In this document: positions 1-64,000 of the stretch, piece by piece
Layout: each line of letters starts with the position of its first letter
How positions within the stretch are numbered: the first letter of the stretch is position 1
NCBI GenBank assembly: GCA_026745465.1
Contig: JACYXH010000216.1
Coordinates: 2,993,501 to 3,057,500, forward strand
Reading direction: 5' to 3'
DNA: 64,000 nucleotides
Origin: Lota lota
Lineage: Eukaryota; Chordata; Actinopteri; Gadiformes; Lotidae
The notes under the pieces: model-generated
What the model saw: the letters and a program-made list of their open reading frames with translations, nothing else
What the model was told of the DNA's origin: nothing
Databases searched by the model: none
Program-made: the position numbers and the translations under genes

Positions 1-25
1 TAGCCTACTCACTTCAATATTGTGA

Positions 26-48
26 TTTCCTCCGGCAATGCACTGTAG
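26..48 (+). promoter_or_regulatory. SPH/ZNF143-like distal sequence element of U4 copy 1
   Basis: The segment reads TTTCCTCCGGCAATGCACTG and on to TAG. Its core CAATGCACTG resembles the SPH motif bound by ZNF143/Staf, which activates vertebrate snRNA genes. It lies at -224 to -202, the usual distal-element distance. The same element recurs at the same offset in all units with a 602-bp or 598-bp spacing (for example 628-650, 1744-1766, 5264-5286). It is missing from the three 514-bp units. No perfect octamer lies beside it; an octamer-like ATGCAATA occurs about 100 bp further upstream. Assigned by motif likeness and position only. Confidence 0.6.
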
Positions 49-191
49 ATCTCAGAAATTTGTTTTTCATTAAACCTCTGTTGATGTATTTAACAAATGT
101 GAGACGATATTACTTGAATAACTTCTACAGTATGTGCTATGCTCACCTAAACTAGTGCTTATCATCAAATGTTCAGAAACGGACGCATAAA

Positions 192-210
192 ACCCTTGTG
201 TAAGAGGTTG
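192..210 (+). promoter_or_regulatory. Proximal sequence element (PSE) of U4 copy 1
   Basis: ACCCTTGTGTAAGAGGTTG lies at -58 to -40 from the RNA start and resembles the human U1 PSE (ACC, GTGTGTAA, GAG spacing). This is the SNAPc-binding position of vertebrate snRNA promoters. No TATA box follows at -25, which fits RNA polymerase II rather than III. The element is unchanged in every one of the 16 copies, including those that lost the distal element. Confidence 0.7.
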
Positions 211-249
211 TTGTCAACGACAAGATGCTCTGTCAAAGGCAGTGACTTT

Positions 250-395
250 ATCTTTGCGCAGCGGCAGTATCGTAGTCTATGAGGTCTAACTGAGGCGCGA
301 TTATTGCTAGTTGAAAACTTTACCCAATACCCCGCCAAAGACGACTTGCAATATAGTCGGCAATGGCAATTTTTGACAGTTTCTAAGGAAGCTGA
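250..395 (+). ncRNA. U4 spliceosomal snRNA, copy 1
   Basis: U4 pairs with U6 in the U4/U6.U5 tri-snRNP and keeps U6 inactive until spliceosome activation. The copy aligns along its whole length with human U4. It has the 5' U6-pairing region (TTTGCGCAG), the 5' stem-loop with the 15.5K kink-turn (two GA steps around a short loop), the stem I strand (TTGCTAGT), the central stem-loop (CGACT/AGTCG), the Sm site AATTTTTGA and the terminal hairpin CAGTTTC/GAAGCTG. Length is 146 nt against about 145 in human; the extra base is after CCGCC. This copy alone has C27T, turning one kink-turn stem pair into U-G. PSE at 192-210, distal element at 26-48, 3' box at 402-413. Confidence 0.96.
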
Positions 396-401
396 TATAA
401 T

Positions 402-413
402 GTTGAAAATATC
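402..413 (+). terminator. snRNA 3' box of U4 copy 1
   Basis: GTTGAAAATATC begins 7 nt after the RNA end and resembles the vertebrate snRNA 3' box (GTTT, a short gap, then AAA with purines), which directs Integrator-dependent 3' end formation. It recurs at the same offset in 15 copies. The copy at 4890 has a changed version here (TCCAAAAAATG). Copy 16 has GTTGGAAATATC. Confidence 0.6.
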
Positions 414-851
414 TTCTATTACCACTCTCTTCGATATGAGTTAATGTTGTAGGAATTCTAAAGTGTAGTGTTTTCTTACGTTGGTATGATCTAGGCCTAC
501 TGTATGACAAACAATAGTACTACATGCAATATTAGCCCAACATAACAGTAGTAAGTCAAGTTTTAGGTAAGCAAGGCTTTCCCATATAAATGACATGGGC
601 GGTATCCTACTCACTTCATTATTGTGATTTCCTCCGGCAATGCACTGTAGATCTCAGAAATTTGTTTTTCATTAAACCTCTGTTGATGTATTTAACAAAT
701 GTGAGACGATATTACTTGAATAACTTCTACAGTATGTGCTATGCTCACCTAAACTAGTGCTTATAATCAAATGTTCAGAAACTGACACATAAAACCCTTG
801 TGTAAGAGGTTGTTGTCAACGACAAGGTGTTCTGTCAAAGGCAGTGACTTT

Positions 852-997
852 ATCTTTGCACAGCGGCAGTATCGTAGCCTATGAGGTCTAACTGAGGCGC
901 GATTATTGCTAGTTGAAAACTTTACCCAATACCCCGCCAAAGACGACTTGCAATATAGTCGGCAATGGCAATTTTTGACAGTTTCTAAGGAAGCTGA
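852..997 (+). ncRNA. U4 snRNA, copy 2 (G9A subtype)
   Basis: Full-length U4 with intact kink-turn, Sm site and terminal hairpin. Base 9 of the RNA (position 860) is A instead of G, so the 5' region reads TTTGCACAG. In the family G9 pairs with a C of U6 in U4/U6 stem II, so this copy should have an A-C mismatch there. The promoter side also has its own signature (AATCAAATG and CTGACAC upstream). PSE at 794-812, distal element at 628-650. Either a functional variant or a copy on its way to loss. Confidence 0.94.
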
Positions 998-1365
998 TAT
1001 AATGTTGAAAATATCTTCTCTTACCACTCTCTACGATACGAAATAGTGTTGTAGGAATTCTAAAGTGTAGTGTTTTCTTACGTTGGTATGATCTAGGCCT
1101 ACAGTTTGACAAACAATAGTACTACATGCAATATTAGCCCAACATAACAGTAGTAAGTCAAGTTTTAGGTAAGCAAGGCTTTCCCAAATGTTTTCCCAAG
1201 AGGCTTTCCCAAATGTGAGACGATATTACTTGAATAACTTCTACAGTATGTGCTATGCTCACCTAAACTAGTGCTTATCATCAAATGTTCAGAAACGGAC
1301 GCATAAAACCCTTGTGTAAGAGGTTGTTGTCAACGACAAGATGCTCTGTCAAAGGCAGTGACTTT

Positions 1366-1511
1366 ATCTTTGCGCAGCGGCAGTATCGTAGCCTATGAGG
1401 TCTAACTGAGGCGCGATTATTGCTAGTTGAAAACTTTACCCAATACCCCGCCAAAGACGACTTGCAATATAGTCGGCAATGGCAATTTTTGACAGTATCT
1501 AAGGAAGCTGA
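1366..1511 (+). ncRNA. U4 snRNA, copy 3 (short promoter, no distal element)
   Basis: Full-length RNA with canonical G9. The terminal hairpin carries one T-to-A change (CAGTATC/GAAGCTG), leaving an A-A mismatch. The unit is 514 bp: 88 bp including the SPH-like element are gone, and the join lies between two copies of GGCTTTCCCAAATGT near 1181-1217. The PSE at 1308-1326 is intact. Transcription would depend on the PSE alone or on a neighbour's distal element. Confidence 0.93.
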
Positions 1512-1967
1512 TATAATGTTGAAAATATCTTCTCTTACCACTCTCTACGACATAAATTAATGTTGTAGGAATTCTGAAATTTACTGCTTTCTTATGTTGG
1601 TATGATCTAGGCCTAATGTTTGATATACAATAGTACTACATGCAATATTAGGCCAACATAACAGTAGTAAGTCAAGTTTTAGGTAAGCAAGGCTTTCCCA
1701 TATTAATGACATGGGCGGTAGCCTACTCACTTCATTATTGTGATTTCCTCCGGCAATGCACTGTAGATCTCAGAAATTAGTTTTTCATTAAACCTCTGTT
1801 GATGTATTAAACAAATGTGAGACGATATTACTTGAATAACTTCTACAGTATGTGCTATGCTCACCTAAACTAGTGCTTATCATCAAATGTTCAGAAACGG
1901 ACGCATAAAACCCTTGTGTAAGAGGTTGTTGTCAACGACAAGATGCTCTGTCAAAGGCAGTGACTTT

Positions 1968-2113
1968 ATCTTTGCGCAGCGGCAGTATCGTAGCCTATGA
2001 GGTCTAACTGAGGCGTGATTATTGCTAGTTGAAAACTTTACCCAATACCCCGCCAAAGACGACTTGCAATATAGTCGGCAATGGCAATTTTTGACAGTTT
2101 CTAAGGAAGCTGA
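1968..2113 (+). ncRNA. U4 snRNA, copy 4
   Basis: Full-length U4 with canonical G9. The 5' stem-loop closing strand is GTGAT rather than GCGAT, which turns a G-C pair into G-U. PSE at 1910-1928 and distal element at 1744-1766 are intact, and the 3' box is at 2120-2131. This form of the RNA is the commonest in the array (copies 4, 6, 7, 9, 11-13, 15, 16 share GTGAT). Confidence 0.95.
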
Positions 2114-2569
2114 TATAATGTTGAAAATATCTTCTATTACCACTCTCTACGATATGAATTAATGTTGTAGGAATTCTAAAGTGTAGTGTTTTCTTACGTT
2201 GGTATGATCTAGGCCTACTGTATGACAAACAATAGTACTACATGCAATATTAGCCCAACATAACAGTAGTAAGTCAAGTTTTAGGTAAGCAAGGCTTTCC
2301 CATATAAATGACATGGGCGGTATCCTACTCACTTCATTATTGTGATTTCCTCCGGCAATGCACTGTAGATCTCAGAAATTTGTTTTTCATTAAACCTCTG
2401 TTGATGTATTTAACAAATGTGAGACGATATTACTTGAATAACTTCTACAGTATGTGCTATGCTCACCTAAACTAGTGCTTATAATCAAATGTTCAGAAAC
2501 TGACACATAAAACCCTTGTGTAAGAGGTTGTTGTCAACGACAAGGTGTTCTGTCAAAGGCAGTGACTTT

Positions 2570-2715
2570 ATCTTTGCACAGCGGCAGTATCGTAGCCTAT
2601 GAGGTCTAACTGAGGCGCGATTATTGCTAGTTGAAAACTTTACCCAATACCCCGCCAAAGACGACTTGCAATATAGTCGGCAATGGCAATTTTTGACAGT
2701 TTCTAAGGAAGCTGA
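2570..2715 (+). ncRNA. U4 snRNA, copy 5 (G9A subtype, chimeric unit)
   Basis: The upstream half and the RNA match the G9A subtype (copies 2, 8, 14), with A at base 9. The 3' flank, however, matches the flank of copy 3 (ACGACATAAATTAATG and ATTTACTGC) instead of the flank of the other G9A copies. That mixed state suggests a crossover or gene conversion within or just after the RNA. PSE at 2512-2530, distal element at 2346-2368. Confidence 0.94.
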
Positions 2716-3171
2716 TATAATGTTGAAAATATCTTCTCTTACCACTCTCTACGACATAAATTAATGTTGTAGGAATTCTGAAATTTACTGCTTTCTTACG
2801 TTGGTATGATCTACGCCTAATGTTTGATATACAATAGTACTACATGCAATATTAGGCCAACATAACAGTAGTAAGTCAAGTTTTAGGTAAGCAAGGCTTT
2901 CCCATATTAATGACATGGGCGGTAGCCTACTCACTTCATTATTGTGATTTCCTCCGGCAATGCACTGTAGATCTCAGAAATTTGTTTTTCATTAAACCTC
3001 TGTTGATGTATTTAACAAATGTGAGACCATATTACTTGAATAACTTCTACAGTATGTGCTATGCTCACCTAAACTAGTGCTTATCATCAAATGTTCAGAA
3101 ACGGACGCATAAAACCCTTGTGTAAGAGGTTGTTGTCAACGACAAGATGCTCTGTCAAAGGCAGTGACTTT

Positions 3172-3317
3172 ATCTTTGCGCAGCGGCAGTATCGTAGCCT
3201 ATGAGGTCTAACTGAGGCGTGATTATTGCTAGTTGAAAACTTTACCCAATACCCCGCCAAAGACGATTTGCAATATAGTCGGCAATGGCAATTTTTGACA
3301 GTTTCTAAGGAAGCTGA
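3172..3317 (+). ncRNA. U4 snRNA, copy 6
   Basis: Full-length, canonical G9, GTGAT form. It has one C-to-T change in the central stem-loop (CGATTTGCAATATAGTCG), giving a U-G wobble that keeps the stem. The same change is in copy 12, exactly one higher-order period (3520 bp) downstream. PSE at 3114-3132, distal element at 2948-2970. Confidence 0.95.
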
Positions 3318-3773
3318 TATAATGTTGAAAATATCTTCTATTACCACTCTCTACGATATGAATTAATGTTGTAGGAATTCTAAAGTGTAGTGTTTTCTTA
3401 CGTTGGTATGATCTAGGTCTACTGTTTGACAAACAATAGTACTACATGCAATATTAGCCCAACATAACAGTAGTAAGTCAAGTTTTAGGTAGGCAAGGCT
3501 TTCCCATATTAATGACATGGGCGGTAGCCTACTCACTTCATTATTGTGATTTCCTCCGGCAATGCACTGTAGATCTCAGAAATTTGTTTTTCATAAAACC
3601 TCTGTTGATGTATTTAACAAATGTGAGACGATATTACTTGAATAACTTCTACAGTATGTGCTATGCTCACCTAAACTAGTGCTTATCATCAAATGTTCAG
3701 AAACGGACGCATAAAACCCTTGTGTAAGAGGTTGTTGTCAACGACAAGATGCTCTGTCAAAGGCAGTGACTTT

Positions 3774-3919
3774 ATCTTTGCGCAGCGGCAGTATCGTAGC
3801 CTATGAGGTCTAACTGAGGCGTGATTATTGCTAGTTGAAAACTTTACCCAATACCCCGCCAAAGACGACTTGCAATATAGTCGGCAATGGCAATTTTTGA
3901 CAGTTTCTAAGGAAGCTGA
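3774..3919 (+). ncRNA. U4 snRNA, copy 7
   Basis: Full-length, canonical G9, GTGAT form, all structural elements present. Its place in the six-unit higher-order repeat corresponds to copies 1 and 13. PSE at 3716-3734, distal element at 3550-3572, 3' box at 3926-3937. Confidence 0.95.
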
Positions 3920-4375
3920 TATAATGTTGAAAATATCTTCTATTACCACTCTCTACGATATGAATTAATGTTGTAGGAATTCTAAAGTGTAGTGTTTTCT
4001 TACGTTGGTATGATCTAGGCCTACTGTATGACAAACAATAGTACTACATGCAATATTAGCCCAACATAACAGTAGTAAGTCAAGTTTTAGGTAAGCAAGG
4101 CTTTCCCATATAAATGACATGGGCGGTATCCTACTCACTTCATTATTGTGATTTCCTCCGGCAATGCACTGTAGATCTCAGAAATTTGTTTTTCATTAAA
4201 CCTCTGTTGATGTATTTAACAAATGTGAGACGATATTACTTGAATAACTTCTACAGTATGTGCTATGCTCACCTAAACTAGTGCTTATAATCAAATGTTC
4301 AGAAACTGACACATAAAACCCTTGTGTAAGAGGTTGTTGTCAACGACAAGGTGTTCTGTCAAAGGCAGTGACTTT

Positions 4376-4521
4376 ATCTTTGCACAGCGGCAGTATCGTA
4401 GCCTATGAGGTCTAACTGAGGCGCGATTATTGCTAGTTGAAAACTTTACCCAATACCCCGCCAAAGACGACTTTCAATATAGTCGGCAATGGCAATTTTT
4501 GACAGTTTCTAAGGAAGCTGA
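4376..4521 (+). ncRNA. U4 snRNA, copy 8 (G9A subtype)
   Basis: A at base 9 as in copies 2, 5 and 14. It also has a private G-to-T change in the loop of the central stem-loop (CGACTTTCAATATAGTCG), which leaves the stem intact. PSE at 4318-4336, distal element at 4152-4174. The next unit is again the short 514-bp form, as after copies 2 and 14. Confidence 0.94.
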
Positions 4522-4889
4522 TATAATGTTGAAAATATCTTCTCTTACCACTCTCTACGATACGAATTAATGTTGTAGGAATTCTAAAGTGTAGTGTTTT
4601 CTTACGTTGGTATGATCTAGGCCTACAGTTTGACAAACAATAGTACTACATGCAATATTAGCCCAACATAACAGTAGTAAGTCAAGTTTTAGGTAAGCAA
4701 GGCTTTCCCAAATGTTTTCCCAAGAGGCTTTCCCAAATGTGAGACGATATTACTTGAATAACTTCTACAGTATGTGCTATGCTCACCTAAACTAGTGCTT
4801 ATAATCAAATTTTCAGAAACGTACGCATAAAACCCTTGTGTAAGAGGTTGTTGTCAACGACAAGACGCTCTGTCAAAGGAAGTGACTTT

Positions 4890-5035
4890 ATCTTTGCGCA
4901 GCGGCAGTATCGTAGCCTATGAGGTCTAACTGAGGCGTGATTATTGCTAGTTGAAAACTTTACCCAATACCCCGCCAAAGACGACTTGCAATATAGTCGG
5001 CAATGGCAATTTTTGACAGTTTCGAAGGAGACTGA
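4890..5035 (+). ncRNA. U4 snRNA, copy 9 (divergent, short promoter)
   Basis: The most divergent full-length copy. The terminal hairpin reads CAGTTTC, GAAG loop, GAGACTG and still pairs, with the base differences falling in pairing-compatible places. The 3' flank is changed (TCCAAAAAATG in place of the usual 3' box), so 3' end formation could be altered. It is preceded by a 514-bp unit without the SPH-like element; the PSE at 4832-4850 is intact. G9 is canonical and the kink-turn and Sm site are intact. Confidence 0.92.
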
Positions 5036-5487
5036 TATAATGTCCAAAAAATGTTTTAGTTTCTCTACCCTTCGGATGTATGTTGTAGAGACTCTGAAAT
5101 GTACTGTTTTCTTATGTTGGTATGATCTAGGCCTACTGTTTGATGAAAAATAGTACTACATGCAATATTAGCACAACATAACAGTAGTAAGTCAAGTTTT
5201 AGGTAAGCTAGGCTTTCCCATATTAATGACATGGGCGTTAGCCTACTCACTTCATTATTGTGATTTCCTCCGGCAATGCACTGTAGATCTCAGATATTTG
5301 TTTTTCATTAAACCTCTGCTGATGTATTTAACAAATGTGAGACAATATTATTTAAGTAACTACTACATTATCCGCTATACTAAACTAAAGTAGTGCTTAT
5401 AATCAAATGTTCAGAAACGTACGCATAAAACCCTTGTGTAAGAGGTTGTTGTCAACTACAAGGTGTTCTGTCAAAGGCCGTGACTTT

Positions 5488-5633
5488 ATCTTTGCGCAGC
5501 GGCAGTATCGTAGCCTATGAGGTTTAACTGAGGCGCGATTATTGCTAGTTGAAAACTTTACCCAATACCCCGCCAAAGACGACTTGCAATATAGTCGGCA
5601 ATGGCAATTTTTGACAGTTTCTAAGGAAGCTGA
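5488..5633 (+). ncRNA. U4 snRNA, copy 10
   Basis: Full-length, canonical G9, GCGAT form, with TTTAAC rather than TCTAAC in the kink-turn loop. The spacer just upstream (about 5290-5400) has many private changes and the unit is 598 bp, 4 bp short. PSE at 5430-5448 and distal element at 5264-5286 are intact. Together with copy 9 it marks an older, less homogenised stretch in the middle of the array. Confidence 0.94.
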
Positions 5634-6089
5634 TATAATGTTGAAAATATCTTCTCTTACCACTCTCTACGACATAAATTAATGTTGTAGGAATTCTGAA
5701 ATTTACTGCTTTCTTACGTTGGTATGATCTAGGCCTAATGTTTGATATACAATAGTACTACATGCAATATTAGGCCAACATAACAGTAGTAAGTCAAGTT
5801 GTAGGTAAGCAAGGCTTTCCCATATTAATGACATGGGCGGTAGCCTACTCACTTCATTATTGTGATTTCCTCCGGCAATGCACTGTAGATCTCAGAAATT
5901 TGTTTTTCATTAAACCTCTGTTGATGTATTTAACAAATGTGAGACGATATTACTTGAATAACTTCTACAGTATGTGCTATGCTCACCTAAACTAGTGCTT
6001 ATCATCAAATGTTCAGAAACGGACGCATAAAACCCTTGTGTAAGAGGTTGTTGTCAACGACAAGATGCTCTGTCAAAGGCAGTGACTTT

Positions 6090-6235
6090 ATCTTTGCGCA
6101 GCGGCAGTATCGTAGCCTATGAGGTCTAACTGAGGCGTGATTATTGCTAGTTGAAAACTTTACCCAATACCCCGCCAAAGACGACTTGCAATATAGTCGG
6201 CAATGGCAATTTTTGACAGTTTCTAAGGAAGCTGA
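6090..6235 (+). ncRNA. U4 snRNA, copy 11
   Basis: Full-length, canonical G9, GTGAT form, no private change noticed in the RNA. Nearly identical to copies 4 and 7 across gene and spacer. PSE at 6032-6050, distal element at 5866-5888. Confidence 0.95.
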
Positions 6236-6691
6236 TATAATGTTGAAAATATCTTCTATTACCACTCTCTACGATATGAATTAATGTTGTAGGAATTCTA
6301 AAGTGTAGTGTTTTCTTACGTTGGTATGATCTAGGCCTACTGTTTGACAAACAATAGTACTACATGCAATATTAGCCCAACATAACAGTAGTAAGTCTAG
6401 TTTTAGGTAAGCAAGGCTTTCCCATATTAATGACATGGGCGGTAGCCTACTCACTTCATTATTGTGATTTCCTCCGGCAATGCACTGTAGATCTCAGAAA
6501 TTTGTTTTTCATAAAACCTCTGTTGATGTATTTAACAAATGTGAGACGATATAACTTGAATAACTTCTACAGTATGTGCTATGCTCACCTAAACTAGTGC
6601 TTATCATCAAATGTTCAGAAACGGACGCATAAAACCCTTGTGTAAGAGGTTGTTGTCAACGACAAGATGCTCTGTCAAAGGCAGTGACTTT

Positions 6692-6837
6692 ATCTTTGCG
6701 CAGCGGCAGTATCGTAGCCTATGAGGTCTAACTGAGGCGTGATTATTGCTAGTTGAAAACTTTACCCAATACCCCGCCAAAGACGATTTGCAATATAGTC
6801 GGCAATGGCAATTTTTGACAGTTTCTAAGGAAGCTGA
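6692..6837 (+). ncRNA. U4 snRNA, copy 12
   Basis: Shares with copy 6 the C-to-T change in the central stem-loop, placed exactly 3520 bp downstream of it. Both preceding spacers also share CATAAAACC where most copies have CATTAAACC. Full-length, canonical G9. PSE at 6634-6652, distal element at 6468-6490. Confidence 0.95.
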
Positions 6838-7293
6838 TATAATGTTGAAAATATCTTCTATTACCACTCTCTACGATATGAATTAATGTTGTAGGAATTC
6901 TAAAGTGTAGTGTTTTCTTACGTTGGTATGATCTAGGCCTACTGTTTGACAAACAATAGTACTACATGCAATATTAGCCCAGCATAACAGTAGTAAGTCT
7001 AGTTTTAGGTAAGCAAGGCTTTCCCATATTAATGACATGGGCGGTAGCCTACTCACTTCATTATTGTGATTTCCTCCGGCAATGCACTGTAGATCTCAGA
7101 AATTTGTTTTTCATTAAACCTCTGTTGATGTATTTAACAAATGTGAGACGATATTACTTGAATAACTTCTACAGTATGTGCTATGCTCACCTAAACTAGT
7201 GCTTATCATCAAATGTTCAGAAACGGACGCATAAAACCCTTGTGTAAGAGGTTGTTGTCAACGACAAGATGCTCTGCCAAAGGCAGTGACTTT

Positions 7294-7439
7294 ATCTTTG
7301 CGCAGCGGCAGTATCGTAGCCTATGAGGTCTAACTGAGGCGTGATTATTGCTAGTTAAAAACTTTACCCAATACCCCGCCAAAGACGACTTGCAATATAG
7401 TCGGCAATGGCAATTTTTGACAGTTTCTAAGGAAGCTGA
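7294..7439 (+). ncRNA. U4 snRNA, copy 13 (G64A)
   Basis: Full-length, canonical G9, GTGAT form, with a private G-to-A change at base 64 (TAGTTAAAAAC). In human U4 this is the single-stranded stretch after stem I, inside the region (about n.62-79) where de novo RNU4-2 variants cause disease. Whether this copy is used cannot be told. PSE at 7236-7254, distal element at 7070-7092. Its place in the higher-order repeat matches copies 1 and 7. Confidence 0.94.
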
Positions 7440-7895
7440 TATAATGTTGAAAATATCTTCTATTACCATTCTCTTCGATATGAATTAATGTTGTAGGAAT
7501 TCTAAAGTGTAGTGTTTTCTTACGTTGGTATGATCTAGGCCTACTGTATGACAAACAATAGTACTACATGCAATATTAGCCCAACATAACAGTAGTAAGT
7601 CAAGTTTTAGGTAAGCAAGGCTTTCCCATATAAATGACATGGGCGGTATCCTACTCACTTCATTATTGTGATTTCCTCCGGCAATGCACTGTAGATCTCA
7701 GAAATTTGTTTTTCATTAAACCTCTGTTGATGTATTTAACAAATGTGAGACGATATTACTTGAATAACTTCTACAGTATGTGCTATGCTCACCTAAACTA
7801 GTGCTTATAATCAAATGTTCAGAAACTGACACATAAAACCCTTGTGTAAGAGGTTGTTGTCAACGACAAGGTGTTCTGTCAAAGGCAGTGACTTT

Positions 7896-8041
7896 ATCTT
7901 TGCACAGCGGCAGTATCGTAGCCTATGAGGTCTAACTGAGGCGCGATTATTGCTAGTTGAAAACTTTACCCAATACCCCGCCAAAGACGACTTGCAATAT
8001 AGTCGGCAATGGCAATTTTTGACAGTTTCTAAGGAAGCTGA
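7896..8041 (+). ncRNA. U4 snRNA, copy 14 (G9A subtype)
   Basis: A at base 9, with the same upstream signature as copies 2, 5 and 8. Its 3' flank matches copy 2 (ACGATACGAAATAG), 7044 bp away, which is two higher-order periods. PSE at 7838-7856, distal element at 7672-7694. Followed by the short 514-bp unit. Confidence 0.94.
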
Positions 8042-8409
8042 TATAATGTTGAAAATATCTTCTATTACCACTCTCTACGATACGAAATAGTGTTGTAGGA
8101 ATTCTAAAGTGTAGTGTTTTCTTACGTTGGTATGATCTAGGCCTACAGTTTGACAAACAATAGTACTACATGCAATATTAGCCCAACATAACAGTAGTAA
8201 GTCAAGTTTTAGGTAAGCAAGGCTTTCCCAAATGTTTTCCCAAGAGGCTTTCCCAAATGTGAGACGATATTACTTGAATAACTTCTACAGTATGTGCTAT
8301 GCTCACCTAAACTAGTGCTTATCATCAAATGTTCAGAAACGGACGCATAAAACCCTTGTGTAAGAGGTTGTTGTCAACGACAAGATGCTCTGTCAAAGGC
8401 AGTGACTTT

Positions 8410-8555
8410 ATCTTTGCGCAGCGGCAGTATCGTAGCCTATGAGGTCTAACTGAGGCGTGATTATTGCTAGTTGAAAACTTTACCCAATACCCCGCCAAAG
8501 ACGACTTGCAATATAGTCGGCAATGGCAATTTTTGACAGTTTCTAAGGAAGCTGA
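8410..8555 (+). ncRNA. U4 snRNA, copy 15 (short promoter, no distal element)
   Basis: Full-length, canonical G9, GTGAT form, terminal hairpin intact. It sits in the third 514-bp unit, with the same deletion join (near 8221-8260) as copies 3 and 9, so one deleted unit was evidently copied with the higher-order repeat. PSE at 8352-8370 intact. Confidence 0.94.
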
Positions 8556-9011
8556 TATAATGTTGAAAATATCTTCTCTTACCACTCTCTACGACATAAA
8601 TTAACGTTGTAGGAATTCTGAAATGTACTGCTTTCTTACGTTGGTATGATCTAGGCCTAATGTTTGATATACAATAGTACTACATGCAATATTAGGCCAA
8701 CATAACAGTAGTAAGTCAAGTTTTAGGTAAGCAAGGCTTTCCCATATTAATGACATGGGCGGTAGCCTACTCACTTCAATATTGTGATTTCCTCCGGCAA
8801 TGCACTGTAGATCTCAGAAATTTGTTTTTCATTAAACCTCTGTTGATGTATTTAACAAATGTGAGACGATATTACTTGAATAACTTCTACAGTATGTGCT
8901 ATGCTCACCTAAACTAGTGCTTATCATCAAATGTTCAGAAACGGACGCATAAAACCCTTGTGTAAGAGGTTGTTGTCAACGACAAGATGCTCTGTCAAAG
9001 GCAGTGACTTT

Positions 9012-9157
9012 ATCTTTGCGCAGCGGCAGTATCGTAGCCTATGAGGTCTAACTGAGGCGTGATTATTGCTAGTTGAAAACTTTACCCAATACCCCGCCAA
9101 AGACGACTTGCAATATAGTCGGCAATGGCAATTTTTGACAGTTTCTAAGGAAGCTGA
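9012..9157 (+). ncRNA. U4 snRNA, copy 16 (last complete copy)
   Basis: Full-length, canonical G9, GTGAT form. PSE at 8954-8972, distal element at 8788-8810. The 3' flank follows the array consensus only to about 9195, with GTTGGAAATATC as 3' box, and then turns into the decayed terminal copy. So the array boundary lies about 40 bp past this RNA. Confidence 0.95.
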
Positions 9158-9285
9158 TATAATGTTGGAAATATCTTCTCTTACCACTCTCTACATATGC
9201 GTTCATGTTGTAGTGGTGAGTGTATTTATTCAGCATACAACCTTCGTGTATCACCACTAGATGCTCTTTCAATCACTATTCCATT

Positions 9286-9365
9286 ATCCTTGCGCAGCGG
9301 CAGTATCGTAGCCTATGGTGTCTAACCGTCCATTTCTGCTATTTGAAAATTGTACCCAAACGGAT
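9286..9365 (+). pseudogene. Decayed U4 copy at the array edge
   Basis: The first 41 bp (9286-9326) match U4 closely through GCGCAGCGGCAGTATCGTAG, then the kink-turn GAGG becomes GGTG. After that only scattered likeness remains (TTTGAAAATTGTACCCAAA near 9341-9359). The Sm site and the terminal hairpin are not recognisable. A degraded PSE-like stretch (AACCTTCGTGTATCACCAC) lies upstream at about 9239-9257. It is an old edge unit no longer reached by homogenisation. Confidence 0.85.
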
Positions 9366-9491
9366 TGATTACATACAAATAACACTAAACATCGTTTTTG
9401 TCAATGCTCAAAAGTTAAATTACAACATTGTTTTGTGTGACGTTTCTTTTTTTCGTTTTTATTTAGGCTACCTTGTTATTTTATCAGTGTA

Positions 9492-9499
9492 ATTTGCAT
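9492..9499 (+). promoter_or_regulatory. Octamer motif ATTTGCAT
   Basis: A perfect octamer (POU-factor site), 16 bp before the CTCF-like site and about 130 bp after the decayed U4. Octamers are typical of snRNA distal elements, but the array units here have none that is perfect. It may be a relic of an older snRNA promoter or chance. Confidence 0.35.
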
Positions 9500-9514
9500 G
9501 GCCTCTAACCCTAA

Positions 9515-9528
9515 CCACTAGATGGCAC
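9515..9528 (+). promoter_or_regulatory. CTCF-like site flanking the U4 array
   Basis: CCACTAGATGGCAC fits the vertebrate CTCF core (CCASYAGRKGGC) at every position. It lies about 150 bp past the last U4-like sequence, where a cluster boundary or insulator could act. Assigned by motif only. Confidence 0.5.
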
Positions 9529-15619
<6,091 letters not shown>

Positions 15620-15645
15620 CACACACACACACACACACACACATA

Positions 15646-15718
<73 letters not shown>

Positions 15719-15735
15719 ACACACACACACACACA
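15620..15735 (+). repeat. (CA)n microsatellite with TACA interruptions
   Basis: CA repeat with three ATAC-type interruptions at about 15642, 15652 and 15713. Confidence 0.97.
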
Positions 15736-16849
15736 ATTTTAGTTTACCTTTACCCACAAGGATTATATAAAAGGATAGATTCAGGTTTGGATCTGAAGGT
15801 TTGGTTTGATTCAGTATTTATATTCCACTGTTTCTGATTGCATTAATTAGAAGTCTTGGATCTTGCCTCATAATATATAATGTACATTTTATGTATCACT
15901 GCTAAAGCATGTTTCTGACTACAACTCAAGTCTTATCAGTCTTGTCTAAATCCTGCCCCAAAGAAAAATCCTAAATCCTAATGCTAAATAAGTATTGCTA
16001 ATGCTAAATAAGGGGGAGATGCAATCTCCAGACCTATTCATATTTAATGACTTCACATTTCATGAGTCACATTGAATAATGCTATTTGAATATAAGTGAG
16101 TCCTGTGATGCCATTCGTTGGTCAATAGGGGAGGACTTTGGTATTACTGGACTACAGGTTTAACTGTGAGTTATGACCTATACATTGTGGATTTCATCCA
16201 TCACCAAATTCTAAACGAAGTAGATCAAAATGGTTTCAAATGACAGATTCATTATTTATTAATCTGTCAGGACAGACAAAGTAGGACTCTGTTGAAATGT
16301 AAAATGTTGACATTGTTACTTTCTTAATAATACAACAAGAGCACTACAATTAGGCAGGCCTACTCAATATTTCTGCACAGAACAGGCACAGTTTAAAATG
16401 TGTTGGATAGCATTGATATCAAAGCCATGTCAGATATCAGGTCGCACAATCCGAATAGCTGTTCAAATGTCTTGTTGCGTATCACCTTGATCTAAATTAA
16501 TGTTCAATTGCATCTCACGTCCTTTGTTTAAACAGTACCGTCTGTGAAGGGCCCAATAGAGAACTAGTCAACACAACCACACAATTTGTGAAACAGCAAT
16601 TGAGATCCATTGTTACATTGTTAAACAGTACTTAGTGGCAGCCACTCAGTGAAATGAAGCAATTCTCTAAATGTCCCTTTTTGTAGGGCAGCGATGGGAA
16701 GGGCAACAAACATAAAGACAAAAGGTATCTCTACCTTCATGTGCCACTTGAGCACAAATTCCTGGATAAACTGAGCCATTCTTGGTGTACCCACAAGTGT
16801 CAAGTACATATTGATGGATCAGTATTATTAAGAGAATGGGACTATTGCC
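15736..16849. other. Gene-free stretch
   Basis: AT-rich sequence. No gene, structured repeat or regulatory site that I can support. Confidence 0.5.
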
Positions 16850-17385
16850 AGCACCATGACTACCTGCCAAGCACTGCCAGTTTCTCTGGAAACTAAGCAG
16901 GGTTGGCCTAGTCTGTCCTGGGTTGAAGGACCAGTAGGGGGTGCTCATCCGCCCTTTGGTCTGCCATATCTCAAATGCCCCAGGCCGGAGACTGTCCTGT
17001 GCAAGAGACCTGTCTTTCGTTTGAGATGTCAAACTTAATTCCTGACTCCCTGTGGTCACTGAAGATCCTATGGCACGTGTTGTAAGAGGAAGCGTGCTAA
17101 CCTCGCAACCTTGCTCTTGTACCAACATGGCATCCTAATCATTCCCTTGTCTCTATTTCACTTTCTATTCTATTTGATAGTTTTATTCCTCACCTCTCCA
17201 CTCTAAAATTCAGTATGTGGTGAGGTTTCTGGCGCCAACTGCCTGCTGTGCATCACCCAGGTGGACACACTACACACGCTACACACCGGTAGTGGGTGAG
17301 GTGTGATGTCTCCCACGCTCACTATGTTAAGTGCTTTGAGTGCCTTGGAACGTGCTGTATACATGCAATGATTCATGCTGATTAC
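16850..17385 (+). mobile_element. 5S-rRNA-derived SINE (SINE3/DeuSINE-like), diverged
   Basis: The 5' head resembles 5S rRNA: CTCTGGAAACTAAGCAGGGT followed by TGGCCTAGTCTGTCCTGGGT and GAAGGACC matches the internal-promoter half of 5S with a few changes. The 3' end (17320-17380) carries AAGTGCTTTGAGTGCCTTGG then a TATA-CATGCAAT stretch, the fish L2-like tail used for reverse transcription by a partner LINE. About 300 bp lie between, where a Deu-type core would be; I cannot confirm it. The element is old and has no poly-A. A CTCF-like motif lies inside the head at 16931-16946. Confidence 0.7.
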
Positions 17386-19480
17386 TTTTGGTGAGATAGG
17401 TGGTGGTTTCTAAAATGATCATTCCAGATGCTTGCCACTGGCTTAGGTTCTCTGATCTGATCTATGACGTACAAAGCAGTCAAACCAGAATGGAATAAAG
17501 CCATGACATTGCCGAATAAATGACAAAATCATACAACTTGCATCCCACTTTCTTTAGATTTTCTTATAATTTTGTCACCAGGGAGACGAATAAAATTGCT
17601 CTTTGGGGCGAGAGGAACATGGAGGCTTGTAGAGGGAAACACTCTTCATAACAATAAATGCTTCTACTTTCATTAATGTCCCCTTGGGCCCTTTGATATC
17701 TTGCGTGAAAGAAACCGTTCCTGCAGAGATTGTTTAGGCGGAGGACAGCTCTATCGTGCTTTCTTAAGCAGAAAACGAAGTGTTCATTTTAAAACCCCTT
17801 ACCACTAGCTTATCGACTGTCCACATACACCTTGTGATGTGTTATCTCCACTCTAGGCAGCGTCAGGAACAAATGGGACTACCGTATCTCCCGAGGTAGA
17901 CAAGGTTGTTGGTCAAATTGTCGGCCTTCTAGCTTAAGTTTAGAGGTATCCTTGAGTACACTCCGAACCCTTCATGGCTCCAGTTGAGTTGGCACATCGC
18001 ATGGCTGCCACGGCTGCCAGTGTGGGAATGTGTTTGCTCATGCGTGAATGTGAGACGTAACATATAAAGTGTTTCGAGTGGCAAGAAAAGCTCCACAAAG
18101 ACTCCATTTGGTAAATGGACTGGTCTTTCCCATCTATTCCTCCCTTAACCTGTCATCTTCCAGTCCGGCTGCCTTTTTTTTCACTGGCACTGTGCCTTCT
18201 GAGCCTCGAGCTAAATGACTAAGACCAGGGATGACTTACTCAGCTCTGCTGCCTGAGGGTGCCATTCGTGCGGCTGACACACAAACAGTCCAGGCTCGCG
18301 CTGTAGGGAGGATGAATAGTATAAACTGGCATGCCAGAGGTGTTTGGTATTCTCACTCAAGCACCCTGGAGTTGTTTTCTCCACACTCGCTGGTGTGTGC
18401 AACCTCCTCGCTCTTGAGCCAAGCACAGGACTTCTTGAGCTCAGAGGCGTAACCTCACTGAGAAAAATGTGATTACAAAATTGCCCGTGAACTTTGCATG
18501 TTGTGCGCGACACTCGACATACAGAAACGTCATCCACTCCTCAAGCATGCTGGGTTGTACAGGGTAAACAGTGTGGCAAAGTGAAGCAGAAACTGCATAC
18601 ATTATGTCAGTTGCTAAGAAACTGTTAGACAGTGAAAATGCCAATGTTTAAATATGATCACTGTGTGAATAATGTAACTACTTGATGAATAGACTATAAA
18701 ATGATTGTAAGGCCCTTCCTTATGGGTCAGAACCAGGTAAAGCAATGATCCACTAAGAAAGGCAAAAAATAGGCCTTAGATTACTCTGTATCACTGCCGT
18801 TTCACAGGAGGCACAGACTGGTAAAATTAATCATGGGGTTGTATTGAAGCTCACTGTTCCCAAAGATATTTGGGTTTGCTTTATTTTGATACACTGCAGG
18901 CTCTTTACATTATCAATAGGCTCTCAGTAACAATTACCTAGTCATAATAATATATTGGTTGATTGTTAACAGACTTATTTCACAAGAACACAATACAAAT
19001 GGCTAAAAATAACCACAATGTTCCAGTCTGGAACTTGGTTGACAACAAACCAAGCACACATTTCCTCTTCGTCTCTGCCACTTGTTATCAAAATATACCA
19101 AAGCAACAACAATTGCATATTACAATTGTATACAAGCCTATAGGGCAATTATTGTCATTATAATTAATAATACAAATAATAATGTATTTGTCTAAACTTT
19201 TGCTTGTCTTCTTAACTGGTAAACCAGCTTTGAGCCAAACTTTATACCTGATGGATTTACATCCATATAATCTACTGCCTGTCATGTTATGAGTGCATTT
19301 CTGTACAGGTGATATTATATTCAGAGAGGTTACAGTGATAAGAAATAACCTTTAGAACCCATTTTCAGACTCTCAAATGTCATAATCTGAGCCTAGTGTA
19401 AATTATTCATTTCTGCCATATCACAGAATATTATTATTTCAACTTGTTATATATTGTATTTGACTTTTTTCTTTTTTTAC
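17386..19480. other. Gene-free stretch
   Basis: No gene recognised. Nothing structured was found beyond short AT-rich runs. Overlapping short frames on both strands at about 18211-18644 resemble no family. Confidence 0.5.
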
Positions 19481-19782
19481 TAGTGCTGAAATAGTTGATT
19501 GGTTGATCAACAATAACATCCAACATTAGCATAACATTAACATTTAGTAATTGATCATGTCAAAACCAAACATCCAAATAAGCAAATGTTTGGTTGCGTT
19601 TCTCTGCTTCATCATTATGAAATAAATATATATTTTTTCCACTGCTGTTTGTTGGACAGAGCCAATTTAATACACCGCTTGGGGCTCTTGTAACAGTATC
19701 GTCTCATTTGATGAACTCAGATAAATTAATTCAAAAAGAAAATCAGGAGATTCATCAACCAAACTAATGGTTAGTTACAGCT
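19481..19782. mobile_element. Diverged hAT-type MITE (about 300 bp)
   Basis: It begins TAGTGCTGAAATAGTTGATTGG and ends CTAATGGTTAGTTACAGCT, diverged versions of the GGGCTGCAACTAACGATTA ends of a common fish MITE family. Inside are further likenesses to that family (TTTCTCTGCTTCATCATTATG, TTGTTGGACAGAGCC, CTTGGGGCTCTTG). It has no coding capacity. Identified from remembered family sequence. Confidence 0.6.
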
Positions 19783-21569
19783 AAATCTGTGCTCCACACA
19801 CATCCAAAATCATACTTTAGGAAAAGGATGCTGGCCTGTTGGCATGTCTGTCCCTGATGTGTCACCTCCATAATGCCCACTGTCCACTCTTAGATGTGTC
19901 TGCCTGTTCCTTCTGCCCTCGCCTCCAACTGGAGGCACTCTGTGCCTCAAGCTAATCAAAACAGGCCAGGATCCATAATTGGGTTTAGCCTTGCAAAGTG
20001 ATTACTTCAAAGGACAATCCCGTTATTTCTTTATTTTTGAGAGAGAGAGAGAGAGGGAGGCACCAAAAGCAAACCGCCAAAATAAAAATGTCAAGATGAA
20101 AAGAGGGAGCACTATTTTCCACATCAATTTCTCATCCGCGCCTCATTTCTGCATAGGTATTGATTTGGAAATGAGAACACCTGTGGCTGCTACTTTATAG
20201 TGTTGCTCCACACAAATCTTTTTATTGGATTCTATTGTTCGCCCTCTGTGAGCTTTTCAACAAGAGTCCTGGCAGCCCTCCTGATTCCAGCTGGGGATGA
20301 AAGGTAAAATAAGGTCTGACATTTGATAGAAAATATCCCCGGTGCAGGCTATTCTATTCATCAGTGGGAAATGTCATATACGTCACGTTTGACAGGGCGC
20401 TTAGTGGATTTTACTTTTCAAGTTCTAAATTCAACCATAAAATAATTTCACTCGATGCCTGAAATGGAAACCGGTATGTGACTACCAATTAGATAGACAG
20501 GTAGCCATTTAGTCCCAATAGGGCACATTCAAGTGTAAGGGCTGCACACATCAGCTTAAACGTGAATTTAAAATAAATATGTTACAAATAAAATAAACAA
20601 CTTTATCAAAGACAATATGCATCTACAAGAAGAATAAGGTATATGTAATAATTTAACAATGATAATAGTATCCTTTATTGATATGAATGGTATTAGTGAT
20701 ACACTATTAAAGCATACAGCTCACTATACACATCCATTCCCCCACTGATAATAGCCTCCGTGGTTATGGAGGTTGGTTATGAACCTCACTCTCCTTCAGT
20801 GTCCTTTGACGTACATGGATGTCCACAGGCGGCGCGCCCTTCTGGCTGCATTATTTATCTGGTACATGCAGGCGAGACCAAGCCTGTCCTTTCATCATGG
20901 TGGGCTCCAGAGCCGGAGGTGGTGGTCATGTACGTGGTCAACACTGCCGCACACTAATCAGCCCTATACCTAGCTTAAGGCTCGGTACAGAATGGTGCTA
21001 GATGGATGCATCTGGTTTCACTTTGAGATCACTTTGTTTGTGGTCAGAGTTGGGGAAGAATATAATTTGATAATTGTATTTGAGTTATCATTTTAGACAA
21101 TTCTCAATTTAACAATGGTGAATGTACTTGCACGGGACAGTGCAAGGAATAAAAGCAAGTGCAGTGTAATTGTAGTTGCAAGAAAAAAAGTAAAAATATA
21201 AGATATTATAGAAGATAGAAAAAAGGCATTCATAGTATTGCCTTGACTGTAGACATATGTATTGTTCCTATAAAATAATTAAATCTTCATGTCAACAAAG
21301 TTCAATACATTTATTCAACCGTAAGCTTGACTTTTATTCTAGCTTATAGCAAAGCTACTTATGATAATTGAAGTAAACAATTGTCTTCTGATCCTACTTC
21401 CCCAAAGTCGTACAAATCCATTAGCATGGTCGAAGAGCTCTACAGTAACTGACATTTCTAGACAATAAATTACATTAAATACAGATTAGGATATTATATT
21501 TTACTAACATCCATTAGACATCCATTAGACATCAGAATAGTGTGCAGGAGATTTGAAGGTGATTGTGGG
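19783..21569. other. Gene-free stretch
   Basis: No gene recognised. A (GA)n of 16 bp lies at about 20039-20056. The rest is mixed AT-rich sequence. Confidence 0.5.
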
Positions 21570-21718
21570 AGTGTGTGTGTGGATGATGGCTGGTTTAAGC
21601 AGCCTCACCTGGCCCGAGTCAGACTGATTGGACTCTGGGGCTGGGTGAGGCTGCACACCTGTTGCACATTAAGCAATCAGTGTGCACAGGTTAAACCAGC
21701 CATCACCACATACACTCT
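21570..21718. repeat. Fold-back element with nested stems
   Basis: The outer arms GATGGCTGGTTTAA (21585-21598) and TTAAACCAGCCATC (21691-21704) are perfect 14-bp inverted repeats. They extend outward with imperfect GTGTGTGTGGAT/ACCACATACAC pairing. Directly inside, GCAGCCTCACC (21599-21609) and GGTGAGGCTGC (21644-21654) form a second perfect 11-bp stem. CTGATTG (21624-21630) and CAATCAG (21674-21680) could pair across. It could be a small MITE or a structured transcript; no family is recognised. Confidence 0.6.
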
Positions 21719-21840
21719 GGGAGAGCTCTCCTACATGGCAGTATGCATCTGCATCTGCCATCGTACTCAACCTTTACAATAAACAGGTCTTTCAACATCA
21801 CCACCCTGTGTCAAATTGTTTTGAGGAGCCTGAGGAAAGT

Positions 21841-21988
21841 CACCTAGGTGGAGTGGGAAAAGCCACCTAGGTGGAGTGGGAAAAGCCACCTAGGTGGAGT
21901 GGGAAAAGCCACCTAGGTGGAGTGGGAAAAGCCACCTAGGTGGAGTGGGAAAAGCCACCTAGGTGGAGTGGGAAAAGCCACCTAGGTG
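21841..21988 (+). repeat. 23-bp minisatellite, 7 copies
   Basis: The unit is CACCTAGGTGGAGTGGGAAA plus AGC, starting at 21841, 21864, 21887, 21910, 21933, 21956 and 21979. Each unit contains the perfect palindrome CACCTAGGTG. The copies are virtually identical, so the array is young. Confidence 0.95.
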
Positions 21989-24900
21989 GCGTGTAGCTTG
22001 GTCTTTGCTACAGTGATTTAAGTTGTTAAACCTATCTCAGTACCCTGACATTTTACCATATCGTTTTGGTCCATGTCCACTTTTCAATACCTACACAGTT
22101 GTGTTTTGTGACTCCTAAACAAAATGCATCCTCTCCAAAGGAATCATCGACTTACCATTTAGATATATTTTATAGATGTGTCTTGCCAAACATCAGTCCT
22201 AATGTGATTTTCTCAATGTTCCCTTTGCAAATGTTATAAAATGTGAAATGTGTCTTTCGCCATAGAAAATGTGCAATGCCTAAACTGGTCGTGTGAGTCC
22301 TGAATTGAAGCCTTTCTGGTTTTACTTTGAACAAGCTAAACCAGTAAGGATACTGCCGGCACAACTAGAAAATGTGGTCCTACTTCTCTGGGCACACATT
22401 ATGATCCAGCAAAACAAAACTCCAAAACACAACCTTGTTATACAATGTATTTGTTGTGACAGTCAGCACGTGCAAACTACACGTGCATGTAGAACAAAAT
22501 AAAGCTGACAGCCTTGACACTGGTATTGTCATTGCCCTAGTGGTACCCTCAAGATAATTAGCCCTGGGGAACTGAGTGTTTTTAAGCCTGTTTGGCATTG
22601 ACCTTATCTACTATTTTTGTTGTTGTTTTGTTTAGCTTGTTTGATAAAACCATTTGAATGTTGAGAAAAAGATCCATAAATGTGAAAAACAGCAGCGTTA
22701 TTGATTTTCTTCATTGTTATTCAAAAGATGGCAAGATTTCCCCCACTGCCTGTGTTCTGTTCAGAGAATATTTTGTTCCTCTTTCCCTTTGTGAATTCAA
22801 CAGAGAGTGAGAGTGCTTAATCTGACTAGTCAAAACAGGGTCTTGCAGATAGCAACAAATACCGTTTAAAACGGCTGTGGCCATGGTCATGTGGGAGTGT
22901 TCCTCCTAGTCTGGCTTCATAGCCGTTTGGGAAATCAAGCTAACCAAAGAGCATCCCAAAACCCTTTCCCCCGACAACAGACTAGTGTCCCGAGAAGAAG
23001 CGAATGGGCTTTGATCTCTTTGTTAAATGAGTCATGGGCAAAAGCTTAATATTTGAAGTTCAGAGTTGAAATTAGTTTTTGAGCAGGGGATCTGACCCTG
23101 CTCAAAAACAATACATTTCAGAACAATACATTAAAACAATATGTGGCATATTAAACAATTTGACTGAATGGATGTTGCCCAAGTGATTTCGGCAGTGTCA
23201 AACTGCATATCTGAGTCTGTGGAAGAGTGTTCAAACAGCATGTCTGCCAAAGCACACAAGGGAGATCATTAAAGCAGAGAAGATGGAGTGTTGTTTGCCA
23301 GCCACCTTATCAGACCTCTGAGTTCATTCATTAGGTCTGGACCACAGTTGTATCTCAAGGTTTATTGCTTCTTCCATCCAAACATAGAAGCCAGTAACTG
23401 AACCTGTGACCTCTGAACCTCTGTTCTGTTTGAGCCATGGCTGGCGCCTCAGTCGGGTGTTACGCAGACACTATAATGAATATGGATGCCGTCCATCCGT
23501 AGTTGGACTTCAAAATGTGCATAAGCTCCAAGATATGCGGTTATACTTCATTTGTGAGTCAGACTTCATTTGTGACTCAAAATACACGGGACTCAAATTC
23601 GAACGTGATCTCGCTGGGAGGCAAGTTACACTGGCATCGATTAAAAAAAAACGCCTGGTCCGTACCAACTTGGCCATACCACAGACTCTGAAATTCAGCT
23701 TTGGTTTCGGAACTAGACTGTGGTTTTTTCAGCAGCTGGTTTACCTTAACCCTGACCTCTTCCTGGAGAACAAATAGTACCCGGTCAGATAAAAATGAAT
23801 AGAACCAATTTAGGAAGCTTGACCGATGAATCACTGAAACCACTCAGAAATTCCTTGTAAGGACCTCTGGCCATCTAGTCTTCTTGACACCTAAATCATA
23901 ATAAACTCGCTAGATTGTGGGAGCTGGAGATGTCCAGCTCCTGCTCCTTTATTTAGGTTTTGTACTCTGTTATATGTCTGCGCTTTCAGTTTTGGTTGAC
24001 TTCAACAGCAAAAGGGAATCCTGCACTCAAAATGCAGCATAGGCAGCTCTTCTTTCATTTCCTTTCGATGTAGGCTTTTGTGGAGATATCTGGTCTCATT
24101 TATCTCAAACTCTCTTTTATTAATCATATACTGACGTGCAATATACAACGAAGATCAAGAAGCTATCCTCATAAAAAATGTATTATCACCATGGCAATCT
24201 TTACCATAAACACTGTCACTCCTATCTTTGCAGCTGACATAACAGGTATAGTTATACAAATCCCGGTGGATCAATTAAGAGGAGGCATTAATCACAATTG
24301 TCCTATGATGTACTCATTGTGTCTCACCATACTCTCCCTTCATGACTGGTGGCTAAAGAAGGTAAAGCTAAGTGGGTTTTGCCTGAGAATCCATAGTCTC
24401 CTGAGAGAACCACCATTATTTGGTACAATGTACTGCACTATACTGTATGTACGGCATACCTTGGTAGAGTGTACTGTATCTTAATGCTTCATGCGATAAT
24501 GCTTCTGGACCATACTAATGATATTCTTTAACGGTCTCTCTTGAGCAGTTGTATGTTCTATTTAAAGGATTTGCTCCCGGAATGCTGGAAATGTTATCCT
24601 GTTGATAAAATGCTCCCACAGTTGTAGGTATTCTGCAATGTATTCATAACTGTATGTGTCCTTTAAGGACAGCAGTTGTTCTTTGCACTTAACGTGATGA
24701 TAGGCTGAGGAAGAGGTGGGAAAGAAAAAAAAAATTCACAGGAAATAACTACAGCACACATTTGAGTCATGACCACTCCATGTATATCACAATTCATGGT
24801 GCAAATGATGGCATTACATTTACTTTAGGAAGGGTTGCCTGTAGCATGCTTTGTGCATGAGGTATATGATGATTTCAATTATCAAAATGGTCAAAATTTC

Positions 24901-25935
24901 AAAATTGGCCAAATACATTTTCTCAAGTCAGGCTTCCTTGATTTGTTTGGCATCTGAGGTCAAGGCATTCCATTATTTAATGAGAGGCAGGTAGGACTCT
25001 GGCTGGTATTAACATATTAATAATGGGATGTCACCATATAAATAGACCTGCCCTGCAACTTAATTCTTTAACTAGAAAAGGTCAGTCACAGTGAAACGTG
25101 TTTGTGTAACACTGGCTTAATGCTTTATACCTGAAATTCTACCTTTAACTGTCACAAGTAATTCTTACACATTTTTACAATATATTGTTTTTACAATTCT
25201 CGATTCTTTTTACAAATTTGTTGATTTCCTTCATTATTTATTGCAATACATTTTAAGATCAATAATAATAACTGTGGATTATCGCTATTTCAGCCACAAT
25301 GACAGCCTTGCATTTTATCATAATGCTTCTAAACAGCAGCAAATAGTACAAGGCATGCACCACATATTAACATCGGTCTACTTCACATTTTATCTGGCTG
25401 TCTGGTTATTCATGGCCTGCTTCCATGGAGGCTGAATCATGAAATACATTTTACATGAGCCTGAGCTAATCCACAACAGGCTGATTAGGTGCTAAAAAGA
25501 GTACCTCGCTTGGTAATTAATACACATCAAACTAAGAACACTCTGCAAATGTCAGAGATAATGTATAATCCCTCAATAATTGCAAGATTCCTTCTTCCTC
25601 AAATTCTTCCTCGACTTATGAAATAAACAAACATGAATCGATGGCATGAAGAATGTGATCTAGGAAATGCACCTGGCTAAGAAATACTATGGCCTTGATT
25701 ACAGAAAAAGAAGCTAGCAGCTACTGTATCTATATCCACCAGGTTGTCAGGCTTGCTCATCGCGACATCCCTTTTCTTCCCAGGAACTAATGAAGTGAAA
25801 ATGACAGGCAGTCGACTGAACAAAAGGGAATATTTCTGTAAAAGAAGATGGTTGGGTGAGGAGAGAAAGAATAACCCAGCTGTTAGGAAAAAAATGGCTT
25901 CAGGTAACTCAGGTTCTCTTGTCCATATAGACGAG
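21989..25935. other. Gene-free stretch
   Basis: No gene recognised. It contains the 14-bp perfect hairpin at 23076-23110 (listed separately). Frames of 123 and 134 codons at 23406-23777 and 24080-24484 have no domain, no signal and no recognisable family, and read as chance. Confidence 0.5.
23076..23110. other. Perfect 14-bp hairpin with 7-nt loop
   Basis: GTTTTTGAGCAGGG (23076-23089), loop GATCTGA, CCCTGCTCAAAAAC (23097-23110). Pairing stops at both ends, so the stem is too short for a typical microRNA precursor. No tandem repeat explains it. Confidence 0.6.
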
Positions 25936-25961
25936 TACACACACACAGACACACACGCACG

Positions 25962-25992
<31 letters not shown>

Positions 25993-26019
25993 CCGCGCGC
26001 ACACGCGCGCACATGCACA
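25936..26019 (+). repeat. (CA)n microsatellite with GC-rich interruptions
   Basis: CA repeat broken by CGCA and CGCGCG steps. Alternating purine-pyrimidine throughout, so prone to Z-DNA. Confidence 0.95.
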
Positions 26020-28575
26020 TCCAAAAACGCAGGTCCAAAGAGCAGTGATGTGCCTAGGTGAGCATATGACAGTTGCTATTGTGTTGCTGTCTAGCGCTGG
26101 GTACTTTATAACGGGCCTTGCAGACCCCTCGTAGTCTCGGTGCATTGTGGGCTTGTCAATGCACCCCCGACGGCCTGCCTTGGCGAGCCAGACGTGGCCT
26201 TTAGGGCGCTGATACCCCGCTGGTCCTGCCTCTGAGCTGATGCAGGTGGGGGAAATAAAACTGCAAAAGCCTGGTCTGGTTTATCCTGGGATGTCACGCT
26301 TGGCCTTTTGACATTGTGCCACTATATTTCCCACTGTCATTAGTCACCCGCGCATCCTGATGCATTTCCTGCGTCTTGCAAGTGGCGTGATCTTTCCTCA
26401 CGTGGCGACCCTGGAAATCAATATTAAAATGTCAGCTGCCGCTCCTGTGTGCATGTTCACGTGTGTGTGTGTGTGTGCATGTTCACGTGTGTGTGTGTGT
26501 GCTGCGTGTTTGCCTTTTGTGATGTAAGCCATGTGAGATGAAGGTAATTTTAATTAGATGTTCATAATTAAACAAAAGAGGCAGGATTCGGGAGTCAGAG
26601 CAACCACCAGCTCTCTCTCTCGTTATCCTCGACTGTTCTCCATATATCTACAACCACTGAGTTTGTGAGCATTGGCAGTATAGTATTATGAGCACAATGC
26701 ACACCTGCTGTGGTGGGCTTATTTGTTTGCGGTTGCATGACATCATTGAGCCTGTGTTCGTGTACGTTGTATATGATTTTGAACCCAGTTCTTCTTGGCT
26801 CGCATTGTTTGTTGCCATTAAGATGTCCTTCAGCTGTCAGGATTGGTGCTTATAACGTAACAATGAATCCAATTATTAAAAATCAATTCAATATGTGCGC
26901 ATCGTCCATTGGGATCAACTGCACTGTAGAAGTGTTAAGAATACAATAAAACTTTGAGTAGATTTGGATGTTCTTCCGTTGATTCAGTTAGTGCTGCCAG
27001 CAATATGGAAACCAACTCAAATCAAATTCTTGCTCATTTCACCTCTCCATTTCTGCTGTTGGGTGCGTGCATGTTACTAATAATGGCCTGTGTTCCTTCA
27101 TTCCGCACATGACTGGCCATGGCAGCGCCCAAAAGACATAGCTGCTCATTCCTCTTCATGTCCTCTTTTGGCAGAGTGCTAGACGGCGGGGGAGTAGTCG
27201 AAACTGTCACATGAAAAGAAACAGAACAGAGTTTTTGGGTTTTCTTCTGCTTTCTTTTCAGCCAAGCAATAGCCAAGCCCTAACCAGTCAAATAGAAGCC
27301 CTGAATGGGAGTCAAGTCGTTAGGATCTCAGAAGTCAAGTAGCGGGCTATTACGTTCATGAAGTACATATTAACAGGGGGATTATGGGCTTAAAACGAGG
27401 CTCATTTTCTCACACGCTTACAGTACAGTACTTACATTATGCAGTAACCCTCGGTCAAGGTTTCCCTTTGGTTTACCAAGGCCAGGGTGTCACTGCCTTA
27501 TCAATTATTTGAATGTTATGCCTGTATTATCGGCCCAGCACTGATTGAGCTCAAGGTATTACAGAATATGTATTGGCTTAGTAGTGAAGCAAGAAAAAAC
27601 TGACCACAACTCCCTCTAGCATTGCGTTGTATATAACAATGAGTATGTTAAGTGGCTGTAACTCCACTCGTATCAATATTGATCCAATGCTGACATGTTA
27701 CGACTGCCGTGTGATCTTCAACCCTCTCCAGGAAGAGTGTAGAAGTGACATTGCATGTTTTCATGGTACAATAAATCTCACAGACAGATTGAAGAGGAAA
27801 GGGAAGCCTTTTTAGCATCAAACTCAACAAGAGCAAGTCCCTCTAGTCAGTTTGGTTGTCATGGCAACTTATTAGACATTGAGATATTCAGAAGGGAAGC
27901 GATGCACACATTGTCCTATGTTTTCTTTGCAGAAATTGCATGGAAGTGTGCTTAAGAATCCTAACCTCGCAGGCGGGAGTCAGGTTCAAAGGATTGTTTG
28001 CATGTGTCTGTATACATGCCGGGTCGCTAGGGAGCTATACGTTTGCATTCAACAGTGATCTATGCTACATTTTTATGCCTGTTTATTTAATGCCAGAGCT
28101 GAGACAGAGCTTGCCAAACACAGTCTTGCCTTTACGGATAGGAATGTAAATATCCAGGACTAGCTGTTTCTACATTACAAACGCTAGCATTTGGGTTCTT
28201 CCACCACTTGTACAACACAGAACAAACATGCACAGGCAGCCAGATGGTGGCCTATCTAATACATCCATGCCATAGGGCACACATTGGCATAATGTAATGA
28301 TACACTGACAGTATGTGTTAAACACTGACAAAGTAGGTGAGGGTGTAATGCAAATGTAGAGTGTTTCTGCTGATTGATTACAACATGACTGAAGATAAAT
28401 ATAGCGTTTCTTTATTCACAGCTAAAATGGCATTTTCTGGGGAACCTTTTTTTTTTTACTGTTCATATTTATTTCCAGTTCAGACAATACTATAGATGAG
28501 CCATTTTGATTGGGAACCAACACACATCCACACAACCAACACACTCATATTGTGATTATCATGGAGAGAGATGCC
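26020..28575. other. Gene-free stretch
   Basis: No gene recognised. A duplicated (GT)n block lies at about 26457-26505. The segment 26525-26580 has clustered homeodomain-type cores (TAATTAGATG, CATAATTAAAC), which makes it a candidate conserved element by composition only. Near 27960-27990 a GAGTCAGGTTCAAAGG stretch resembles a B box, too weak to call a tRNA or SINE. Confidence 0.4.
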
Positions 28576-28672
28576 ATTAATGAGCAAGTAGGGCTTACAT
28601 GCTCATTAATAGCAAAGTAGGAGTTTACTTGCTCATTAATGACGAAATAGGAGTTTACTTGTTCCTTAATGA
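28576..28672 (+). repeat. Short degenerate tandem repeat with inverted arms
   Basis: About three units around GCTCATTAATGA spaced 30 bp apart (28601, 28631, 28661). ATTAATGAGCA (28576-28586) and TGCTCATTAAT (28600-28610) can form an 11-bp stem. Confidence 0.6.
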
Positions 28673-28679
28673 CATGAAT

Positions 28680-28730
28680 CTAAATTCAAGTCGCTTTGGA
28701 TAAATAAATGCTTCAGCTAAATAGTATAGT
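28680..28730 (-). mobile_element. Relic of a fish interspersed repeat tail
   Basis: AAGTCGCTTTGGATAAATAA and then TGCTTCAGCTAAATAG are a diverged form of the fish motif GTCGCTTTGGATAAAAGCG plus TCTGCTAAATGA found at ends of common repeats. Only the tail is visible; the parent family and the strand are uncertain. Confidence 0.35.
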
Positions 28731-30287
28731 AAACAGAAGCCATAGGTAGTTAGGTAAACACACCCCACCGATACCAACACTAAACCTAGCTGGTAACCTA
28801 TGGAAATATAACGAGAACTATAGATCTTCCTCACAATTCGGCTTCCCATGTTATCTCACTTTGGACAGCTGGCTTTCGGCAGTCCGGTTTCCATGGAAAC
28901 ATGGTCTGTTGCTGACAGAGAAAAGAAAGATAACAAAACTGGTTTATCACAAAGGGAATCTTAGAGGGAAATTGTGAATAATATGTCATCCATTTGTACA
29001 ATACATTTTGATTATAGGGCATAGTTAATAATTTAAATCCCAGCCATGTAACCAAAATATGTATTAAAAATGGACAATGAAATGGTGAATTTTTACAAAT
29101 GGTTTAGCAACAGTGCACTTGGTATAACCCTAGTTAAAAACCAAAATATTAGATTGATTTATTTGTCCAAGGTACATGTTTGGCCATTGTCTAATCGCTT
29201 CAATGTGTTTTGGACAACAAAGAGTAGATCCCATATTCATTAGCCACAACAAGGCAGATTGGTGCGTTGTTATAAAATAGAAATATCCAAAACTGCTTTT
29301 TACGACGAAGAAGGTGGGGGCTGGCACACATGGTTAATATTTCCCCTTCTCTTTGAACCACCACATTTTCTCCTCTTTTTCCATCTCCTTCTGGGTTTTT
29401 TGGTGGGAGGTAGGAGTGAGTCCTAATGAAAATTTGCTTTTTGGTTAAAAATGTCTAAATCACCATTGGCACAGACACCAGCCATGTCATGGGAAGGTTT
29501 ATTGGAACAGGAAAATGAGAAAAGCCAATCTTTCCAAATACCTTTCTCTCGCTTCTCTGCCTAAAGGATAAAACCAACAAAATGATTGCTGCCATTCCTT
29601 GTGAACCAACTAGAGGCGTCAATGTTTTTATTGTGTGTAAGTATGAGATATGTCTTTCATATTGTACATACGCATCACATCTTTGTTATTGAAGCAGACT
29701 CTCTCCAAAGAGCTCCACACAGTTCCTGGCGTTTAATTAATTAATCAACTCTTAAATCAATGAAGTCTAATAGTTCATTTCTATTGATCCAAATAACCTA
29801 AATCAAGTAAGAAATAACTTATTTTTGATGTATCATCCGTATACGATGGAACGTTTAAAGAGCTTCCCTCAACCCAACACCACCCCTCACACTCCCCAAA
29901 ATATGGTACATTCCTCTGAAAACCGCTCCATAAATGGAAGTATAAATACGCCCGGTTTGTTTACACTTCAGAGGAGACAGCTGACCAAACTATCCTTTGT
30001 ATCCTTTGTTTTGTCACAATGTCACCTTTCAGGGTTAACATGATTGTGAAGGTTTACATGCATGTGTACTAGCCTATGTTATTGATAAATGGATGTGTGA
30101 CACATGCATGTATGCCAATTCATCCTGGCCACCAGCTCTGTGCCTGTGGCTATTTGCAGACTAATTGATGTTTAAAAAGCAGAAGCATCCATTTCCAAGA
30201 ATAGATCTTCCCTCCATCCAGCCCTCTCACCCTGAATTCTGTGTCATTAGTCCAATATAGCAAGTCTGACTCTTGGTGTGATCGTGT
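28731..30287. other. Gene-free stretch
   Basis: AT-rich sequence with no gene or structured element that I can support. Confidence 0.5.
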
Positions 30288-30568
30288 CTAGGGCTGTACA
30301 TAAATGTCAACAATTATAATTGTGATTATTTCCCCCTTTGATTACAATTATTCATTGCGATTAACAGGTTATCGATTAAGTTCATATTCTGTGGCGCCTA
30401 CTGTATATAAAAAAAACAATTACATAAAGCAATGGCTAGTTCACATTTATTTCACATTTAGTGTTTTTATTTAGACTTTTTATAGATGAATGGTACCTTT
30501 CACGATTAGCTAATTGCAGATGCCAAAATCTTGATTGGATTAATATGTAATTAATTGTACAGCCCTAG
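30288..30568. mobile_element. hAT-type MITE (281 bp) with 12-bp terminal inverted repeats
   Basis: The left end CTAGGGCTGTAC (30288-30299) and right end GTACAGCCCTAG (30557-30568) are perfect inverted repeats. The interior is AT-rich with CGATTAA-type motifs (GCGATTAACAGG, TTATCGATTAAG), typical of fish MITEs in the hAT group. No clear 8-bp target duplication could be read. Non-coding. Confidence 0.7.
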
Positions 30569-31273
30569 ATCCCACAATGTATTTGAACACAGCAAATAAA
30601 CACATGGAGGAGTTACCAACAATGTGGTTCCACAACTTCAACATTGTTGATCCAACACCTCTATTCAACATTGTGGTTCCACAAACATAATATATAACTC
30701 TATATTTCAAACTATCTTATTCTGGTGATGTACGCTTAGCAGGACGGTCAAATGCGTCAAACAAATGGTGTACAATCAAATGCGAATCATAACGCCGAGC
30801 TCAAAGAAGTAATCCTTCATTCTTTGAGAAGTGCACACTAGCTCCCTCCTTTCTTTCTTCTTTGGCTGTTGTTGTTTTTTCCAAACCAAAAAAAGTGTGT
30901 TGGAGGGCAAAGGTAGTGGGGCTAATAACCGACCTCTCCTTCTGGTGCCCCAGGCTCTGTTCCACACATAGCCTCCCTCGCCACCCTCCCACGCCAGTCT
31001 CTATCCCCCCCCCCACATACCCCCCTCCACCTCTGCCAACCTCTGAGCTATCTGCCTTCCTTCTCCCGCCACCATCTGTGCCCCAAGTTCCAGTGCACAA
31101 AAATGGATCTTGCCAAATTACCTTGACTTGCAGAGACTGTCAAGCTGTGTGCGCGAAAGTTTGAAAGTGTGAGTATGTGCATGAGTAAATTAATGTGCTT
31201 TTTATGATTGCATGTGTGCAAGTGGGTGTATTAGTGTGCTTTGTATGTTTGTATGTGTGTGAGTGTGCATATT

Positions 31274-31275
<2 letters not shown>
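30569..31275. other. Gene-free stretch
   Basis: No gene. A pyrimidine-rich block with C runs lies at about 30955-31090. Confidence 0.5.
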
Positions 31276-31367
<92 letters not shown>

Positions 31368-31375
31368 TGTGTGTG
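31276..31375 (+). repeat. (GT)n microsatellite, about 100 bp
   Basis: GT run with a single TTT interruption near its 3' end, followed directly by GC-rich unique sequence. Confidence 0.97.
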
Positions 31376-31961
31376 GCTTGTGCGTCAGCCCCTGCCATGG
31401 CAACCCGGTTCCTCGGGTGACACCACACACAGACCTCTCGCGTTCCTCTTTAAACATTTTCTCTTTGTTAACTTCAAAGAGATGCCCCTTAAAACACAAA
31501 CACTACTAATTGCATTCTGTTTGTGGGATTCTAAGTAAAAGACGCACCACCTTACTAAGGTAGAATAAGCACACGTTTATGCAGATTTATATAAAAGCAA
31601 CGAACGGACCTGTTATCTCATTTGCACAAAGACGACAAGACCTTAGAATCTCTGGTTCACTCTACCTCAATGAATCGAAACAGTTAGACAATTAGATGTG
31701 GTTATGTACACTGCTACTTAAAATGATCTCATAGTACACTGTACTGGGGTAAGGACATGCTTTATTATACTGTTGATAGAATGTAGTAGAAGTCTGTCGC
31801 GTCCTATCTGGCGTCACTGGGTGGACAGATGCATCTCTGCTTGGTCAATCTGTCGAGACGTGATGTGTTGCATGCTTCAGAGGAAACGGATTCTTAGCTT
31901 GACATGGTTTAACGGATGCGTGTGTGCTGTCACCTACTGTTTGTCAACCACGCCTCAGTGT
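31376..31961. other. Gene-free stretch
   Basis: No gene or element recognised before the minisatellite block. Confidence 0.5.
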
Positions 31962-32105
31962 ACTAGTCTACTACTACTGCTACTATTACAACTAGTCTAC
32001 TGCTACTATTACAACTAGTCTACTACTACTGCTACTCCTACTATTACAACTAGTCTACTACTACTGCTACTCCTACTATTACAACTAGTCTACTACTACT
32101 GCTAC
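31962..32105 (+). repeat. 35-bp minisatellite, about 4-5 copies
   Basis: Units begin ACTAGTCTACTACTACTGCT and end in CTATTACA. Units vary between 23 and 35 bp through loss of CTACTA steps. Confidence 0.85.
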
Positions 32106-32121
32106 TTCTGGTTATCAACGT

Positions 32122-33546
32122 TGCTTATTAAGGTAATTGCTAGTGAAGGTGCTTATTAAGGTCACTGCTAGTGAAGGTGCTTATTAAGGTCACTGCTAGT
32201 GAAGGTGCTTATTAAGGTCACTGCTAGTGAAGGTGCTTATTAAGGTCACTGCTAGTGAAGGTGCTTATTAAGGTCACTGCTAGTGAAGGTGCTTATTAAG
32301 GTCACTGCTAGTGAAGGTGCTTATTAAGGGTACTGCTAGTGAAGGTGCTTATTAAGGTCAATGCTAGTGAAGGTGCTTATTAAGGGTACTGCTAGTGAAG
32401 GTGCTTATTAAGGTCACTGCTAGTGAAGGTGCTTATTAAGGTTATTGCTAGTGAAGGTGCTTATTAAGGTTACTGCTAGTGAAGGTGCTTATTAAGGTTA
32501 CTGCTAGTGAAGGTGCTTATTAAGGTCACTGCTAGTGAAGGTGCTTATTAAGGTCACTGCTAGTGAAGGCGCTTATTAAGGTCACTGCTAGTGAAGGTGC
32601 TTATTAAGGTTATTGCTAGTGAAGGTGCTTATTAAGGTTACTGCTAGTGAAGGTGCTTATTAAGGTCACTGCTAGTGAAGGTGCTTATTAAGGTCACTGC
32701 TAGTGAAGGTGCTTATTAAGGTCACTGCTAGTGAAGGTGCTTATTAAGGTTACTGCTAGTGAAGGTGCTTATTAAGGTCACTGCTAGTGAAGGTGCTTAT
32801 TAAGGTCACTGCTAGTGAAGGTGCTTATTAAGGTAATTGCTAGTGAAGGTGCTTATTAAGGTCACTGCTAGTGAAGGTGCTTATTAAGGTCACTGCTAGT
32901 GAAGGTGCTTATTAAGGTCACTGCTAGTGAAGGTGCTTATTAAGGTTACTGCTAGTGAAGGTGCTTATTAAGGGTACTGCTAGTGAAGGTGCTTATTAAG
33001 GTCACTGCTAGTGAAGGTGCTTATTAAGGTTACTGCTAGTGAAGGTGCTTATTAAGGGTACTGCTAGTGAAGGTGCTTATTAAGGTCAATGCTAGTGAAG
33101 GTGCTTATTAAGGGTACTGCAAGTGAAGGTGCTTATTAAGGTCACTGCTAGTGAAGGTGCTTATTAAGGTTATTGCTAGTGAAGGTGCTTATTAAGGTTA
33201 CTGCTAGTGAAGGTGCTTATTAAGGTTACTGCTAGTGAAGGTGCTTATTAAGGTCACTGCTAGTGAAGGTGCTTATTAAGGTCACTGCTAGTGACGGTGC
33301 TTATTAAGGTCACTGCTAGTGAAGGTGCTTATTAAGGTTACTGCTAGTGAAGGTGCTTATCAAGGTTATTGCTAGTGAAGGTGCTTATTAAGGTCACTGC
33401 TAGTGAAGGTGCTTATTAAGGTCACTGCTAGTGAAGGTGCTTATTAAGGTCACTGCTAGTGAAGGTGCTTATTAAGGTCACTGCTAGTGAAGATGCTTAT
33501 CAAGGTTACTGCTAGTGAAGGTTCTTAGGTTACTGCAAGTAACGGT
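32122..33546 (+). repeat. 28-bp minisatellite, about 51 copies
   Basis: The unit is TGCTTATTAAGGTCACTGCT plus AGTGAAGG. Variants sit at one place only: GTCACT, GTTACT, GGGTACT, GTTATT, GTAATT, GTCAAT. The variant order repeats: a block starting with AAGGG at 32326 is matched by one at 33054, 728 bp (26 units) away. The units contain stops in all frames, so it is non-coding. Confidence 0.96.
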
Positions 33547-34810
33547 GCCTTTCTGTATCACATTAGACATGTCATAAGCTATTGTGCTCCCATGGCAGAC
33601 GATTGTTTTCCCGTTTTAATTATATCCACGTTTAGTGTTAATATAGAGGCCTGTGGATGCATTCCACTCCCCCCCCCCCCACCCTTAGATTATTCATGTT
33701 ATGTAATCATTTTCATCTCAGTCCAGTTCCTCATTTATGCTACCTGAGTTACATGGATTGATCCCTTATGAACGACAGATGTAATTCACTCTTCGCCGCA
33801 GGCAACGGCAAACGCTACCATTACCGTCATTGTTGATGAAGTGAGACCAGTACAGAGCAAACATTGTCACTGTTGAGGAAGACCAATACAGAACAAACAC
33901 GCTGCTCATATATTAAACTTATCTCACTCAGTTCACCTTATCGCAGGTAACAACCAGAAGGAGCCATGGTTACCATAGAAATCATAAAACCTCAACCAGG
34001 AGAAGAGCGATAACAGTTGGCAGTTCATAAACACACTGTCTAGCTTGGTTCATTCTAATACATTTTCCACAAAGGCTTATCCTGAATTCTGTGAAATGTG
34101 TTCATTTGCTGGACCGAAGCACTATTGCATTATCGCTTCTAGCAAGTAGACATATGTAGTGGTCAGAAAGGCTAGAAGATGCCGTGTAGTTCAATGTCTG
34201 GATGTTCGCCTACGCATTGACTCCCTTTCTCAATCGCTTAGCTTTATGAGTGCTGCTAAATGCAGGGTTGTGTTCCTCCTACTGGGGGTGGTTCTGTATT
34301 ACTGTATTAGTAAGAAGGGCATATACTATTGTGTAGGGACATTTTGTCTATGGGTTTGTATGAGCGGGGATTTGTTTTATTCTAAATAAAGAGTGGGGTA
34401 GGATGGTGTAGTGCTTAGGCTGTTGAGCTCCCAGCCTGTCCACAGCCTACCTGTAGAGCACAATGCCTAACCTGGACCTTAAAGTGGTGATCTCCAAAGA
34501 GTTTAATTTAAATAAATGTCTGATTAGTCACTATCTATCACCGAATGAGATAACACAAGGGGAATTGAGCCTATGACCAACATATGAAAGCCCTTTCGTT
34601 TGAGGTATTATGAATGCTACGAACTGGGTGTCGGTGGTGATTTTCCCGTCATACATTCAAATCACAAGCAACACAGTAAGTGACGCGTTTGCCATCGCCC
34701 AGCAGGAGCTACCGCAACAGACTCGCTCTTCGACTCGTGTGTGTATCCGCGTACAGTTTCTTTCCAATAGGTTCCGCCAAAGAGAACGAAACAGACATCT
34801 TTGTGATTGC
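33547..34810. other. Gene-free stretch, probably including old interspersed repeats
   Basis: No gene. A C run of 12 lies near 33669-33680. At about 34400-34450, GGTGTAGTGCTTAGGCTGTT resembles the A-box half of a tRNA-derived SINE. The block 34490-34760 looks repeat-like (AAATGTCTGATTAGTCACTA), but its family is not known to me. Confidence 0.4.
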
Positions 34811-35110
34811 CACTTGAATGTTCCTTAATGACATAAGTGTCTGTGTTCACTTTCCAACCACTACCTGCTTCTTAATGACATGTATCTGTGTTACCTTTCT
34901 TATCACTACCTTCTTCTTAATGACATGTGTCTGCGTTACCTTTCTAATCACTACCTGCTCATCAATAACATGTCTCTGTGTTTATTTTCTAACCACTACC
35001 TGCTTCTTAATTACATGTATCTGTTACCTTTCTAAACACTACCTGCTCATCAATGACATGTGTCTGTGTTTACTTTCCAACCACTACCTGCTCCTTAATG
35101 ACATGTATCT
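34811..35110 (+). repeat. 45-bp minisatellite, about 7 copies, diverged
   Basis: Units of the form CTTAATGACATGTATCTGTG plus TTACCTTTCTAATCACTACCTGCTT recur at 34871, 34916, 34961, 35006 and 35048 (this last unit 42 bp), and 35093. Because 45 is divisible by three, one frame stays open for 101 codons; it shows no sign of being a gene. Confidence 0.85.
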
Positions 35111-35586
35111 GAATTCACTGTAAGTAAACAGGAGTACCTAATTGAATGCTCAATAGCAATCATTTATCAGTTAATATCATGGTCCCAGGTTTGTGCTTGT
35201 CTATTTCAGGAATGCTAGGGCTATCTGTAAGAAACCCAGCTGTGCTAGATTCACGTTAGTGAACAGTGGCACATATAATTGATAATAAAAAATCCCTATA
35301 ACATTACTATTCCATCTCTGTAAACGTCGGGCACTCGGTTAACCACGTTATCGTTCTGACGGATGAGCTCCTCAGCCGCGGTGAAGAAGTATCAATACAC
35401 AGCCCTCAGTGGTGAATATAGATCAGGCTGAGGCGCAAGTAGAGAGCCCCCACACAAAAAGTCTGACCTATCATGTCCTGACACTCACAACGCTGAGATC
35501 AAAGGCCAGCTCATCAGTCTCTAGCTCCCATGTCCTCCCAAGAGCCCCTTATGGGTCCTCTTCCTTATTTGGTTCATCAATGACTC

Positions 35587-35624
<38 letters not shown>

Positions 35625-35884
35625 GAAACACACAGACCCACCAACCCCCATCCGGTTGATATAATTTGGTCTCCTCAATGTGGCGGAGAGGCTGCTTAAC
35701 CACTAATCATAATCACGTTGAATTGCTGTTCCTCAAATTGTCAATAATAACAAAAAAAAGAAGTGACACGGCATCTCATCTGGAATGTAATGGATAGCCT
35801 GTCTGCAGAACCACTTCACCTCCTGGAGAGATGTCACCATCTCCACCCACTGCCTCCCTCACTGGTGCAGCTCAACCTGCTAAC
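35111..35884. other. Gene-free stretch
   Basis: No gene. A (CA)n lies at 35586-35615. Confidence 0.5.
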
Positions 35885-36030
35885 TCGCTGACAACAGGGG
35901 TGGTACGACTCGTAGCGTCACAGGTTTGTTTCCGACCTGCGGTCCCATGCGGCATCTCATTCCTACTTTCCTGGCTCTCTCCACTCTCCTGTCCATAAAG
36001 GCATAAAAAGCCCATATAACATATACAAAA
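35885..36030 (+). mobile_element. tRNA-derived SINE, 3' part
   Basis: It has a B-box-like GGTTTGTTTCCGACC at about 35921-35935. Then comes the fish SINE body GCGGCATCTCATTCCTACTT, TCTCTCC, CTGTCCATAAAGGCATAAAA and AGCCC. The A-box part is degraded. No long poly-A; old insertion. Confidence 0.65.
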
Positions 36031-39000
36031 ATCTGAAATCTGTCTTCAAATTGTAGTGCTGCAAATGCTTTATTGTAATAAAGAGACATTTAACTGCCAT
36101 CATCTAATGCAATGTACCTATTTAAAAGTAATATTACATATGTAAATAGGAAGATGTCATTTTGACATTATCATAGAAAACCCGTTTTTGCCTGACACCA
36201 TTGATACACCTATTTGGCAACCAATTAATATATCTAGTGAAAGTGCATGCTGGAATGAATAATGTCAGTCAGACACAGGCTGATTCATCCTCTGTTGCGT
36301 TTCCTATTTGTGGTGGGTGCGGTGGGCTCTGTGCTCCGATCAGCAGCAGATTTAGAAGGTCATATCTTCAAGTAGAAGATCTATGGCTCCGTTCAAGCGG
36401 CACATTGGGTTGGTGGGCTGTGAATCACCAGGAGAACCACGGGCCAGATGTCCAGGTGTGTTACGTTTGACTCATCACAAGAGCCCTTCCCTTGCCCCGG
36501 AAGATTTTCATTGTAATGTTTCTATTAAACATCTGCTGTGCACCTGCCAAAAGCAGTTTGTGATTGTCACAAACCCAGCTAATGAAAGTGACAAAATAGG
36601 GCAGCACGAACAGAAGACAAAAGTGAAAAGTTACGTGTTTTTCCTTTTCTAAACCGCCGAACGAAACACAGGGAAGGCTGTCAGTAATGAAGGAATGTGT
36701 TGGTGAGCGGAGTGTACAGTGTGTCAGTGTGGAAAGACCAGCTAACAGTGAGACTGGCTAGCGGAATCCTGGAAAACAGAAGAGAGAAACTAACGAACAA
36801 GATCTGAAATATTCTTTTCCAAGGTGAACCACATTAGCTGACAATAATGGCCCTTTCTGCCTTCTGGCTAACTCATCAGGACAGCAGAACAACAGACAGA
36901 TGGGGAGAAATCATCACATTAAACCATAAAACCAACTTGGCTTTTGGGTACATCCGGGGAAGATGTCTAGCAGTGATGTCTCTCATTTGGATGGTGTGGG
37001 TGAAAGGAATCCAGCCTGCTAAGGACTACTTGTCATGGGGTCATGGTTTGAGGCCTCTTTAGCCTAGTACACTAGCCTACAGCTAGTTAGATGCCTCAAA
37101 ATATATATTTGACTTCCTCTTAAGAATATTTTGCTTTTTGTCTGATATGGGCTTTTTATCTTGACAGTGCCTAAATAGACATGATCACCTCTATTTTCTA
37201 GGGAGAATTGGTTGTAAAACATACATTTCCTTTGATAGTACTTACTTTATCATTGTATTACCTGGAAATGATTCCTGTGTGAATAGGATTAGTCCAAAAT
37301 GCCACAAGGTGCTTATGTTAAACTGGTACACTCCGGGCTATTTCCTCTTTGGATGAAGTTGGGCTTCAGAGAACACAATGATGCATGAACTTCAGGATTG
37401 GCACTTTAAAAAGCAGGTCTGTGCTCGTTGTCTTGGAAACGCAGGGAAATTAACGTCAGGAGCGAATTGAGTGTATGTTTCTGGTTCTCCCATGAACCTC
37501 AGAGGAACAGTTCCGTATGTTATGGGTTTATTCCCAACATTTAGCTTCATGTCTTCAGCAGGGTGAAGAGGAAAATGTGGTAGTAATCAATCAATAGGTT
37601 TTTAACAAGAAAGGACACCTGAAAGCTATCCAACTATTCAAAAATAACGTGTAACAGCACGTAGTAGGTCTACACAATGGAGTACAAATTCAGTCATGTT
37701 TCATTAGTGGAAACCCCTGATGAAGAGCGTCTGTGGCAGTGAACTTTCATGTGACTCTGCAAACTAGGAGGATCGATCAGCTTGACGTTCAAGTTGTGTT
37801 AGCCCTCATCCATGCCAAAAATCGAATTGAGATGAATTCATCAGTGATAGAAAACCCATATATGCCTACAAATGTATTACAGCCAGAGCTATGTGGATCT
37901 TCTGGGAAGCCTTTGTTGTGTAGTAATTTCCTCTTTGGCTATTGCTATTTTGGTTTCCAAGTATCTATCCAGCAGCTATCTTAACAATTACTTTTGTCAA
38001 GGTCTTACCTTTACAAATGTAGTTTTTTAAGAACAATCTAACAACATCTGTTAAAATGTTTGCTTAAGCAAGTCACACCTTCTTAAATCTCTCCTCTTTG
38101 CTTAGGGGGTTGTTGCGTTCTGTTCCGCTGTAGAACTCGAATAATCAAGGTAACACTCCGTGACGCAACGCAATGCATCCTCTTATTTACAGTTGCTCAT
38201 TGGTTAGGCCTCATTCATTGCTGATCCCTTCCTTACCCGATGCACAATGTCATTTTTTTCAGTGCTGAAGAATAAGAGGAAGAGGAAGAAGAAGACAAAG
38301 AAGATCTATATTAGCCAGTGGCTCTGGAGTGAAATTGATTGTAGCAAAGAGAAACTCTGCTTTTTTTTTCTCAGTTAGTTATTCTGGGCCAAGTCAATAG
38401 TGATGACTTTAAACAGTAAGTAAGACACAGTTGCTCTTGAGAGGAAAAGCTATTAATCTTACATCATATGAAATACAATTATATATTCATTAATATTAAT
38501 ATCCCAGAATAAACTGTTGCAATTAACATACACTCATTTAGTCATACAAAGAAAAAAAGTGGACAATATTAATGTGGTTGTCTCGAGTGTGAGTGGCCTT
38601 GCCCTTGAGCAATGTTTGTTTTCATTTATTAATTTGTTTGATCAAAGATATCTTTCTCATAATCATCCCTTTCACAGATGGGAACAACATGTATTTTTCA
38701 ATGCCTGGACAAAAACAACCTTCAGAAAACAAAAAAATGTAAACACCCAGCATTGCCGTGTCCTGTCTGTTTGATTGACAGCTTTTGCGCCCACTGAGCT
38801 TCCATAGTATTCAAATGACAGGGTGCTGTGTACTTTGGACTTTGTTTACACACAGGCAAGGATGAATGGCAGTGATGTTCAAACGACTGCCCTGGTTAAT
38901 ATTTTCTAGATCTGTCCTTTGTTGTAACATGGACTGCCTTTCTCTTTGCGTACCAAAGGAGAACAAAACAGCCCTGTGTTTTGCCCTTGTGGCACATTTT

Positions 39001-40309
39001 ACAATTTGAGTGCCAAGTTACTTTTACATGGTGAAATGTCTGCACATTTTAAGGTACATAACCATTAAATGTTAATTGAATAGTTATGGAGGAACCAAAG
39101 TATCTTCATTGCACTTAACCTATGGAGCGTTGCCATTTTGCTTGTGTGAGAATTACAGCTTTCAAAAAGGAACATTTAGAAAAATGACTTTGTTTGTGCT
39201 ATTCAATACCACAATTCATTGGCCTATAAAGTCTAGTAGACAGGTCACAATCTGAGGTCTCTTTAAGTATTGCTTTTGATGCTCCATTCACAAATTTGAT
39301 ATGGCATAGCACTCAATTAAATGGATGATCTAATGGGGAAAGTGTGTAGACAGTCCTGACCTCAGGCTTAATAACCGGGCTAGGACTAGGGGGTGGAGAT
39401 CAGAATCTTAACAATAAGAGGATTTGAGAGTAGTTATTTTAGTCTGCCACCACATCTCTGGATAGAGGATGTTATAGATTGGACAAACTGCTTATTCCCA
39501 GCAAACTACAAAATGAAAACAGCACTCTTTCTGTTAATGTTTTTAAAGCTAAAAAGGGCCCAGCTTAAAACCAACTAATATGGCACTTCTTCACTTTTGA
39601 TTCCTACCAACTCGAATCGAAAGCGCATGATTTCCACAACCTATATTCAACAAGAAAAAGTCTAGTGATTGTCAAGTTATTGTCCTTAAAAAGGCCATTT
39701 CACAATTTTGCCTGCAAACAGTGTCCACCATTTCCTCTCTTCTCTCAACTCTCTCACTACATAGCGTTCTTTACAAGGTTAGGACTCCCATGAATGCAGC
39801 TATTTGACTCCGGATATCAAGAAGGTCGTAAAAACACGCGCCGGTTCAGCATCTCATATTTGTTCTTTCACAGAGTGTGTGTTTGTTTTGTTTTCGGGTG
39901 GGGGAGCGGCGGTGGGTGGGGGTCTGCTGCGGTCGGGCAGGGGAGCAGAAATGCTTATCCTAATAATTTTCAGATGGCTGAGGAGGTTATGATTGGAGCT
40001 TGTAACTGCTAATGTTAAGTGACACCCCATTGCGTTCAAGGTGGGGGGGTTTACTGCTTCCTAACAAGAAATGATGTCTTCGAGGATCCGCTTCCCGTGT
40101 GTAAGGAGAGAGCCGCCGAGTCATCAAGGGGCCTGCTTCTGATTGGGGTACGGGGGTGGGGTTGTGGTGGTGTGTGTGGCTGGATGGGTTAGTACCTGTG
40201 TGTCATCAATTCAGTTGATATCGGTACTCTTTAACAACCTGCAGCAATGGACCTCCAGCACGGCCTTCATACACATACTAATCATTCCTTTAAAGTGACA
40301 ATATGTTCA

Positions 40310-40360
40310 TATATGCCACTCGGTGGACGCTTCTATCCAAGGTGTTCTACAATGCTGCTC
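40310..40360 (+). mobile_element. Relic of the same fish repeat tail, opposite orientation
   Basis: CACTCGGTGGACGCTTCTAT and CCAAGGTGTTCTACAATG are a diverged form of the fish motif GGCAGACGCTTTTATCCAAA then GCGACTTACAATG, the reverse complement of the motif at 28680-28730. Confidence 0.35.
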
Positions 40361-40415
40361 GAGCATGCATTCATAGCAAATCGAACCTCGTAGGAATGCT
40401 TGTTTTGACCAGCTG

Positions 40416-40418
<3 letters not shown>

Positions 40419-40448
<30 letters not shown>
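40419..40448 (+). repeat. Poly-G run of 30
   Basis: Thirty consecutive G, a strong G-quadruplex candidate. The length is likely to vary and is error-prone in assembly. Confidence 0.9.
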
Positions 40449-40449
<1 letters not shown>

Positions 40450-41970
40450 AGGTAGCCATGCTGGAAGAGGTAGTCCCGAGAACATGGGCTAATGTTTTGA
40501 GTCCTTCTGACCTGCGGTACCAAAGCCACTGAGAGTATGCACCAACAGAAAGACTCACTCTGTTTCCTATTCACAGTGGCTGCTCACAGGCCTGGGATTC
40601 AAAGCATGGGTTACTGTGGCAAGAGGATCTGAACTTTTATGGACTTTTAGAATTTACTTTTATAAAAAAGGAATTGGATCACACCACCATGCTGAATCCC
40701 TGGAATATATGTTTTCCAAGAGAGAAAAATAAGTTTTCTTCCACTTTTACAATAACAATGATGACAGCTAAGGTGAAATCGATCTCAGAAGTGGGGGGAA
40801 TATTGAATGTCCCATCTGTATTGAATACCCTGTCGGTTTCAATGCTACACAGAGTGAGGCTATTCATTACCTTCATGGACCCGGCTAAAAAGATACAAAG
40901 CGAGAGGGAGAGAAAGAATGCCAAACTCAAAATAAATCCTTGTGCGATGAAAACGTCTCGGCTGCAGGTCTCCATCAAATAGAAACGGATGCAGGAACAA
41001 AATGTGCTTTGGCTTTTGTTCTCGTTCTGCGAAAAGTCTGGAGTGTTATGTTTGTGAAAACATGTATGTTTGGTTCCATGCAGCCTTCTGTATTATGAGT
41101 GAGCCCTACAACATGGGAGGAGGAGGAGGTGGAGGAGGTGGAGGAGGGAGTGAGTTAGGTCAGTTTATGATTCATGTGGGTGCAGAATAACCCCTTCACA
41201 CTCAATACTTGGGATTGGGATCCAGGATCTTTGCAAATGTCATTGAGTTGATCAAAGCCGTTGTCTCAAGCTCCCGAGTGAAGAATCCATTGCGCTTCAA
41301 GGTGCTGCATTATTCATCATGACCTTGTTAAGTTTTCTTATTACCTTTGAATGTGTTTGTTTGTATATGACTTGTGAGGGGAAGTGGAAACCATACTCCC
41401 TAAGTACACTACAGTCTAGAGAATATAGTAAAAAAAAAAAATCTGGGACAACTGATGCTTCGATTTTGGGATAGAGATTGCTAATATTAATATTGCCTAA
41501 TAATGTTAATAATAGTTCATATTAATATTAACTTAGGATATTATTAATGTCCTAAGAAACAGGTGCTTATAGTATAACAGCACGTTGTGTGTGGGTGTGT
41601 GAAGCTCCGGCAGAGCAGCGGTTGATTTTGATGTTTGCGTCCGAGAGAGGGATATGCTTCCAGGACAATTATAGTACAACGCCATGTGGCGCATACATTT
41701 TATGATTAATGTGCTGGGTAATGGTCACACACCCACATGGGCAAAGATAAAAACCCAGTGAGTCTGTGAAGACAGAAAAGTCCGACTGGGGATGGAGATG
41801 CTAAAAGGGCACTCAGAGCCCCAGACATGGCATGCCCAATCTCTCCCCAGCATCCTTAAACCTGGCTGATCATCACACAGACTGCTCCCCACTCTACCCC
41901 CCCCCCCAACCAACCAAGGGCTTCCCAAGGGCCACGCCCCCCTCCTCTACAGTCCATGTGTAACAGCCAC

Positions 41971-42215
41971 TGGCCAGGCTCTCTCGCGCTCCCCTCCCCT
42001 CTCTCTCTCTTGCGCGGCTCATGTCCATGTGTGCCGGAGCATTAACCACCCCGATCCCGAGAAGGCACGCCGCAGAGAACCATGTGACCGGCGACCAGGC
42101 GGCCAGCCAGCAGGGCCACGCGAGGGCCGTCTCTCCGCGGGGGGGGTCAGTGCTCCGTCAAGACTTGTTTGTCATGAGGGCCCTGCCACACACTCGCGCC
42201 ATATCACTCTTAATT
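41971..42215. promoter_or_regulatory. CpG-rich patch, candidate promoter or enhancer
   Basis: CpG dinucleotides are far denser here than in the flanks (TCTCGCGCTCC, TTGCGCGGC, CCCGATCCCGAG, ACCGGCGACC, CACGCGAGGG, TCCGCGGGG). It lies about 1.5 kb before the proposed first exon of shisal1. No donor or coding exon is evident. Overlapping open frames at 42021-42346 reflect GC content. Confidence 0.4.
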
Positions 42216-43243
42216 ACATCACCCAAGAGAAGGCCCCAGACCAGCTTGTGCCACTGGTGTGGCGCTGTTCGATCAAACTTTATTTATATGTGTATACTGC
42301 ACATATAGGCGATCCAGTGCAATGGGCTGAGCATTTAAATGAATAGCAACACGAGGAGTGGTGTTGATTTTAAATGGCCAAGATAAAGATACAAGATACA
42401 AGACTCAGGGGAGCAGAGCACTTGGGGGAGGAAAACAACATGAATAACAAGGTCAGGTAGTGATTTAAAAGGACAGACGAAAAAACAATGGTGCAATTAG
42501 AGAAGCCATTGTTTTAGTTGTACTATTCTGAGAGGGGGAGGGGTGGGTGGGGGGGGGGGGGGGGGTTGGTATTCTGTTGCCTTGTCTGTTGTTATTTGCC
42601 ATTGACGCGTTTGACACTCAATCAGCTCCGTAGACATCGCTAAGAGGCAGCTTCCCACTTAGGCTTACAACCTAGTCAAGACTCCGTGCCCGCAAGCCAT
42701 ACACACTGATAATGCGCTCCGAGTTTACATGGTAACACAAAACATAATGGGCAGCAGAGACATGCACATGCCTTGGAAGATACAGCCAATATATTACCTG
42801 GGTTACATTTGTTTGTTTAATACAGTTAATTTTTTATTTTTATGAAAATGTATCACTAAGGGGATAATATTTTGGAATAGATTCTGAATCTAATAGCAGG
42901 TTGCATCACCAGGCATTGTGATGGTTACATTAACCAAAATAAATAATGTGGAAAATTTAATTACGAAACAATATTCAAGCCTACGGATGATTGAGCCTGA
43001 TAAATCCATTACCTCTATCTCTGTCATTAGGATGAAGCAGGTTTCATTAAAATTAAACGGCAGTGCATGGTTGGGGATGTAAGGGTGAGTGTAGAATAAT
43101 GATTAATTATTATTTTTATATTCATAAATTATTTAAGCAGGCAGATTATGCAATTTAACTTAATATGTGTACATATATGTACTGTATGTGTGTGTGGGTG
43201 TGTGCATTGTGGTTTGATGGTATTCAGAGTTCTCTCTGACGTG

Positions 43244-43244
<1 letters not shown>
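42216..43244. other. Gene-free stretch, candidate conserved non-coding DNA
   Basis: A G run lies at about 42549-42565. The segment 42790-43080 is AT-rich, unique and free of simple repeats, with homeodomain-like cores (ATTTAATTACG, TTAAAATTAAACGG). It has the look of a conserved element near a developmental gene, but conservation cannot be seen from one sequence. Confidence 0.35.

Positions 43245-43298
<54 letters not shown>
43245..43298 (+). repeat. (CA)n microsatellite
   Basis: Pure CA run of 54 bp, followed at 43410-43450 by a (TC)n block. Confidence 0.95.
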
Positions 43299-43301
<3 letters not shown>

Positions 43302-43479
43302 GGGGAACCATAAAAAACATACATTCACAGAAAATCATCCTCGAAATCTTCCTCCAATTTATTCACACAGACCCCTCCCCACTCTCTTTACCTCCCTCCC
43401 TTCCTTCCTCTCCCTCTCTCTCTCTCTCTCTCTTCCTCTCTCTCTCTCTCACACACGCTCGCCTACTTACAGACCAGCG

Positions 43480-43888
43480 CTTCGGCTCACTCCCTCAGTC
43501 ACTCTCCCAGTTGCCGCTCTCCGACAGCTTGCATACAGAACACGGGCTTGTAGCAGTGCAGAGATGGAGAGAGAGAGAGAGAGTTTCTTTCCTATATTAT
43601 AATCTTCTCTTTTGTCTCTCTTTAACTCTTTCTAGACACCTTTTTGTGATTCTTCTGATCCCCTCTGGCGAGCTCGCTGCCCGCTCCCCCCCTCCCCCCC
43701 GGTCTAAGCGGCTGGTCTGATCTGAGTTCATGCTCCAGGGACCAGAGACGGGGGGTCCTCCGTTTTGAGTGGACACGCCACGGGGTCAGGACCAGTAAGC
43801 ACGCGGCAACAGGGGGCTAATTGACCGAACGGGAGAGAAGAGAGACCACCTTGTCTTTTTGGTCTTGCCTGGGATTAAAGCGACTTTG
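43480..43888 (+). other. shisal1: Probable 5' non-coding first exon and promoter of shisal1
   Basis: The segment is CpG-richer than its surroundings and ends in CGACTTTG followed by GTAAGTGGG, a consensus 5' splice donor at 43889. The coding exon at 59727-59960 opens with a splice acceptor, so a separate upstream first exon is required, and this is the best donor-ended CpG-rich segment I see. The transcription start is not determined; an AT-rich CTATATTATAATC lies at about 43591-43603. A 12-codon upstream ORF starts at 43730. The link to shisal1 is inference; it could be the first exon of another transcript. Confidence 0.4.
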
Positions 43889-44459
43889 GTAAGTGGGAAA
43901 ATGCCGGCGGTTATACGTTATATTTCTCAAACTAACATTTACACCGTTGCTATTTTTATTGTCTTCTTAATCTCTTTGGGATTTGGGACAAAGCTGTGCT
44001 TATTCAAGCCACTTCCTATCTGAAGCACAATAGTATATCACTTATCAGCAAGGCATCGTCGCTTTACATATGTACACATGCGTTTCTCTTTTCAAAAGTT
44101 CAAAAGACCCTCAATGGATTTCAAAGGATTGATCCCGTTTCCACTCAGTAGGACAGGGAGTGGTGGAGCTCTGCGGCTGGGGGTGTGGGGGTGGTGGTGG
44201 TGGTGGTGGTGGTGGTGTTGTTGGTGGTGGGGGGGGGACCCAAAGTTTCACCCCGGGTCAGGAGGACTGTTGTTGGTGCGTCCACTGGTATAGTGTCTCC
44301 TCCAGTTATTCACTCACTCTCTGGCGGGCGTCATGAGAGCTGAAGCGGGGCCTGCTCCCTCTCGCGCGCTGTGCTTCGTTTAGCTTGGTCTTTCACAGGG
44401 AGCACAATTACAGCAGATTGACAGCCAGCCGTTGCCGTTGGTAACTTGGAAGCAGGCGC

Positions 44460-44509
<50 letters not shown>

Positions 44510-44713
44510 GATTTGAGGTGGCACCTGAGAAAGGAAGGGGTTTAGCCAGAGAAGGAGATTCCCTTTGTTCGTTGACTGAAGCGCCTGCTTGCTTGGCAGA
44601 TAATCAGGAGGTATCGCCCACTTGTTTGAGAGACTATACTGGCGTGTGGACTGGGAAAGATTTAGGTGCTCTTAATGCATGACTAAATATTGCCAGAGGG
44701 TTTGTGTGTGTTG

Positions 44714-44716
<3 letters not shown>

Positions 44717-44799
<83 letters not shown>
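44717..44799 (+). repeat. (GA)n microsatellite, about 83 bp
   Basis: An uninterrupted GA run, purine-only on this strand, so a candidate triplex-forming tract. A 27-bp G run follows at 45363-45389. Confidence 0.95.
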
Positions 44800-44800
<1 letters not shown>

Positions 44801-45348
44801 ACGAGCGTGTGTGTGTGTTTTTGTGAGTGTGTCTACTTGAGAGGACATAAGGGAGAAGGGGGTTTATAATCGCATGAACACACCTGTCTCTTAGTGTGTG
44901 CGTGCGTGTGTGTGGTTTTGTGTGTGTGTGTGTGTAATGAGTGTGTTTAGTGTTAATGGTAACTAAGAATAATAGGGTGACTAAAGGTTTTTAATGAACA
45001 AAGAAAATATTCATGGCTTGATTCACTTAGAGAGCACCCTGCATTGTTAGCTAAATATATCTATATATTTTTTTTAAATGTTGTTCCAAGTAGTGTAATG
45101 TAATGCAGCGGCCCAGGCTAGCTTAGCTTGTTCAACAAACATAGTGAACAGTAACAGTGATGGCTTGGGTGTTCCTGTGCAATATTCCGTTAGTATATTG
45201 TTTCATAAGGAATGTTTTTTTGTGTAATATTGTATTTATGCTTGGGTTTTTTGTCCTCGGCGACAAAGTCCTAGAACATGCCACAGTGGCAGGATGAAGA
45301 ATGGGATTTTTTAATTCAATTTCCTGTGATTCACTCCAGGGTTTGGTG

Positions 45349-45379
<31 letters not shown>

Positions 45380-45483
45380 GGGGGGGGGGAGTTGATTAAG
45401 AATGTATTAAAACGTGACAGACAGAGCTCAGCTGGAAACACATTGTTTTCTCTGTGTAAACACAAGCAGAGACACACGGGCCA

Positions 45484-47994
45484 ATTACTCTGCATTGTGT
45501 CTGTTCTGACACCGTTAAGGCTATTCCTGGAGCCACACAGCGTCTGGTATTTAAAAGGGGAAATGTATTGCATAAGCCTAAGACTAACGGCCCATTCATT
45601 TCCCACTGACCATTAAAGTGAAGCCCAACATCATGCCGCACCATATGTTTGGAGACTATCACTCCAAAGCCTTTCCATATTAAACAGAATTGTTATAATT
45701 ACGGATCGGTGGATGGACCGCCGCCTCACCTGCGTTTAGTTTAGTCTAAGCTTGGAGTGAAATCCAAATATAGTTGCGCTTACAATCAAAGTCATGTTTG
45801 ATGTGTGGCTGGTTGGGCTCAAGCCTAGATCATCGGCTTCTCATAGGACGTGAAGACTTTGGCCTGTGTCAGATCATCAGATGATGATGAATACATCCAG
45901 GAATGTATACGGGGACTCCATCAGGGGATTGTTGACCTTTGCCAAACCCGAAAGACTGCCCGACCATGACCATGTGTTCATACTAGCCGAGGTCACACGC
46001 AGACACACACCCACACAAAAACCGACACATACACATACACACACAAACGTGTGCATGCAAACACGTGTGCGCAGACGTGCACTCACACACCCCCACACAT
46101 AGGGTATTCAAACAACATACACATACACATGCAAACACACATATAAACACACACACACACACACACAGGGGTGGAAAGGCAGGGCGAGGCGTCGTGACCA
46201 GTGCCTTGGCAAAATGTCTCAAGGTGAAAACAAGGAAGGTAGTGTGGGACCACTTCAAATTCAGACCAGATGATCAACACGGTGTCCACAATGCAGAATC
46301 GCCGGCAGCAGCAGATGTGTGGATAGAAAGCATTATCGTGGGTGAAATCCGTAGCTGAATCACAAGTAGGGGCATCAGGGATCGGCTGGTAGGATGGTGA
46401 TCATCTTCCAAAGCGTACTGTCGGAGACGAGATATCAAACTACTGCTGTTTGTTTAGCCACCATAATGAGGACTTCTGAGCACTGCAGAGCATACCCGTT
46501 TCTAGATATCAAATGACTGCACTTAGAGAAGGTTTTCGAGGAGGATATGCGGTCTGAATCAATGCTCAAGCACTTCCTGACTGTTGGTCATTTGCAAAAA
46601 GATGTACTTTCAAGTGCATAAGCGGTTGGTGCTCTAACTAACCCTATTATTCTATGTTCCACAATATCTGTATGGATCTACCCCAGAGTTATATCACATT
46701 TTGTTATGTGGTAATCAACGATAGGGTATAACGCAACTTTTATTTACACAAACCAAGTGTGTGCATTAGTTGGATATGAAGAACAATAATTTCCAATCCT
46801 TAGTCCTAAAACAACTAATGTAATTAACAATCCAAATCATCCCAAACCAATAATCCTCATGTCAGTAAACCAATCGAGCATAGATGGATGGCTCACATAA
46901 TTGCGTAGTGGATTGAAGAGGGAAGAGTGCACTGTTTTCCCTCATAATGCACCTTTAACAAATGTCAAGGCCGTCTTAATTAGTGTGATGATCTGTAACC
47001 GCTGTGATCAAAAGTTATCGTGAACCACGCCCATCTTTTTCTTTTTGTTAGGTATTACTCAATTACTCTGCACTGTGTCTGTTCTGACGCCGTTAATGCT
47101 ATTCCCGAGATAAGATGGATGTCTCACATAATTCCACAATGGATTGATGAGGGAAGATGATTGTTGTAGCAGACAGTAACTTGCTTGACAACACAAACAG
47201 CTTCATCAGGACTGTCCAAAACAAATGGCTGCCTGCAGAGCATAAATTACATTCAGCTCAAATCGCAAAGAAACAGAAACAACATGTAGTCGCTCAGCAT
47301 GGCCGACACACAGAAACCACTGTCTTGTTTTCCAAGCTACTGGGTGAAGAAAAGGCCATGCTTATTTTGACATGTCTCCCTCGCTCTGTATATGTCTATC
47401 TCTCTTTGTCTCTCTTTCTTTCAGTCCATCTCTCACCCTTTCCTTTCTCTTTGTCTCTCTCCCTCCCTCTGTCTCTCATCTCCCTCACTCTCACTCTGTT
47501 GCTCTCTCCCTTCCTCAATCAGTTGCTCTCTCTCTCTCTCTCACTCTCTCGCTCTCCCTCTCCTCCCCCTTCCTCTTGTCTCTGGGGTGTTTCCCAGGCT
47601 CAGGGCTTGGCTCAGTGTGAGTGGGTGTGCCCTTTTGTGTTTGCTGTGAGCGTGCAGTGTTTCTGTTCATGTGAATAGAAAGCATAGCGACATCACGAGT
47701 CAGAGAGAGAGAGAGGAGGACGAAAGTGATAAAGAGAGATGCAGACCGACTGAGAGAGAGACAGAAAGACTGGCCGGTGCCGGCTGGTCCATGGCTACAT
47801 GCTGATCAGGAGCCAGAGGGTTCTTGATGAGGTGAGAAGCCTGCGCCTTTGATGCCAGGCCCCGTTCTAGATTAGACCTCACCGAACAAATGACAATCTA
47901 CTGGAAGTCTGCAGGAAGAATACACTGCATACTGCTGCGTCTAATTGTCATACAGCCTCCCCCCCTGCCTGTCTCTTTCTTTGTCAAACACACT

Positions 47995-48068
<74 letters not shown>

Positions 48069-48306
48069 TCGCTCTCTCTGGCAATCTCCATCTGTCACTC
48101 CAACACTTTTCCTCTTTTCCTTGTGTCTCCCTCACTTCCTGTTATCCTCTCGATCACCCCTATCCTCTTGCTTTGTGCAGCCTAGTGCACTTCCCTCGTA
48201 ACGTACCTTCAACAAATGCCTAGGCCATCTGAGATAGTTGTGTTGATCTGTAACCGTGGTGATCAAAAGTCCTTGTGAACCAGGCCCATTTATTTTTTCT
48301 CTATGC
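45484..48306 (+). repeat. Diverged local tandem duplication within the intron
   Basis: Three segments occur twice in order. Segment B (ATTACTCTGCAYTGTGTCTG, then TTCTGACRCCGTTAA) is at about 45484 and 47060. Segment C (GATGG, CTCACATAATT, GGATTGA, GAGGGAAGA) is at about 46883 and 47112. Segment A (ACAAATG, GATCTGTAACCG, TGATCAAAAGT, GTGAACCA) is at about 46945-47050 and 48197-48306. The simplest reading is a tandem duplication of a unit of roughly 1.3-1.6 kb, later altered by growth of TC-rich simple repeats. Confidence 0.65.
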
Positions 48307-49722
48307 AGTTAAGATCAAACAGATTAGTGGATAGGAGCATTGCCGCAGCATGCGAGAGATGAAAAACATACAAAATATTCTTCAATCATTTTTTATTGTA
48401 CAATATAGCCCGAATTGATTATTCCTCCAATGGTTGCAATTCTCAGCCTAGGGGATGTGAATGTTGTTGAATGTCAGACACCAGTGACTCGGAGTCAGAT
48501 CCTGTGGGCACTCTGTGCCTCTGCTAAGTCATCATGGGTAATGCCTGCATCTGGCTTCAATGGGGCGAAGCAGAACGCATCCTGACCTGATCCTCTGCGT
48601 ATCGTTACTGGCTTCTGCTTCCTATACTGCTCAGAGGCATTGATCCAAAACACAAATCCCAACTGGGTCTCCTGCACTCTGCTCTAGTCTAGTTTGTAGT
48701 GGATAAAACGGCCTGTTAAACCTTTTCATTTAACCACTATGCTGGCCTGCATGTTTTTATGTACTCTGGCCGATTCCATTTCCAGTAATGTGGAAGGTTG
48801 CGTGGAGTATCGCTCTCTCCTCTGGGATTTGTGGCCATCGGTTGTTTGAGGGTGTTTACGGTTATTTTGCATTAGAGGGAAATGCATTTTTCCATTTGTG
48901 CAGCTACTGAAAAATCTGACGCTAGAGGAATAACGACATAAAAATAAATAAACAAAATAACGAGCTGCTGAAAGTTTAGACTTTTATCCTCAGGCTCTTA
49001 TGAATGTTAATGAAACTATTGCTTTCATGAGGTGTGTGTGTCTTGAATAGAAAAAGGTAAGAATACAACATTGATTCAGGAAATCCTTTGAGGCTTAAGT
49101 TATATTGACCCACATTAAGTGGTTCAATTCCAAATGAATGCAGCATTCAATTCCATCAAATCCCTGATGGTAAATTATTCAGAAATCAAAGGCTGGGTAA
49201 ATATTGACGAAAACAGAGCCAACTTTGTTTGTATAGGGCTTGTACATCAGAATGCATTATGGGATTTTTTGTTGGCCATACTCCGCTATATATTATATAG
49301 TCAAGAGAGTTATGGTACCGTAAACTCCAAAATCAACGCAAATATACCAAAACCTAGGTTAACAAATACTTTGTTTTGTGTCTCGGATGAGAAACACTGT
49401 GGCAGTTTCAAACAAAACAATGTCATAAAAACTATAATTCCAATGCTCCCATTCTCCCAAAATGGAGGTGGTTACTGCGATGTGCGTTGCGATGTACAAG
49501 CCATACATCTCTCTCTTTACACATTACATTTTAGTTTTCAATCTCTAACAACGTTCGGTCTCTCAACTAGAATTAATTGATTGAAGAAAAAAATATAGAG
49601 GAAGAGAGAATGTATCTTAGTTTGAAGTGGTGTGGCCTGTCATCCTTGTACCTGCAAAGCTTTTGGCTAATATTGGGTTTACGGCGCTGTGACTATGGTG
49701 TACCTGATCTCGCTCTCCCTCC

Positions 49723-49758
<36 letters not shown>

Positions 49759-51450
49759 GCCCATCATTTTGAGCTGTGTTTAACCTTTCATTGACCCACG
49801 TCACCGCTCAGCTTCATTCATCAGTGGAATGAATGTTGCCATCTATTTTAGAAGCCAGACTGTTCAATAAATCTTTATCGGTACTCGCGGTTTTGCTTCA
49901 CCATTTGCACTAGTTGGCACTAGTTGTCCAGAATGCAGGTTAATCGCTCACATTATTATTCACCGGGTACAAGATAAAAACGTTGGCAGGATAATATGGA
50001 GCCCAAAGAGAATGTGTGCTGCTCAAATACGTGGAATTATGTGGAACTGAAATGACTCGCGGTATGCTGTCTCTGAATTCCGTCACTCCATGTGTATGTA
50101 TCGTACATATGTATGCAGGCCTTGGAGCAATGACCATATAAATACAGCATCCCGAATGGGATTACATTTGATGGAGTCCTTAAAATGACCATACATGGGG
50201 ATCCTATGAACGTAATATCGTCACTTTTGTGAAATATATATACAGTATATCCTCATCCAGGATTTCTACTGCGGTACCATCCCTGTGTCTCTGCTGGCTT
50301 TGGATCTCATCTTCGAAAGCGTCTAACCTTCTCCTCTGTGTCGCCACCACTGATGAAATATGAATAACTAAATAGAAATAATGAAATAACTCGAATAGGT
50401 GGCAGTGGGTGGTGTAGTTTGTTCCACAGACCAGACATGAAGACATCGTCACTTGGCTGTGCTGACGGCTGGCCCTTCTCCAGACGGTTGTGGCCAGAGT
50501 GGGAGGGTGGTTGAGGTGAGCGCTAGCCTTTAAAGTGTAACATCATCACTGTCTGATACTGGCTAGTGCTTCCTGGACCAGAGGTGCCTCAGAGCCTGTA
50601 CTGCTTTGGCCTCAGCCTGATAGCAAGAGAAGTAGAGACCGCAGTATGGTTCAGATTACTGGGCCTCATTTTAGCAAGGATTTGATATCACTAGTATCTC
50701 AACCAGAAGTGATGAGTGATGATGTGGAAAGGTATGTGGAACAGATATTTGTGGAGGTTTAGGTTCTGAGTTGCTTTTTGCCTTTTTCTCCTCCTTCCAA
50801 GGATCACAATGGAAATTAGCTTAATGTTTTTTGTTTTGTTTATTCTTGATGGTTTTCTACTAATGTATGTGTTTGTTGGCTGCATATGTAAATAGCCATT
50901 TAAAATGATCAAAATACAATACATACAAAAATGTATGTAGTGAATGTACATACATTTTTTAAAGTTGCTAGGGAAAACACATAGAGACAAGGACCAAGTT
51001 ACTGCTTGGCTTAGAACTGTTGGTGTATTTGAAACAGTCTGAAAACTGCTCGTATATTAATGTTTGGAAGAGATATACTGTACTTGGTAGATCTCCATTT
51101 TGGGCGTTTTGGGATGGTGGGATGAACAATTGTACCTACAAAGTGTTCAAGGCCACAAAGCTGAATTCTTGAATGCTTGAATTATCATTTTGGTGCATTA
51201 CCTAATAGGGAATACTTGAGCCCTATTTCATTAAATATCAAGATTCTAAAACAATATTTTCTCTGTGTGCGCTGCTGCTTTGAGGTGAGGGCAAGTTGTC
51301 AAAAAAGGGGAATCCTCAGTGATGGGGGGCCTCCAGCCATATTCAAGCATGACTTGAGCTAAGATGAAAGCCTCTTGTGCCTGTGGAAGAACGGGGCATT
51401 CTGTCTTAATTCCAGCTACCACTGAGCTAAATACAGGCCTTGTGTGTCTG

Positions 51451-51485
<35 letters not shown>

Positions 51486-54040
51486 GCACACGCACTGATG
51501 GCTTCCAGAAAGCTCTATATTGATGGTGTTCACGGGAATAATGCAAGAAATAATGGCCCACTATAATCCCTAAAATAAGTCATTACCGTAATAGCTTGTG
51601 TTTGAATGGTAAATAACAGCGAGTCATGCTCCTACATTAACGTCACTGCATACTACGGGTAGCCAATGCATTCCACTGCACTGCGTAATGAATAGAAATG
51701 GCCGAAAATGTCAAATTCACTCAAGGCAATGCAAAGGAGTAACTATTCTGAAAGCTTTAAATAGGGCCTTAATATATGACAGTGTCTAATTTAGTAGCAG
51801 AATGAGCATGTTGGTTTTAGTGTTACACCCCCAAGCTGTTTTCAAGGTGAGTACTCAGAATTTAACTTGCAATAAATGTCTTCATTATGTGGAGTTAGCC
51901 AGCCAAGGTTACCACTTGAAATTACTTGGCAGGTTATGATAAATAAAGAGAAATCCGGGTCAGACATTTAGCATTAATGATCATTTTTTATTATTGGTTA
52001 TTAATAATGGTGTTAATCTTTGGTATCACATATTTGCATATTGCATTGATGAGGAGATTCATAAATTGTAACAAAATGTAATACGCAGCAAACCCTGAAA
52101 TGGAAAAATAAATGGAACTTTTTGCCACTTTACATTTTTTTAGCATGCAGTGCAAAACACGAGTTATATTTTAAACATGTATGGCAGAACTCAATCCAAT
52201 ATGAAGTGACTACCCATAAAAGTTCATTTAAACGTATGCAAGTTTTAAGCTTAGTTCAGTCCCTTGGGAAGGTAAGGGCAGGCCAGCCTTAGCAGAGGTA
52301 TATTCCCCTGGTATGGCCAGTCACCGAAGACTTCCCTTAATGATCTTTGCAAAGTTCTGGAAGGGCTCCTCACTCACATTGCATTACATACTTCCTTCCG
52401 CTTTTATAACAGGTTCATATTAACCATTCCACAAAAACCCATTCACTTTTGGATCTTGGGTCTAGTGTCACTGTACTACTTTGAGGGCTGCTACATATAT
52501 GAGGGGTGTCTGAGTACATTGCCCCCCCCCCCCCCCCATGTGTGTGAAAGCCACCCTTGGTTCAAATCATCTGCCTTATCTTTCCTTATCCATACCTATT
52601 CCTGGATTTTGTCAAGATTGTGCTTCCACCCTATACCTTCATTCTCTCAAAGCAGACAGTGATTCAGCGGCGTTATCAGAGCTCACACCCAGAGGAGTGT
52701 GGTACATTCTGGTTTGGCACAGTGAGATACCCTTTTGAACGCCCACCTCAGATTAGTAGAATGGATTACTTGTACACATTTTCCAAGCAGGAGTGTTTTG
52801 GCACGCTGGTGTTTTGAATAGACACCAAGCCCAAGGTTTGGTGATCCAAAGTTCCAGTGTTTAAAGGCTTGTTGTATCTTTTCTTGTTGACATGAAGTCC
52901 TGATGGACTGAGCACTGCATTATGTCACCCGTATTCCTTTCCATTCCCCCTCAGTCCCTTCCCCCAAACCCCTGCTGCTTCTGGTCTGAATCCAGAATGT
53001 GTTTTAGGCCGCAGGGCAGGCGAGCAAAGGTCGGCCAACCACTGTCCCGCCTCATATGATTTCACTATCATCGCTGAGATTCCAAGAGGGAGCTAAGGTT
53101 GTTTTAGAACCAGGGTCAGAAGGGGTTTGTGAGATGGAAAAAACCAAAAAACCCAAAGAAAAAAAGGATTCTACCAAAAAAAGGAATGCTGTTTTTTGGA
53201 GATACTGCTGTGGCATCACACATAATGTGTGGCTATAGATATAAATAGAAGGGTAACGGTTTGGATTAGATTTAGTTAGTGCACACATTTATATTTTTGT
53301 ATGTGTATCCCAACCCCCTGGTGCTAAACGTAGGCCAACTATTCCAAATGTATCACACAGCCACCAGTAGAAGGAAAAACCACCAAACAAACCCATTTTA
53401 TGATGCCAATGCAATGAGTTGGCAGATGTAACCTCAGTTTGGCCTCAGGGTGACAGAAACCTTGCTATTACTCAGATCCAAGAAGGCTTGCTCTGCCTCT
53501 CGGAGTGGAAAACCACAATTTCAGTGTTCTTACAGAAACACTGCCACAACAAACACAACAAAAAGTCAGTAACAGTAAAGGCCAGCATCAGAAAGACATT
53601 CTCTATTCTCGTGTTCTCTATTTTTCTGTTTTCATCTTTTGAAGTACTACAGAGAGTCAAACCTTTCCATCTGTCTCCAAATGGAATTCACGGTTTAAGA
53701 GGAATGGGTCCCCCTCAATCATCTCAGAAGTTTTCTGCTAGGAAATAATTTACACAAAAACAAAAAATTATTCCCAGCAGGGGCCTTGATTTCCTATTGC
53801 ATTCATCTGATTATACTAAAGTATCTCATTTGAATTCTGGCTGCTTTGAAGGTTATTTAAGTGTAAAAATAATTTGCAGCTGTTAGTTAACAGGCCTATA
53901 ATTACTGTAGGAGCATTTAAGAAGTTCATACTCAGAGGCTCTGAATATGGCAAAATCGTTATGAGCCCGTGCCCATGGCTGTTTTGTATGGTGTTGTTAT
54001 CTGAGCTGAGAAGAAGCAGGTGTGGCACAGTGAGTTGAGA

Positions 54041-54250
54041 CAATAGACTGTAAGAAAATATGGACATCCGTGACGTTACCCATTGGTTAACACATGGCCG
54101 TTATGAAGCTGTAGTTTTGGCGTTACGGGTGCCACCATTGCTTGAGGTTTTTGCAACCAACAGTGGAAACGATTCATATTTGGCGCATTGAGGGCGGGAA
54201 TGGTAGTCTACGGCCAAAACTCATTCATATACTAATCTTAGTAACTTTTT
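54041..54250 (+). mobile_element. Interspersed fish repeat, family not named
   Basis: AATAGACTGTAAGAAAATATGG followed by GACATCCGTGACGTTACCCA and then GCCGTTATGAAGC resembles a widespread fish repeat that reads AGACTGTATAAAAATATGG, then a CCGTGACGTCACCCA core. The right end is unclear and likeness may continue to about 54480. Assigned from memory; class unknown. Confidence 0.4.
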
Positions 54251-55799
54251 AATTGAACAAAACTGTCCAACGGGACCTCTCAAAATGGAGATGAACTAGC
54301 CACCGAGATCGAGCCGAACGACTTAGAATGGTGGCGGGTCTTTTAGCCTCAAACAACCAGGAGCCACCTCTGAAAATGTATTGAGGTTAGAGGAACTTCA
54401 TGTTAGTGGCTCCTGCCAGGGCTTCACAAACAGGCGGACATGGCTTCCGCTTGGTTGAAACCAAACCCACGTTATGGACCAAGTTAACATCCACTGATAC
54501 GGATGCTGCTTTAGAGACTGCTATGAGAATTATCAGCTAATGGCCTTTGTTTGGGTTTGTTGACAACGATACGGGCGCTGCACTGTCAGGTCTGAAATAC
54601 ATTATTCAACCTTTGATGGAACAAAAGAAAACACATCAGATTTAATTATTATCCTACCAAGACCCTGGGGCATCGCCAAACAAACACACCCACACAACTC
54701 CTTTTTATCTGCGTTTTGGCTTCGAATAGATAGAAAACGAGGGATGTAGGATAGCGAGGAAAGAGGCCTGTTACCTGGCTTCTACGCCCTTAAGATCTTC
54801 ACACTTTACTTCACAGCAGGTCGGTAGTGGATTTAACATTCAACACGTTTACATTGGAGCACTCCCGCGGTTCTTGGATTGTGTCGATTTAAGCAAGGCC
54901 TTAGACAGTCCTGTCCAAGGAAAAACACCCAGTCTAGGCATGGAGAGAAAAGTGGTGGGTTTGTGCAACAACACAGCCCATTGCTCTCTAGGGTATGGGC
55001 CCAACTCAGCAGTAAACAGCGCTATGGCAACCGTGCTATAACATGACCCTTTTGTTGTTACAGTGAGGATGATAATTATAGGATGTCTGCCTTCTACTCC
55101 ATGTCTTTTGTGTGTAAGCGTAGTTTCTCCAAGACAACGTGAACACAACGGGGGGTTACTGCTTCATTTGGGATTTTTGATTGGGCAAATGTATTGAGGT
55201 GATGGCTAATCAAATCCCCCCCAAAGCAGACCGGCTTTCTTCTCTCCGATTTCTTTACTGGGAGTGCTTGGAGAGGGAAGTGATACAGTGCAAACGGGTA
55301 AACAGTCAAAGTAAGGTATATTTTGTAATTGAAAGATGGCTGCGTGGCAGAGAGTACAGAATAATAAATTAAGCTAAGACATGTATGTGTGCTGTGATGC
55401 GTGTGTTTTGTGTGACGCATGCATTAGTGTGCATTGTTCATAACAAGCATGACAGTTTAATGACCACTCTTGCATTTCTGCTATTTCAGTTGTCATAAAC
55501 ACAGGGGGATTGGACAAATTACAGCCCTGCAAATATTTGCTCGGTAAAGGCAATCTGGTTACGAAAAGCCTTTTCACACATCACCCACATTATTTTTCAA
55601 ACATGAGAACTAGAGAGACTTCACTAAAAAGGAGGCTTTGGGGACATTTTCTACAATCAAAATGTTGAATTTGGTGCGAGCCACCGGTTTATTGTCATAT
55701 GAAAAAGAAAAATGCATACAGTACTTAACTCGTATACTATGTCTGTACTAATCAGTACTAAGTTTATCGTGCAGAGCCGTGGCTGGTACCACTAATGGA

Positions 55800-55870
55800 G
55801 GCAATCATTTCTTGTCGTGACCCTAGTTCGGTTCCGACCTGTGGCCAAACTCTACATATCCATCTTTCAC
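55800..55870 (+). mobile_element. Possible decayed SINE fragment
   Basis: GTTCGGTTCCGACCTGTGG resembles the B box and following bases of the SINE at 35885-36030, with TACATATCCATC after it. Short and weak. Confidence 0.3.
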
Positions 55871-56272
55871 TCCACTGTCTCTTCACTCCAAGGTTATGGA
55901 TACTCAATCATGGTTTCTTCAACACAGCCATGGTTGTGGCACGTGCTTTGCTGTGCTGTCACTCATTGGTTGTCCCAGTTCTTTGCACATGATTGAACAA
56001 GCTACCCGACCGTAGCTCATTAGGATACTAAACATTTTTCTTGTCACTCAGGGAAAGAAACAACAGTCTCTTATCTCCTTTATCATGATTCAACGTTGTC
56101 AGACTAATGACAGTTTAACTAAATTCTAACAAAATTGCACACTTTCTTTTTGTCATTGCCCCAGATTTGTATTTGGGAAAGGCTGTGTGATGGTGTCTTA
56201 TCCATGACAGAAATGCACACACAAACACACGCACACACATGCACACACAGACACACACACACACACACACAT

Positions 56273-56306
<34 letters not shown>

Positions 56307-57677
56307 ATAAATACATACACATACGACCAATAACCTCCAATACAACGCCCAATGCTGCCACTAATACCTTATTGGCTCACGATGGCACAGCCCGCTCCTC
56401 CAGCCAATGACAGTCATTCGATTACAGCTCTGAACCTCACAACATGGGCTGGGATTCTAATGGAGCTCTGCGGCGTGTCCCAGGGACGCTGTAATGCCAT
56501 CAAAACGGTATAAACCTCGATTTATTTTCATAACAGTCAGAGGGTGTGGCCATCACGCACAGGGAGTCATAATGGGCACCATATTTGGATGCAAGCCCAT
56601 CATTAGAGCCCTGATATGAAATCATTTTGCCAGTCGTCAACTTATTCATATGGAGTGGGAGTCTCTCCACTTTGGACTGTAAGCCTTCCTGATCCCCTCA
56701 TGCCCACTCGCTACTGTATTTAACAGTCACTGATCACTGATGCTTTACATCATTTTGGATTAGGAGCTGGTCCTAGCAACAAGAGTGAGCAAGATTCTTT
56801 AAGATACATTTTTGTATGCGCTCCAAGCTCAACACACACACACACACACACACACATACCCAGAACCCGTGAAGAATGTCGTAAGCGTGTGAGCGGGGAT
56901 CATAATAAAGCAACCACATGATCCTCTGTGGGAAAAGTGGAGGAAAACCTCAGATCAGAAGGTCACGCGGACTACCCCTCGGGGGCATTTCAGAATTAGA
57001 ACCGCCGCTCTTTCATACAAAGACACTACTGGGATGCATGTGAGACCACAAGTCTGCCTGGGTGGGTCTCCTGACAACCTTGAAGCCTTCACACATAAAG
57101 GCCACAACGGTCCCCAATGAATCATAAAAGCCTGTCATCTGTCGCAGGGAAGGGGGAATGCAGCAGCCACCTTTATTTTCTAGTGTCAGCCCGGGCTATC
57201 AATAGCCCTTTACCACACTTTGGTGTGTGTGTGTGTGTGTGGGTGTGTGTGTGCGTGTGTGCATGTGCGTGTGTGTTATTCCTTTGACAGATCTAGGCCT
57301 CCAGTTCTGCTGTGATCTATTGTCCTCACCCCTCCCTCCCCTCCCACTGCTCTTATAAACAGCAGCCGAATGTAATTACTGCAATTTCTGGCGTTATGCG
57401 TGAGCAAAGTTGATACAAACCAAAAAATTAGAAAGAAAAGTGGTCTTTTACAATAGAGGCTCCCCTTTGAAATCGATCTTGTGCTGTACTGCGCTATGGT
57501 CATGCGGGCGGGACTACCTTTGCATTGGTCTTTTCATCTCAGCGAGGTATTAGACGTAAACAGTAGACGGCTTAGCAGCCTCCAACTGTGTTGCATGCCT
57601 GCTCAGTGGCAGCACATTCTATTTTAAGAGCTGCACAGCAAAATGTTATCAAAAATGTGTATGTGTTCATGCATATT

Positions 57678-57721
<44 letters not shown>

Positions 57722-59636
57722 GGTGTACATGTAAGGAACCATGTGCACCATATATAAATAAAAGTCTTAAGTGCAAATCTATGTCCGTGCATGGGAAGGC
57801 GTGGCTGCTCTTTTGTCTTGCTTTTGTACACGTTCCACTTGAGTTCCATGCTCATCGCGAACAAGCCCCTCGCGTTCAATACAAACAACCACTTCACCGC
57901 TTGGAATCGAACTGTGGCGTTTCATAGAGCAGAGGGAAACATACAGCCTAGACAAAAGCCGTTTTGTGCGTGGAAACATGGCTGTGTTTGTTAGTTAGCA
58001 TGTGTGGGTGGTGGTGGGGCTCCCTGGTCATAGATTTGCCATGTGACAGAGCGTTAAAGCTTTAACCAAAAGCAGCAGAAGAAGAAGACGGGGAGGAGGG
58101 GGCTGGGGTAGTTAGGAGCAGCACTATAACAAGTCTCTGGGGACCCTACTGTGCCTGGTTCTCTGAAGAGGAAACCGCCCGGCACACGTGGAGAACATCT
58201 TGAGGAACACAGTGGATGAAAGCGGCTCTGCTTGGTACACATGGTGCTCTGTACTCCCGGCACACTGAAAGGGATTTTGCGCATCTTTGAGGTTAGGCGC
58301 AACCACCAAACGAAGAACAACTAAACAAACAAACATGGCAGATGAATAGGGACGTAGACAGGTAGGAGCAATTTTCGTGAAAATGTATTTATCTGAAGCA
58401 GGTGTGCATTTTTACGTTGTTTTTTTTATTCTGATTTTATTGACTATGTTGTCAACTGGCCTCTAAACGGCATGACTGAAGAGATTCGATCTGACAGACT
58501 GAGCAAAATTAAAACTCTATTCAGAGCCTGCTGAATGGAGTCCGGTGGAATAAAAATACTATTATACTGATTTTTCCAGCTGGCTCAGAATTACAATATG
58601 CATTCAATAATTCAGAGCTGCTGTCAAATTTGTGTAAAGTGTGCTGCTCATTCAACTTTTTATCACAACCCCTGTTAAATAAATGGTCAGAGCGTTCAGA
58701 ATGTTGCCAACAAGTGCTATGTTGTCAGTGTTGCACTTGGATAAAATTCACATTGCATCACTTACGCATCCCACACTTTTTATGAAATCCCACAATAATA
58801 AAATAATGTACGTTTGTAAGAGAAGTAGTATTGCATACTAAATGTGAGATGTGAGAATTCGGCTGCTTTGTGAAGCAGAGACATTTTCACGTGTGTAATG
58901 TCTAGATGTTGATAGATTATCTGTGCAGTCCATTTTAGGCAACCTTATCTAACCCAGCGGGGCCATTACAAGCCAGATATGTACCCCCATCCCTCCTGAA
59001 ATACCTGGTCCCTCTAGCTCAGGGCTTTTCCACATGAAGCTTCCCAATCCTCTGCTAAATGGGTTGCTTGCAGCAATTTAGAGGGAAACATATTTTATTT
59101 GCTTTTTACAATATTCTGAACTCAAAACAAATTGGAGAAAACTGGAACTGGTCAAAAGTGTCCTTCAAAAGCAAACAGATTTACAGAAATGTTCTATTGT
59201 TCTTAACACTGTACTGAAAATCTTTTAATAAGACAATCTACTAAATACTTTTACTGGGACTTGACACTGTTTTGACCAAACAATTAGCTCTTACATTTTC
59301 TGTAATCATTTTCAGTTTTAAAATATTATTTTATTCATTTCATGAAGCTCCAGGGAACAGACAGATGTAAAACAGTGCCTCAGTATATCGGTTGCCTTGT
59401 CATACACTCAACACTCCATATTTCATAAGGAAACAGATCCATACTATCTTTTTTCGGCAAGTCTCCTGCTTTGTTATAACAGCCTGCAAGGTCACACAGT
59501 AGTTGAGATGGTGTGTAGGCGATGCCACTACAAAATATAATATAAATACTACCATAAGCAATATAAGTATATATATATAAGCCAGCATGTGGGTCGAGCA
59601 GCCGAGAGTGTGATGAAACCTGCTCTGTCATCTAGT

Positions 59637-59724
59637 GTCTCTCTCTGACTCTCTCTCTCTCTCTGCCTCTCTCTCTCTGCCTCTCTCTGTATCTCTCTGC
59701 CTCTCTCTGTATCTCTCCGTCTCT
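59637..59724 (+). repeat. (TC)n-rich microsatellite serving as polypyrimidine tract
   Basis: CTCTCTGACTCTCTC and CTCTCTGCC/TGTATC-interrupted TC repeat, ending in CGTCTCTAG at 59718-59726. It runs directly into the proposed 3' splice site of the start-codon exon. Confidence 0.9.
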
Positions 59725-59726
59725 AG

Positions 59727-59960
59727 GTGGAGAGACACCGAGTGGCAGCCATGTGAGAGAGGAGCGGCAGGCGAGCAGACCAATGGCCACGTCCGACTAA
59801 GAGCAGAGCGGCGTCCCCCTTCCTCTCCTGCCCTCGCCCTCCCTCATCCTCCCCCCCTCTCCCTCCCTCCCTCCCCTGAATGAGGTTGAGAAGATGACTA
59901 TCACCAGCAGACAGTCCTTCAATGTCCTGACGGTGGTCTTCCTCCTGCTGTCCAGCGCAG
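59727..59960 (+). CDS. shisal1: shisal1 exon with start codon (coding part 59894-59960)
   Basis: Shisa-like 1 is a small single-pass membrane protein whose cellular role is poorly known. The coding part encodes MTITSRQSFNVLTVVFLLLS plus SA, then one base of a split Ala codon. It matches human SHISAL1 (KIAA1644), which starts MTSCGQQSLNVL and continues with a hydrophobic stretch. This is a signal peptide; with the next exon the end reads AALSA before HYRV, a plausible cleavage site after residue 26. The donor is GCAG|GTCTGT at 59961. The exon start is placed at the AG at 59725-59726 after a TC tract. The 167-bp leader in this exon contains three upstream ORFs. The frame continues into the intron to 60097 as an artefact. 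Confidence 0.85.
59751..59897 (+). promoter_or_regulatory. Three upstream ORFs in the shisal1 leader
   Basis: uORF1 is a minimal start-stop ATGTGA at 59751-59756, in a good context (GCAGCCATG). uORF2 is ATG GCC ACG TCC GAC TAA at 59783-59800. uORF3 starts at 59880 and encodes M-R-L-R-R; its TGA (59895-59897) overlaps the main ATG (59894-59896) as ATGA. Such arrangements are known to lower or condition translation of the main frame. The effect here is inference. Confidence 0.55.

Positions 59961-64000
<4,040 letters not shown>

Follow-up and report, generated by a model that had tools for sequence, protein, structure and literature searches.

The leftmost part of this 64,000-nucleotide stretch of fish DNA (the window) is built of tandem units that each carry a U4 snRNA gene, which raises the question of whether the locus is a working source of U4, an inert repeat, or a product of assembly, and whether it serves cells in general or the oocyte. 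Tandem arrays are ordinary for other splicing RNAs. In fish, the portions available of published accounts describe tandem U2-U5 genes in Plectorhinchus (PMC3464664), tandem U2 genes in Halobatrachus (PMC3544641), and U1 and U2 clusters located by FISH in hake (PMC4696792). No tandem U4 array in fish was found among the papers listed in a literature search that covered mostly open-access sources and no bioRxiv preprints. Tandem snRNA arrays are already known in fish, and the U4-only array is an added member.

Extent, unit structure, and origin of the array

A search of the window with the Rfam U4 model (RF00015) found 16 full-length genes between positions 250 and 9153, all on the plus strand, each spanning model positions 1 to 138 of 138 and scoring 111.1 to 118.8 bits, where a gathering score of 46 was the cut-off for membership. 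The earlier note had read 16 full U4 RNAs in one orientation and named this search as the check, which bears the reading out. Its account of the tandem cluster overlooked a degenerate 17th copy at the right array edge (9286 to 9416, plus strand), which at 35.3 bits falls below the cut-off, and 19 further U4 genes of the same array left of the window.

Five window copies equal the window consensus: copies 4 (1968 to 2109), 7 (3774 to 3915), 11 (6090 to 6231), 15 (8410 to 8551), and 16 (9012 to 9153, the final full copy). G9A and U49C mark copies 2 (852 to 993), 5 (2570 to 2711), and 14 (7896 to 8037), and are joined by G99U in copy 8 (4376 to 4517). U49C also occurs with C27U in copy 1 (250 to 391), with U132A in copy 3 (1366 to 1507), and with C37U in copy 10 (5488 to 5629). 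Copies 6 (3172 to 3313) and 12 (6692 to 6833) carry C96U, copy 13 (7294 to 7435) carries G64A in the T-loop region, and copy 9 (4890 to 5031), whose unit diverged most, carries U135G, A141G, and G142A.

The whole array comprises 35 tandem U4 genes over about 21 kb of one contig, with the window holding its right-hand part. It contains 35 of the 42 U4 matches scored in the genome, which supports its being a main locus with many U4 copies. Further U4 clusters are possible, because these 42 were the only ones scored among 24,023 first-look candidates. Together with 9.5 kb to its left, the array holds U4 only, with zero tRNA genes and zero other Rfam matches above gathering score. No outside U4 relatives were found by two patterns in IMG/VR or by one in GTDB species genomes. 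A Pfam search of 10 of the 80 listed reading frames gave one match, Shisa_N.

The pitch of 602 bp reported earlier holds for 11 of the 15 window intervals, while three measure 514 bp and one 598 bp. The 514-bp units, 88 bp shorter, belong to the window copies at 1366, 4890, and 8410, and four occur in the whole array. At the first junction (1175 to 1213, plus strand) the stretch bearing the SPH element is absent and a short 12-bp repeat stands in its place, an arrangement that recurs at 4699 to 4737 and 8219 to 8257.

The left end of the array bears on its origin. The array consensus differs from the leftmost gene at 12 of 145 positions, and derived states accumulate stepwise from left to right across the first three genes. 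Since the two leftmost genes retain a mammal-like kink-turn loop, the altered loop of the window copies arose inside the array. The earlier note had called the window RNA a distinct U4 lineage on this loop and on bases 2, 13, 29, and 61. The loop does differ in the window, but U2 and G61 match the consensus in Rfam, and C13 and U29 are not special to the window copies because the leftmost gene and two genes of another class (class B) share them; the term is overstated. Bases 40 and 42 are A and U in array U4, but U and C in the leftmost genes and in class B. The array probably expanded rightward of a founder at the left edge, through repeated unequal exchange and gene conversion.

A conserved RNA and its candidate promoter elements

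The RNA is conserved relative to its spacers, and its helices are kept by compensatory change. Variable columns made up 11 of 145 in the RNA versus 82 of 364 in the spacer across 15 window units (p = 4e-5), and 14 of 145 versus 107 of 363 (p = 9e-7) across 32 of 34 units, a comparison that leaves out the two leftmost. Bases 62 to 79 are identical in 34 of 35 copies. Two features named in the earlier note proved sound: the Sm site AAUUUUUGA is present in all 35 array copies, and the kink-turn bases G32, A33, G43, and A44 in all eight aligned array RNAs (8 of the 16 distinct ones).

Across 12 chosen rows, eight of them array copies, standard pairs filled 98.1% of 310 pair cells, and the covariation score was 0.192 versus 0.152 after shuffling, a level reached by none of 500 shuffles nor by any slid version. 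At pair 132-141, for example, the leftmost gene has C-G, three further array rows have U-G, and the window consensus has U-A. For the same 12 rows, 47 of 500 shuffles reached the observed three pairs with two-sided changes, and 256 of 500 reached the observed number of pair types. The fold of a single sequence was unremarkable (z = −1.45; 15 of 200 shuffles as low). Duplex and cofold calculations with a vertebrate U6 piece predicted U4/U6 stems I and II, and with a U6 match of the same genome (C816) array-type U4 had a predicted stem II of −22.5 kcal/mol.

The distal promoter element is an SPH/Staf (ZNF143) site. Thirteen of the 16 window copies carry it at −221 with a score of 16 of 18, which 12 of 3,000 random 200-bp stretches reach. 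These sites lie on the plus strand at 29 to 47, 631 to 649, 1747 to 1765, 2349 to 2367, 2951 to 2969, 3553 to 3571, 4155 to 4173, 5267 to 5285, 5869 to 5887, 6471 to 6489, 7073 to 7091, 7675 to 7693, and 8791 to 8809 (copies 1, 2, 4 to 8, 10 to 14, and 16). Across the array the element occurs in 31 of 35 genes, between −217 and −238. Gene 2 scores 17 of 18 and both class B genes 16, while the leftmost gene scores only 15, which 148 of 3,000 random stretches reach or exceed. All four 514-bp units lack the site (best score, 13 of 18). The earlier claim of complete promoters is therefore wrong for three of the 16 window copies, namely copies 3, 9, and 15, at 1366, 4890, and 8410. The exact octamer ATGCAAAT matched five times in the window versus 5.4 expected, and not in the array's window part.

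Evidence for a PSE is comparative. One 16-letter block stands identically at −58 to −43 before 16 of 16 window copies, at 192 to 207 (plus strand) for copy 1 and starting at 794, 1308, 1910, 2512, 3114, 3716, 4318, and 4832 for copies 2 to 9 and at 5430, 6032, 6634, 7236, 7838, 8352, and 8954 for copies 10 to 16. The pattern used to search for it was fitted post hoc to the sequence, and its chance figures were not counted. The putative element matches 7 of 12 positions of the published human PSE consensus, no better than random stretches. The PSE described earlier for each copy is a common block that does not rise above chance against that consensus, but a 33-nucleotide invariant block (−64 to −32) covers its position (permutation p = 0.02), and 33 of the 35 array genes have the block ACCCTTGTGTAAGAGG there. 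The 3′ box reported for nearly all copies did not rise above background: 14 copies have three mismatches and those at 4890 and 9012 have four, 970 of 3,000 random stretches have three or fewer, and exact matches to a box consensus numbered two in the window and zero in the array. A TATA box near −30 would mark a pol III snRNA gene, and none was seen by eye in the 16 window upstream sequences. The 12-mer ACCATTAGAGAA, at −59 of the leftmost array gene, has exact matches in two U6 matches; in C816, which has a TATA-like stretch, it lies at −64. In human genes, the part of one source available places the PSE farther upstream for pol III than for pol II (PMC3499247).

These data bear on two readings in which the array would not be a set of working genes. 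A satellite-like repeat derived from a U4 gene and mostly left untranscribed would account for near-identical units spread by exchange, the decayed copy at the edge, the four copies without a distal element, and the G64A change that one copy carries in its T-loop region. It would not account for an RNA constrained relative to its spacers, for the compensatory changes, or for retention of the SPH element and the PSE block in nearly every gene, and we consider it very unlikely. Expansion of one or a few true copies during assembly is the more improbable still. Some exact repeats do occur in the window part, but ordinary long reads exceed the longest of them, at 858 bp. Among the 32 of 34 units compared, differences reach 69 bases, the 35 genes encode 16 distinct RNAs of which 12 occur once, and the unit types stand in mosaic order.

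Divergent U4 classes and the oocyte question

The genome carries several U4 classes. Class B consists of two genes; class C is more divergent, about 76% identical, and lies among tRNA genes. In the portion available of a zebrafish study (PMC11075544), maternal U1 and U6 genes are placed in Chr4 Region-2, where most tRNA genes and also 5S genes lie, and the two U4 sequences of Region-1 are called somatic.

An oocyte- or embryo-specific, maternal-type role for the array, with other U4 genes active in somatic cells, would fit its high copy number as a means of stockpiling in the oocyte, the presence of several U4 classes, and the large sets in which zebrafish maternal U1, U6, and 5S genes occur, as far as that source extends (PMC11075544). 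Against such a role, the array holds most of the scored U4 matches, its consensus departs from the leftmost gene at only a dozen positions, the zebrafish U4 sequences named are the somatic ones, and it is the divergent class C, not the array, that has tRNA genes around it like the maternal block of zebrafish; we regard such a role as unlikely. Class C, in that neighborhood, is a better oocyte lead than the array.

A division into two functional U4 systems is conceivable but doubtful. The array would be the general supply, its SPH-less and G9A copies making up a series graded in dosage and stability, and the strongly divergent class C, its kink-turn stem maintained by compensatory change, would act in the oocyte or early embryo with looser U6 pairing. 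The best U6 pairing calculated for class C was −16.3 kcal/mol, with C816, versus −22.5 kcal/mol for the array type with the same U6. Coevolution of class C with a U6 of the same genome was considered and is unsupported: 48 U6 matches were scored, 13 were retrieved, and none of the five for which pairing was calculated fully restored it at the changed 5′ end of class C.

Proposed working and significance

The array is very probably this teleost's principal cluster of U4 snRNA genes. Every gene would be transcribed independently by RNA polymerase II, with SNAPc at the PSE initiating and ZNF143 at the SPH element enhancing transcription; the capped product would acquire Sm proteins and pair with U6 in the U4/U6.U5 tri-snRNP. 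U4 output would be raised by copy number. On this model, weak transcription is predicted for the four SPH-less copies, and a weaker U4/U6 stem II for the eight copies in the array that carry G9A.

As far as the excerpted reports describe them, teleost U1, U2, and U2-U5 clusters share with the array tandem pol II snRNA genes, a PSE (putative in the array), spacers, and presumed concerted evolution. Unlike those clusters, this array contains U4 alone, its unit order and variants are readable, and its distal element is an SPH site, with no exact octamer in the window part. Human RNU4-1 and RNU4-2 are likewise adjacent U4 genes whose RNAs are almost identical, and one of the two is expressed higher in brain according to the part of the source available (PMC11030480); in contrast to those two genes there are 35 here, some without a distal element. 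High-copy snRNA genes in a fish are a likeness to zebrafish Region-2, as partially sourced (PMC11075544), although that region holds U1 and U6, whereas the present array is U4 with no tRNA gene in it or in the 9.5 kb to its left.

For snRNA biology in fish, the array offers a readable record of array growth, running in order from a founder-like gene through an intermediate to derived copies and, at the edge, a decayed one. Its SPH deletions are natural tests of ZNF143, and copy-specific bases would let RNA reads be assigned to array genes. Should class C prove stage-specific, the concept of a maternal spliceosome drawn from zebrafish would come to include U4.

Extent and growth of the U4 array

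When the window was scanned against Rfam over its whole length, 16 matches came back from 250 to 9153; every one is a full-length U4 (RF00015) on the forward strand and scores 111.1 to 118.8 bits, so that the covariance check named in the earlier note placed 16 of 16 copies above the gathering score of 46. A more permissive scan of positions 1 to 12000 added a decayed U4 at 9286 to 9416 (35.3 bits). Nine distinct 142-nt RNAs are represented among the 16 copies. Searching the 575-Mb assembly with the U4 family gave 42 scored matches out of 24,023 first-look candidates, making genome totals lower bounds. Thirty-five lie on contig C216 between 2981523 and 3002653, all on the forward strand, so the window, which runs from 2993501 to 3057500 on that contig, holds the last 16 of 35 array genes. 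The proposed cluster of at least 16 genes is thus a genuine tandem U4 cluster, with at least 35 members on C216. The 602-bp pitch holds for 11 of 15 window intervals but not for three of 514 bp and one of 598 bp; of all 34 array intervals, 23 measure 602 bp, four 514 bp, and two 598 bp, the remaining five being single cases of 601, 603, 609, 633, and 1445 bp.

The leftmost gene (2981523) scores 126.3 bits against Rfam U4 and has the kink-turn loop GGUCUAUCC, close to that of mammalian U4. By eye, its upstream DNA resembles that of the two class B U4 genes, which stand singly on C791 and C756. In the second gene, the leftmost-type loop is combined with a central stem of array type, and from the third gene onward the loop is UAACU (33 of 35 copies). 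Read from left to right, the genes would pass from a founder-like to a derived state, a direction suggested by the likeness of the leftmost gene to class B and to the Rfam consensus. Unit types recur as a mosaic, and two units can differ at as many as 69 positions, a pattern that unequal exchange and conversion would give; the array may have expanded by these processes. Within the window, exact repeats of array sequence reach 858 bp at most.

Elsewhere in the window, the sole protein piece recognized (ten reading frames tested) was a shisal1a exon near 62871 to 63014, with Pfam Shisa_N, about 53 kb right of the array (best match Merluccius polli, 97%; other teleosts, 96%). A 28-bp minisatellite (about 50 copies, 95% matches) occupies 32122 to 33527, and long, pure or almost pure dinucleotide repeats occur throughout (13904 to 14072, 44717 to 44799, 62721 to 62836, and others).

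Constraint in the RNA and the status of the window type

Among 15 units of the window, variation affected 11 of 145 RNA columns versus 82 of 364 spacer columns (Fisher P = 4e-5); over 32 of 34 array units, omitting the two leftmost, whose spacers differ, the counts were 14 of 145 versus 107 of 363 (P = 9e-7). Pairs were counted with a hand-written helix set, based on the known U4 fold and a predicted fold, in 12 selected rows. Eight of these rows were array RNAs (of 16 distinct ones), two were the class B RNAs, and two belonged to class C, a divergent U4 among tRNA genes. In these rows, standard pairing held in 98.1% of 310 cells, both sides changed at pairs 27-46, 93-110, and 132-141, and the covariation score was reached by none of 500 shuffles nor by any slid version; by contrast, the counts of two-sided changes and of pair types were reached in 47 and 256 of 500 shuffles, respectively. 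Within the array, pair 132-141 occurs as C-G, U-G, and U-A. The single-sequence fold energy of one copy was unremarkable. The region at 62 to 79, which in human RNU4-2 is reported to show a deficit of variants and a link to disease (PMC11030480), is identical in 34 of 35 array copies, the exception being G64A in copy 7294. G9A, present in 8 of 35 copies, weakens predicted stem II from −22.5 to −17.1 kcal/mol with the U6 match on C816, and from −22.2 to −16.8 kcal/mol with a vertebrate U6 segment.

The earlier note had proposed a distinct U4 lineage. The window loop does differ from that of the leftmost gene, but U2 and G61 are the Rfam consensus, class B shares C13 and U29 with the array, and the loop change arose within the array itself. 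On these grounds, the window type is probably a local derivative.

Promoter elements

The promoters, described as complete, proved so only in part. Thirteen of the 16 window copies carry at −221 a 16-of-18 match to the Staf/ZNF143 consensus of PMC5493778 (also the source of the human PSE consensus), a level reached by 12 of 3,000 random 200-bp stretches. Copies 1366, 4890, and 8410 lack the element (best 13 of 18, equal to background), and each sits in a unit that is 88 bp shorter and bears a short repeat at the junction. Across the array, 31 of 35 genes match at 15 to 17 of 18 positions between −217 and −238, the four 514-bp units being those without; the match of the leftmost gene is weak (15 of 18, reached or exceeded by 148 of 3,000 random stretches). 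Within the window, the array contains no exact octamer.

A PSE had been claimed for each copy. The window block matches the human consensus at 7 of 12 positions, equal to background. The longest invariant block across the 16 copies nevertheless spans −64 to −32 (33 nt; permutation P = 0.02). The leftmost gene carries ACCATTAGAGAA at −59; this sequence recurs unchanged at −64 of the U6 match on C816 and again in the DNA preceding the U6-like C373:1107390, and a derived form of it stands in the window copies. Because of this invariance and the sharing with U6 upstream regions, we take the ACCATTAGAGAA-type block as the putative PSE of Lota lota. The 3′ box reported for nearly all copies did not stand out: scores were within the background of random stretches, and an exact match is absent from the array.

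Other U4 classes and the U4 supply

Both class B genes have AAUUAUUGA in place of the array Sm site AAUUUUUGA, and one 5′ stem pair is broken in the C756 gene; these genes may be decaying. Class C comprises five more matches (95 to 96 bits, about 76% identity to the array type), with three tRNA genes in the surrounding 5 kb on C151, five each on C209, C341, and C362, and eight on C528 (L014 to L018). Those on C209, C341, and C362 are nearly the same sequence, perhaps through recent duplication or duplication in the assembly; two weaker matches inside the C151 tRNA cluster (69.7 and 57.0 bits; L020 and L021) suggest an old family in partial decay. Class C shows a compensatory pair (C27U with G46A), and all but one of its five strong copies have G32A in the kink-turn, which would argue against full function in those four. 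Its 5′ end is altered, and against a standard U6 its predicted stem II is much weaker, at −10.1 versus −22.2 for the array type; no compensating U6 was found among five U6 matches paired. Scans of 123 kb, covering the surroundings of three tRNA clusters with U4 and DNA adjoining a fourth, gave no other snRNA family above its gathering score.

Among 48 scored U6 matches, 44 are a longer, divergent U6-like RNA (C373, C245, C621, C622, C430, and C781; L038 to L046), 21 of them in three runs with a pitch of about 2.3 kb. Each of the nine sequences fetched is interrupted by an insert of about 13 nt, and this RNA may be a pseudogene satellite or a variant U6. The top-scoring match (C816:2514616-2514721; L034) has an extra A within the U4-pairing segment (CUGCGACAAGG), and none of 13 fetched, including the four top scoring, is exactly canonical.

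For the question of oocyte use, tRNA-embedded class C is a better lead than the array. Tandem snRNA genes are a known kind, here with U4 as the gene of the cluster; the array most likely serves as the main source of U4 in this fish.
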